Shown: positions 1 to 44,988 of the stretch, piece after piece | How the letters are laid out: each line of letters begins with the position of its first letter | Numbering within the stretch: the first letter of the stretch is position 1 | Source: Nitrospirota bacterium | Lineage (GTDB): Bacteria > Nitrospirota > JACRHJ01 | DNA: 44,988 nucleotides | Direction: 5' to 3' | Assembly (NCBI GenBank): GCA_021789495.1 | Contig: JAJYJM010000016.1 | Coordinates: 1 to 44,988 of the forward strand | The notes under the pieces: generated by a model | The model's input: the letters and a program-made list of their open reading frames with translations, nothing else | Database searches by the model: none | Told to the model about the DNA's origin: nothing | Program-made: the position numbers and the translations under genes

Positions 1-78
1 TTAGCGTTAATATGTAAAGTTTACCATTCCCGCCGGCGCAAGGCCATGATTTTCGACCGTCTTGGCGGATGATATTTG
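1..78. other. Left edge, no gene recognised
   Basis: These 78 bases lie downstream of yggU and up to the window edge. I see no credible reading frame, terminator or RNA in them. They may hold the start of a spacer to the next gene outside the window. Confidence 0.4.
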
Positions 79-375
79 TCAGCGCCCGGAGGCGAGTTCT
101 TCGAGTGCGGCGGCGCTTAAGCCCTCCGCCAGGATTGTCTTGGAGCGGGAGGACTGGCCGCGGATGATGGATATTTTCGTTTTCGGGATGTCCAGCTTCC
201 CGGAGAGGAATTTTACAAGCATCTCGTTCCCGGCGCCTTCGACCGGTGGCGCTGTAAGTTTTATCTTCAGCATACCCTCGGACACCCCTGCGACAATGTT
301 CTTCGACGAGCGGGGCAGCACCTTCACCTGAAAGATTATCCCGCCGCGTTCCTCGCGGATATTCAATGAAGGCAT
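79..375 (-). CDS. yggU: YggU/DUF167 family protein
   Basis: A 98-residue protein of the DUF167 (YggU) family, a small alpha/beta protein of unknown biochemical role. The family signature is visible around residues 40-80: the TAPPVEGAGN segment (the family has a P-V-x-G-x-A-N pattern) followed by the IIRGQSSRSK segment (family G-x-x-x-R-x-K). The ATG at 375 is 10 bases after the divIVA stop. It is the last gene of the pgeF-yggS-proC-yggT-divIVA-yggU run, an order in which this family is often found next to division genes. The family assignment is firm; the function is unknown. Confidence 0.88.
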   Translation of the reverse strand: MPSLNIREERGGIIFQVKVLPRSSKNIVAGVSEGMLKIKLTAPPVEGAGNEMLVKFLSGKLDIPKTKISIIRGQSSRSKTILAEGLSAAALEELASGR

Positions 376-385
376 GGCCTGACGC

Positions 386-847
386 CTATTCCCGGCCTTC
401 CTGCTTCTCTTCGTAGTTCAGCATCTTCAGGTGGTCTTCTATGACGCCCTTTATCTTCAGGGCGAAGCGTTCCTTGACGCGGTTCAGTTCCGCTATTTCC
501 TGTTCTATCCCGGCAAGCTCCTGGCGGGATTTCCGCATCATCTCCTCCGCGTCCATCTCCGCCTGCTTCAGCCGGAGCGCCGTCTCCTTCTCGGCGGACA
601 TGCGCATCTCCTCCGACATCCTCTGCGCCGACATCAGTGTATCCCGGAGGTTTTTCTCGGTTTCCTTGAACTCGGCCAGGGCCGCCTGCATCGTCTTGTT
701 CTCTTCGCGGAGCTGGTCGTTCTCCCGCATCAGCACCTCCATCTCGGAGGTGACCTCTTCCAGGAAGGCGTCCACTTCGTTCATGTCGAAGCCGCGGAAC
801 TTGAGCGAGAACTGCTTCTGCTTAATGTCGAGAGGCGTGATGTTCAT
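386..847 (-). CDS. divIVA: DivIVA-domain coiled-coil protein
   Basis: A 153-residue protein. Residues 1-35 match the DivIVA N-terminal domain: ITPLDIKQKQF, then F-R-G-F-D, then EVDAFLEEV. Nearly all the rest is a predicted coiled coil rich in Glu, Lys, Arg and Met (about 30-140). DivIVA proteins sense curved membrane and scaffold division or polar growth factors. The family is best known in Gram-positives but also occurs in some deltaproteobacteria and related phyla, again after yggT. The ATG at 847 has an upstream GGAG-type ribosome binding site and lies 10 bases after the yggT stop. The protein is short for the family and lacks a long C-terminal tail. Confidence 0.9.
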   Translation of the reverse strand: MNITPLDIKQKQFSLKFRGFDMNEVDAFLEEVTSEMEVLMRENDQLREENKTMQAALAEFKETEKNLRDTLMSAQRMSEEMRMSAEKETALRLKQAEMDAEEMMRKSRQELAGIEQEIAELNRVKERFALKIKGVIEDHLKMLNYEEKQEGRE

Positions 848-857
848 TTCTCCTCCA

Positions 858-1151
858 TCAGTGTATTCTCATGGCAAGGTCGTTAAGCGAGGCAATCAGG
901 AAATATTTGATAAACATAATTATTGCGATTACGATGAGCGGCGAGAAGTCTATGCCGGTCATCGGCAGCCTTCTGCGGATGGGCCTGAGCACCGGCTCCG
1001 TCGCGGCATATAAAAACCGGACTATCGGGTTGTAAGGGTCGGGGTTCACCCACGAGATTAAAGCGGCTATTATGACCACATACATATAGAAGGTCAGGAT
1101 AATATTCAATACCACCGCGATTGCGTGAAGGAAATTGCCAAGGATAAACAT
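858..1151 (-). CDS. yggT: YggT family integral membrane protein
   Basis: A 97-residue inner-membrane protein of the YggT family, with two hydrophobic segments (about residues 5-30 and 65-88). Between them lies the family's conserved loop, with WVNPDPYNPIVRFL and EPVLRPIRRRLP. The exact role is unknown; the family is linked by context to division and osmotic or ion tolerance. I chose the ATG at 1151, directly after the proC stop, over an upstream in-frame start at 1232. The 27 residues between are Arg-rich and are the shadow of proC's C-terminus. Confidence 0.88.
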   Translation of the reverse strand: MFILGNFLHAIAVVLNIILTFYMYVVIIAALISWVNPDPYNPIVRFLYAATEPVLRPIRRRLPMTGIDFSPLIVIAIIMFIKYFLIASLNDLAMRIH

Positions 1152-1152
1152 G

Positions 1153-1965
1153 TTATTTCCCCAGTTCCTGAGAGCGTTTCGTCGCCGCCTCGACCGCCGC
1201 GTAAAGCGCCGCCCGGAGGCCCTTTTCCTCAAGCGCCTGAAGCCCCGCGATGGTAGTCCCGCCGGGAGACGTGACCATGTCCTTTAGCTTCGAGAGCGGC
1301 TCTTTCGTCTGCATGGCCATGATGGCCGCTCCGGCGAGCGTCTGCGCGGCGAGGGCGAAGGAATGTTCCCTGGAAAGCCCCATGCGCACCCCCGCGTCCG
1401 AGAGCGCTTCGAGCATAACGAAGACATACGCGGGCCCGCTGCCTGAAAGCCCGGTTACCGCGTCCATGAGCTTTTCGTCCGGGACGGTTACGACGGCCCT
1501 GCATATGCCGGAGAGAAGCTTTGTCGCGATTTCCATGTCCCCCGGCTTCGCGTTAGGCCCGGCAAACGCCGCCGCCGCGCCCTCCTGCACAAGCGCGGGC
1601 GTATTCGGCATAACGCGTATCACCCGCGCCTTCTTCCCCAGGCCCTTCTCAATCTTCGCGACACTTACGCCAGCCGCTATGGAAATTATAATCTGTTTCG
1701 AGGTATAGGCTCCGGATATTTCGGACAATACGCCCTCAATATCCTTGGGCTTCACGGCAAGGATTATCACGTCCCTGCCCCTTGCCGCCTTCAGGTTGCC
1801 CGTTACCGCGCCCACCTCATAATATTTCTTCATGTGCAGGAGCCGGCCCGGGGACGCGTCCGAGACGGTGATGTCTCCTTTCGGCACAAGACCGGACACG
1901 ACGAGGCCCTTTATCATCGCCTCCGCCATGTTCCCCGCGCCTATGAATGCGATTTTGTTATTCAT
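1153..1965 (-). CDS. proC: Pyrroline-5-carboxylate reductase
   Basis: A 270-residue enzyme reducing 1-pyrroline-5-carboxylate to L-proline with NAD(P)H. The N-terminal Rossmann motif is FIGAGNMAEAM (residues 7-17). The family signatures GLSGSGPAYVF and VTSPGGTTIAGL sit in the C-terminal helical domain that forms the dimer and substrate site. Length is normal. The ATG at 1965 has GGGAG seven bases upstream; the 70 residues of open frame above it are the shadow of yggS. proC next to yggS and yggT is a very common bacterial arrangement, probably reflecting amino-acid and PLP metabolism genes carried with the division cluster. Confidence 0.96.
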   Translation of the reverse strand: MNNKIAFIGAGNMAEAMIKGLVVSGLVPKGDITVSDASPGRLLHMKKYYEVGAVTGNLKAARGRDVIILAVKPKDIEGVLSEISGAYTSKQIIISIAAGVSVAKIEKGLGKKARVIRVMPNTPALVQEGAAAAFAGPNAKPGDMEIATKLLSGICRAVVTVPDEKLMDAVTGLSGSGPAYVFVMLEALSDAGVRMGLSREHSFALAAQTLAGAAIMAMQTKEPLSKLKDMVTSPGGTTIAGLQALEEKGLRAALYAAVEAATKRSQELGK

Positions 1966-1973
1966 ATCTCCCT

Positions 1974-2708
1974 TTATGCCCTTGCCCCGAAGATCGCCGT
2001 CCCGACGCGGACGAGCGTCGCGCCTTCCTCGACGGCGACCTCGAAGTCCTGTGACATGCCCATTGAAAGCTCTGTCATATCGAACCCTTTCAACGCCAGC
2101 TCCGCTGCCAGGCAGTTCAGCTCCTTGAAATACGGCCTGGATTTCTCCGGGTCGTCCACTGCGGGCGGGACACACATAAGCCCCGTGATATTCAGGTTCT
2201 CAAGGCCTGACGCCTCCTTCATGAACCCCGGCGCCTCCTCCGGGCGAATCCCGTGCTTGGTCTCCTCGGAGGCGATGTTTATCTCAAGCAGCGCCTCCTG
2301 GACGATGCCTTTCTTTTTCGCCTGCCTGTCTATCTCGCGGGCCAGTTCAAGCGAGTCGAGCGAGTGTATGAGGCCAAATTCCCCGACCGCCTGCCGCGCC
2401 TTGTTCTTCTGAAGCGGGCCTATCAGATGCCATTCCGGCGCCGGTAGACCGGCCTCGGACGCCGGTGGACCGGCCTCATATCTGGCCGCCTTCAAGCTAT
2501 CCAGCGTCAGTTTCTTTGAGAGCGCCTCCTGGACGCGGTTTTCACCCAGTATTTTCGCCCCTGCCCCTACCGCCTCCATGACAAACTCGACCGGCACGGT
2601 CTTTGTCACGGCTACGAGCCGGACCGACGCCGGGTCCCTTCCGGCGCGCACAGCCGCGGAGTAAATCCTCGCCTCCACGGCGCGCAATCTTTCCGCTACC
2701 AGGCTCAT
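1974..2708 (-). CDS. yggS: YggS/PROSC family PLP-binding protein
   Basis: A 244-residue PLP homeostasis protein with a single TIM-barrel-like domain that binds pyridoxal phosphate. The PLP lysine is K36 in LVAVTKTVP, and the C-terminal phosphate-binding segment SMGMSQDFEVAV plus VRVGTAIFG is intact. The ATG at 2708 is eight bases after the pgeF stop. Oddity: residues 78-92 (EAGPPASEAGLPAPE) lie just before the conserved WHLIGPLQKNK strand and have no counterpart in the usual family pattern. They are encoded by two tandem copies of the GC-rich palindromic element at 2440-2477. The insertion is in frame and probably a surface loop, so activity is likely kept. Confidence 0.94.
   Translation of the reverse strand: MSLVAERLRAVEARIYSAAVRAGRDPASVRLVAVTKTVPVEFVMEAVGAGAKILGENRVQEALSKKLTLDSLKAARYEAGPPASEAGLPAPEWHLIGPLQKNKARQAVGEFGLIHSLDSLELAREIDRQAKKKGIVQEALLEINIASEETKHGIRPEEAPGFMKEASGLENLNITGLMCVPPAVDDPEKSRPYFKELNCLAAELALKGFDMTELSMGMSQDFEVAVEEGATLVRVGTAIFGARA
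2440..2477. repeat. Palindromic element, two tandem copies in yggS
   Basis: Two units with cores at 2440-2453 and 2461-2474, offset by 21 bases. Each reads GCCGGTnGACCGGC with flanking GAGG on the minus strand. On the gene strand each unit reads GAG GCC GGT CNA CCG GCG, giving EAGLPA and EAGPPA. The 21-base offset keeps the frame. Confidence 0.8.
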
Positions 2709-2716
2709 GGGCCGCG

Positions 2717-3505
2717 CTACAGAAGGACGGCCAGGGCCATCATCCTGCCGGCCCGCCCGCCGCTTTTCCTGTGGGAGTAGAACTTTTCGGGGTTGCATGC
2801 GGTGCATGTCCCGAAGACGTTTATCCTGTCCAGCCTCACGCCGGCGTTCTCAAGTATCCTGCGATTGACTTTCCAGAGGTCCAAATACCAATGCCCCGGA
2901 CGCGAATTCGTAATAAATTGCGCCGCCATGCCGGGCATGGACTCGTTAAGCGGCTCGAGCACCTTCGAGTCTATTTCATAGCAGCACGGCCCGATGGACG
3001 GCCCGATGGATGCGAGCAGGTTTTCCGGCCTTGAGCCGAAATGATCTCCCATCTCCGAAACCGCCTTCCCGGCAATCCCCTTGACCGTCCCGGCCCAGCC
3101 CGCGTGCACCGCCGCAATCGCCGCTCTTTTCGGGTCGTAGAGCAGGATGGGCACGCAGTCCGCAGTAAGCACCCCTATCGGAACCCTTTTCAGGTCCGTC
3201 ATTATCGCGTCGTGCCCCTTGTCCGGCCTGGCCGCATCAGGTCCCCGCAGGACGTATATGCCGTCCCCGTGAACCTGCGGGACAGTCTTTATCTCGGCGC
3301 CCGGCATACCGAGCGCGGCGGTTATAAGCGCGCGGTTTTTCCTGACGTTTCCGGGGTTGTCTCCGGATCCTCCCCCCATGTTCAGGGAGTCGAAGGGATA
3401 GGGGCTTACACCGCCTTTTCGGGTGGTGAATACCCCCCGCGCGCCTTCCCAGCCGGAGACCTCGTAAAAACCCGCGCCGTGCGCTTCATTGAATATGAAT
3501 GGCAT
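2717..3505 (-). CDS. pgeF: PgeF/YlmD-type multicopper (laccase-domain) protein
   Basis: A 262-residue protein of the YfiH/LACC1 laccase-domain family. Members act as purine nucleoside phosphorylase/adenosine deaminase or peptidoglycan-editing factor (PgeF, which removes wrongly incorporated serine precursors in E. coli). Metal-site residues are visible: H in PQVHGDGIYV, C in LTADCVPILLYD and H in AAVHAGWAGTVKG. I use the ATG at 3505; a TTG at 3517 in the same frame is an alternative, and neither has a strong ribosome binding site. It leads the pgeF-yggS-proC-yggT-divIVA-yggU run and has its own promoter at 3546-3575. Peptidoglycan editing would fit the wall-synthesis context. Confidence 0.92.
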   Translation of the reverse strand: MPFIFNEAHGAGFYEVSGWEGARGVFTTRKGGVSPYPFDSLNMGGGSGDNPGNVRKNRALITAALGMPGAEIKTVPQVHGDGIYVLRGPDAARPDKGHDAIMTDLKRVPIGVLTADCVPILLYDPKRAAIAAVHAGWAGTVKGIAGKAVSEMGDHFGSRPENLLASIGPSIGPCCYEIDSKVLEPLNESMPGMAAQFITNSRPGHWYLDLWKVNRRILENAGVRLDRINVFGTCTACNPEKFYSHRKSGGRAGRMMALAVLL

Positions 3506-3545
3506 CGATACCCGCAATCTGTCAAGGTGCGATGAAAGCTCTGGA

Positions 3546-3575
3546 ATTTTAACACCTTGCAGGCTGAACTGTCAA
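3546..3575 (-). promoter_or_regulatory. Sigma70-type promoter for pgeF operon
   Basis: On the minus strand TTGACA (3575-3570), an 18-base spacer and TAAAAT (3551-3546). It lies between the bidirectional terminator and pgeF and gives a leader of about 35 bases. Confidence 0.7.
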
Positions 3576-3586
3576 CATTCCAATAC

Positions 3587-3624
3587 ACAAAAAACCCATC
3601 CCCGTTTCGGGAGATGGGTTTTTG
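3587..3624 (-). terminator. Rho-independent terminator after the lipoprotein pair
   Basis: AAAACCCATC and GATGGGTTTT form a 10-bp stem continued by CCCG/CGGG with one bulged base and a TTT loop. It has T-runs on both ends, so it can act in both directions. On the minus strand it closes the two-gene lipoprotein operon. Confidence 0.85.
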
Positions 3625-3660
3625 TTAAATGCCAAGCCGACGAGCGCAATAAATTCGGGC

Positions 3661-4179
3661 TTAATTTGCGCCGGTCAGAGTGATTACGTATTTGTCCGTA
3701 ACGAACGAGGGCGTCTTGTGCCTCTGGAATATAAATCCGTCGAATACTGTCTTCCCGCCTTTGGTTATGACCGCCCGCACCGCCGGGTCTTTCGGCTCGA
3801 CGCCCTTCGACGTGACGACGTTGCCCCGGAAAATCCATTGCGGCAGGTATGCCGTCACCTTTATGCTGTACGGCGAATCAGGCACCTTCGCGCCTCCGCC
3901 TATCCTTACCGCAAATACCTTCGCCGCCTTCGTAAGACGGTTCCCTACGGCCATCTTTACGGTATGGTATTTCGCCTTTACGGCGTCCGGCACTATGATT
4001 TTCTGGCCCTTCGGGAGCGGGGCCGGATGGGGCGGAGTGCTGCTCTCCGCGCCGAAGGTGGCGAGCAGCATCGCTTTATTCCTCTCAAGCGCCTGCTCGT
4101 TGTTCTTTTTGCCGCACGAAGAAAAAACTACCGCCGCCGCCAGAAGCGGCAACAGGTATTTTATCCGGCGCGTCTTCAT
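3661..4179 (-). CDS. DUF2155-like lipoprotein, second of pair
   Basis: A 172-residue predicted lipoprotein. Its signal peptide ends in the lipobox FSSC, with Cys22 as the lipidation site. The mature part has the same layout as the gene directly upstream: an x-V-P-D-A-V-K-A-K-Y strand, a central sensor-like beta region, and a C-terminal FDGFIFQRHKTP then DKYVITL motif. These correspond to FHGWLFARFPTT and PKYAITL in its neighbour, so the two look like diverged duplicates. The ATG at 4179 overlaps the upstream stop by four bases (ATGA), indicating translational coupling; the open frame above is a shadow. Function unknown. The Trp of the DUF2155 signature is replaced by Phe here. Confidence 0.8.
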   Translation of the reverse strand: MKTRRIKYLLPLLAAAVVFSSCGKKNNEQALERNKAMLLATFGAESSTPPHPAPLPKGQKIIVPDAVKAKYHTVKMAVGNRLTKAAKVFAVRIGGGAKVPDSPYSIKVTAYLPQWIFRGNVVTSKGVEPKDPAVRAVITKGGKTVFDGFIFQRHKTPSFVTDKYVITLTGAN

Positions 4180-4661
4180 TCGGGAATCCCCTCCCTGAGA
4201 GTAATCGCATACTTCGGGTGCATAAAGGCGTGCGTAGTCGGGAAGCGCGCGAACAGCCAGCCGTGGAACACGACGCTCCCACCTTCCGAAACCTCCACCT
4301 GCGCCGCCGGGTTGTTCGGCTCGTTGGACAGGGAGGTAATCTTGGAGCCCTGCATTACGAATGCGGGAAAGAAATCCGTGACCAGTATTGTCAGGTCCGA
4401 ATCCGGGATATTGAACTTCTTTCCTATATCCACCGTCACGTCTTTTGTCTGCTTCGTGTCCTTGTTCTCCACGGACAAGACGACCGCTTTCCATTTTCCC
4501 TTCACGGCCTCAGGCACTTCCACCACGGGTTTGCCCATTGGAGGTATCGCCTGGGCGGCCTGTGGATTCTGCTGCTGGTTCTGAGTGTTTTTTTCTCCGC
4601 CGCATGCGGTAAAAATCACGGCGGAAAGCAGCGCCATCGACAGAAAAATAACCTTTTTCAT
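4176..4661 (-). CDS. DUF2155-like lipoprotein, first of pair
   Basis: A 161-residue predicted lipoprotein. Signal peptide 1-19 has lipobox FTAC (Cys20), followed by a Gln/Asn-rich linker. The mature domain resembles DUF2155/COG4765: PEAVKGKWKAVVLSV, then SDLTILVTDFFPAFVMQGSKI, then a C-terminal HGWLFARFPTTHAF and HPKYAITL. The family is small, beta-rich and functionally undefined. The ATG at 4661 has a GGAGGG site about nine bases upstream and a promoter at 4700-4728. It overlaps the next gene by four bases. Asp at +2 (retention in the inner membrane in E. coli) is absent; the residue is Gly, so outer-membrane sorting is the default guess. Confidence 0.82.
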   Translation of the reverse strand: MKKVIFLSMALLSAVIFTACGGEKNTQNQQQNPQAAQAIPPMGKPVVEVPEAVKGKWKAVVLSVENKDTKQTKDVTVDIGKKFNIPDSDLTILVTDFFPAFVMQGSKITSLSNEPNNPAAQVEVSEGGSVVFHGWLFARFPTTHAFMHPKYAITLREGIPE

Positions 4662-4699
4662 CTCTTTACCCTCCTCGAAAATCGAAATAAGTGCTGTTA

Positions 4700-4728
4700 A
4701 GGATAATCCTGAATTAAGCGAAAATCAA
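4700..4728 (-). promoter_or_regulatory. Probable promoter for the lipoprotein pair
   Basis: On the minus strand TTGATT (4728-4723), a 17-base spacer and TATCCT (4705-4700). It begins just downstream of the terminator at 4731-4764. The -10 box is weak. Confidence 0.5.
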
Positions 4729-4730
4729 GA

Positions 4731-4764
4731 AAAAAAGGCATCCCGGGTAAGGATGCCTTTTTGT
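4731..4764 (-). terminator. Rho-independent terminator of 109-aa lipoprotein gene
   Basis: AAAAAGGCATCC pairs with GGATGCCTTTTT around the loop CGGGTAA, with T- and A-tracts on both sides. It starts 22 bases after the stop of the gene at 4787-5116. Confidence 0.88.
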
Positions 4765-4786
4765 TAAAACCTATATGGTTTCAAGC

Positions 4787-5116
4787 TTATTTTATCTTTT
4801 TATATTGATAGCTCTCGCCCATGAAGGAGACGGAAAGGATGCCGGTGCCGGGGTCGAGCTTCACCGTAACGACAATCGGCCCCATCGGAACAAGCAGGGT
4901 GTTCGCGTCTTTCTTCTGCGCGGCAGTCTTGCCCTGGCTGCCCTCGTAGAAATACTGGCCGCCTTCTTTCGTTATCTTTATGGTCTTGGAAGGCTCCGAG
5001 ACCATCCCCCAGGTGCCTACCAGCGGGTCGCTGGACTTGGCGCAGGCAAACATCGCCAGCGCGCTGAGAAGTGCCGCAACCAACAATATTCCCCTTATCC
5101 CACTCGCTCTTTTCAT
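4787..5116 (-). CDS. Small lipoprotein of unknown function
   Basis: A 109-residue predicted lipoprotein. The signal peptide has the hydrophobic stretch IRGILLVAALLSALAMF and lipobox MFAC (Cys25). The mature part begins with DPLVGTWGMVSEPSKTIKITKEGG and ends with GESYQYKKIK. This G-T-W opening followed by alternating short strands is typical of small lipocalin-like or calycin beta-barrels in bacterial lipoproteins, but I do not recognise a named family. The ATG at 5116 has GGAGGAG upstream; 12 extra codons above it are not needed. It is monocistronic, with promoter 5173-5201 and terminator 4731-4764. Confidence 0.82.
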   Translation of the reverse strand: MKRASGIRGILLVAALLSALAMFACAKSSDPLVGTWGMVSEPSKTIKITKEGGQYFYEGSQGKTAAQKKDANTLLVPMGPIVVTVKLDPGTGILSVSFMGESYQYKKIK

Positions 5117-5172
5117 ATCTCCTCCCGCTCCCCTTGTTTTATGAAGGCACAAATCCGTTGTTAAGACGGCGA

Positions 5173-5201
5173 ATTTTAATATATCCCTGCCCGCATGTCA
5201 A
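5173..5201 (-). promoter_or_regulatory. Strong sigma70-type promoter for 109-aa lipoprotein
   Basis: On the minus strand a perfect TTGACA (5201-5196), 17-base spacer and TAAAAT (5178-5173), in an AT-rich patch. Confidence 0.8.
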
Positions 5202-5278
5202 TAAGAAATAATTATTTATCTATAAATTAGAAATAGCGTTTTAAAATCGGGCGTAGAAAGCTTAGCTGAACGCCTTGT

Positions 5279-7006
5279 CTACTCCGAACATACACCGCAC
5301 GTCCCGCATTTCCCGACATTGCAACCGGGGGTATGCCGGGCCTGCCTTGCGCGGTCTTTCTCTTTCAGCAGGTAATCCTTTTTTATCCCGGTATCCAGAA
5401 AATCCCACGGGAATTTTTCGGCGGCATTCCTTCCCCTTGCGGCATAAAAATCCATCGAAAGATTCTCTTTCGCAAACGCGTCCTTCCAGTCTTCCCCGTT
5501 TTCCGACGCGCGAAGGATGACTTTCGCAAGGCGTCTGTCTCCCCTGGCAAGCGCGGCCTGTATGAATGCGTATTTGGGGACGTCGTGCGTCACAGCCACA
5601 TTAGGTAGGCTGCCGAGCGCCTTCGTGATGCGCCGCAGTTTGTCTTTCAGCTTATCCGCCGCCTCCATCGGCTCCCACTGAAACGGCGTCCAGGGCTTCG
5701 GGATGAAGCAGTTCACGCTTAAGGAAAGGGTTCCTATCCGTCCCTTCCCTCTCGCGGACGCAAGCATCGTTTCGCGCGCCTTCCCGGCCAGTTTTATAAT
5801 CTCCTCGATGTCCTCTTCGGTCTCCGTGGGCAGGCCCACCATGAAATAGAGCTTGACGTTCAGGACACCCGCCTCTATAAGCGTCCGCACCGCCCGCAGC
5901 ACCTGCTCCTCTGAAATATTTTTGTTTATCACGGCCCGCAGGCGTTCGGAACCCGCCTCAGGCGCGATGGCGACGGTCCTGTTTCCCCTGGAGACGAGGG
6001 CGGCAAGCTCCGGCGTCAGAGAGTCCGCCCGGAGAGACGATGCCGAGAAGCCGGTAGGCCGGCCTCGGCCAGTCGACTGGCTTCGAGCCTCAAGCTCGCG
6101 CGCGAGTTCCGAAATCCATGGCCAGTCCGACACCGCCGAGCCGACAAGCCCGATTTTCCCGGCGAGTTTGCCGCCCTCCTCTATATCCTTCCTGACCGAC
6201 TCGAGGCTTCGATTCCTGGGCGGGCGGTATACATATCCCGCCATGCAGAAACGGCAGTGCCGCCCGCAGCCGCGCGAAAGCTCCACCATGAACATATCGC
6301 CAAACTCGGTATCCGGCGTGACTATGACGCTTCTGGCCGGGAATTTATCCAGGTCTTTTACGTACCGCCTTGCAATAGTCTTTGGCGCGCCGGGCGCGGG
6401 GGTAAACGAGCTTATCGTGCCGCCCTGGTTATATGCGGGTGTATAAAGCGAAGGTACGTAGATGCCGGGGATTTTCGATAGCGCGGTGAGAAGCTCCCGG
6501 CGGCCCGCGGATTTTACATTGACGTATTCGTCAAGGAGCTCGTTTATCGATTCTTCGGCCTCGCCGACTACTACCGCGTCGAAGAAATCGGCGACAGGCT
6601 CAGGATTGAAAAATGTGCAGACGCCGCCGAAAACAAGCAACGGGTGGGATTCGTCCCTGTCTCTGGAAAAAGGGGGTATTCCGGAGAGCCGGAGGAAATC
6701 CGCCACAGCAGTATAGTCGTGCTCGAACGAGACCGAGAATGCAAGTATCTCGAAATCGCGCGGCCTTGCGCCTGTCTCTATGGAGGCCGGCAGACCGGCT
6801 TCAAGCCGCCGCTTCCTTCCATCCGGGAGGAAAAGCCTTTCCGCAAGGGCGTCCGCGCGCGCGTTTATGATGCGGTAAATCGTCTGGTATCCGAGCGAGG
6901 ACATGCCCACGTAATACGTCCCCGGAAATACCAGGCCTACAGTCGTCCTCCCTCCCCTGGGTTTGACTATCGCACCCTTTTCGCGGATACCGCTTTTCCT
7001 GTGCAA
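5279..7006 (-). CDS. Radical SAM protein with B12-binding-like N-terminus
   Basis: A 575-residue protein. Residues 20-180 resemble a cobalamin-binding-like Rossmann domain (VGLVFPGTYYVGMSSLGYQ, then FVVFGG- and VVVGEAEE-type strands). The radical SAM core follows, with cluster cysteines C247, C251 and C254 (SRGCGRHCRFCMAG), a SAM-binding APEAGSERLR segment and NVKLYFMVGLPTETEEDI. The C-terminus carries extra cysteines (CNVGKCGTCGVC). Substrate unknown. Only a TTG at 7006 is available: the ftsZ stop lies in the same frame just six bases upstream. Oddities: residues 69-75 (EAGLPAS) and 308-320 are encoded by copies of the palindromic element at 6783-6802 and 6047-6084. Confidence 0.88.
   Translation of the reverse strand: MHRKSGIREKGAIVKPRGGRTTVGLVFPGTYYVGMSSLGYQTIYRIINARADALAERLFLPDGRKRRLEAGLPASIETGARPRDFEILAFSVSFEHDYTAVADFLRLSGIPPFSRDRDESHPLLVFGGVCTFFNPEPVADFFDAVVVGEAEESINELLDEYVNVKSAGRRELLTALSKIPGIYVPSLYTPAYNQGGTISSFTPAPGAPKTIARRYVKDLDKFPARSVIVTPDTEFGDMFMVELSRGCGRHCRFCMAGYVYRPPRNRSLESVRKDIEEGGKLAGKIGLVGSAVSDWPWISELARELEARSQSTGRGRPTGFSASSLRADSLTPELAALVSRGNRTVAIAPEAGSERLRAVINKNISEEQVLRAVRTLIEAGVLNVKLYFMVGLPTETEEDIEEIIKLAGKARETMLASARGKGRIGTLSLSVNCFIPKPWTPFQWEPMEAADKLKDKLRRITKALGSLPNVAVTHDVPKYAFIQAALARGDRRLAKVILRASENGEDWKDAFAKENLSMDFYAARGRNAAEKFPWDFLDTGIKKDYLLKEKDRARQARHTPGCNVGKCGTCGVCSE
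6047..6084. repeat. Palindromic element, two adjacent copies in radical SAM gene
   Basis: Cores at 6050-6063 (GCCGGTAGGCCGGC, one arm mismatch) and 6068-6081 (GCCAGTCGACTGGC, a perfect palindrome). The second differs from the common core by a G-to-A and its paired C-to-T, so pairing is kept. The gene reads them in a different frame from yggS, giving SQSTGRGRPTGF. Confidence 0.78.
6783..6802. repeat. Palindromic element in radical SAM gene
   Basis: Core at 6786-6799 with GAGG and CTTC flanks. The gene strand reads GAA GCC GGT CTG CCG GCC TCC, giving EAGLPAS, in the same frame as in yggS. Confidence 0.75.
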
Positions 7007-7012
7007 AGTAAA

Positions 7013-8257
7013 TCAGTCCGCCTGTCTCCGGAGAAATGTCGGCACGTCCAGCTCGTCCTCGTCGTCTATCCCAAGGGCCTCGTTCCTGAAATCCAGCCCG
7101 GCAACCTTTCTTAAATACGCCGGCTTGTCGATGGCCTTGTCAACGAACGCCTTTACGTTCGAGGCCTTGCCGAGTATCTTCTCCTCGCCTATGGACATCT
7201 CTGCTATGTCCGTATTGCCGGCATAGGTCCTCGGCTCACGGCCAAGGCTTGCCGCCTTCGGTATCGCCTTCTCGTCCAGGCGCACCGCCTGGGATACTGC
7301 GCTGTCCTCGAAACCCGTGGCGATTACCGTTACGCAGACCTCGTCGGTCATGTCCTCGTTGATTACGGAGCCGAAGATGATGTTGGCTTCGGGGTCGGAT
7401 GCCTCCTGGATTATCGTCGATGCCTCTATGACCTCGGTCATGGTGAGGTCCGGGCCGCCGGTGATGTTGATAAGCACGCCCCTCGCGCCGTCGATTGTCC
7501 CTTCTTCGAGGAGGGGGGAGGATATTGCCTTCTGCGCCGCCTCGACCGCGCGGTTATCGCCCTGCGCCACGCCCGTTCCCATTACGGCGCGCCCCATCGA
7601 CGACATAACGGTCTTTACGTCGGCGAAGTCGAGGTTGATATATCCGTTCATCATAATGACGTCGGATATGCCCTGCACCGCCTGGCGCAGCACGTCGTCG
7701 ACGATGGAGAACGCCTGCTTGAAAGGAGTGCGCTTGTCTATTACGCCCAGGAGCCTCTGGTTCGGAATCGTGATGATGGTATCCACGCACTTCTTGAGAT
7801 CATCCAGGCCCGTTTCGGCCTGCTTCATTCTCTGCCTGCCCTCGAAGATAAAGGGCTTCGTAACGACGGCGACCGTCAGCGCCCCCATCTCGCGCGCGAT
7901 CTGCGCGATTACCGGGGCCGCGCCTGTCCCGGTGCCGCCTCCCATGCCGCAGGTGACGAAAACCATGTCCGAGCCGGAAAGGGCCTCGCGGATATTATCG
8001 ACATCCTCCTGCGCCGCGTGTCTGCCCACCGTCGGGTTCGCGCCCGCGCCCAGGCCGCGCGTAAGCTGCGCTCCGAGCTGGATCTTGTGCGGCGCGCAGG
8101 ATTTCTCAAGCGCCTGCACATCCGTGTTTGCGGCAATAAATTCCACTCCGGCAAGACCCGCCGCAATCATAGTATTGACGGCGTTCCCGCCGCCCCCGCC
8201 GACACCGATTACCTTGATGTTCGCCCCCCTTCTCGCTTCCTCTTCAAATTCGAACAT
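7013..8257 (-). CDS. ftsZ: Cell division GTPase FtsZ
   Basis: A 414-residue tubulin homologue that forms the cytoplasmic Z-ring. The GTP-binding glycine loop GGGTGTG is at about residues 107-113 and the N-terminal [14 protein letters not shown] at 18-30. The catalytic T7 loop [11 protein letters not shown] is present. The C-terminal tail ends DVPTFLRRQ, the conserved peptide that binds FtsA and other partners. The ATG at 8257 has an excellent AAAGGAGG site, better than any other start in the operon. This suits the high protein demand. It lies 60 bases after the ftsA stop and is the last core gene of the dcw operon. Confidence 0.98.
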
Positions 8258-8317
8258 CAAAAGACCTCCTTTCTGGTTAACCTGCTGTGGTCCTGTGGCT
8301 TCCATAGGCCCGTGTAT

Positions 8318-9550
8318 TTAGAAAAAGTTCTCCACCCATTCCCGCATCCTGCCTATAACCTTCGCAAAGAGATTGCCGTCCGAAATCCGCTTCACCTTCC
8401 CCGCGCCGGCCTGCTGCGCACCGAAGAGGACGAGGCCGACGCCCGTGGCGTACATGGGAGAATTCACTACGTCAACAAGGCCCCCGATGTTCATCGGAAG
8501 CCCGCGCCGGGCGGGCATCTCCATCACGCGCTCCGCCGCCTCAGGGATGCCTTCCATCACCGCAGTCCCGCCCGTTATGACAACGCCGGACGCTATGCGT
8601 TCCTCAAAGCCCGTCTTCCGGAACTCCTTGAGGACAAGTCCGAAAATCTCCTCCACGCGCGGTTCCGTTATCTCGGAGAGGACCTGGCGTGAAAGCACCC
8701 TCGGCGGTCTTCCGCCAACGCTTGCGACCTCTATCGTCTCGTCGTCCCTGACCATGTTCGTGAGCGCGCAGCCGTATCTCTTCTTTATCTTCTCCGCCTC
8801 CGCCGCCGGAGTCCTGAGTCCCACGGCGATGTCGTTCGTCAGGTGGTTCCCGCCTATCGCTATGACCGCCGTATGCCAGATGCCGCCCTCTATGAAAATG
8901 GCGAGGTCGGTAGTTCCGCCGCCGACGTCCACCACCGCCACGCCGAGTTCCTTCTCGTCGTTCGAGAGAACCGCGTAGCTCGAAGCGAGCGGCTCCAGGA
9001 CGATGTCCAGGACGTCGAGGCCGGCTCGGTTGCAGCTCTTGATAATGTTCTGCGCGGAGGTGACGGCGCCGGTAACCACGTGCACCTCGGCCTCAAGCCG
9101 GACTCCGCTCATGCCGAGCGGCTCCTTTATCCCGTCCTGGTCGTCTATCGAAAACTCCTGCGGGAGCACGTGCAGGATCTCCCTGTCCATCGGTATCGCC
9201 ACGGCCTTGGCCGCTTCGATGACCCGGTCGACGTCCGCCTTGGAAATCTCGCGGTCCTTTACGGCTATCACGCCGCGGCTGTTGAAACTTTTTATGTGGC
9301 TCCCGGCGATGCCCGTAAAGACGGCGTTTATCTCGACGCCCGCCATCAGCTCGGCCTCTTCGACGGCCTTCTTTATTGACTCGACGGTGCTCTCGATATT
9401 GACGACGACTCCCTTCCGGAGGCCGTGCGAGGGATGACTTCCGATGCCGACTATGTCAATCCTGCCGTCCTCCTTGACCTCGCCGACAATCGCGCATATC
9501 TTCGTCGTACCGATATCGAGTCCGACGACTATATTGTCCTTTCTCGCCAA
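8318..9550 (-). CDS. ftsA: Cell division protein FtsA
   Basis: A 410-residue actin-like ATPase that tethers FtsZ to the membrane. Actin-fold phosphate loops are visible: VGLDIGTTKICAIVG at the N-terminus and AVVDVGGGTTDLAIF in the middle. GVVITGGTAVMEGI forms the adenosine-binding segment. The C-terminus ends in a basic-hydrophobic stretch (IGRMREWVENFF) consistent with the membrane-targeting amphipathic helix. The chosen start is a TTG at 9550, preceded by GGAGG at about nine bases. Upstream codons to 9628 overlap ftsQ and have no family match. Length agrees with the family. Confidence 0.97.
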   Translation of the reverse strand: MARKDNIVVGLDIGTTKICAIVGEVKEDGRIDIVGIGSHPSHGLRKGVVVNIESTVESIKKAVEEAELMAGVEINAVFTGIAGSHIKSFNSRGVIAVKDREISKADVDRVIEAAKAVAIPMDREILHVLPQEFSIDDQDGIKEPLGMSGVRLEAEVHVVTGAVTSAQNIIKSCNRAGLDVLDIVLEPLASSYAVLSNDEKELGVAVVDVGGGTTDLAIFIEGGIWHTAVIAIGGNHLTNDIAVGLRTPAAEAEKIKKRYGCALTNMVRDDETIEVASVGGRPPRVLSRQVLSEITEPRVEEIFGLVLKEFRKTGFEERIASGVVITGGTAVMEGIPEAAERVMEMPARRGLPMNIGGLVDVVNSPMYATGVGLVLFGAQQAGAGKVKRISDGNLFAKVIGRMREWVENFF

Positions 9551-9566
9551 TCCCCGCCTCCTCCCT

Positions 9567-10397
9567 TCAAAATGACCGCGCGTTAAGGACCGGCTTGCCG
9601 GAGGCAGCCGATACGCCGGCCACAACAACCTTGCCGGGGAACCTGAGGTCGATTAACCCGGGTTCCAGGCCGCGCTTTACGATGTCCGATTCTACATCCG
9701 TCAGCCGCCTTATCTTTTGCCGGTATCCGCCGCCGCCGACAAGCACGCGGGCACCTTCAAACAATAGGCACGGGTCATTGTCTTTTCCAATTTCGACCTC
9801 CGCCGATGACAGAGGCCCTTTGCTCTCCCGCGCTATCATTAGGAGAGTAAGTGCCTTCCCAAGACACCCCGCGGTCTTTATGTCGAGTATCCGGAGGCCT
9901 TGCGACGAAGGGTATTCTATGACCGGCAGAAATTCCCAGCCAGGCTGCGTTATTTTTGCAAGCGCTAAACCTTCCGAATCGACCAGGTATTTTCCGGAGG
10001 CGGTCTTGACGACAGCCGCCGGAGTCCGCTCCGTAAGTTCGAAACGCACCTCGTCCGGAAAGTCCCTTCTCACAATAGCCGATTTTATCCACGGATGGCC
10101 TTCAATCCTCTTCATGGCGACCTTCATGTCGTAAGACAGGATGCTATCGCCCCTCGGGTCGCCGACGAACCTGATGAAATCTTCCTTGCGCACGTATTTC
10201 AGGCCTTCCACCTGCACCTGTCTTATTTTAAATGCCGGTATGCGACAGACATATCTTTTAACGGCGCGCGCGGCCATCGGCGCCAGGAGCGCAAACCCGA
10301 TAACGACGATAAGAACGGCCCCCGAAAATACTATCTTCATGCCCGCCTTTTTCCGTCCTTTGGACTTCGTCGGATTTTTCCGGCCATCGATTCTCAT
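9567..10397 (-). CDS. ftsQ: Cell division protein FtsQ
   Basis: A 276-residue bitopic division protein. A basic cytoplasmic tail (1-20) precedes one membrane segment (about 21-42). A POTRA domain begins with FKIRQVQVEGLKYVRKEDF at about 56. The FtsQ beta domain follows, containing HPWIKSAIVRRDFPDEVRFELTERTPAAVV and a YLVDSEGLAL strand. FtsQ recruits FtsL and, where present, FtsB to the divisome. The ATG at 10397 overlaps the ddl stop by four bases (ATGA). The order ddl-ftsQ-ftsA-ftsZ is the usual one. Confidence 0.95.
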   Translation of the reverse strand: MRIDGRKNPTKSKGRKKAGMKIVFSGAVLIVVIGFALLAPMAARAVKRYVCRIPAFKIRQVQVEGLKYVRKEDFIRFVGDPRGDSILSYDMKVAMKRIEGHPWIKSAIVRRDFPDEVRFELTERTPAAVVKTASGKYLVDSEGLALAKITQPGWEFLPVIEYPSSQGLRILDIKTAGCLGKALTLLMIARESKGPLSSAEVEIGKDNDPCLLFEGARVLVGGGGYRQKIRRLTDVESDIVKRGLEPGLIDLRFPGKVVVAGVSAASGKPVLNARSF

Positions 10398-11320
10398 CCG
10401 CGCCTCAACGCCCCCTCAAGCATACGCTCTATCAATTCCGTGAAATTTAAACCAGCCGCAGAAGCCGCCTTCGGAAGCAGGCTCGTCGATGTCATGCCGG
10501 GCAGCGTGTTCATCTCCAGGACGTACGGGTTTTCATCATTATCCACGCGGAAGTCCACCCGCGCGTATCCATATCCGTGCAGGACATCGAACACCTCGAG
10601 CGCCGTTGCCTTTATCCGCTCCTCAAACTGCGGGGAAAGTTTCGCCGGGCAGATATATTCCGTGTCGTGCGTAAGGTATTTCGCGTCGTAGTCGTATACG
10701 CCGCTCTTCGGGACTATCTCCACCAGGGGCAGGGCTTTGCCGTTCAGTATACCGGCCGTTATCTCGCGTCCCTCGATATATCTCTCAACGACGGCTTCTC
10801 TGTCGTGCGAGAACGCAAGCTCAAGCGCGGAAGGCATGTCCTCCTTCTCATACACGAAGCTCATGCCGATGGTCGAGCCCTGGGTCGAGGGCTTCACCAC
10901 CGCGGGCAGGCCAAAGCTTTCCGCAAGGGACAGGTCGGAGGAAGAATTCTTCACGATAATACATTCCGCCGTGGGGATATTGTGGTATTTCAGAATTTTT
11001 TTCGTTATCGCCTTGTCCATCGCGACGGCAGAACCCGTTACGCCCGTGCCGGTATAAGGCAACCCCATTGCTTCAAGCAGACCCTGGATTGTCCCGTCCT
11101 CGCCGAATTTGCCGTGCAGCGCGAGGAAAACAATGTCGGGCCTTGCCTCGGCAATATCCCTCACAAGCGCCGGCCCCTCGTACACGACGGAAGAGGCATT
11201 ATAGCCTGCGCCCTTGAGCGCCTCGAGAACCGCCGCCCCGGACGAGAGAGACACCTCCCTCTCCGCCGAGAGGCCGCCCATCAAAACCGCGATATTTTTA
11301 TCTGCCAGACTCTCAAGCAT
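10394..11320 (-). CDS. ddl: D-alanine--D-alanine ligase
   Basis: A 308-residue ATP-grasp ligase that makes the D-Ala-D-Ala used by MurF. Seen: VLMGGLSAEREVSLSSG at the N-terminus, the HGKFGEDGTIQGLLE motif, the ATP-loop KPSTQGSTIGMSFV, and near the C-terminus ARVDFRVDNDE with EMNTLPGMTSTSL (Mg and substrate loop). Length is standard for the short Ddl type. The start is 10 bases after the murB stop and has no strong ribosome binding site. It is co-transcribed with murB and ftsQ. Confidence 0.97.
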   Translation of the reverse strand: MLESLADKNIAVLMGGLSAEREVSLSSGAAVLEALKGAGYNASSVVYEGPALVRDIAEARPDIVFLALHGKFGEDGTIQGLLEAMGLPYTGTGVTGSAVAMDKAITKKILKYHNIPTAECIIVKNSSSDLSLAESFGLPAVVKPSTQGSTIGMSFVYEKEDMPSALELAFSHDREAVVERYIEGREITAGILNGKALPLVEIVPKSGVYDYDAKYLTHDTEYICPAKLSPQFEERIKATALEVFDVLHGYGYARVDFRVDNDENPYVLEMNTLPGMTSTSLLPKAASAAGLNFTELIERMLEGALRRG

Positions 11321-11330
11321 CTCAAAACTC

Positions 11331-12245
11331 CTAATCCCTTCCCGCTATCTTTAATTCCGGTTCCAGTTCGATTCCGGTTTTTTCCTTGACCTTGCGCTTA
11401 ACAAGTTCCATTAAGGCTATAAAATCCCTTGCCGTCGCGCCGGAGGCATTAATCAGGAAGTTCGCATGTTTTTCACTGACCGCCGCTCCTCCGACGGATA
11501 ATCCCTTAAGCCCCGCGCCTTCTATAAGCTTCCAGGCCTTCTCCCCCGGAGGGTTCTTGAATGTTGAGCCTGCGCTCTTTGCGGAGAGCGGCTGTGAGGC
11601 CCTTCTCTTTTTTATAAATTCCGACGCGCGGGCCTTTATCGCTTCCGGGTCGCCGGGCGCAAGCCTGAACCAGGCTTCGGCCACCGCGGCGTTCTCCGGT
11701 ATGCCGCCGTGCCTGTATTTTTTCAGGGTATCGTCCGCAGTCAATTCGGACACCTCGCCGTCTTCCTTTATAAGCAAGGTTTTATATAAAATATCCTTTA
11801 TCTCGTACCCGTACGCGCCCGCGTTCATGTATGCCGCGCCGCCCACGGTCCCCGGAATCCCGGCGGCGAATTCCAGGCCGGAGAGCCCCTCGTCGGCGCA
11901 GAAATTCGCAAGCTTCGGAAGAGGCGCGCCCGCGCCGGAACGGACAAGCGCCATATCCTTTTCCCGGCTCTCGACCGTTACCCAGTCCAGCTTCGTCAGG
12001 TTTATCACCAGCCCTTCCATGCCTCCGTCCTTCACGAGCAGGTTCGTTCCGTTCCCCAGGACGAATACCGGGACGCCATCGCCGTGAGCCGCCCTGATAA
12101 GCGTTGCCAGCTGTTTCGCATTTTCCGGGAAAACCATCGCGTCAGCCGGGCCGCCGATCCCAAGCGAGGTATGCATGGACATCGGCTCGGAGAGCCTGGC
12201 TTCGCCGGCAAATTTCAGCATGGCAACAAGTTCAGCCGCAGTCAT
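11331..12245 (-). CDS. murB: UDP-N-acetylenolpyruvoylglucosamine reductase
   Basis: A 304-residue flavoenzyme that reduces UDP-GlcNAc-enolpyruvate to UDP-MurNAc. FAD-binding segments are [13 protein letters not shown] near residue 25, [14 protein letters not shown], and [18 protein letters not shown]. The catalytic Ser lies in [18 protein letters not shown], and the final Glu in [10 protein letters not shown]. It is of the short type II form lacking the Tyr loop. The ATG at 12245 overlaps the murC stop by four bases. MurA is not in the window, as is usual. Confidence 0.97.
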
Positions 12246-13618
12246 AAGCCGTTCAACTTCTCAAGGAACAGTTCTCCCACCTTCCAGACATCGCCCGCGC
12301 CGAGCGTTATAACGAGGTCGCCGGGCTTTGTCACCTTCTTCAGCCAGTCCACAGCCTTTTCCTGCGTCCCGATGAAAGACGCGTCCTTGTGCCCCCGGCC
12401 TTTTATGCCGTCGTATAAATTCTTTGCGCTGATGCCGTCGATAGGCTTTTCGCCCGCAGGGTATATATCCATCACCGCAAGCTTATCGGCTTGGTCAAAC
12501 GCGGTGAAAAACTCCTTCATGAGGTCGCGCGTCCTGGTGTAGCGGTGCGGCTGGAATACGACAACCGTCCTCCTGTCCCACCCGGCCTTCGCGCCGGCAA
12601 GGGTAGCCTTTATTTCCGTCGGGTGGTGGCCGTAATCGTCAACCACCGTTATGCCGTTGACCTCGCCCTTTATGTAAAATCGTCTGTGCAGTCCGCCGAA
12701 TTCGGAAAGTGCGCCGCGTATTACATCAAGCGGGATGTCAAGCTCCAGCGCCACGGATATTGCGGCGAGGGAATTGTACACGCTGTGCCGGCCTGGGATG
12801 GCGAGCCTGAACCTGCCCAGGCTCTCGCCCCTCTTCAAGACCTCGAATTCCGAGCCCATGCCGCCGAACCGGATGTCTCTTGCAGAGAGATCGGCCTGCG
12901 GGCTTAGGCCGTAGGTGACGTATCTCTTCTTCACACGCGGGATAAGCTCCCTTATATGGTCTACGTCCAGACAGAGAACTGCCAGACCGTAGAACGGAAT
13001 CTTGTTTATGAATTGCAGGAAAGCGTCCTTAATCTGCTCTATGCCTTTCGTGTAGTGGTCGAGATGTTCCTCGTCGATATTCGTCACAACGGCGATGGTC
13101 GGGGAGAGCATCAGGAAACTTCCGTCCGATTCGTCAGCCTCCGCCACGAGAAATTCTCCCTGCCCCAGTTTCGCGCCCGCGCCGAATATATTAAGCTTCC
13201 CGCCGATTACCACGGTCGGGTCTATCCCGCCCTTAGAGAGGATTGTGGATACCATCGATGTCGTGGTGGTTTTCCCGTGCGCTCCGGCGACGGCAACGCC
13301 GTATTTAAGGCGCATCAGCTCCGCGAGCATCTCCGCGCGCGGTATGACGGGTATCTGCCGCTCTCTCGCCGCCGCGACCTCAGGGTTATCCTCCTTGACT
13401 GCAGAAGATATGACTACCACGTCCGCGCCCTCGATATTCGCGGCCTTGTGTCCTATAAAAATCTCCGCGCCGATGGATTCAAGCCTTTTGGTCGTATCGC
13501 TTTCCTTGAGGTCGGAGCCGCCGACCTTGTATCCGAGATTTATCAGCACCTCGGCGATGCCGCTCATCCCGACGCCGCCGATGCCCACGAAGTGTATTCT
13601 CCGGTACTTCTTATACAT
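12242..13618 (-). CDS. murC: UDP-N-acetylmuramate--L-alanine ligase
   Basis: A 458-residue Mur ligase adding L-Ala to UDP-MurNAc. It has the N-terminal UDP-binding Rossmann fold ([18 protein letters not shown]), the ATP loop [11 protein letters not shown] (112-122), a central domain with the [10 protein letters not shown] motif and a C-terminal domain with [16 protein letters not shown]. The ATG at 13618 is 10 bases from the murG stop. It is coupled to murB by an ATGA overlap. Confidence 0.98.
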
Positions 13619-13628
13619 TAATACTCCT

Positions 13629-14720
13629 TTATGCTACAGCCGATTCCCTGCATATCTCAAGCACCCGGACGGCAGCCTCCGGCCTTCCGAGCGCCCTTGA
13701 GCGTTCCTTCATCCCAAGGAGGGTTCCCGCATCCGAAAGCAGGCTTCTTATTTCATCCGACAGCCTCCCGCCAGTCGCCTCACGGTCGAGCACGACCCTT
13801 GCCGCCCCTGCGGCCTCCATCTCTCTCGCGTTTTTCTCCTGGTGGTTGTCCGCGGCGAACGGGTAAGGGATAAGCACGGCAGGCTTGCCAAGCGCCGTAA
13901 CCTCGGCGATGGTGAGTGCGCCCGCGCGGCAGATTACAATGTCCGCGCATGCGTATGCCGACGCCATGTCGTATACGTACGGCATAACGCGGGAGGCAAA
14001 CCCGGCCCTGTTGTATACGGCGGCTGTTTCCTCGTAATCCCTCTGCCCGGTCTGATGAATAAACTGGATTTTTTCTTTCATATCCGAAAGCCTGGGAAGC
14101 GCATCGGCGACAGCCCTGTTTATCCGCGATGCCCCGCCGCTTCCGCCTGTCACAAGCACCGTGGTTTTATCCCCCTGAAGCCCCATTGACGTCAGGGCGT
14201 CTTCTTTTTTCATGTCGAGCAGCCCGCGCCTGATCGGGTTGCCGGTAAGGACGCATTTTCTTGCCGGGAAGAATTTCCCGCCGGCCTGAAAACCAAGACA
14301 CACCTTGTCTGCTATCTTTCCGAGCCACTTGTTTGCGAGACCGGGGGCCGCATTCTGCTCCTGGAGGATTACGGGCTTGCCCATCAGTTTGGCCGCGAGC
14401 ACAGCCGGGAACGAGGCGTAACCTCCCACCCCCAGGACGGCGTCCGGCTTGAACCCGCGGATAACTCCCGCCGCCTGGGCCGCGCCCGCCGGAATGGATA
14501 AAACGGTCTTTATCTTTTGTGAGGCGCCCATACCCTTGAACCTGCCCGCGTCTATCAGCTTCAGGTTGAAACCCTCCCTTGGGACAACCCTCGTTTCTAT
14601 CCCCTGCGCCGTGCCTACGAACAAGACCTCGATGCCTTCCTTCGCGGCCTCAGCCGCCACCGCAATCCCAGGATAGAGATGGCCGCCAGTTCCGCCGCCG
14701 GCGATTAAAAGCCTTTTCAA
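13629..14720 (-). CDS. murG: Lipid II synthase MurG (GlcNAc transferase)
   Basis: A 363-residue GT-B glycosyltransferase that adds GlcNAc to lipid I at the inner membrane face. The first glycine loop [15 protein letters not shown] is at about 8-22. The acceptor-side segment [15 protein letters not shown] and the second G loop [13 protein letters not shown] are present. The donor-site stretch [22 protein letters not shown] is also intact. The start is a TTG at 14720 overlapping the ftsW stop in a TTGA tetranucleotide, with GGAG upstream. The 76 codons of open frame above it are the shadow of ftsW. Confidence 0.97.
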
Positions 14721-15832
14721 GCAGCCGCTCCGGCGCTGTCCTGTAGGCGGTTCCCGCGCGAAACGCTCAGCATAATCCCTACCGACAAAAGCGCGACAAA
14801 AACCGACGACCCTCCCGCGCTGATGAACGGGAGCGGCATGCCCTTGTTCGGGAATATGCCCGTCGCTACACCCATGTTTATAAGGGCCTGCAGCCCTATC
14901 ATTAACGTCAGCGCGAAAACCAGGAGCCTCCCGAAAGGGTCCTTGCACTTAAGCGCAAGCCTCATGCCGAACAGCATAAAAAACAGGAAAAGTATTACTA
15001 CGGCCGTTGCGCCTATAAACCCGAATTCCTCGCCGATGACCGAAAATATGAAGTCGTTGTGCGGCTCCGGCAGGAAAAGGAGTTTCTGCCTGCTCTGCCC
15101 CAGCCCCACGCCGGTCAGTCCGCCGCCGCCGAACGCAAGGAAAGACTGGATGGTCTGGAACCCGGCGCCAAGGGGGTCGTTCCACGGGTTCATAAAAGTA
15201 TGGAGGCGGCTTCTGCGATAACCCACCTTGAAGAGCTGTAAGTAAATAACCGGTATTGATCCAAGCACCAGCGCGCCTAAGTGGGACAGCTTCGCCCCGC
15301 CCGCAAAAAGCATCATGAATACAACCGCGCATATCGCGGCGGCGGTTCCGAAATCCGGCTCCAGGGCAATCAACAGGACGAGCGTTCCGCAGATAAACAG
15401 ATACGGGCCGATGCCATGCCAGAAATCGTCCAATTTGTCCGCCCTCTTTGCAAGCGAGGCGGCGACGAACGTGAAGAGGGCGGGCTTGGTGAATTCGGAG
15501 GCCTGGAACGAAAAGCCCGCGAGCCTTATCCACCTGCGCGCCCCGTTCACCTCCGGTCCGACAAGGGTTATTATAAGCAGGATAAAACACAAAAGCAGCG
15601 CGGGCAGCGAGAGCTTCCGGAAGATTTTATAGTCCATCCTCCACGCGGCAAGCATCGCCGCCATCCCGGCCCCGGCCCAGACAATCTGCCTCTTCAGGTA
15701 GTAGGCCGAGTCGTTGTGATACCTGAGCGCCATGACAGAACTCGCGGAATACACCATCACAAGCCCGAAGGACAGGAGTATCAGCGTTATGAAGAATATT
15801 ATGCTGTCTTCGCGGATTTGTTTCAGCTTCAT
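14717..15832 (-). CDS. ftsW: SEDS-family peptidoglycan polymerase FtsW
   Basis: A 371-residue SEDS protein with about ten membrane segments. It polymerises septal glycan strands with FtsI. Signature segments include YSASSVMALRYHNDSAYYLKRQ, GARRWIRLAGFSFQASEFTKPAL, LLLIALEPDFG (with the catalytic Asp), LPEPHNDFIFSVIGEEFG and GMPLPFISAGGSS. It is co-transcribed between murD and murG, with the ATG three bases after the murD stop. Context favours FtsW over RodA. Confidence 0.97.
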   Translation of the reverse strand: MKLKQIREDSIIFFITLILLSFGLVMVYSASSVMALRYHNDSAYYLKRQIVWAGAGMAAMLAAWRMDYKIFRKLSLPALLLCFILLIITLVGPEVNGARRWIRLAGFSFQASEFTKPALFTFVAASLAKRADKLDDFWHGIGPYLFICGTLVLLIALEPDFGTAAAICAVVFMMLFAGGAKLSHLGALVLGSIPVIYLQLFKVGYRRSRLHTFMNPWNDPLGAGFQTIQSFLAFGGGGLTGVGLGQSRQKLLFLPEPHNDFIFSVIGEEFGFIGATAVVILFLFFMLFGMRLALKCKDPFGRLLVFALTLMIGLQALINMGVATGIFPNKGMPLPFISAGGSSVFVALLSVGIMLSVSRGNRLQDSAGAAA

Positions 15833-15835
15833 TGG

Positions 15836-17179
15836 TTACAGGCTCCGCACAATCTCCTTAAATTGCCGTCCCCGGTCCTCGAAGTCCTTGAACATGTCGA
15901 AGCTCGCGCAGGCGGGGGAGAGCAGCACAACGTCGCCCCTTGAAGCCGCGTCTTTTGCCTTCAACACGGCGTCCTTCAAAGACGAGGCGCGCACGGTCTC
16001 GGTCTCGCCGCCAATCGCCTCTCCCATCACGTCCGCGGCCTTGCCGAAAAGCACGAGCCTCTTCACCCTCTCCCGCACAAGCTTCTTGAGCGACGAAAAA
16101 TCGCTGTGCTTGTCCAGGCCGCCCGCGAGCAGTATCACCGGCTCGGTGAAGCTTTCTATGGATTTCTCCACAGCCCCGACGTTTGTCCCCTTGGAATCGT
16201 TTATATAGCTCACGCCGTTTAACTCCCGCACGAATTCCAGCCTGTGCTCAAGGCCCGGAAATTCCCGGAGGACTTTCTCCACCGCGTCTGCCCCGGCCCC
16301 GGCGGCAAGCGATATTGCGGCGGCGGCAAGCGCATTCTCTAAGTTATGTACGCCGCGAATCCTTATACCATTCGCCTCGATTATTCTCTCCTTGACACCG
16401 GACATGGCGCTTACGAGCACCCCGTCCCTTACGAAAACCCCGCCCGCGGGATATTCCTTCCGGGAGAAAGGGACTATTCTGCACATCGCTTTTTTCGCTA
16501 TAGCGGCGGACGGCGCATCGTCCGCGTTTACCACCAGGTAATCCTTTAGTGTCTGGTTTTTGCATACCCTGGCCTTTGCCGCCGCATATTCCTTCATGTT
16601 CCGGTAGCGGTCGAGGTGGTCCTGCGTGACGTTTAAGAGCGCGGATATTTTCGGGCGGAATTTTTTAACGGTCTCAAGCTGAAAGCTCGACACCTCGGCC
16701 ACTATGTAGTCCCGGCCCCTTAAGAGGTCCGGCTCTTCCGTGAGGGCGTTGCCGAGGTTTCCTCCCACCGTTACCTTCATCCCCGACGCCTTCAATATTT
16801 CGCCGACGAGCGTGGTCGTGGTGGACTTTCCGTTCGTCCCGGTTATGGCGATAAACGGCGAATCCGAGTACAGATACGCAAGCTCCAGTTCTCCTATGAC
16901 CGGGACATTCGCCGAGACCGCCATTTTTATCGGCGGCAACGAAAGGGGCATGCCGGGTGAGACTACTATCATATCCGCACCGGAAAAAAGCTCATCCGGG
17001 TGCGCGCCCAAGACCCTCCTTGCCTTGGGACTCAGCCGCAGGAACTGTTCGCCCATCTCCGCCTCCGGCTTGATGTCCGTAACCGTCACATCCGCGCCGA
17101 GCCGCACGAGCAGATTAGCCGCTCCCACGCCGCTTCGGGCCAGGCCCGCGACTGTTATTTTCCTGCCGCTGAAGTTCAT
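15836..17179 (-). CDS. murD: UDP-N-acetylmuramoylalanine--D-glutamate ligase
   Basis: A 447-residue Mur ligase adding D-Glu. ITVAGLARSGVGAANLL forms the N-terminal UDP site. The ATP loop ITGTNGKSTTTTLVG is at about 112-126. The central AEVSSFQLE motif and C-terminal NDSKGTNVGAVEKSI and LLAGGLDKHSDF are typical for MurD. The ATG at 17179 lies two bases from the stop of the carboxypeptidase gene, which here separates murD from mraY. Confidence 0.97.
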   Translation of the reverse strand: MNFSGRKITVAGLARSGVGAANLLVRLGADVTVTDIKPEAEMGEQFLRLSPKARRVLGAHPDELFSGADMIVVSPGMPLSLPPIKMAVSANVPVIGELELAYLYSDSPFIAITGTNGKSTTTTLVGEILKASGMKVTVGGNLGNALTEEPDLLRGRDYIVAEVSSFQLETVKKFRPKISALLNVTQDHLDRYRNMKEYAAAKARVCKNQTLKDYLVVNADDAPSAAIAKKAMCRIVPFSRKEYPAGGVFVRDGVLVSAMSGVKERIIEANGIRIRGVHNLENALAAAAISLAAGAGADAVEKVLREFPGLEHRLEFVRELNGVSYINDSKGTNVGAVEKSIESFTEPVILLAGGLDKHSDFSSLKKLVRERVKRLVLFGKAADVMGEAIGGETETVRASSLKDAVLKAKDAASRGDVVLLSPACASFDMFKDFEDRGRQFKEIVRSL

Positions 17180-17181
17180 TG

Positions 17182-18279
17182 CTAAGTCCTGCGTCTTCTT
17201 CCCCTTATGTGTCGTCTGTGGTGAACGCCATATATCTTGAGCCTTTTGCCCGGAAGTATCCTGGACTTAAGCGACAGGCCGTTTAACCTTGCAAGCCTGG
17301 CAGGGCTCATTCCGTATCTGCGCGCGATGCCGGAGAGCGTGTCGCCGCGCCTTACCCTGTAAATACGCCTGGATACGACCCGCCTTACGCGATGCCTTAT
17401 TCTCTCCCTGACCCTGTAAGAAGCCTTTATAATTCGCCCGGCCTCCGGCGTGTCGCCGAGCGCCAGGGTCTGGTTTTTCATAGCCAGTTCAAATCCCTTA
17501 TCCAGGAGTTTTTTGGTATCCCCCCAGAGGTCTGCGCCGTGCAGGATTGCGACTATGAGCCTGGTGTTGGAACAGTTGGCCTCTCCGACATAGCACTGCC
17601 GGGCGGCGAGGGTATAACCAGTTTTGCCGGCGCCGGCGCCCTCGTAATACCAGAGCATCCTGTTATGGTTCTTCAGGAGCATCTTGTCCCTGCGGCCCAT
17701 GTTGAGGGTCGCGTATTTCGTGCAGGCTATCTGCATGAAGGTCGGATTGTGCATGGCGTAGCGGAGCATAATGGCCAGGTCGTACGGCGTGGTGTAATGG
17801 TCGCTTATCGGAAGACCGGAGGCGTTTCTGAAATTGGTATCCACGGCCCCTATTTCGTGCGCCTTTTCCGTCATGAGTTTTGCGAACGCCGGCTCCGAGC
17901 CCGCTATGCCTTCCGCAAGCACGACGGCGCTGTCGTTGGCGCTTTTCAAAAGCAGCGAATAAAGAAGCGCCTGCACGGTCACCCTGTCGCCCGGCCTTAG
18001 GTAAACCTTCGAAGCGGGCATGGAGGCCGCGTACCGGCTCACGGTGAAGACGTCGGACATCTTCGCCCTTTCGAGGGTAAGTATCGCCGTCATTACCTTG
18101 GTGCAGGAAGCGGGAGGGAACTTCGTGTTGAGGTTCCTGGATATTATGACCTTGCCGGTATCGGCGTCCATCACGCAGACGCCCTCGGCGGTTACGGAAA
18201 AGTTATCTTCCGCAAGGGCGGACCGAATCGAGGTTAAAAGAATTAGTGTAAAAAGAATCAGCGCCGACAATCTCTTCAT
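17182..18279 (-). CDS. D-alanyl-D-alanine carboxypeptidase with C-terminal LysM domain
   Basis: A 365-residue secreted penicillin-binding protein of the PBP5/6 (S11) class. Signal peptide 1-23 ends LAE. The three active-site motifs are complete: S58-C-T-K61, S113-A-N115 and K219-T-G221. Residues 285-305 form a very Arg-rich linker. A LysM domain follows (about 306-350: YRVRRGDTLSGIARRYGMS and LARLNGLS), then a basic tail ending GRRRRT. The usual PBP5 C-terminal domain and amphipathic anchor are replaced by LysM, which would bind peptidoglycan directly. Its place inside the dcw operon, between mraY and murD, is unusual. It should trim D-Ala from stem peptides during division. Confidence 0.93.
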   Translation of the reverse strand: MKRLSALILFTLILLTSIRSALAEDNFSVTAEGVCVMDADTGKVIISRNLNTKFPPASCTKVMTAILTLERAKMSDVFTVSRYAASMPASKVYLRPGDRVTVQALLYSLLLKSANDSAVVLAEGIAGSEPAFAKLMTEKAHEIGAVDTNFRNASGLPISDHYTTPYDLAIMLRYAMHNPTFMQIACTKYATLNMGRRDKMLLKNHNRMLWYYEGAGAGKTGYTLAARQCYVGEANCSNTRLIVAILHGADLWGDTKKLLDKGFELAMKNQTLALGDTPEAGRIIKASYRVRERIRHRVRRVVSRRIYRVRRGDTLSGIARRYGMSPARLARLNGLSLKSRILPGKRLKIYGVHHRRHIRGRRRRT

Positions 18280-18291
18280 GACATCTTCCTT

Positions 18292-19374
18292 CTACCTGAG
18301 TTTCAGTGTGCTCAGGCCCACCAATGCAAGAATAATACCGAGAATCCAAAACCGCGCAATCACCTTCGATTCCGCCCAGCCCATCTCTTCAAAATGATGA
18401 TGGACCGGCGCCATCCTGAAAATCCTCTTGCCCCGGCTCTTGAACGACGCTACCTGAAAAATAACCGAGAGCGCCTCCGCAACAAATATACCTCCTACTA
18501 TCACCAGTATTATTTCATGCTTCGTCAGCACGGCCAGCATGCCGAGCGCACCGCCCAGGCTCAGACTCCCGACGTCGCCCATGAACACCTCGGCGGGATG
18601 CGAGTTATACCACAGAAAACCCAAAGACGCGCCCATCAAGGCTCCGCAGAAGACCGTCAGTTCTCCCGCCCCCTGAATGTACAGCACCTGTAGATAATTT
18701 GCGAATATCCTGTTGCCCGTAACATACACGAGAACGGCGTTGGCGCCCGCGGCTATGCCGACAAGACCTATCGCCAGGCCGTCCAGGCCGTCGGTCAAGT
18801 TTACCGCGTTGGACGAACCGACCAGCACCAGCACGACGAACGGCACATAGAACCACGCCAGGTTTATTATCCATTTCTTGAAGAAGGGTATCAGAAGCAC
18901 CGTGCTGTTCGGGTCCATAGGGTTGAAATAGAGCAGCAACCCTATTAAAAGGGCGATCACCACCTGCCATCCGAACTTGTACCGGGCCTTCAGTCCCTCG
19001 CTCTTCTTTCTTACGACCTTCAGGTAGTCGTCGTAGAACCCCACCGCGCCGAAGGCAAGAGTGCCGCACACCACGAGCCAGACGTAGCGGTTGGTGAGGT
19101 CTGACCACAAAAGGGTCGGAACCGTTATGGCAAGGAGTATCAAAATCCCGCCCATCGTCGGAGTCCCTGCCTTGCCTAAGTGCGTGCCGGGCCCGTCCGC
19201 GCGGACCTGCTGTCCGACTTTGAGCTCTTTTAGCTTCCGAATGATGGACGGCCCGAAGATAAAGCTTATAAGGAGCGCCGTGAACATCGCGCTGGCGAAG
19301 CGGAACGTAATGTAGCGGAACACGTTGAAGGCGTGTATTTTTTCGTGAAGCGGAAATAACAGGTTATAAAACAT
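18292..19374 (-). CDS. mraY: Phospho-N-acetylmuramoyl-pentapeptide transferase
   Basis: A 360-residue polytopic enzyme (about ten membrane segments) that makes lipid I from UDP-MurNAc-pentapeptide and undecaprenyl phosphate. Catalytic motifs are present: GFYDDYLKV with D115 and D116, [13 protein letters not shown], and [12 protein letters not shown] near the C-terminus. Length is exactly typical. The ATG at 19374 overlaps the murF stop by one base. It is followed by the LysM carboxypeptidase 13 bases on. Confidence 0.98.
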
Positions 19375-20753
19375 TACGCGTGAATCCTCCCCGTCTTCAG
19401 CTTCTCCACCGCGAGTTCCATCTTAGAGCCGCGCGAGCCCTTCACGAGCACTACGTCCCCCGCTTTAAGAAAATCCGCCGCAATCTCCGCCGCCTTGCCG
19501 GGTTCAGGCGAGATGAATATGTTCTCCTCCGGCATACCGGCCTCTATCGCGCCCTGGGCGGTATCCGGCGCATGCGGGCCTACCAGCACCAGCATATGGA
19601 CGCCGCTTGCCCCGGCGAGCCTGCCGGTATCGAAATGAGACCTCGACGCCAAGCTCCCAAGCTCCAGCATCTCGCCAAGGATTGCGAATTTTCTCCCGCC
19701 TTTCATAGCCGCGAGCGCGCTTATCGCCGCAGCCATCGACGCCGGGTTTGCGTTATAGGCGTCGTTTATTACCCTTACCCCGTCGATTATCTCCTCCTGC
19801 ATCCGCATCTTCGCGGGGCGGCAGGATGAGAGTCCTTCTTTTATTTCGTCAATCGTCATGCCGAGCACAAAGGCCGCGGAGGCCGCGGCCAGCGCGTTAT
19901 AGACATTATGCGAGCCTATGAAGTTCAGTTTTATCGCGGCGGACATGCCCGGCAGTTTCAGCCTGAAAGACACACCGCCTGCGCCCTCCGCTATATCCGA
20001 TGCGGATACCGCGGCGTCTCTACCGAGGCCGAAAGACACGGTCTTTCCCTTGAACTGGTGCGGCATGGCCTTTAAGTGCGGGTCGTCCGCGTTCAATATC
20101 GCCGTCCCTTCGGGCGGCAGGGATGCGATCAGTTCCGACTTCGCCTTCGCCACCCCTTCGAGGTCCTTCAGGACGTCTAAGTGGGCCGGGCCTATGTTCG
20201 TTATCACGCCTATTACAGGCGCCGCAATCTCGGCGAGTCTGGCAATCTCGCCCGGCGCGCTCATGCCCATTTCTATAACCGCCGCCCAGTGTTCGTCCTT
20301 AAGCCTTAGGAGCGTGAGCGGAACGCCGATGTGGTTATTCAGGTTTCCATCTGTCCTAAGCGTCGGGCCGCGCAGCGAGAGTATAGACGTGAGCATTTCC
20401 TTGGTGGTGGTCTTCCCGTTTGTGCCTGTGATGCCGATAACAGGCAGCCCCTTCCTTGCCGTTCTTACGGAATACGCAATATCTTGCAGCGCGCGCAGCG
20501 TATCCGGGACCTCTATTAAAGTCATCCCCGGCTGATTGACATCCTTCCCCTTCTCGACAAGCGCGCCCGCCGCGCCGGAGCCCGCCGCCTGCGCTATGAA
20601 GTCATGGCCGTCGAAGCGTTCGCCGGAAAGCGGGACGAAGAGCTCGCCCGGCCCAACGCTCCTGCTGTCCGTCGATACGCCGGAGAACGCCAATTCGCCT
20701 TCCTGGACGAGCCTGCCACCCGTCGCCGCGATTATTTTTTCCAAATCAATCAC
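19374..20753 (-). CDS. murF: UDP-MurNAc-tripeptide--D-Ala-D-Ala ligase
   Basis: A 459-residue Mur ligase adding D-Ala-D-Ala to the tripeptide. Seen: [20 protein letters not shown] in the N-terminal domain, ATP loop [14 protein letters not shown] (107-120), [13 protein letters not shown], and [13 protein letters not shown] in the C-terminal half. The start is a GTG at 20753 overlapping the murE stop (GTGA), which implies coupled translation. Confidence 0.97.
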
Positions 20754-22255
20754 GCGCTCTTCCTCGCAAGCATTGCCGCAGCCGCCGTTTCACGGTCGTC
20801 GAAATGGTATTTCGTCGTCCCGATTATCTGGTAGTCCTCGTGCCCTTTGCCGGCGATAAGCACCGTGTCTCCGCCCCGCGCGGCCCCGACTGCGAACGAA
20901 ATAGCCTGTGCCCTGTCCGGATATACGAAGTAGCTTAGGCCCTTGACCTTCGAGCCTTCCTCCGCGATGCCGGCTTCCGCGTCATCAAGTATCTTGACCG
21001 GGTCTTCCGTGCGCGGGTTGTCGGATGTCAGGATAACAACGTCCGCAAGCCTCGCGGCAGCATGTCCCATCTTCGGCCTTTTCGTCCTGTCCCTGTCTCC
21101 GCCGCAGCCGAATACGACTATCAGGCGTCCTTTCGACAGCTCCCGCGCCGCCGTCAGCGCCCTTGCCAGCGCGTCATCGGTATGCGCATAGTCCACAAGC
21201 ACAGTATAGTCGAGGCGCGTCCCGTCGCCGGTCGACAGGCCCTGGTCGGCATGCACGCGCTCAAGGCGTCCCGGCACGTCCTCCGCCCTCGCCAGCCCGT
21301 CGGATATTTCGCGCAGGCTCTTCCCAAGCGCCATGCCGGCGCCCGCGGCGGAAAGCATGTTATACAGGTTATGCCTTCCCACGAGACGGGACTTTATCTT
21401 CGCCTCCCCAGCCGGGGTGAGGAGCGTAAAAGACGTCCCGGAAGGGGATATTTCGATGTCTTTCGCCGTCACGTCCGCCCGTGACGAAACGCCGTATGTA
21501 ATGACTTCGCCCGATGCGGCGTTCTTAAGTTCCACGCCCTTCGGGTCGTCGATATTTATTACATTAATTCCCGAAAAAATTGTGAAGAACGACTTTTTGA
21601 CCTGAAAGTATTCCTCCATCGTCCCGTGGAAGTCCAGGTGGTCCTGCGTGAAGTTTGTGAATATCTTCACCTTGAAATCGCAGCCCGCGATTCTCTTAAG
21701 CGCCACGGCATGGGACGATACCTCCATCACTGCCGACTTCGCGCCTCCGTTTGCTATCTCGGAGAGCAGGGCCTGGAGGTCTATCGATTCAGGGGTAGTA
21801 TTCGGCGCCGGGAATTTTTTCCCGCCGTACTCGTAGGATATTGTGCCTATAAGCCCGGGCTCGGAGCCTTTCACCCGCAAAATCGAGCGGACGAGGTATG
21901 ATGTCGTAGTCTTCCCGTTTGTGCCCGTGATGCCGACAAGGTCGAGCCTCCTGGAGGGGTGCCGATAAAAATTCGCCGCCGCAAGCGCCATTGCAAGCCT
22001 TGCGTCGGATACCTTCACAAAAGAAACTCCTGCCGGCATCGGGCCTTCGTAGTCCTCGAACAGGACTGCCGCGGCCCCCTTTTCGAGCGCGCTTTTTATA
22101 TACGCCGCGCCGTCCGATTTAAGTCCCTTGACAGCGCAGAAAAGCGAGCCGGGAGAGACCTTGCGCGAATCGTACTGAACCGAGGATATCTCGACGTTAG
22201 TATCTCCCCGAACAGCCTTTCCGCCGATTCCCGCCATAACTTCGTTTAACTTCAT
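20750..22255 (-). CDS. murE: UDP-MurNAc-tripeptide synthetase (meso-DAP-adding)
   Basis: A 501-residue Mur ligase. The ATP loop [13 protein letters not shown] is at 108-120 and the substrate motif DNPRTEDP at 412-419. DNPR is the signature for meso-diaminopimelate, so the organism has DAP-type peptidoglycan. Oddity: between LERVHADQ and DYTVLVDYAHT (about 339-348) there are some ten extra residues, GLSTGDGTRL, where most MurE proteins have a very short turn. Part of this is encoded by a palindromic-element copy at 21227-21240. The ATG at 22255 abuts the ftsI stop. Confidence 0.96.
   Translation of the reverse strand: MKLNEVMAGIGGKAVRGDTNVEISSVQYDSRKVSPGSLFCAVKGLKSDGAAYIKSALEKGAAAVLFEDYEGPMPAGVSFVKVSDARLAMALAAANFYRHPSRRLDLVGITGTNGKTTTSYLVRSILRVKGSEPGLIGTISYEYGGKKFPAPNTTPESIDLQALLSEIANGGAKSAVMEVSSHAVALKRIAGCDFKVKIFTNFTQDHLDFHGTMEEYFQVKKSFFTIFSGINVINIDDPKGVELKNAASGEVITYGVSSRADVTAKDIEISPSGTSFTLLTPAGEAKIKSRLVGRHNLYNMLSAAGAGMALGKSLREISDGLARAEDVPGRLERVHADQGLSTGDGTRLDYTVLVDYAHTDDALARALTAARELSKGRLIVVFGCGGDRDRTKRPKMGHAAARLADVVILTSDNPRTEDPVKILDDAEAGIAEEGSKVKGLSYFVYPDRAQAISFAVGAARGGDTVLIAGKGHEDYQIIGTTKYHFDDRETAAAAMLARKSA
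21227..21240. repeat. Palindromic element in murE
   Basis: GCCGGTCGACAGGC, one mismatch from the perfect core. The gene strand reads GGC CTG TCG ACC GGC, giving GLSTG, the frame also used in rsmH. It sits in a loop just before the conserved VDYAHT strand. Confidence 0.65.
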
Positions 22256-24016
22256 TTATCTCACCACCGTAATCGTCTGGCTCGGCAGGCGCGTAGGCAC
22301 CTTCATATAAGTAAGCGCCTGCTTTACTATGCTCTTGAATGCCGGGGCCGCGACAACTCCGCCGTAATACGCCCCGCCATGCGGCTCGTTTAAAACCACT
22401 ATGGCGGAAATTTTCGGGTTGTCCGCCGGACAAAAGCCTACAAAAGAACTGTAGTATTTTGTCTTGGAATATCTACCGAGGGCGCGCTCGAACTTCTGGG
22501 CCGTGCCGGTCTTGCCCGCCACCTGGTATCCCTTTATATTTGCCTCGACCGCAGTCCCGCCGTCCTCGACGACCGTCGTCAATATATTCCTGAGCGTCAC
22601 AGCCGTCGCCGTGGAAACAACCTGGCGCTCCTTCTCCGGAGTCCTCTTCATAACGACGGAGCCGTCCGCGCCGCGAATCTCGGATACTATATACGGCTTC
22701 ATGTAATACCCGCCGTTGGCGATGCAGTTCATGGCGGTAAGCATCTGGAGCGGCGTTACGCCCACTTCCTGGCCTATGGCAACGGATGCGACGGAAAGCC
22801 CGGACCACTCCCTGATGTCCCTGAGCTCGCCTCCCGCCTCGCCGGGCAGGTCTACGCCCGTCTTCGCGCCAAACCCGAACGCCCTGGCATACTTGTAAAG
22901 CCTCTTTGCACCAAGTCTTAATGCGACCTTGATCGTCCCGACGTTGTTGCTTTTCTGTATGACCTCCTGAAACGTCAGCCGCCCGCCCTCGTTGTCCGCG
23001 CTGTGGATGATAGTCCCGTCTACGTCAAGCTCTCCTTTTCCGCAGTCGATTATGTCCGACGGCCTTACGACCCCCTGTTCCAGAGCCGCCGAGGCGGTGA
23101 CAATCTTGAACGTGGAACCAGGTTCGTAGAGGTCGGAGACCGCCCGGTTCCTCCATGCATAAACGGGGTAGCGGGACCAGTCGTTGGGATTGAAGCCCGG
23201 CCTGTCGGCCATCGCAAGTATCTCCCCGGTATTCGGGTCCATGACTATGGCGCTGGCGGACAGGGGCCTGTATTTCTCCATTATCCTGTCGAGAGCCTTT
23301 TCCGCCATGTACTGCACCTTTTCGTTTATGGTAAGGATTATGTCGCATCCGGCCCTGGGCGAGTTTTTGCCCTCGCTGACCGTAAGGACTTCCCTGCCCC
23401 TGCCGTCCCGCTCGACAATCGCCTTCCCCGGGAGACCTCCTATATATTTTTCGTATTCCTGCTCAAGACCGTCGAGGCCCTTTCCATCCGTGCCCGTAAA
23501 TCCGATGACGCCCGCCGCCAGGTCTTTTTCGGGGTAATACCTGCGGCTGTCGTACAACCAGCCCAGCACCCCCTCCATGCCGCCGTCCGTCTTTATCTTC
23601 GGCTGGACGTCCGGCGATACCTGCCTCGCCAGCCACACGAACTTCTTGTCGCCCTCGAGCTTTTTCTCGACGGACTTTTTATTCAGGCCCAGGACGGGGG
23701 CGATGGCTGCCGCAACCTCGCGCGGGTCGCGCGCGTTCGCCGGGACGCCGTAGAGCGAGTCCGCCTCAACGCTTACAGCAAGCTCGGCCCCCGTGCTGTC
23801 ATATATCGTCCCGCGCTTCGGCGGAAGCTCCACAAGCTCCTGCTGCTGTTTGAGCGCCTTCTTAGCCAGGAAGCTCTTGTCTATGACCTGGAGGTAGAAA
23901 AGCTTTGCCACCACCCCCATGTAGCCCACGGCGAGAAGGACTACTACAAGCATCACACGTCTCTTCCGGCCGTGGGTCGTATCCGCAGCCCCGGCTGATT
24001 CCAGCCTGCCCTGCAT
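22256..24016 (-). CDS. ftsI: Septal transpeptidase FtsI (PBP3)
   Basis: A 586-residue class B penicillin-binding protein that cross-links septal peptidoglycan with FtsW. Membrane anchor about 20-42; PBP dimer domain from about 66 (PPKRGTIYDSTGAELA). Transpeptidase motifs: S301-T-F-K304 in YEPGSTFKIV, S356-N-N358, and K502-T-G504 in AGKTGTAQKFE. There are no C-terminal PASTA domains. The ATG at 24016 overlaps the ftsL stop by one base. Position between ftsL and murE is standard. Confidence 0.97.
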   Translation of the reverse strand: MQGRLESAGAADTTHGRKRRVMLVVVLLAVGYMGVVAKLFYLQVIDKSFLAKKALKQQQELVELPPKRGTIYDSTGAELAVSVEADSLYGVPANARDPREVAAAIAPVLGLNKKSVEKKLEGDKKFVWLARQVSPDVQPKIKTDGGMEGVLGWLYDSRRYYPEKDLAAGVIGFTGTDGKGLDGLEQEYEKYIGGLPGKAIVERDGRGREVLTVSEGKNSPRAGCDIILTINEKVQYMAEKALDRIMEKYRPLSASAIVMDPNTGEILAMADRPGFNPNDWSRYPVYAWRNRAVSDLYEPGSTFKIVTASAALEQGVVRPSDIIDCGKGELDVDGTIIHSADNEGGRLTFQEVIQKSNNVGTIKVALRLGAKRLYKYARAFGFGAKTGVDLPGEAGGELRDIREWSGLSVASVAIGQEVGVTPLQMLTAMNCIANGGYYMKPYIVSEIRGADGSVVMKRTPEKERQVVSTATAVTLRNILTTVVEDGGTAVEANIKGYQVAGKTGTAQKFERALGRYSKTKYYSSFVGFCPADNPKISAIVVLNEPHGGAYYGGVVAAPAFKSIVKQALTYMKVPTRLPSQTITVVR

Positions 24017-24420
24017 CAGGTCTTCCCCGGCGCAGCCTTTTCCGCGGCGGCGGAAGCCGCGCCGGACACGGGCGTTCCCGCGGCGCCGACAGGCCTTGAC
24101 GCTTTCTCGACCAGCACAATCTGTCCGGTCTTCGGCACATGCATCCCTATGTCGCTGTCCGCGATGCTCTCTATCCTCGCAGGAGAGGCGAGGGTGGAGC
24201 TTTCTATCTGGAGGTCCTTGTTCTCCCTCAAAAGCCCCGCCTTTTCCTTCTTCAGGGCCTCAATCTGATAGCCGACCTTTATCACCTGCACCCTCTGCCA
24301 CACATAAACCATGCAGAAGGCGGCAACCGCGAAAACTGCGGCGAAGACACCGAGCCTTCTTGCAAGGCGCGCCTTTTTAATCCTAATGCTTGACAGGCAG
24401 GAAAGCGAGTGTTCCAGCAT
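24016..24420 (-). CDS. ftsL: FtsL-type division protein
   Basis: A 134-residue bitopic protein in the ftsL position. A short basic cytoplasmic tail precedes one membrane segment (about 22-41). A leucine-zipper-like coiled coil follows (about 45-75), then SPARIESIADSDIGMHVPKTGQIVLVE, which matches the typical FtsL juxta-coil pattern. An Ala/Gly/Pro-rich tail ends the protein. FtsL joins FtsB/FtsQ and activates FtsWI. I use the ATG at 24420, with GGAG eight bases upstream; a GTG three bases earlier is possible. Sequence identity in this family is low, so position and layout carry weight. Confidence 0.88.
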   Translation of the reverse strand: MLEHSLSCLSSIRIKKARLARRLGVFAAVFAVAAFCMVYVWQRVQVIKVGYQIEALKKEKAGLLRENKDLQIESSTLASPARIESIADSDIGMHVPKTGQIVLVEKASRPVGAAGTPVSGAASAAAEKAAPGKT

Positions 24421-25379
24421 CACATTCTCTCCGCCGCGCGAAGTTTGGCGCTTCTCGCGCTTGGGTTGGACTTTATCTCCTCCTCCGAAGGCAAAACAGG
24501 CTTCGGAGTGAGTATCTTAAGATACGGCTTCTTCCCGCATACGCACTCCGGGAAATCCGGCGGGCATGTGCACGGTCTCGCCCCTACCCTGAATGATTCC
24601 TTCACCAGCCTGTCTTCCAGTGAATGGTAGGAGATGACGACGGCGCGCCCGCCGGCCCTGAGCATCGAAATCATCTCCGGAAGAGCGGCCTCCAACGCAT
24701 CTATCTCTCCGTTCACGGCAATCCGAAGCGCCTGGAAAGTCCTCGTAGCCGGATGCAGCTTCGGCGGCCAGGCCCCCCTGGGTATGGAGTCTTCCACGGC
24801 GCGGGCCAGAAGACGCGTGGTGTCTATTTTTTTTTCTTCCCGCCTCGCGGCGATTGTCCGCGCTATTCTCTTCGCCCAGCGCTCCTCGCCGTATTCAAAA
24901 ATAATCCTCGAAAGCTCGCTTTCCGCGAGACTATTGACAAGGTCCGCGGCGCTCTCTCCGCGGCTTCTGTCCATGCGCATGTCGAGCGGCGCGTCCGAGG
25001 AAAAACCGAAGCCCCTCTCAGGCGTTTTAAGCTGAAGCGTGGATACGCCGAGATCCATGATAAAACCGTCAAGCCCGTTATAGCCCTGCCGCCTTATCAA
25101 CTCTCCGGCCTCCCGGAAATCCGCCTTGAAAACGGCCAATCTCTTGCCGTATTTTTCGAGGGCCATTCCCGCGATCTCCATGGCCTGGCTGTCCTTGTCT
25201 ATCCCGATAAGCCTCCCGGCTTTTATTTTCTTCAGTATCTCTTCCGCGTGCCCGCCAAGCCCCAGGGTTAAGTCTGCGTAAACCCCATCCGGTCTGACGT
25301 TCAGGAACTCGACCGACTCCTTGAGTAGGACGGGGATATGCAGTTTGCCGCCGGTTGACCGGCCCGCATCACAGCCCAT
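24420..25379 (-). CDS. rsmH: 16S rRNA (cytosine1402-N4)-methyltransferase
   Basis: About 319 residues; the SAM-dependent enzyme that N4-methylates C1402 of 16S rRNA in the P site. Family features: HIPVLLKESVEFL at the start, YADLTLGLGGHAEEIL (SAM loop), DLGVSTLQLKTPERGFGFSSDAPLDMRMD, FQALRIAVNGEIDALE, and YHSLEDRLVKESF. The start could be the ATG at 25379, inside the mraZ 3' end, or the ATG at 25394; neither has a clear ribosome binding site. Oddity: the leader residues AGRSTGG just before the conserved HIPVLL are encoded by a palindromic-element copy at 25350-25363. Confidence 0.96.
   Translation of the reverse strand: MGCDAGRSTGGKLHIPVLLKESVEFLNVRPDGVYADLTLGLGGHAEEILKKIKAGRLIGIDKDSQAMEIAGMALEKYGKRLAVFKADFREAGELIRRQGYNGLDGFIMDLGVSTLQLKTPERGFGFSSDAPLDMRMDRSRGESAADLVNSLAESELSRIIFEYGEERWAKRIARTIAARREEKKIDTTRLLARAVEDSIPRGAWPPKLHPATRTFQALRIAVNGEIDALEAALPEMISMLRAGGRAVVISYHSLEDRLVKESFRVGARPCTCPPDFPECVCGKKPYLKILTPKPVLPSEEEIKSNPSARSAKLRAAERM
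25350..25363. repeat. Palindromic element at the rsmH 5' end
   Basis: GCCGGTTGACCGGC, six-base arms fully paired around TG. The gene strand reads GGC CGG TCA ACC GGC, giving GRSTG. It lies 6 bases from the mraZ stop and within the first 15 codons of rsmH. Confidence 0.7.
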
Positions 25380-25824
25380 ATGCGGCCATGGCATCCCTGA
25401 CCGCCGCTCCGTCCTCCTCCGGGTTCTCCCTCTTCCAGGTCTCGGCGTCCCAGAACTCCATGCGGTTTGAAAGCCCTATTATTATCACCTCGCGGTTAAG
25501 CCCGGCGTAGGACTTCAGCGCGGGGGGCACAAGGACGCGGCCCTGGCCGTCCAGCTCGCAGACCTTTGCGGACGAGTAATAGGTGCGGAGATACTTCATT
25601 ACCATCGGGTCGCTCTGGGGCAGGGAGCTTATTTTTTCGTCTATCTTCTGCCATTCCTCGACAGGATAGGCGGCGATGCAGCGGTCGTAATGCTTCATAA
25701 GGACGAGCTTCTCGTCATAGCGCTCGGCGAGCACCTCGCGGAAATCGGACGGGATGCTTACTCGTCCCTTGTTGTCGAGGCTGTATGCGTGGTGCCCGAT
25801 GAACCTGTCGATAAGCGCGGCCAT
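25369..25824 (-). CDS. mraZ: Transcriptional regulator MraZ
   Basis: A 151-residue MraZ with two SpoVT/AbrB-like halves. The first has HHAYSLDNKGRVSIPSDFRE (about 11-30), with the conserved D-x-K-G-R motif. The second has CELDGQGRVLVPPALKSYAGL (about 89-109), with DGQGR. MraZ forms a ring-shaped oligomer that binds direct repeats upstream of its own operon and represses dcw genes in E. coli. The ATG at 25824 has GAGGGG upstream. The MraZ box at 25973-25997 supports autoregulation here. Confidence 0.97.
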   Translation of the reverse strand: MAALIDRFIGHHAYSLDNKGRVSIPSDFREVLAERYDEKLVLMKHYDRCIAAYPVEEWQKIDEKISSLPQSDPMVMKYLRTYYSSAKVCELDGQGRVLVPPALKSYAGLNREVIIIGLSNRMEFWDAETWKRENPEEDGAAVRDAMAAYGL

Positions 25825-25841
25825 CCCAACCCCTCAGAACC

Positions 25842-25873
25842 GTTGCTTTTCTTTCAGGTGAAAGAAAAGCAAC
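25842..25873 (-). promoter_or_regulatory. Leader hairpin upstream of mraZ
   Basis: A 14-bp perfect inverted repeat (arms at 25842-25855 and 25860-25873) around a 4-base loop, in the mraZ leader 18 bases before the ATG. No T-run follows on the minus strand, so a standard terminator is unlikely. The mraZ ribosome binding site falls just after the stem. It could affect mRNA stability or translation, or be a dispersed repeat. Confidence 0.55.
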
Positions 25874-25972
25874 CAAAAGAAAGACAACCGGATAGTAAAA
25901 CAGGGCATCATGCGGGGGCGGGAAATCCACAGGCGTGTCAACAGGAAGAATCAAATCATTTTGCGGCCTTTT

Positions 25973-25997
25973 CCCACTTTACCCCACTTTATCCCAC
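25973..25997 (-). promoter_or_regulatory. MraZ-binding repeats (operator)
   Basis: Three direct repeats read on the minus strand as GTGGG at 25997-25993, 25987-25983 and 25977-25973, spaced exactly 10 bases apart. This matches the known MraZ box layout of TGGG repeats on one face of the helix. They begin just after the expected transcription start. Confidence 0.85.
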
Positions 25998-26006
25998 TAC
26001 GGGCTG

Positions 26007-26036
26007 AGTATACATGCCGAAATCAGTGATTGTCAA
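26007..26036 (-). promoter_or_regulatory. Promoter of the dcw operon (Pmra)
   Basis: On the minus strand TTGACA (26036-26031), an 18-base spacer and TATACT (26012-26007). The MraZ repeats lie directly downstream, so bound MraZ would block initiation or escape. The leader to mraZ is about 175 bases. Confidence 0.8.
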
Positions 26037-26250
26037 GCGTAAAAACCCCGTAAAACTTATTATTTTTAATGTCAAAGAACGGATTTCGGGCGTTCCGGGG
26101 AGTGCAAAAAGCTGGATTTGGGAAAGTGGGATATGCGGCGCTTCTGAACTTCTTGGGAAACTCCTTTGGACATCCGGGCTTGAAACTGCTCCAAGCCGGA
26201 GATTTTATCAGTAAACGGGCCCGAAGTCAAACGGGAATAAGTCTTAAGGC
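26037..26250. other. Intergenic spacer without recognised genes
   Basis: This stretch lies between the divergent promoters of mraZ and the unknown gene at 26313. A short open frame covers most of it but has no ribosome binding site or family match. I see no tRNA or riboswitch-like fold. Confidence 0.4.
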
Positions 26251-26279
26251 TTGAAAAATCATATAAATTGGAATATACT
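26251..26279 (+). promoter_or_regulatory. Promoter for the 161-aa unknown gene
   Basis: TTGAAA (26251-26256), a 17-base spacer and TATACT (26274-26279). The predicted start is about 26286, which rules out the in-frame TTG at 26268 as translation start. Confidence 0.75.
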
Positions 26280-26312
26280 CGATTAAATTTTTTTAACAGG
26301 CGAGGTTATAGA

Positions 26313-26798
26313 TTGGAAGAAGATAAAAAAACCGTGAAGGCGTGCATATTCGACCATTATAACCTTAAGTTCGGAATGAAAAAAGAGGAAGTCTCCGCCG
26401 TAGTGGAGTTCTCCTCCGAAGGCATAGTTGGTGAAGCGGGCCTTTCGGCCCTCGGCGCGGCGTTTGTCCAGCTTTTTTTCGACCACGAAGACAGGCTCTG
26501 GCAGGTCAAGGCGGAATACCGGGTATTGAACGAGGCCGAGGCCGAAGAGATACTTGAGAGCATGTCGAAAGACTACCGGTTCCAGACGCCGTCCTCGCGC
26601 GTGGCCTTTGAGCTTGGAGACCCGGAGAACGGCGTCGCCATACTCTCCATACGCTACTCCGAGGCCAATCTAAAGCGCATATACCTGCACCACATGATGG
26701 CACTCGGCGCGGCGAAGCTCGCGGAGAAAGAGGGCAGGGAAAAGGCCGAGCAGGCAGAGGACGATGAGTACATCCCTACCGGCCCGCTAATCTTCTAA
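26313..26798 (+). CDS. Conserved-looking protein of unknown function
   Basis: A 161-residue soluble protein that I do not recognise. It starts LEEDKKTVKACIFDHYNLKFGM (first residue Met from TTG), has alternating strands and helices through about 110, a helix-rich region (EANLKRIYLHHMMALGAAKLAEKEGREKAEQ) and an acidic end. No membrane segment, signal peptide or Cys cluster is seen. The TTG at 26313 has AGGCGAGG eight bases upstream and lies after the promoter at 26251-26279. Its 3' end overlaps the 3' end of hflX tail-to-tail by 12 bases. Codon use looks like its neighbours. Confidence 0.75.
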   Translation: MEEDKKTVKACIFDHYNLKFGMKKEEVSAVVEFSSEGIVGEAGLSALGAAFVQLFFDHEDRLWQVKAEYRVLNEAEAEEILESMSKDYRFQTPSSRVAFELGDPENGVAILSIRYSEANLKRIYLHHMMALGAAKLAEKEGREKAEQAEDDEYIPTGPLIF

Positions 26799-28562
26799 AC
26801 CGGGCCACAGCCGCCGCTCCAGTTCCTTAAGAAGCTGCGGGAAGGTCTTTTTGTCCAGGGCGGAGACTGAAACGGCGCCGTGCGAGCGGGCCTCCGATTC
26901 CGCCGTATCCCGATCCGCCAGATCCGACTTGTTGAATACCGTCAGCCTTTCCTTTTCCGCAAGCCCCAGTTCCTTAAGTATTCTCTCCACGGACTCCATC
27001 TGCTCCTCGAAACGCGGGTTGGATGCGTCCACCACGTGCAGGAGGATGTCCGCGTCCTCAAGCTCTTCAAGCGTCGCCTTGAAGGCCGCGAAAAGCGGCT
27101 TCGGCAGGTCTCTTATGAAGCCTACCGTATCGGTAATTATCACATCCTTCTCGCGCGGAAACCGAAGCCGCCTCGATGCTGTGTCGAGCGTTGCGAAAAG
27201 CCTGTTCTCCACTGTCGTATTGCTCTTCGTCAGGGCGTTCAGCAGCGTCGATTTCCCGGCGTTCGTATAGCCGACTATCGATATAATCGGAAGGCCCGTC
27301 TCGTTTCTCCTGGCCTTCCTCTGCCGCCGCGCGCGGGAGAGGTCCTTGAGTAATTTTTCCAGGCGGCTTATCCTGTCCCGGACGCGCCTCCTGTCCGTCT
27401 CCAGCTTCGTCTCGCCGGGGCCTCTTCCGCCGATGCCGCCCATGAGCCTTGAGAGCGCCGTGCCTTTGCCCGCAAGCATCGGGAGGCGGTATTTGAGCTG
27501 CGCCAGCTCCACCTGCACCTTGCCGTCTCTTGAGTGTGCGCGCGATGCGAAAATGTCGAGTATGAGCTGCGAGCGGTCGATTACCTTTATCTCCGCAAGC
27601 TCCGAGATGGAGCGCATCTGGGACGGCGTGAGTTCCTGGTCGAAGATGAGCGCCGTAGCGCCTTTCTGAAGGGCCGTGATTATTATTTCCTTTAGTTTCC
27701 CTTCGCCCATAAGATATTTGGGGTTTATCCGCTCCGGTCTCTGCATCACGGTATCGAGGACCGTCACGTCCGCCGAGGCTGCAAGCTCGGCAAGCTCAGC
27801 CATCGCCTCCTTCTGCGCCCCGCGCGTGCCTTTGGCGGCCACACTGATAAGTATCGCCCGTTCTGCCGGTCGACCAGCTTCAGGCCGACCTCCGACGCCG
27901 GTCGCAACCGGTCGGCTGCCTGATGCTGTCCTGCCGGCGCCGGCCCGAATCATCTCGTCTTCAAGCGCGCCGATGAAAGACGCGAAATCCACGTTCAGCT
28001 GGTGGAACTGTATCGGCGGCAGTTTCATCCAGGCCTGGCCCGAAGCCGGTCGACCGGCTTCGGGCGGCGGGAGCAGGTGGGCAAGATATATGCGCCCCGG
28101 CATCCCGTCGGGCAGAACCCCTATCGCCGCCATCACGTCGAGCCGCAGGAGCGCAAGGTCCGTCATGTCGTCGGCTGTCAGAGGTTCGTCGTTTAAGTGC
28201 GTATGCACGAGCCTTAAGCCCCGGAGACGTTTCGGCCCAAGCGAGAAATCGGAGAGGGCGGGTATCGTTACGGAGCGGCTGTCGCCCACAACGACGAACT
28301 GAATCGTCCCGCGCCGATCGATTATGACGCCTGTCTGCCGGGCTGTTTCGCGGGAAATAGCCGCAAGATAGCGCCCAAGCTCCGCCGTGACAATCTCAGA
28401 TGGCGGCACCTTCCTCCTGTATATCCTCTCGAGGGAATGTATCTCATGCGCCTTGAGGCCGGTTAAGTTTCCGTACAGAACAGCGATAAAAACCTCCCGT
28501 TGAAGTCCCTGGATTCCCGTCCTGACCCGATTAAGCGGGCGCCCCGGCGGGAATGACAGCAC
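26787..28562 (-). CDS. hflX: GTPase HflX
   Basis: A 591-residue HflX, a ribosome-splitting and ribosome-rescue GTPase. The N-terminal nucleotide-binding domain includes NPKYLMGEGKLKEI. The glycine-rich hinge GGIGGRGPGETKLE is followed by a helical segment. The G domain has GYTNAGKS (431-438), DTVG (478-481) and NKSD (544-547). It is long for the family because of two palindromic-element insertions: 168-175 (EAGRPASG) and a Gly/Pro/Arg/Ala linker at about 207-234. Start: a GTG at 28562 placed six bases after a -10 box. No ATG, GTG or TTG lies between it and the conserved LTGLKAHEI segment. Its first codons derive from a dispersed repeat. Confidence 0.93.
   Translation of the reverse strand: MLSFPPGRPLNRVRTGIQGLQREVFIAVLYGNLTGLKAHEIHSLERIYRRKVPPSEIVTAELGRYLAAISRETARQTGVIIDRRGTIQFVVVGDSRSVTIPALSDFSLGPKRLRGLRLVHTHLNDEPLTADDMTDLALLRLDVMAAIGVLPDGMPGRIYLAHLLPPPEAGRPASGQAWMKLPPIQFHQLNVDFASFIGALEDEMIRAGAGRTASGSRPVATGVGGRPEAGRPAERAILISVAAKGTRGAQKEAMAELAELAASADVTVLDTVMQRPERINPKYLMGEGKLKEIIITALQKGATALIFDQELTPSQMRSISELAEIKVIDRSQLILDIFASRAHSRDGKVQVELAQLKYRLPMLAGKGTALSRLMGGIGGRGPGETKLETDRRRVRDRISRLEKLLKDLSRARRQRKARRNETGLPIISIVGYTNAGKSTLLNALTKSNTTVENRLFATLDTASRRLRFPREKDVIITDTVGFIRDLPKPLFAAFKATLEELEDADILLHVVDASNPRFEEQMESVERILKELGLAEKERLTVFNKSDLADRDTAESEARSHGAVSVSALDKKTFPQLLKELERRLWPGLED
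27865..27944. repeat. Cluster of palindromic elements in hflX linker
   Basis: Three degenerate units: GCCGGTCGACCAGC at 27865-27878, CCGGTCGCAACCGG at 27898-27911, and the perfect palindrome GCCGGCGCCGGC at 27933-27944. GCCGACC at 27883 and GGTCGGC at about 27909 can pair as a larger arm. Together they encode the linker between the HflX N-terminal segments. Confidence 0.7.
28038..28065. repeat. Longest perfect copy of the palindromic element (hflX)
   Basis: A 28-base perfect palindrome centred on GGTCGACC. The inner 20 bases are GAAGCCGGTCGACCGGCTTC, taken here as the reference unit. On the gene strand it gives PEAGRPASG in HflX, between LAHLLPP and the conserved PIQFHQLN segment. Confidence 0.85.
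28503..28557. repeat. REP-like dispersed repeat, long copy at hflX start
   Basis: The ends AAGTCCCTGGATTCCCG (28503-28519) and CGGGAATGAC (28548-28557) match the second copy at 41990-42022. Outer arms ATTCCCG/CGGGAAT pair. An extra internal segment holds its own CCCG/CGGG hairpin. It overlaps the first codons of hflX. Confidence 0.8.
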
Positions 28563-28568
28563 ACTTTG

Positions 28569-28596
28569 ATTATCCCGCCATTACAAAACTTGTCAA
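28569..28596 (-). promoter_or_regulatory. Promoter for hflX, leaderless geometry
   Basis: On the minus strand TTGACA (28596-28591), a 16-base spacer and GATAAT (28574-28569). The hflX GTG follows after exactly six bases, with no ribosome binding site. Confidence 0.6.
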
Positions 28597-28625
28597 GGGC
28601 CAAATTTAGGATTTTCCCTTTGCCG

Positions 28626-28654
28626 TTGAAAGCGGGCGCCCTTTCTGATAGAAT
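28626..28654 (+). promoter_or_regulatory. Promoter for the permease gene, leaderless geometry
   Basis: TTGAAA (28626-28631), a 17-base spacer and TAGAAT (28649-28654). The ATG at 28661 follows after six bases, so the predicted transcript starts at or beside the start codon. Confidence 0.65.
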
Positions 28655-28660
28655 TTACCA

Positions 28661-29632
28661 ATGCTCAGATACATTGCCCGCCGCCTTTTCATGATGGTGC
28701 CGCTCCTTATAGGCATCAGTATAATTTCGTTTGCCGTCATACACTTAGCCCCAGGAAACCCGGTCGAGGTCGCGGCCCGGATGAACCCCAGGGTCTCCGC
28801 CGAGGCACTGGCTAACCTCCGGAAGCTCTACGGCCTCGACAAGCCGCTCTATGTCCAGTATGCCCAATGGGTCGAGCGTCTGGCGAGATTAGATTTCGGG
28901 AAATCCTTTACGGACGGAAGACCGGTGGTGGACAAGCTGCTGGAGCGCCTGCCGGTTACCCTGACCATTAACGCCCTGGAAATAATTGTCGCTTTTCTCA
29001 TAGCCGTCCCCCTCGGAATAATGTCGGCCATAAAAAGAAATACGCTGCCGGACAAGGTCACAACCGTGACGGTATTTCTCGGTTTTTCCATGCCGGGTTT
29101 CTGGTTCGCCCTCCTGCTGATGATCCTATTCGGCGTGCAGCTGGGATGGCTGCCCATATCCGGCCTGAGGTCGCTCGACTCGGAAAGCTGGGGGATTTTT
29201 GCGCGTCTTGCGGATTACCTGCGGCACATCGTCCTTATCGTATTTATCGGCGCGTTCGGAAGCCTCGCCGGATATTCAAGGTATATGCGTTCCAGCATGC
29301 TTGAGGTAATCAGCCAGGATTATATCCGGACGGCAAGGGCAAAGGGCTTAAAGGAGCACGACGTCATATACAGGCATGGACTGCGGAACGCCCTCATGCC
29401 CATAATTACCATAATGGGCCTCTCGGTTCCTTCCATTATAGGCGGAAGCGTTATCCTTGAGTCGATTTTTGCCATTCCCGGCATGGGCCAGCTCTTCTGG
29501 CAGGCTGTAATTGCGCGCGATTATCCACTGATTATGGGCGACCTCGTCTTCGTCTCCTTCCTTACCCTTTTGGGCAACATGCTGGCAGACGTTGCCTACG
29601 CCCTGGCCGATCCAAGGGTAAGGGTAGGATAA
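28661..29632 (+). CDS. OppB/DppB-type ABC transporter permease
   Basis: A 323-residue inner-membrane permease with about six segments. Family features: [32 protein letters not shown] at the N-terminus, the [25 protein letters not shown] motif (EAA loop that contacts the ATPase, near 225-250), and [19 protein letters not shown]. It would import peptides or nickel with an OppC-type partner, ATPases and a binding protein, but none of these is next to it: hflX is divergent upstream and a lipoprotein gene follows. So it is either an orphan served in trans or part of a split system. Substrate cannot be read from the sequence. Confidence 0.92.
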
Positions 29633-29645
29633 CCCCTTTATTTTC

Positions 29646-29673
29646 TTGACTTTCGGCTCCCTGCCGGTATAAT
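29646..29673 (+). promoter_or_regulatory. Promoter for lipoprotein-nadB-HEAT-HD-GYP operon
   Basis: TTGACT (29646-29651), a 16-base spacer and a perfect TATAAT (29668-29673), followed by about 40 bases of leader. Confidence 0.75.
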
Positions 29674-29721
29674 CTGATAAATTGGATTATAAACCCTAAG
29701 TTCATGATTCGGAGGCGTCTT

Positions 29722-30183
29722 TTGAAGAAATACGTAACGGTTTTCCTCGTTATTCTACCGGTAGTTCTTCTTGCGTCCGCCTGTGCTAAGAAACAGGTGA
29801 TAAAACCGTCGGCGGAGTCCGTAAAGGCCGCGCGCGCGCTTTCCGCGTTTGCCAAAATGGAAGCGGCCTACAAGGCCCGCGACCTCTCCGGAACCATGGA
29901 CGACGTATCCCGCGACTTCAAGAAGAGTTATGCGGACTTGGCCAGCGTCCTGAGGAAGGACATGGATATTTATCCTGCGGTCAGTCTGGACATAACGATG
30001 GACAGGGTAGTCGAAATCGGCAATCACGTGGAAGTCGTATTCCACTGGTCCGGGACGTGGACGGACAAAAAGGGCGGCTCCCACATGGCGGGCGGAAACT
30101 GCACGTACGTCTTCCAGGATACCGGAAGTTCAATGGTTCTGATCGATTACATAGGCGACTCTCCATTCGGGGTCGCAAGGTAG
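29722..30183 (+). CDS. Lipoprotein with NTF2-like domain (tentative)
   Basis: A 153-residue predicted lipoprotein. Signal peptide MKKYVTVFLVILPVVLLASA with lipobox ASAC puts Cys21 at the lipidation site. The mature part has an opening helix (FAKMEAAYKARDLSGTMDDVSRDF), then strands VSLDITMDRVVEIGNHVEVVFHW and a closing strand pair. This pattern is typical of NTF2/SnoaL-like cone folds; the call is by pattern only. I chose the TTG at 29722, which has GGAGG six bases upstream and gives a textbook signal peptide, over the ATG at 29704. nadB begins four bases after its stop. Confidence 0.8.
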   Translation: MKKYVTVFLVILPVVLLASACAKKQVIKPSAESVKAARALSAFAKMEAAYKARDLSGTMDDVSRDFKKSYADLASVLRKDMDIYPAVSLDITMDRVVEIGNHVEVVFHWSGTWTDKKGGSHMAGGNCTYVFQDTGSSMVLIDYIGDSPFGVAR

Positions 30184-30187
30184 GGAA

Positions 30188-31753
30188 TTGGAAATCACAT
30201 CCGGAGCAATCTCCACCGACTATATCGTCATCGGCTCAGGCGTGGCGGGACTCCGCGCGGCTATAGAACTGGCGAGGGCGGGAAAGGTGCTGGTAATAAC
30301 CAAGGACAGGGCCACCGAGTCCTCGACGGAATACGCGCAGGGCGGGGTGGCCGTCGCGCTCTCGGACGAAGACGAGATAGGCTTTCATTTAAAGGACACC
30401 ATCGCCGCGGGCGACGGCCTGTGCAGCGAGGAAAACGTCCGCATACTCGTGACGGAGGGGCCGGAGCGTATACGGGAACTCATATCCTGGGGCGCACAGT
30501 TCGACCGCGAAGGCAGAGAAGGGGTAAAACTCGCCTTCACACGCGAGGCCGCACACAGCAAAAGGCGCATCCTGCACGCCAACGGCGACTCCACCGGCAG
30601 AGAGATAGAACGCGCCATGCTTGCCAGGGTCAAGGCGACGGACAACATAAAGAAATACGACTACTCCATCACGGTGGACATTATCGTAAACGACGGGCAG
30701 GCCGAAGGAGCGCTCGTCTGGCGGGAGCGGGAGAAAAAGCTTACGGCGGTTTACGCCAAGGCTGTGGTGCTTGCCACAGGCGGCCTGGGGCAGATATTCC
30801 AGCGCACCACGAACCCGGAAGTGGCCACGGGCGACGGTTTCGCTATCGCATACCGCGCCGGGGCGACGCTTACGGACATGGAGTTCGTGCAGTTCCACCC
30901 CACTTCGCTTTACGTCCCGCGCGCCCCGCAGTTCCTGCTGTCCGAGGCCATGCGCGGTGAAGGGGCTCTGCTGGTGAACGTCCGGGGCGAGCGTTTCATG
31001 CCCGGCTACCACGCAAAGGCGGAGCTTGCCCCGCGCGACGTGGTCTCGAGGGCCATAGTCTCCGAGATGCAGAGGACGAAATCGGAGCACGTATACCTCG
31101 ACCTCAGGCACCTGGACGCCGGTTTCGTGAGGAACAGGTTCCCCCGTATATATTCTACCTGCCTGAAGTTCGACATCGACATAACCGAGGATATGATACC
31201 CGTCTCGCCCGCGGCCCATTACATGATGGGCGGAGTATGGACGGACAAGGACGGCGGGACGGACATACCGGGGCTTTATGCCGCCGGGGAAGTAGCCTGC
31301 ACGGGCGTCCACGGGGCGAACCGCCTCGCGAGCAATTCGCTCCTGGAGGGCATCGTCTTCGGGGCGCGGGCGGGCATCGCCGCCGCCGCGCACGGCCTTA
31401 AAAAACCAATTCCCAGGAAGGACGCCATTACATACAAGGCGTCGGGCGCGGCGAAGGACGACCTGCCGAAAATAAGGAGCCGGCTAAGGAGGCTCATGTG
31501 GGGAGACGTCGGCATCATCAGGAGCGGAGAGTCCCTTGGGCGCGCAATCGACGTGATAGACGGCTGGCGGGAATTCCGGGACTTGGGGCCGCTCTCCAGG
31601 CCGTGGCTCGAACTCAAGAACATGCTGACTGTGGGAGAGCTAATATCCAAGGCGGCCATAGCAAGAAAAGGAAGCGTCGGCGCGCATTACAGGACGGATT
31701 ATAAAACGCGCGGACGCGGCTGGGAGCGGCATATCCGCTTCAAGAGGGATTAG
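30188..31753 (+). CDS. nadB: L-aspartate oxidase
   Basis: A 521-residue flavoenzyme that oxidises L-aspartate to iminoaspartate, the first step of NAD synthesis. FAD site YIVIGSGVAGLRAAIELA (about 12-29); family motifs STEYAQGGVAVAL, EFVQFHPTSLY, SEAMRGEGALLVN, VSPAAHYMMGGVWTD and GANRLASNSLLEGIVFG. The C-terminal helical domain includes MWGDVGIIRSGESL. The active-site arginine of the fumarate reductase/SdhA superfamily falls in the conserved region. The start is a TTG at 30188, just after the lipoprotein stop. nadA and nadC are not nearby. Confidence 0.96.
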   Translation: MEITSGAISTDYIVIGSGVAGLRAAIELARAGKVLVITKDRATESSTEYAQGGVAVALSDEDEIGFHLKDTIAAGDGLCSEENVRILVTEGPERIRELISWGAQFDREGREGVKLAFTREAAHSKRRILHANGDSTGREIERAMLARVKATDNIKKYDYSITVDIIVNDGQAEGALVWREREKKLTAVYAKAVVLATGGLGQIFQRTTNPEVATGDGFAIAYRAGATLTDMEFVQFHPTSLYVPRAPQFLLSEAMRGEGALLVNVRGERFMPGYHAKAELAPRDVVSRAIVSEMQRTKSEHVYLDLRHLDAGFVRNRFPRIYSTCLKFDIDITEDMIPVSPAAHYMMGGVWTDKDGGTDIPGLYAAGEVACTGVHGANRLASNSLLEGIVFGARAGIAAAAHGLKKPIPRKDAITYKASGAAKDDLPKIRSRLRRLMWGDVGIIRSGESLGRAIDVIDGWREFRDLGPLSRPWLELKNMLTVGELISKAAIARKGSVGAHYRTDYKTRGRGWERHIRFKRD

Positions 31754-33529
31754 ATGGAAGAATACAAGGGGCCTGCGGCATATTGGGAAGGCGGCGAAGA
31801 GGAACGGCAGAAGCAGGAGCTGATAGCCAGACTCACTCCACTGGTCAAAGACATCGTAATGGTCGTTGTAAAGACCGTCAAAGCCACAAAGCTCTACCTC
31901 CCCAACAACCCCATCTACCAGAAATTCCGGGACGAGTTGAAAGAGAAGTTCGACAAATATTTCCAGTACGAGGACATGCTTAGCCTCGCGGTAAGGCGCT
32001 TCGAGCTTCTTTTCCTCGACCAACAGGTCTATAACAATCCGGACAAGGAAGACAACATCGCGCTGATGTTCTTCAAGGACGGCGTCCGGGAGTTCTGCTT
32101 CCACAACGACATAACACCTGAGGAAATAGACGGTTTCATAGAAATCCTGAAGTTCGACATGAAGGAACGGGAATTGGACGACGACCTGGTCACTCTCCTG
32201 TGGGAAAAGGATTTCAAATCCATTACCTATACCGTCACGGAGGAGGCGACGGAGGATGAGGCGTTTGAAGAGGAGAGCCTGCTTTCTTTCGGCGGCGCGC
32301 CGGAGGACTTAAGACAGCTCGACGAACTCCGCGCGCGCGCGGCGGACTATGCGCGAGAGCCTGGCGGCGCCGATGCGGCGTCGGATTTCCCGGAGGTTTC
32401 ATACCAGACAGCCCAAGTGGCGCCGGAGCATGTCTATGGTATTTCCGCGCCTGATTCCGAAGAGGACGATTACGTCGCGATTCGCGGTTCCTACGGGCCT
32501 CCGGACGACTTAAGCCTTTTAAACGAACTTACGGACATACTCTACGAGATACTGATAACCGAGAAGAGCGATGATAACTTCAATGTTGTAGTGGAGAGCC
32601 TTTCGCGCGCCCTTGAGATATTCGTTATGAGGGGCGATCTTGCGCTCGCCACGATCCTCGTGATGAAGGTGCAGGATCTCATTTTAAACGGAGGAATGGC
32701 CGACGACCGGGCGGCGGAGCTCGATTCGGTAGTGAACAGGGCGGCCTCAGAAAAACTTGTCGGCAGAGTGGGAGAGTTTATAGAGCAGGGCGGACAGGAG
32801 GCCCTTGAGGCAGCGGGGAGCTATCTTACGCAGCTTGATTCGCGGGCCATACCTCCAACGGTAAAACTCCTCGAAACCGTTTCCAGCAGGCGGACGAGGA
32901 AGGCCGTCTGCGACATCGCGCAGTCGCAATGCGGCGGCAACGGGAAGCTTCTGCTCCCGTTCCTTTCCGGAGAGCCGTGGTACGTAATCAGGAACGTCGT
33001 GATGATACTTGGGAAGGTGGGCGACGCCGATACCGTGCAGGCCATAGGCGGCTCGCTTAAGCACAACGATCCGCGCGTGAGGCGTGAGGCCATAAACGCG
33101 CTCCTGGCGATAAAAGGAAAAAGGGCGGAGGAATTTATAGCCGGGGCGCTATCGGACGCGGACAAGTCCGTCCGCGTCCTGTCCGCGCGTGTCCTGGCGG
33201 AGCTTTCCCCGGAGAAGGCATACGAGCGGCTGATGCATATGGCCTCAGAAAAAGGATTCGACGGGCACGAGTTCGACGAGAAAAAGGAAATCTACGAGAT
33301 AATCGGCAGGATCGGAAAAGAGAAGGCATTTTCGTTTTTCGCACGGCAGTTCGAGAAGAAGGGCTTCCTTGGCCTGCAAAAATTCGAGAAGGAGCGCGCA
33401 TTGGCCGCTTACGGCCTTGCGGCGTGCGGCACCGGCGAGGCATATGCCGTGCTTCAGTCCGAGATAGACTCAAAATCCAAGCCTGTGCGCGCGGCGTGCC
33501 TGGAAGGCTTAAGAAGGATGAAGAAATGA
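31754..33529 (+). CDS. HEAT-repeat protein with unknown N-terminal domain
   Basis: A 591-residue soluble protein. The N-terminal 150 residues form an unrecognised alpha/beta domain (KTVKATKLYLPNNPIY, then LAVRRFELLFLDQQVY, then GVREFCFHNDITPEEIDGF). An acidic linker follows (about 160-235). HEAT-type helical repeats run from about 340 to the end, such as WYVIRNVVMILGKVGDADTV, DPRVRREAINALLAIKG and DKSVRVLSARVLAELS. It likely scaffolds protein contacts. It starts one base after nadB stops and overlaps the HD-GYP gene by four bases (ATGA), so the two are translated together. Residues about 76-132 look like residues 68-129 of the HD-GYP protein. Confidence 0.85.
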   Translation: MEEYKGPAAYWEGGEEERQKQELIARLTPLVKDIVMVVVKTVKATKLYLPNNPIYQKFRDELKEKFDKYFQYEDMLSLAVRRFELLFLDQQVYNNPDKEDNIALMFFKDGVREFCFHNDITPEEIDGFIEILKFDMKERELDDDLVTLLWEKDFKSITYTVTEEATEDEAFEEESLLSFGGAPEDLRQLDELRARAADYAREPGGADAASDFPEVSYQTAQVAPEHVYGISAPDSEEDDYVAIRGSYGPPDDLSLLNELTDILYEILITEKSDDNFNVVVESLSRALEIFVMRGDLALATILVMKVQDLILNGGMADDRAAELDSVVNRAASEKLVGRVGEFIEQGGQEALEAAGSYLTQLDSRAIPPTVKLLETVSSRRTRKAVCDIAQSQCGGNGKLLLPFLSGEPWYVIRNVVMILGKVGDADTVQAIGGSLKHNDPRVRREAINALLAIKGKRAEEFIAGALSDADKSVRVLSARVLAELSPEKAYERLMHMASEKGFDGHEFDEKKEIYEIIGRIGKEKAFSFFARQFEKKGFLGLQKFEKERALAAYGLAACGTGEAYAVLQSEIDSKSKPVRAACLEGLRRMKK

Positions 33530-34959
33530 GCGCGGAGCCTGTGCGCCCGACGGGCGCTTCCCTTGAGGATGAATTCCAGAGAAAGGCCCTGGCCTCCGGG
33601 CGGGTGATGGTGAACCAGCTCGCCATACTCGCCAAGGTCGCCCAGATGCACGACCTTAAAAACGAGGCCGTTGTGAACTCCGCCCAGGCACTGCTGAATA
33701 CGGTTTCGTCTTTTTTCGAGGATAAAAAATCCGTCTCGCTGAACCTTATCGGCGAATATCTCTTCATAGAAGACGTCCGGATAAAATACAACGTGGAGGA
33801 CTTCGCCAACTTCGATTTCCTTGCGGGCGAATTCAAAAAACGAAAACTCGGCTCTCTTGTCTTTAATCCGCTCATCGACGCCGACCAGCTCATACTCTTC
33901 GTCAACATCTTCCTCACCGCGCAGACCGACACGGACGACGCCCATAACGACCTCGCCCTGCGGATAGGCACTTCCGGCATATCCGGCATATCCACCGAGG
34001 AGCTGAAACCTCCCAGGGCGGAGGACGAATCGGAGAAAATAACCGATGCGGCCAGCGCCGCGACGAGGGCCTACGTGCGGGTGGTGCTCCGGGTGAAGGA
34101 GCTTTTTGAAGGCATAGCCGTAGGCGAGCCGGCGGACATAAGGAAACTCAAGCGCGCCGTGCAGTCGCTTATAGACTCGGTATACAAAAGCGAGGACGTC
34201 TTGCTCAGGCTGTCCGCCATAAGGCGGAAGGAAGACCTCTTCCCCAGGCATTTCGCAAACGTCTGCGTCCTCTCGCTTTTGATCGGCAAGCGGATAGGGC
34301 TCTCAAAATATCATATGGCCCGGCTTGGGATGGCCGCCCTGCTGCACGACATTGGCCGCGACAACAGGCCCCGCGAGCCGGGAGAAGAGGCCTTCGAGTC
34401 CCTCGTGGATCACCCGCGCGCGGGCGTGCAGACGATACTTAAACTAAAGGGCTTGAATGAAGTCGCGGTATCGGCTATGATAGTATCTTACGAGCATCAC
34501 AGGAACGTGGACGGGACAGGTTATCCGAAGGCCATAGAGACAAAAGACCTCTCCGTTTACTCCCGCATAGTCCGCATAACCGACAACTACGACGCCGTTA
34601 CGTCTTCGGGCATTTACGGCAGCGAGGCGGTTCCGCCGGAGAGGGCGCTTAAGCTCATGTCGGGCCGCGCCGGGAGCTATTACGACAGGGAGCTTCTGGA
34701 CAAGTTCGTTTCCGCCATGGGGCTCTACCCCGTGGGGAGTTTCGTTATGCTTTCCGACGGCAGGCCGGCGGTGGTTGTTTCGCCGGGGAAGGGAAAAGAC
34801 AGATTGTCAAGACCCCGTGTCGCGGCAATAGACCATGATGGCGGCGCGGAATTTCTCGACCTTCCCGGGAATGACGGCGGCGATAAGTTGTCTATTGCCG
34901 GGACTCTCGACCCGCAGAGATATGGGGTAAACATCTACAGGTATTTATTCTTGAATTAA
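33526..34959 (+). CDS. HD-GYP domain phosphodiesterase
   Basis: A 477-residue protein. The C-terminal half is an HD-GYP domain, a cyclic-di-GMP phosphodiesterase family. Metal ligands are in place: H242, H274-D275 (LLHDIGRD), H296, H324-H325 and D353. The GYP loop is HHRNVDGTGYP at 324-334, where the usual Glu after HH is Arg. The N-terminal 150 residues resemble part of the upstream HEAT protein and may be an input domain. There is no receiver or membrane segment. The ATG at 33526 overlaps the HEAT gene stop. A family variant could also act as a degenerate c-di-GMP binder, but the ligand set favours activity. Confidence 0.92.
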   Translation: MSAEPVRPTGASLEDEFQRKALASGRVMVNQLAILAKVAQMHDLKNEAVVNSAQALLNTVSSFFEDKKSVSLNLIGEYLFIEDVRIKYNVEDFANFDFLAGEFKKRKLGSLVFNPLIDADQLILFVNIFLTAQTDTDDAHNDLALRIGTSGISGISTEELKPPRAEDESEKITDAASAATRAYVRVVLRVKELFEGIAVGEPADIRKLKRAVQSLIDSVYKSEDVLLRLSAIRRKEDLFPRHFANVCVLSLLIGKRIGLSKYHMARLGMAALLHDIGRDNRPREPGEEAFESLVDHPRAGVQTILKLKGLNEVAVSAMIVSYEHHRNVDGTGYPKAIETKDLSVYSRIVRITDNYDAVTSSGIYGSEAVPPERALKLMSGRAGSYYDRELLDKFVSAMGLYPVGSFVMLSDGRPAVVVSPGKGKDRLSRPRVAAIDHDGGAEFLDLPGNDGGDKLSIAGTLDPQRYGVNIYRYLFLN

Positions 34960-34971
34960 CCGGTCGCTGCC

Positions 34972-34997
34972 CGCTGCCGAAAGGCCGCGCGGCAGCG
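34972..34997 (+). other. GC-rich hairpin after the HD-GYP gene
   Basis: CGCTGCCG (34972-34979) pairs with CGGCAGCG (34990-34997) around a 10-base loop. No T-tract follows, so it may be only a weak terminator or a leader structure for the next gene, whose ribosome binding site GGAGGAAA is downstream. Confidence 0.4.
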
Positions 34998-35022
34998 CTG
35001 ACACCAGGAGGAAATTGCTTTA

Positions 35023-35769
35023 ATGTACAACTTGTTAATCTCTGTCTCGGCAAGCGTCTCGTCGTTTCTGATACTCTGGTTCTCGCTTGGAGGAACCGAC
35101 TACAGGCCGGTCGCGTTCGTGGCCGCCCTGGGCCTTTTCCTTGGCCTGAACTACTTCCTCTCGAAACGGATAATAAAGAAGATAGAGTCCCTGATGTCCC
35201 AGGTGGGCAAGGACATCCAGAACCAGCGTTTCGAGAAGGCCATAAAGAGCCTCAAGGCCGGGTTCTCCTTCGGCAAGTGGCAGTTCTTCGTGAAGTCCCA
35301 GTTGAACTCGCAGATAGGCAGCATATACTACCTCATGCGGGAGGACGACAACGCATTCAATTACCTTAAGGACGGCTTCTCGAAGCACTGGGTTGCAATG
35401 GGCATGCTCGCCGTGATATACATGAAACGGAAACAGAAGGATTTGATGGTCAGGACGTTCGAGAAGGCCGTCAAGGGCTCCCCGAAGGAAAGCCTCGTCT
35501 GGAGCCTGTACGCCTACTGCATGCTTAAGGAAGGGGAGCGGGACAAGGCGCTTGAGGTATTGTCCAGGGGCCTCAAGAAACTGCCCGACGACGAGAAGCT
35601 TAAGGCCAACATGACCGCCGTGTCGAACAAGGAGCGCATGAAGATGAAGAACTACGGCGAGATGTGGACACAGTTCTACCTTGAGAAGGTCCCGCCCGCC
35701 GCCGGGCAGAAGATACCGCACTACCTCCAGGCCCTGGCGGGCGGACGGCGCAGGATAATAAGGCGGTAA
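35023..35769 (+). CDS. Membrane-anchored TPR-like protein
   Basis: A 248-residue protein. Two membrane segments lie at the N-terminus (about 4-23 and 29-46), followed by a basic segment. From about 65 there are helical pairs resembling TPR repeats: DNAFNYLKDGF with AVIYMKRKQKD, SLVWSLYAYCMLKEGERDKALEVLSRGLKKLPDD. The end is basic (GGRRRIIRR). It would present helical repeats at the cytoplasmic membrane face; no specific partner is indicated. The ATG at 35023 has GGAGGAAA at about nine bases. It lies 63 bases after the HD-GYP gene and is convergent with the response regulator gene. Confidence 0.8.
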   Translation: MYNLLISVSASVSSFLILWFSLGGTDYRPVAFVAALGLFLGLNYFLSKRIIKKIESLMSQVGKDIQNQRFEKAIKSLKAGFSFGKWQFFVKSQLNSQIGSIYYLMREDDNAFNYLKDGFSKHWVAMGMLAVIYMKRKQKDLMVRTFEKAVKGSPKESLVWSLYAYCMLKEGERDKALEVLSRGLKKLPDDEKLKANMTAVSNKERMKMKNYGEMWTQFYLEKVPPAAGQKIPHYLQALAGGRRRIIRR

Positions 35770-35796
35770 CGCAAGATGACGCGTCGATAAAACAAT

Positions 35797-36534
35797 TTAG
35801 ACCGCGGGATTATATTCCCGCGCAACCGCCAGGCCTTCCATGTCCTTCGATATGGATTTCAGGACAAATTCCCTTATCTTGGCCGCGGCGAATTGCGGGA
35901 CGTTGTCGAATTCAATCGCCATGCCCGGCCTTAGGTCCTCAGGACTGGTTACATATATTACTGAACCCCGGACGGTTATGTCTTCTCCGTCCATGGGCAG
36001 GACTATCTCCAGGCCGGTGCCCACGGCAAACGGGTGCTTGGTGCGCACGAACACCCCGCTTTCCGAGAGCGTCCTTGTATAAAACCCCTGTGAAGCCCCG
36101 CCCGTATTCAGGGTTACCTTGACGTCGAGGCTTATCCTCGCGTATCTTCTGCCCCTTTGCGGGAATACGTTCTTTTCAAGAGCGAGGTTCAAGTCGGCCA
36201 TGCCGGTGGGTTTTTGCAGAAAGGCTGCGGATCCCAGGCGTTTGCACTCTTCGATTGTTTCCGTCTGGGATTCCCCGGATACTACGATTACGGGAATATC
36301 CTTATACCGTTCGTCATCTTTAATCAGCTTCAGGGTTTCCAGCCCGCCAAGGACGGGCATGTTCAGGTCGAGCGTAATCGCATCGGGCGAGATAATCCGC
36401 AGGATCTGCATAACCTCGGCGCCGTTTTCCGCTGGTATCGCATCGTAGCCCAGCCTCTCCAGGACGATGCACAGGCTCATCAGGAGATTGTAATCATCCT
36501 CGGCTATTATAACGGTCTTATTTTTAAAAGGCAT
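35797..36534 (-). CDS. Response regulator with C-terminal PilZ domain
   Basis: A 245-residue two-domain protein. The receiver domain (1-120) has the acidic pair E11-D12-D13, phospho-acceptor D56 (TLDLNMPVLGG), a Ser near 86 (VVSGES) and the K in LQKPTG. The PilZ domain (about 127-225) begins RRYARISLDVKV, supplying the c-di-GMP-binding arginines, followed by SESGVFVRT (the usual D/N-x-S-x-x-G, here S-E-S-G-V). It would link a phosphorelay to cyclic-di-GMP. No histidine kinase is in the window. It starts 13 bases after the PilZ gene and is probably co-transcribed with it. Confidence 0.93.
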   Translation of the reverse strand: MPFKNKTVIIAEDDYNLLMSLCIVLERLGYDAIPAENGAEVMQILRIISPDAITLDLNMPVLGGLETLKLIKDDERYKDIPVIVVSGESQTETIEECKRLGSAAFLQKPTGMADLNLALEKNVFPQRGRRYARISLDVKVTLNTGGASQGFYTRTLSESGVFVRTKHPFAVGTGLEIVLPMDGEDITVRGSVIYVTSPEDLRPGMAIEFDNVPQFAAAKIREFVLKSISKDMEGLAVAREYNPAV

Positions 36535-36547
36535 TGCGCTATGCTCG

Positions 36548-36895
36548 TCAGTTATCAGGCGAACTCTGAATCCATCTGTCTATACTGTCGGCGGATATGG
36601 GGTCGAGGTCGAGGAATTTCAGGCCTTCCCGCGCCGTGCCGGACATAGGCCCCTGAACCTGCCGCCAGACTATCCTGTAGCGGCATTTGATGTTCATGCC
36701 AAGGGCGGGCAGGTCGAACTCTATGCTCATTTCCTCGCCTATCCTGCAAAGGCCGGCGGTATGCACCATCATCCCGGTGCGGCTGATGTTCCTCGCAAAA
36801 CCGAACATGTCCCTCCCGTCGCCCAGTATCCTCACGCGCGTTGCCGGAATGTCCTTTCTCAGGCTTGCCCTTTCGGTGCGAAGTTCCTGGACCAT
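36548..36895 (-). CDS. Single-domain PilZ protein
   Basis: A 115-residue PilZ protein. The switch segment RKDIPATRVRI (about 13-23) supplies the arginines and the second motif is NISRTGMMVHTAG (about 37-49). The rest has the beta-barrel strands EEMSIEFDLP and IKCRYRIVWRQVQ and a C-terminal helix. PilZ domains bind cyclic-di-GMP and control motility, secretion or polysaccharide output. The ATG at 36895 has AGGAG nine bases upstream; an overlapping frame from 36902 is a shadow. It is the first gene of a two-gene operon with promoter 36946-36974. Confidence 0.9.
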   Translation of the reverse strand: MVQELRTERASLRKDIPATRVRILGDGRDMFGFARNISRTGMMVHTAGLCRIGEEMSIEFDLPALGMNIKCRYRIVWRQVQGPMSGTAREGLKFLDLDPISADSIDRWIQSSPDN

Positions 36896-36945
36896 CGCGC
36901 ATCTCCTGAATTTGAATTAATCTCGGAATCCGATTGTGCCCCGTT

Positions 36946-36974
36946 TTTATAGCACAACTTTATATGAGAATCAA
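36946..36974 (-). promoter_or_regulatory. Promoter for the PilZ operon
   Basis: On the minus strand TTGATT (36974-36969), a 17-base spacer and TATAAA (36951-36946), in an AT-rich spacer. Confidence 0.65.
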
Positions 36975-37055
36975 TCTATTTTTTGATTATAATAATGTCT
37001 CGCAGGCGGGCTGTTTACCGGCGCAATATGTCGCCCCGGCTGTAAGGGACAGGAT

Positions 37056-37083
37056 AAAAACCCGGAAATTTCTTTCCGGGTTT
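37056..37083 (-). terminator. Rho-independent terminator
   Basis: AAACCCGGAAA (37058-37068) pairs perfectly with TTTCCGGGTTT (37073-37083) around TTTC. On the minus strand it is followed by TTTTTAT, so it closes the gene at 37119-37700. Confidence 0.85.
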
Positions 37084-37118
37084 CGTTTCCCGTATTTCGT
37101 ATTATGCGGGGGCGAGAT

Positions 37119-37700
37119 TCAGATGTATTTTATCATGTACAGGCAGGCGTTTCCCTTTACTTTTTTGTCTATTTCCTCCTGGCTCATGCGAGAGCGGCTC
37201 GCGCCCTCCGTGGAATAGACAATCCTGTCACCTGCGGCATTTATGCAGGCTATCTGGAATATCTGGACTTTTTTGTCGCCGATCCTGAAGTGGTCGCCTA
37301 TCTGAGACCTTATCGTCTGGTGAACTATGCAGAACGGGTGGAGGACGCCTTCCTTTTTCTTGTAATAATATTTATACTTCTCGGTAACATCGTCGAAATG
37401 CTCAGGGAGCTTTCCTTCCGCCCTGAAAGAATTGAGCAGGGACAGCATCGGGCACTTCCTGAGCTGCACAAGGTTGCCGTCTATGTGCGATTCGCCTTCC
37501 AGGAGGTGGAAAGGAGACCTGCCGTTTTTGTGTTCGTCGAGGAAAATCCCAAGGTTTTCGTAGTCCCTGATTTTAATTTCTTCCGCAATATCCTTTCCCA
37601 TTTCCATAAGGTCGAAAAGTATCGCGGAAATCATTTTCCTGTCGGGGTGCAACACCTTGCCTGCCCAGTCTTTTGTAATCCTTTTCTCAAGAAGCGGCAT
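37119..37700 (-). CDS. Unknown protein with four cysteines
   Basis: A 193-residue soluble protein of no family I recognise. It starts MPLLEKRITKDWAGK. Cys occur in LRKCPMLSLL, LHPFCIVHQ, QIACINAAG and GNACLYMI; their spacing does not match a known Fe-S or zinc motif, but a metal site or disulfides are possible. The C-terminal half (VHQTIRSQIGDHFRIGDKKVQIFQIACIN) looks like a beta-rich core. The ATG at 37700 has GGAGGAAA upstream. The gene is alone between a promoter at 37745-37774 and a terminator at 37056-37083, divergent from dinG. Confidence 0.78.
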   Translation of the reverse strand: MPLLEKRITKDWAGKVLHPDRKMISAILFDLMEMGKDIAEEIKIRDYENLGIFLDEHKNGRSPFHLLEGESHIDGNLVQLRKCPMLSLLNSFRAEGKLPEHFDDVTEKYKYYYKKKEGVLHPFCIVHQTIRSQIGDHFRIGDKKVQIFQIACINAAGDRIVYSTEGASRSRMSQEEIDKKVKGNACLYMIKYI

Positions 37701-37744
37701 CTCTCTTTCCTCCCTGGAAGAATGGTAAAAAATACTCCTAAAGT

Positions 37745-37774
37745 AGTATATCGGCCAGTTGTCCAAGCTGTCTA
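37745..37774 (-). promoter_or_regulatory. Probable promoter for the Cys-containing unknown gene
   Basis: On the minus strand TAGACA (37774-37769), an 18-base spacer and TATACT (37750-37745). Confidence 0.5.
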
Positions 37775-37822
37775 ATTAGTTTATTTAATGGAACTATTAA
37801 AAATGTATGCCTTCCTTTTAAA

Positions 37823-37851
37823 TTGACCTCAAAGCTCTTTTAAATTAAAAT
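37823..37851 (+). promoter_or_regulatory. Promoter for dinG, leaderless geometry
   Basis: TTGACC (37823-37828), a 17-base spacer and TAAAAT (37846-37851). The dinG ATG follows after six bases and there is no ribosome binding site. Confidence 0.7.
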
Positions 37852-37857
37852 GTTTTC

Positions 37858-40488
37858 ATGCCGGAGTCCGACAGATACATAGCGCCCGAAGCGGCAGAAT
37901 ACATGCGCCGGGCTATCGCCGAGGCGGGTGGAAACGAAGTTTTTTTTCTCTGTTCCTGCGGGCGGTCGAACGCCTGCAAGGAAGACCGCAGGGTAACCGG
38001 CGCCCAGGTAATAGCGCGAGGGGACGAGGAGTGCGTCCCGGCGCTCGCGCAGGGGGCCGCAGTGGGCGATGTCGTAATCCACAACCACCCCTCCGGACTC
38101 CTGAAACCTTCCAAGCCCGACATCGAAATAGCTGGGATTCTCGGCTCTCGCGGGGTAGGTTTTTTTATAATAAACAACAAGGTAGACGAGGTATATGCCG
38201 TAGTCGAGCCTTTCGCCCGCGAGTCCGTCAAGCCCCTCGACATAGACGCCGTCGAGGCGGTGCTTAGTGACGGCGGGGCGCTCTCCAGGGCCATGAGCGC
38301 TCACGAGGCCAGACCGGGCCAGATGATGATGGCCGGGGAGGTCGCGCGGGCGTTCAATGAGGACAGGGTCGCGGTGCTTGAGGGCGGGACTGGCGTCGGC
38401 AAAAGCATGGCATACCTCGTGCCCGCGCTTTTCTGGATTATTAAAAACCGCGAACGGGTCGTGGTCTCGACCAATACCATAAACCTCCAGGAACAGCTTA
38501 TAGGAAAGGACATACCGCTTCTCGGCCATTTGTCCGGGGCAGGGCCTGAGGCCGGTCTGCCGGCGTTCAAGGCCGTGCTCGTGAAGGGACGCGGAAACTA
38601 CCTCTGCCTCAGGAAGCTTGAGCTCGCCCGGGCGGAGGGGGATTTCCTGGTTGAGGATACCGAAAGACAGGACATAGACGCGATTGCCGAATGGGCGCTG
38701 ACGACGAAGGAGGGGAGCCGGTCGGACTTGTCGTTTGTGCCGTCCGAATCCCTGTGGGAAAAGCTCAATTCGGAGTCCGACTCCTGCACGCGGCTTAAGT
38801 GCAGGTACTTCCAGCGCTGCTTCTTCTTCCGGGCGAGGCGCGAGGTCGCATCCGCGGATCTGCTCGTCGTGAACCACCACATCCTGCTTGCCGATATCGC
38901 CATGAGGGCAGAAGGCGCCGCCGCCGGTCGACCGGCGGCGGGGGACACCGCGATACTTCCCGGATACTCCCGGCTCATAATAGACGAGGGACACAACCTT
39001 GAGGACGGCGCGACGTCCTACTTCGGAAGCAGGATTACGAGGCTTGGGCTGCTCAAGATGCTGGGCCGGCTCCATCGCAAGGTGGCTCGAACCGCTTCGG
39101 ACAGGGCAGGCAGGCAGGCGGCCGGACGGCAGACCGGGACCGGTCTAACCGGCAGACCGGCGGCGAAGGGCGCGCTCCCGCTTCTTGCGTCCAGGCTTGC
39201 CGGGAAAGGCGGCTCCCGCAAGGAGAAGGGAGAGGCATGGAGAGCGCTCATAAACGAACGGATAATCCCGGCGAAGGAATCGATAGTCCTGCGGGTGAAC
39301 GAGGCGTTCGACGAGCTTTTTTATTTCATGTCGCGCGAGAGCGAAAGCCCCGGCGGGGATATAAAAATACGCCTCACCGGCAATACCAGGGGCATTACGA
39401 GCTGGGAATCCGTCGAGGGCGGCTTTGGCCGCCTTGGGACGGAGCTTGCGAATCTCACACGTTCATTAAACTCGCTCTGCAAGGAGATTAAGGACGAGGC
39501 GCTTGGGGATAAGATCGACGAACCGCTTGTCGAGCTTAAGTCCATAACCGAGAGGCTCGAGGCCGCAAACGCACAGACGGACAACCTGCTTAGGGGTGAC
39601 GGGGACGGCCTGATACGATGGGTGGAGGCCCCCGCGCGGAAGACGGGAAGGGTCATCTCCCTGTGCGGCTCGCCGCTTAACGTCGCCTCCGAGATAAAGT
39701 CCCGGATATACGACAGGCTGAAGACGGTAATAATTACGTCAGCGACGCTTACGGTAAAGAAGAGATTCGATTACTTAAACCGGCGCATAGGGCTTGATTT
39801 AATCCCCGGAGACAGGCTCGTCGAGGGCGTGTTCCCCTCCCCGTTCGATTACAGAAACCAAGTTATAATCTGCATACCGCGGGACGTGCCCGACCCCGGC
39901 GCGAGGGAGTTCGGAGCCGCGCTTAACGCCCTTCTGCGGGAATCCCTCGATATTTCGCGCGGGCGGGCGTTTGCTCTGTTCACGTCCTTCAGAATGCTGG
40001 AGAGCGCGTACCAGGAGCTTTTGCCGTTCATGCAAAGCGCGGGCATCAGGGGCTTAAAACAAGGAGATTCGCCCCGGCACAGGCTCCTCCAGGACTTCCG
40101 GACGCACCCGAAGGCGGCGCTTTTCGGCACGGACAGCTTCTGGGAGGGCGTGGACGTAACCGGCGATGCGCTCTCGAACGTTATAATTACGAAGCTCCCC
40201 TTCTCCGTCCCGGACGACCCCGTCATACAGGCAAGACAGGAGGAGATAGAGGAAAGTGGCGGGAATCCCTTCATGGAATATATCGTCCCGCAGGCGGTCA
40301 TAAAGTTCCGCCAGGGCTTCGGGCGGCTCATCAGGAGCAGGACGGACAGGGGCTCAATCATGGTCTTCGACAGGCGCATCATCGAGAAGAATTACGGGCG
40401 GGAGTTCCTGGAATCGCTCCCGGACGGGCGGCTCGTCACGGGGCCATCGATGGTGGTATTTGAGAAGGCGCGGGAGTTTTTCACATGA
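37858..40488 (+). CDS. dinG: DinG-type Fe-S helicase with N-terminal JAMM domain
   Basis: An 876-residue protein. Residues 1-125 form a JAB/RadC-like domain with a full JAMM zinc motif: E27, H75-N-H77, S85 and D88 (IHNHPSGLLKPSKPD). From about 150 a superfamily 2 DinG/XPD helicase follows: Walker A GGTGVGKS (176-183); Fe-S ligands C250, C310, C315, C321; motif II DEGH (376-379) in place of the usual DEAH; motifs FGTDSFWEGVDVTGDAL and QGFGRLIRSRTDRGSI. It should unwind DNA, R-loops or similar structures; the JAMM part could be a metalloprotease or a structural module. Residues 230-236, 353-363 and 417-437 come from palindromic elements. It overlaps cvpA by four bases. Confidence 0.92.
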   Translation: MPESDRYIAPEAAEYMRRAIAEAGGNEVFFLCSCGRSNACKEDRRVTGAQVIARGDEECVPALAQGAAVGDVVIHNHPSGLLKPSKPDIEIAGILGSRGVGFFIINNKVDEVYAVVEPFARESVKPLDIDAVEAVLSDGGALSRAMSAHEARPGQMMMAGEVARAFNEDRVAVLEGGTGVGKSMAYLVPALFWIIKNRERVVVSTNTINLQEQLIGKDIPLLGHLSGAGPEAGLPAFKAVLVKGRGNYLCLRKLELARAEGDFLVEDTERQDIDAIAEWALTTKEGSRSDLSFVPSESLWEKLNSESDSCTRLKCRYFQRCFFFRARREVASADLLVVNHHILLADIAMRAEGAAAGRPAAGDTAILPGYSRLIIDEGHNLEDGATSYFGSRITRLGLLKMLGRLHRKVARTASDRAGRQAAGRQTGTGLTGRPAAKGALPLLASRLAGKGGSRKEKGEAWRALINERIIPAKESIVLRVNEAFDELFYFMSRESESPGGDIKIRLTGNTRGITSWESVEGGFGRLGTELANLTRSLNSLCKEIKDEALGDKIDEPLVELKSITERLEAANAQTDNLLRGDGDGLIRWVEAPARKTGRVISLCGSPLNVASEIKSRIYDRLKTVIITSATLTVKKRFDYLNRRIGLDLIPGDRLVEGVFPSPFDYRNQVIICIPRDVPDPGAREFGAALNALLRESLDISRGRAFALFTSFRMLESAYQELLPFMQSAGIRGLKQGDSPRHRLLQDFRTHPKAALFGTDSFWEGVDVTGDALSNVIITKLPFSVPDDPVIQARQEEIEESGGNPFMEYIVPQAVIKFRQGFGRLIRSRTDRGSIMVFDRRIIEKNYGREFLESLPDGRLVTGPSMVVFEKAREFFT
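38548..38568. repeat. Palindromic element in dinG, copy 1
   Basis: Core 38551-38564, GCCGGTCTGCCGGC. Read GAG GCC GGT CTG CCG GCG, giving EAGLPA between HLSGAGP and the conserved FKAVLVKGRGNYLC segment. Confidence 0.75.
38918..38941. repeat. Palindromic element in dinG, copy 2
   Basis: A 24-base perfect palindrome centred on GGTCGACC, with CCGCCG arms in place of the usual GAAG/CTTC. It encodes AAAGRPAAG just before the ILPGYSRLIIDE strand of helicase motif II. Confidence 0.8.
39105..39165. repeat. Degenerate palindromic cluster and GGCA tract in dinG
   Basis: A short tandem GGCA run (about 39105-39118) is followed by overlapping units: GCCGGACGGC, CCGGTCTAACCGG (39140-39152) and GGCAGACCGGC. 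They encode a Gly/Arg/Ala/Thr-rich stretch at about 417-437 in a loop of the helicase accessory region. Slippage and element insertion both seem to have acted. Confidence 0.65.
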
Positions 40489-41066
40489 ATTCACTCGACC
40501 TGATATTACTCATAATAATCGGCGTCTCCCTGGCCGTAAGCACGTTCCGGGGCGCAGTGCGGGAGATTTTCTCGCTGGGCGGCGTAATCGCGGGCTTCAT
40601 ACTGGCATCGAGGTATTACGAAAAGACCTCGCTTGGCGTCTTTCGGCTCACGTCCGACCCGAAAATAAACGACATCATAAGCTTCCTCGTAATCTTCATC
40701 TTCTCAGCCGTCATAATAAGCTTCATCGGCGGCCTGCTCTCCCACGCCGTCAATAAATCCGGCTTCAAGGTATTAAATACGCTGCTGGGCGCCTTTGTCG
40801 GCGCGATAAAAGGGGTGTTGATTGCCTCGCTCGTCCTGTACGCCCTGCTGGTCTTCTTCCCGGCAAACAGCGCAATGTTCACAAAATCAAAGACTTTCCC
40901 GTATGCCGTAGAGATCTCGAAGCTCATCTCACCCATAGGCCCGAAGTTCTTCCGCGAGGAACTGGACAAAAAGCTTGGAGAGACCGGGAAGCGCGGGCCT
41001 GCCTCCGGAGGAAAGCCCCCAGGCCCAAAACAGCCTCCGAAGCCTCCGGGGAAAAATAAAAATTAA
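40485..41066 (+). CDS. cvpA: CvpA family membrane protein
   Basis: A 193-residue inner-membrane protein of the CvpA/colicin V production family. Four membrane segments fit the pattern: LDLILLIIIGVSLAVSTFRGAVREIFSLGG, then GFILASRYY, a long segment near 62-82, and AFVGAIKGVLIASLVLYALLVFF. A cytoplasmic helix and a Pro/Lys/Gly-rich tail follow. CvpA proteins are linked to envelope homeostasis; the mechanism is not settled. It overlaps dinG by ATGA, so they are co-expressed. Confidence 0.92.
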   Translation: MNSLDLILLIIIGVSLAVSTFRGAVREIFSLGGVIAGFILASRYYEKTSLGVFRLTSDPKINDIISFLVIFIFSAVIISFIGGLLSHAVNKSGFKVLNTLLGAFVGAIKGVLIASLVLYALLVFFPANSAMFTKSKTFPYAVEISKLISPIGPKFFREELDKKLGETGKRGPASGGKPPGPKQPPKPPGKNKN

Positions 41067-41095
41067 TTGCTTAAGTAATACTTTTGTGGTATATA
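41067..41095 (+). promoter_or_regulatory. Promoter for the thioredoxin-like genes
   Basis: TTGCTT (41067-41072), a 17-base spacer and TATATA (41090-41095), directly after the cvpA stop. An AAGTA-A-TACTT inverted repeat lies in the spacer. Confidence 0.6.
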
Positions 41096-41129
41096 AAGTA
41101 AATTCGGTAACCTAAGAGGGGGCCTTCCG

Positions 41130-41378
41130 ATGATTCTTACGCTTTACGTGAACAACCCGATGGGCAAAAGATGCCGCATCAACCTCGAATCCGCAAAGGC
41201 GGTTGCGGCGGAATACCCGATTGACCTGCGGGTAGTTAAGCACGGCTCCGAGGAATACGCAAGCGAGGACAACCCGCCCCCCTGCCCCTCCATAAAACTC
41301 GACGAAAGAATCATAAAGGAATACGGCGTAATGACCTCGGAAGAGATTAAAGCGGAGCTTCTGCGCTCGTTTTACTAA
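41130..41378 (+). CDS. Small thioredoxin-like protein (tentative)
   Basis: An 82-residue protein with a beta-alpha-beta start (ILTLYVNNPMGKRCRINLESAKAVAAEYP) and a later PCPSIKLDERIIKEYGVMTSEEIKAELLRSF segment. This is the layout of small thioredoxin- or glutaredoxin-fold proteins, in which a cis-Pro strand precedes a final helix. Only two Cys are present (C15 and one at about 52), and no C-x-x-C motif is seen. So classical redox activity is unlikely unless single-Cys. The ATG at 41130 has GAGGGGG upstream. It lies 23 bases before the TlpA-like gene and shares its promoter and terminator. Fold assignment is by pattern only. Confidence 0.72.
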   Translation: MILTLYVNNPMGKRCRINLESAKAVAAEYPIDLRVVKHGSEEYASEDNPPPCPSIKLDERIIKEYGVMTSEEIKAELLRSFY

Positions 41379-41401
41379 AGGCCCGGAGGAGGTATGCAAA
41401 G

Positions 41402-41917
41402 ATGAATATTCGCTCGATTGCCATAAAGCCGGCAGCGCTGATAGCCCTTATAGTTTTCGCCGGCTGCGCGGCGATGCCGTCCAGACCCGTCAAGGCAAAG
41501 GACTTCACCGTGCCGCTCCTCCAGGGCGGCCAAGCCTCGCTTTCTGGCTACGCCGGGAAGCCCCTGATACTCATCTTTGGCGCAACGTGGTGCTCGCACT
41601 GCCTGCACGAGATGCCCATCTTAAAGAAGGCCTGCGAGAGGGGCAAAGGCGGCGTGCAGTATCTGCCGGTATTCGTGAAGAGCAACAGGGCCGACGCCCT
41701 TAAGCTGATAAAACAGAGCGGCATGACCTGCAAGGTCGGCTGGGATCCTAAGGGCAGGGTGGCCAACCTTTACGGCGTCACGGGGATGCCGGAGACGCTC
41801 TTCATCAACTCCAGGGGCGAGATAATCGACGACTACTTCGGCACGATGGAGCCCTCCGACATCAACCACGGTATAAAGGAACTGCTGAAGTCGGACAAGG
41901 CGGAGGCCGGGAAGTAG
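41402..41917 (+). CDS. TlpA-like thioredoxin lipoprotein
   Basis: A 171-residue predicted lipoprotein. Its signal peptide has lipobox FAGC (Cys22). A thioredoxin fold of the TlpA/ResA/peroxiredoxin-like type follows: KDFTVPLLQGGQASLSGYAGKPLILIFGATWC, active site C64-S-H-C67, then VGWDPKGRVANLYGVTGMPETLFINSRGEI with the cis-Pro loop (GMPETLF). It would reduce or transfer disulfides in the periplasm, for example in cytochrome c maturation. No maturation genes are next to it. The start has GGAGGAGG upstream. Confidence 0.92.
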   Translation: MNIRSIAIKPAALIALIVFAGCAAMPSRPVKAKDFTVPLLQGGQASLSGYAGKPLILIFGATWCSHCLHEMPILKKACERGKGGVQYLPVFVKSNRADALKLIKQSGMTCKVGWDPKGRVANLYGVTGMPETLFINSRGEIIDDYFGTMEPSDINHGIKELLKSDKAEAGK

Positions 41918-41950
41918 GGGCGCAATTTATTGCGTCCGTTAAAACCATTA

Positions 41951-41988
41951 AAAGAGCCGGAGGAAATATCCTCCGGCTCTTTGTTTTT
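41951..41988 (+). terminator. Strong Rho-independent terminator
   Basis: A perfect 14-bp stem (AAAGAGCCGGAGGA with its complement) around AATA, ending in GTTTTTT. It closes the thioredoxin-like operon. Confidence 0.93.
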
Positions 41989-41989
41989 T

Positions 41990-42022
41990 AAGTCCCTGGA
42001 TTCCCGCCTTCGCGGGAATGAC
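41990..42022. repeat. REP-like dispersed repeat, short copy
   Basis: AAGTCCCTGGATTCCCG followed by CGGGAATGAC. TTCCCGC (42001-42007) and GCGGGAA (42012-42018) form a hairpin around CTTC. The ends equal those of the copy at 28503-28557, which has about 22 more bases in the middle. It lies between the terminator and the PEPCK gene end. Confidence 0.85.
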
Positions 42023-42034
42023 GAAATTAGAGCA

Positions 42035-43723
42035 TCAACCGTACAAATCCGGGTTCAGTATCTTGTCCACGGTCGTCCTGGCCAGGACGAGCGGCGCGAT
42101 GAAGGTATTGGCCATGTCCTTTTCGACGTCGCGCTTGTTCGACAGGAAGGTTATCCTGTCCTGCATCCTGTCGCGCAGGAACGTAAGATAGTCAACGTTT
42201 CTCTTGGGCTTGTATTTCTTCTCGTAGTCCTCTCCGAAGAGTTCCGCCCCGTTCATCGGCACCTGAAGCCCGTGGAACGTCCGCCACTCGCGCCACTGGA
42301 TGTTCCCTCGCACAAGCTCCGTGACGATTAAAAGCGAAAGCTCCTTCGGGATGTCCACGAGGCTCCCCGGAAGCCCGAAGGCGTGCGTGTTCATGATGTA
42401 GCACTCGCAGCCCATCTTGAAGAGCTTCCTGAACTGCTCGCAATCCTCAAGGAGCGAATGCACGCGGAAGGGATTTGCGAAAGGCTCTATTACCAGCTTT
42501 TCAAGCTCCTTCGCGTCCACGTTCTCGACGCCCTTCGCGCGAAGCGTCGAGAGCGACGCGCCCATCGCCACGGCAAGAGACGACCCCTTCACCTTGCTTA
42601 TCGGCGGGAGGGACGTGTCCTTCTGGAGCCATATCACCATGCTCGGCCTCTCGCAGGAGTCCGCATGGTGGAACATGTCGCGGCTCTTCAGGCACCTGCC
42701 GTTGTCGTTTCTTATGTCCTCGTTGACCATCTTCCGGCAGAGCGTTTTGCCGCCGTCTTCCGAGTGGCACGTAACGGCGACATTCTGCGCGGAGTAGAAG
42801 TATTTCAGTATCGGGTCGTCGAACTTCGTCGCGTCCGTCTTGTCAAAGAGCGATGGCTCCAGCGCAACGGAGACGTCGTGTTCAAGGTCTATCAGAAACG
42901 CGTCGTCGTGAATGACCGTAACCTTCTCGTCCTTCTTAAGAGTCCCTTCGTGGTCGAGGCTGTTGGTTATCGACGACTTCCCGGAGCCGGACAGGCCGAA
43001 GACGGCGATGGGACGGTTGTTGCCGATTTTCTTGATGCCGCCGTGGCAGGCGACCATGTTGTGCCGCACGCCTATCGTCCAAGCAATGGTGAGAGTGCCT
43101 TTCTTCCTTTCTCCGAAATATCTTAGTCCCAGGATCGCTATGCAGTTCTGCATCTCGTCGATTATCACAAGCCCGTTTGGGAACTCCGGGTGAGACCACT
43201 CCGGGTCGGCGAACGCTATTATGTCCGGCTCGTTTATCTTCCTTGACTTCGGGTAGCCGTCGCTCCAGGGCTTTATGAACGGGCAGAAGTTTATACCCCA
43301 GTCCATCATGTTCTTCGCGTCCGTCTCCGGGCTTATAAGATGCGCCTTGACCATGAAGTCCTGGTGAAGGCCGACGATGCCTTCGAGGTGCAGGCCGGGG
43401 CGCCGGTTGAACTGGTATACCGCCTCCATGAGGATGGCGTGGATTTTGTCCTTTTTCGCCTTGTCGAAGTTCCGGACAAGGAGCCTCGCCCTCGCCGTCC
43501 TGCCCACGACTCCGCCGTCGTTGGACACCAGCACCTTCGCGTCCGCCGGAAGCCCGAACTGGGCCGGGTTGTACATCGGCTGGTCGGTGCGCATTACCTC
43601 GGGCTGCTTAATCGCCAGGCTGTAAAGCTCCGCCATGTCTGTGCGCCTTACGGAATTCGCGTACATAGCGGATTCGATAATCGCCCTCCACGGAGACTCC
43701 GGTATAGAGTTTAACGTCGCCAT
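42035..43723 (-). CDS. Divergent ATP-type phosphoenolpyruvate carboxykinase
   Basis: A 562-residue protein of the PEP carboxykinase (ATP) fold. The special P-loop is GLSGSGKS (243-250; family GLSGTGKT) and the metal pair is D273-D274 (VIHDDAFLID). Downstream are WLQKDTSLPPISKVKGSSLAVAMGA and RTFHGLQVPMNG. The N-terminal half diverges strongly from E. coli PckA, and the segment before the P-loop has Cys and His (MVACHGG). It probably interconverts oxaloacetate and PEP at the base of gluconeogenesis, but a changed substrate or nucleotide is possible. It is monocistronic; the ATG at 43723 has GAGGAGG upstream. Confidence 0.85.
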   Translation of the reverse strand: MATLNSIPESPWRAIIESAMYANSVRRTDMAELYSLAIKQPEVMRTDQPMYNPAQFGLPADAKVLVSNDGGVVGRTARARLLVRNFDKAKKDKIHAILMEAVYQFNRRPGLHLEGIVGLHQDFMVKAHLISPETDAKNMMDWGINFCPFIKPWSDGYPKSRKINEPDIIAFADPEWSHPEFPNGLVIIDEMQNCIAILGLRYFGERKKGTLTIAWTIGVRHNMVACHGGIKKIGNNRPIAVFGLSGSGKSSITNSLDHEGTLKKDEKVTVIHDDAFLIDLEHDVSVALEPSLFDKTDATKFDDPILKYFYSAQNVAVTCHSEDGGKTLCRKMVNEDIRNDNGRCLKSRDMFHHADSCERPSMVIWLQKDTSLPPISKVKGSSLAVAMGASLSTLRAKGVENVDAKELEKLVIEPFANPFRVHSLLEDCEQFRKLFKMGCECYIMNTHAFGLPGSLVDIPKELSLLIVTELVRGNIQWREWRTFHGLQVPMNGAELFGEDYEKKYKPKRNVDYLTFLRDRMQDRITFLSNKRDVEKDMANTFIAPLVLARTTVDKILNPDLYG

Positions 43724-43757
43724 AATTGACTGCCTCCTCTGCCCTCTGCCTTTCGGC

Positions 43758-43771
43758 GTTAATGAATTAAC
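43758..43771. promoter_or_regulatory. Palindrome in the PEPCK leader
   Basis: GTTAAT-GA-ATTAAC, six-base arms, between the PEPCK promoter and its ribosome binding site. Its size suits a regulator site near +15. Confidence 0.4.
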
Positions 43772-43777
43772 GTGGCA

Positions 43778-43806
43778 ATTTTTGCACGGAATAAGGGCTT
43801 TGTCAA
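43778..43806 (-). promoter_or_regulatory. Probable promoter for the PEPCK gene
   Basis: On the minus strand a perfect TTGACA (43806-43801), a 17-base spacer and AAAAAT (43783-43778). The -10 is weak. Confidence 0.5.
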
Positions 43807-43923
43807 GCAGTAATTGCAGCTACATTAAAAATTTAATGAATTTTTTTACAGATTATGCCGTTGACATGCTTAAAAATGCCACTTAGTAGACGGTAGTATC
43901 TTTTAAAACCCCGGACTTAAGTG

Positions 43924-43952
43924 TTGTAAACCCTTGCGGGCGGGTTTATTAT
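43924..43952 (+). promoter_or_regulatory. Promoter for the methyltransferase gene, leaderless geometry
   Basis: TTGTAA (43924-43929), a 17-base spacer and TATTAT (43947-43952). The ATG at 43959 follows after six bases. AAACCC (43928-43933) and GGGTTT (43942-43947) form an inverted repeat within the spacer and could be a regulator site. Confidence 0.55.
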
Positions 43953-43958
43953 GTCAAT

Positions 43959-44630
43959 ATGGCAATAAACTGGCCGATAATAATCGCCTTCATATCCTTC
44001 GCGTGCCTCCACAGCCTGACGGTATCGCGGGCGTTCAAAAAACTTATGTCCCGGATAATCGGCGAAACCGTGATGCGCGCGTATTACAGGCTTGCGTTCA
44101 CGGTATTCTCGGCCCTGATAACGCTTGCCGCATTTTACGTAATCGTTATCCAGCCCGATACCGTGCTTTTTCGCCCGCCGGTTTACGTCTCGCTTCCAGC
44201 GCGCCTTTTGCAGGCGGTGGGAATTTTAATCTTCCTTGCCGCCCTGAAGCCGGTCAACCGGCGCGCCTTCACGGGCATCCGTCAGGCGATGGACTATCTG
44301 CACTCCGGCAGGACGTCGGGCGACATCGAGGGCATCGAGAACACTGGCCTTGTTACGTCCGGCGCATACGGCCTCGTGCGCCATCCGATGTACGTTGCGG
44401 GGATATTTGTATTTCTCTTCGAGCCGGCGATAACGATAAACAGCCTTGAGCTTCGGATACTCGCCTGCACGTATTTCGTCTTCGGGATGTTCATCGAGGA
44501 ACGCAGGTTCATGCAGGACTTTGGCGAGGCTTACCGGGCATACCGGGAGAATGTGCCAATGTTCAATATCGTCGCCGGGATATTCAGGAAACTGAAAAAA
44601 GCGGATTCTTCGGCTAACGCCTCAGAATGA
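43959..44630 (+). CDS. ICMT/NnrU-like integral membrane methyltransferase
   Basis: A 223-residue polytopic protein with about five membrane segments. The C-terminal half has the isoprenylcysteine/phospholipid methyltransferase signature: GLVTSGAYGLVRHPMYVAGIF (SAM site with R-H-P) and EERRFMQDFGEAYRAYRENVPMF. The N-terminal part resembles NnrU. The acceptor is unknown; a lipid or a small thiol is plausible. It lacks a ribosome binding site and sits six bases from a -10 box. The LKPVNRR loop (about 97-102) carries a palindromic-element core. The last ten residues and the stop come from a dispersed repeat at 44603-44631, so the original C-terminus may have differed. Confidence 0.88.
   Translation: MAINWPIIIAFISFACLHSLTVSRAFKKLMSRIIGETVMRAYYRLAFTVFSALITLAAFYVIVIQPDTVLFRPPVYVSLPARLLQAVGILIFLAALKPVNRRAFTGIRQAMDYLHSGRTSGDIEGIENTGLVTSGAYGLVRHPMYVAGIFVFLFEPAITINSLELRILACTYFVFGMFIEERRFMQDFGEAYRAYRENVPMFNIVAGIFRKLKKADSSANASE
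44249..44262. repeat. Palindromic element in the methyltransferase gene
   Basis: GCCGGTCAACCGGC preceded by GAA. It is read AAG CCG GTC AAC CGG, giving KPVNR, the third possible frame of the element. A single copy without a clear insertion, so chance is possible. Confidence 0.5.
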
Positions 44631-44631
44631 C
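44603..44631. repeat. Dispersed stem-loop repeat at the methyltransferase 3' end
   Basis: ATTCT-TC-GGC pairs with GCC-TC-AGAAT around TAAC. This resembles a short dispersed repeat seen in many bacterial genomes that is often mistranslated into small proteins. It supplies the last codons and TGA of the upstream gene. Confidence 0.6.
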
Positions 44632-44676
44632 AACGCTTCCCCATGTTATCCTGAACGTAGCAGTGTCTGCCTTCTA

Positions 44677-44988
44677 TCAGACAACGAACGCCGACGGGCA
44701 GACGCCGTTCAATACGCACTCTGCGCACTTCGGATGCCTTGCTACGCAGGTGTAGCGGCCAAGGATTATCAGGCGGTTGGAGAACGCTATCCAGTCCTTC
44801 TTCGGGATAAGGCCGTATAAATCGGTTTCTATTTTCTCAGGGTCTTTGTTTTTCGTAAGCCCCAGGCGGCCAGAGACCCTTATCATGTGCGTGTCCACGA
44901 CAATCCCCGGCACGCCGAAACATATCGTAAGCACGAGGTTCGCGGTCTTGCGCCCGACGCCCGGAAGCTTCGTCAACTTGTCCATCTC
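44677..44988 (-). CDS. nth: Endonuclease III, C-terminal part (cut by window edge)
   Basis: The C-terminal 104 or so residues of a DNA glycosylase/AP lyase of base excision repair. The helix-hairpin-helix LPGVGRKTANLVL contains the catalytic Lys (GRKTA), followed by IVVDTHMIRVSGRL with the catalytic Asp. The C-terminal [4Fe-4S] loop is complete with spacing C-x6-C-x2-C-x5-C (from RYTC to NGVC). The N-terminal half lies beyond 44988, so the first Met in the window is internal. It is convergent with the methyltransferase gene across 46 bases. Confidence 0.95.
   Translation of the reverse strand, partial: EMDKLTKLPGVGRKTANLVLTICFGVPGIVVDTHMIRVSGRLGLTKNKDPEKIETDLYGLIPKKDWIAFSNRLIILGRYTCVARHPKCAECVLNGVCPSAFVV

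Follow-up and report, generated by a model that had tools for sequence, protein, structure and literature searches.

A RadC-like DinG in Nitrospirota: an Fe-S helicase fused to a JAB domain with a conserved JAMM site

Introduction

DinG is a 5′-3′ Fe-S helicase, the direction being that of E. coli DinG. One gene of the window, by which we mean the whole 44,988-nucleotide stretch of Nitrospirota DNA analyzed here, encodes a helicase of this type with a JAB/RadC domain at its N-terminus. It raises the question of what a putative metallohydrolase does when it is permanently attached to a DNA motor.

A first-pass annotation, made from the sequence alone, pointed out the fusion, which had already been described. 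Section 3.8 of a 2025 review (PMC11981726) names the architecture 'RadC-like DinG', presents one AlphaFold3 model and states that 'no research has been conducted' on it. The traits given in that section are a RadC-like domain with E, H, H and D residues, the MD1, MD2, Arch and Fe-S domains, and an organism without HolC. Passages of a second paper (PMC5512222) mention RadC fusions to DinG/RAD3-like helicases and credit them to an earlier paper. A literature search on 'RadC-like DinG' returned PMC11981726 only; the main text of that paper contains none of the stems Fusobacter-, Nitrospir-, Spirochaet- and Gemmatimon-. The window protein is a RadC-like DinG and belongs to a known, named but unstudied subgroup. 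Our additions to what is in print are counts per phylum, placement on a helicase tree, conservation of the JAMM residues and relatives with a dead site.

Results

The fusion gene and its surroundings

The boundaries of the reading frame are exact, and the following features were mapped to it and to its downstream neighbor.

37858-40488, + strand: RadC-like DinG of 876 aa, N-terminal JAB/RadC domain and Fe-S DinG/YoaA helicase (open reading frame, Pfam and NCBIfam matches)
37870-38208, + strand: RadC-like JAB domain, residues ~5-117 (PF04002 above cut-off; AlphaFold2 model aligned to MPN/JAMM and RadC structures)
37936-37938, + strand: E27, the JAMM glutamate (E in 100/102 distinct relatives)
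38080-38088, + strand: H75-N76-H77, with H75 and H77 predicted zinc ligands (each H in 101/102)
38110-38121, + strand: S85-x-x-D88, with D88 the predicted third zinc ligand (S85 in 101/102, D88 in 100/102)
38209-38307, + strand: linker, residues 118-150, two helices in the model (structure models)
38308-40485, + strand: SF2 XPD/DinG-type helicase, residues 151-876 (YoaA NCBIfam match; VIA-align to DinG 6FWS)
38380-38406, + strand: Walker A/motif I EGGTGVGKS, residues 175-183 (alignment; core invariant)
38605-38820, + strand: Fe-S region with C250, C310, C315 and C321 (alignment)
38983-38994, + strand: motif II DEGH, residues 376-379 (alignment; same motif in E. coli DinG)
39940-40425, + strand: Helicase_C_2, second motor domain (Pfam match)
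40312-40335, + strand: motif VI QGFGRLIR, residues 819-826 (alignment)
40485-41066, + strand: neighboring CvpA/Colicin_V family membrane protein (Pfam, 107 bits), the start codon of which overlaps the helicase stop

A promoter-like element, TTGACC-17-TAAAAT, lies within positions 37823-37858 and ends 6 bases upstream of the ATG, and no Shine-Dalgarno sequence is visible before the ATG in the same interval; the mRNA of the fusion gene may therefore be leaderless. An antisense reading frame of 411 aa (37840-39075, − strand) covers the 5′ half of the gene and is probably a high-GC shadow. The host genome (2.08 Mb, 97% complete) contains three RadC loci besides the fusion gene, and a profile search of it revealed no second Helicase_C_2 match.

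Neighbors were clustered for long-ORF loci among L020-L043, for locus L019 and for the window, and were listed for loci whose proteins reach 500 aa or more. No neighbor gene was common across phyla at the loci compared, and an operon partner was rejected on this ground. The large clusters appeared to consist of antisense shadow ORFs or of the fusion gene's own upstream reading. The CvpA gene comes after the fusion gene in the window and at loci L021 and L022, and lies 323 bases further on at L023; among the loci compared this adjacency is limited to the Nitrospirota family of the window. A 215-aa reading frame at 37119-37766 (− strand) has no Pfam, NCBIfam or PADLOC match and is kept upstream of the fusion gene within the genus. 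The product of 42035-43723 (− strand, 562 aa) matches PEPCK_ATP with 52.8 bits over residues 175-490, and the gene occupies the same place at L021 and L022.

No Cas family, as would be expected at a type IV CRISPR CasDinG (Csf4) locus, was found by Pfam among 14 neighboring proteins between 26.8 and 44.6 kb. A defense-system reading was likewise rejected: PADLOC produced helicase cross-matches only, its typeIV_DinG matches reflecting the shared motor.

The N-terminal domain has a predicted JAB fold

The first-pass annotation had proposed a JAMM motif at E27, H75-x-H77, x7, S85, x2, D88 and a RadC/JAB domain in the first 125 residues, ahead of a full Fe-S helicase. The residues are as claimed, with N76 between the histidines, and the domain is present, although its span is about 5-117. 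PF04002, the RadC-like JAB family, matched the first 146 residues with 28.4 bits (E 1.7e-6; curated cut-off 22.1) and the whole 876-aa protein with 23.9 bits (E 4.2e-5), so that the profile check suggested for the N-terminus gave a significant match. PF04002 also matched 19 of 20 full-length relatives, the window protein counted, at E <= 0.01. The whole-length RadC models TIGR00608 and NF000642 reached 19.7 and 23.8 bits, against cut-offs of 133.85 and 180. The domain has in common with stand-alone RadC (2QLC; PF04002) the JAB fold and the HNHPSG-x4-S-x2-D motif, whereas stand-alone RadC has no helicase fused to it and the window domain scores just 20-24 bits on the RadC family models (cut-offs 134-180).

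An AlphaFold2 model of the domain, built from a 24-row alignment, has a JAB fold (mean pLDDT 86.5) with the JAMM/MPN+ motif E-HxH-x7-S-x2-D placed in it. With this model, the top Foldseek match was RadC 2QLC (E 3.2e-6). Structural alignment with VIA-align ranked Rpn11 (Z 9.3, rmsd 3.1, 107 residues), BubCD (Z 9.2, rmsd 3.1, 113 residues) and CSN5 (Z 9.0, rmsd 3.1, 108 residues) beside RadC 2QLC (Z 8.4, rmsd 3.2, 103 residues). As far as the model can tell, these four are tied or nearly tied, lying within about one Z unit. By sequence, the domain profile matched RadC 2QLC (E 3e-6) and, weakly, AfJAMM. Judged from the predicted fold, likeness to deubiquitinases equals likeness to RadC, and a nucleic-acid substrate is not favored.

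A loop at about residues 31-43 (window 37948-37986), between the first two strands, is rich in Cys, Arg and Ser and was modeled with low confidence. Its length varies with CGRS/T-like units within the genus, and it is absent from the other aligned relatives.

The helicase part

The best model for the helicase part was NCBIfam YoaA (NF053712) with 561.3 bits, short of the 680 required for the equivalog. Helicase_C_2 matched with 159 bits, and all four Fe-S cysteines (C250, C310, C315 and C321) were present in the alignment. The protein has MD1, MD2, Arch and Fe-S domains and is YoaA-like, as RadC-like DinGs are. In a full-length model (pLDDT 82.3) the helicase part aligned to E. coli DinG 6FWS with Z 36.9 (rmsd 6.5, 642 residues) and to S. 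aureus DinG with Z 35.3 (rmsd 4.3, 635 residues). Together these data bear out the proposed fusion of a RadC/JAB domain to a full Fe-S helicase, with motor motifs and Fe-S residues predicted intact. E. coli DinG (6FWR/6FWS) and YoaA have the motor domains and Fe-S cysteines in common with the window protein; E. coli DinG differs in having no N-terminal JAB, and the window protein falls below the NCBIfam equivalog cut-offs of both YoaA and DinG.

Motif II does read DEGH rather than DEAH at residues 376-379, as had been pointed out, but this is nothing out of the ordinary: E. coli DinG 6FWR has 'ldegh' aligned there, and 11 of 80 aligned rows, the window counted, carry DEGH. We rejected it as a special feature.

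In Myxococcota-type members (L028, L032, L036 and L196-L200) Thr or Ser stands in place of the second Fe-S cysteine (C310 of the window protein), a change found in 7/7 Myxococcota rows and 1/3 unassigned rows; for L028 it was read from a separate alignment. Ser also takes the place of the first or second Fe-S cysteine in some rows from Planctomycetota and Gemmatimonadota.

Distribution of the fusion

Whole genomes were searched with a 24-row profile of the domain, the threshold outside the phylum of the window being E <= 1e-9. In Nitrospirota, a full-length match was found in 5 of 295 genomes (195-209 bits, reading frames of 603-887 aa). These five belong to a single family, in which the gene is fused in 5 of the 6 genomes searched; the remaining Nitrospirota matches were all at or below 43.5 bits. 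Elsewhere, matches were obtained in 189/195 genomes of the class of Geotalea, 113/150 of Gemmatimonadota, 104/247 of Spirochaetota, 30/140 of Myxococcota, where two matches (G767, G793) sit in short reading frames and resemble stand-alone RadC, and 21/149 of Planctomycetota, where one (G899) does so. Most matches among those listed lie in reading frames of ~780-1,100 aa, some of them cut by contig ends. In all, the fusion was seen in hundreds of genomes and in at least six phylum-level groups. With the fused form recurring to this extent, the domain and its JAMM motif are not a chance occurrence.

In other Nitrospirota genomes, RadC-like matches were seen in long open frames of 813 aa (L055, G033:C10:19163-19402), 557 aa (L058, G250:C120) and 553 aa (L059, G108:C34), which may be other RadC fusions.

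Origin of the gene

A helicase tree of 80 rows was built with a quick method after 12 of 92 candidates had been dropped as duplicates, near-duplicates or fragments. The family of the window grouped with Desulfuromonadales, two Planctomycetota and one further bacterium (support 98), a placement that long branches and uneven letter composition make less than firm. The JAB-bearing helicases were separated from 15 JAB-less Nitrospirota DinGs (SH-aLRT 94), and a tree uniting Nitrospirota DinGs with and without JAB, as expected for vertical descent from the ordinary DinG of the phylum, was rejected (p-AU 0.000434). This suggests that the whole RadC-DinG gene was gained, or lost elsewhere in Nitrospirota, rather than fused anew in this lineage.

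A mobile origin of the fusion gene was rejected on searches with a domain-plus-linker query. Viral contigs gave 93 pattern matches, none confirmed as a relative, both the viral-contig and the genome-contig scan being limited to proteins containing the seed words used. No relative was found in 50,697 phage records, and 72,556 plasmid records gave nothing but one 2.1-Mb Fusobacterium record. NZ_CP084075.1 of Fusobacterium vincentii (2.1 Mb), a plasmid entry carrying a single annotated feature, looks like a chromosome.

Conservation of the metal site and relatives that have lost it

Loss of the zinc ligands in all relatives would have spoken against the JAMM assignment; nearly all retain them. 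E27, H75, H77, S85 and D88 were all intact in 100 of 102 distinct relatives, the rows having been chosen mainly from the best and worst scores and not randomly. Two rows were omitted from this count as short, L200 (contig end) and L134 (dead site); with L134 the count is 100/103. Among the low-scoring rows, 35 of 37 were intact at the five JAMM residues, while E22, G24, N26 and R54 had drifted there. In a separate check E, H, H and D were present in 109 of 115 rows; L019 and L134 account for two of the six failures, and L031 and L045 for two fragments each. Retention of the five residues while their neighbors drift makes it likely that the N-terminal domain is a metal-dependent hydrolase. The fold may account for part of the conservation, since G55, I104, P78 and N76 are kept as strongly as the ligands.

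Four relatives have kept the domain but no longer have the JAMM site: Fusobacterium vincentii L019, Spirochaetota L134, and Gemmatimonadota L194 and L195. They stand at three places on the quick helicase tree, on which three changes would account for them. Since these proteins retain the domain, catalysis is not required everywhere, and on the sequence evidence the domain serves some purpose other than catalysis, in dead-site members if not elsewhere. Pseudo-JAMM relatives are not mentioned in the main-text passages of PMC11981726 on RadC-like DinG.

In all four a colinear RadC-like domain without the site sits on a DinG-like helicase, an arrangement that can be called a 'pseudo-RadC DinG'; in F. 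vincentii (L019:5977-8445) HNHPSG is changed to RTTKPK. L031:1824-2069 begins like the RadC-DinG of L025, changes after HNH and has its remainder downstream in another reading segment; it is a broken or chimeric assembly.

Discussion

The window protein has the layout of the Desulfuromonas soudanensis RadC-like DinG presented in section 3.8 of PMC11981726, an N-terminal RadC-like domain with E/H/H/D followed by a YoaA-like Fe-S helicase. It differs from the RadC-like DinG of that section in its Nitrospirota family and in the variable Cys/Arg/Ser-rich loop at residues 32-43.

According to passages of the same review, ExoDinG and EndoDinG carry nucleases at this N-terminal position; ExoDinG, pExoDinG and EndoDinG all have an accessory domain there, theirs being of nuclease fold, not JAB. 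A conserved metal site in a slot that holds nucleases elsewhere makes a tethered hydrolase the best reading. RadC-like DinG would be a 5′-3′ Fe-S DNA helicase/translocase with an intact-site JAB in the nuclease slot. The helicase would load on single-stranded DNA, strip duplexes or R-loops and present DNA, or something bound to DNA, to the tethered metallohydrolase, which would cut the presented target, whether nucleic acid or protein. We regard this as moderately probable. Within it, we infer zinc binding, catalysis, a substrate on or beside DNA and the action of both halves on one substrate. Points against it are the four relatives without the site, the fold's equal likeness to deubiquitinases, and the fact that no neighbor kept across the compared loci hints at a substrate. 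The first-pass annotation had argued for function from a link of RadC to DNA damage, which we judged to be weak ground.

The domain could instead serve mainly for docking or nucleic-acid binding, its metal site being structural or regulatory. The four site-less relatives at three places of the tree speak for such a role, and section 3.6 of PMC11981726 describes in pExoDinG, which the pseudo-JAMM members parallel, a comparable fate of another N-terminal domain. Pure docking, however, hardly explains five residues intact in nearly every relative while their surroundings drift, and we consider this explanation rather unlikely.

We think it less likely still that the JAB domain is specifically a helicase-coupled metalloprotease or isopeptidase removing proteins stuck or crosslinked on DNA, along the lines of the protein or adduct processing suggested in the first-pass annotation. 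The best VIA-align rows are indeed the JAMM peptidases Rpn11, CSN5 and BubCD (Z about 9, rmsd about 3), and the DALI search reported in the RadC-like DinG passages of PMC11981726 found metalloproteases and no nucleases. Yet RadC 2QLC is level or almost level with these rows, the fold does not give the substrate, and across the phyla compared no adjacent gene of whatever kind is retained as a partner. In the passages of PMC5512222 on RadC-type JABs, moreover, these lack the groove for a ubiquitin tail, and nucleic-acid processing is preferred there on account of this and of the fusions.

A broader picture, which strikes us as quite improbable, would have RadC-like DinGs work as single-polypeptide machines, the 5′-3′ motor passing proteins bound to DNA, or nucleic-acid adducts, to a zinc hydrolase; they would be the bacterial equivalent of the repair of DNA-protein crosslinks by helicase plus protease, and the hydrolase site would have been lost about three times, giving a 'pseudo-RadC DinG' class like pExoDinG. 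An assembly or gene-calling error in a metagenome bin is refuted as the source of the fusion. Although their titles mark the close relatives of the window as metagenome assemblies, the fusion is present in most genomes of the family and in Geotalea sp. SG265, whose record title does not mark it as a metagenome bin, and matches occur in nearly all genomes of the class of the latter.

The biochemical role of RadC is unsettled, and here a RadC domain is permanently joined to a well-understood DNA helicase. The near-universality of the fusion in at least one class and the existence of natural 'dead' versions offer a direct route to the targets of RadC-type JAB domains, and the conservation and dead-site results allow a sharper test of their function.
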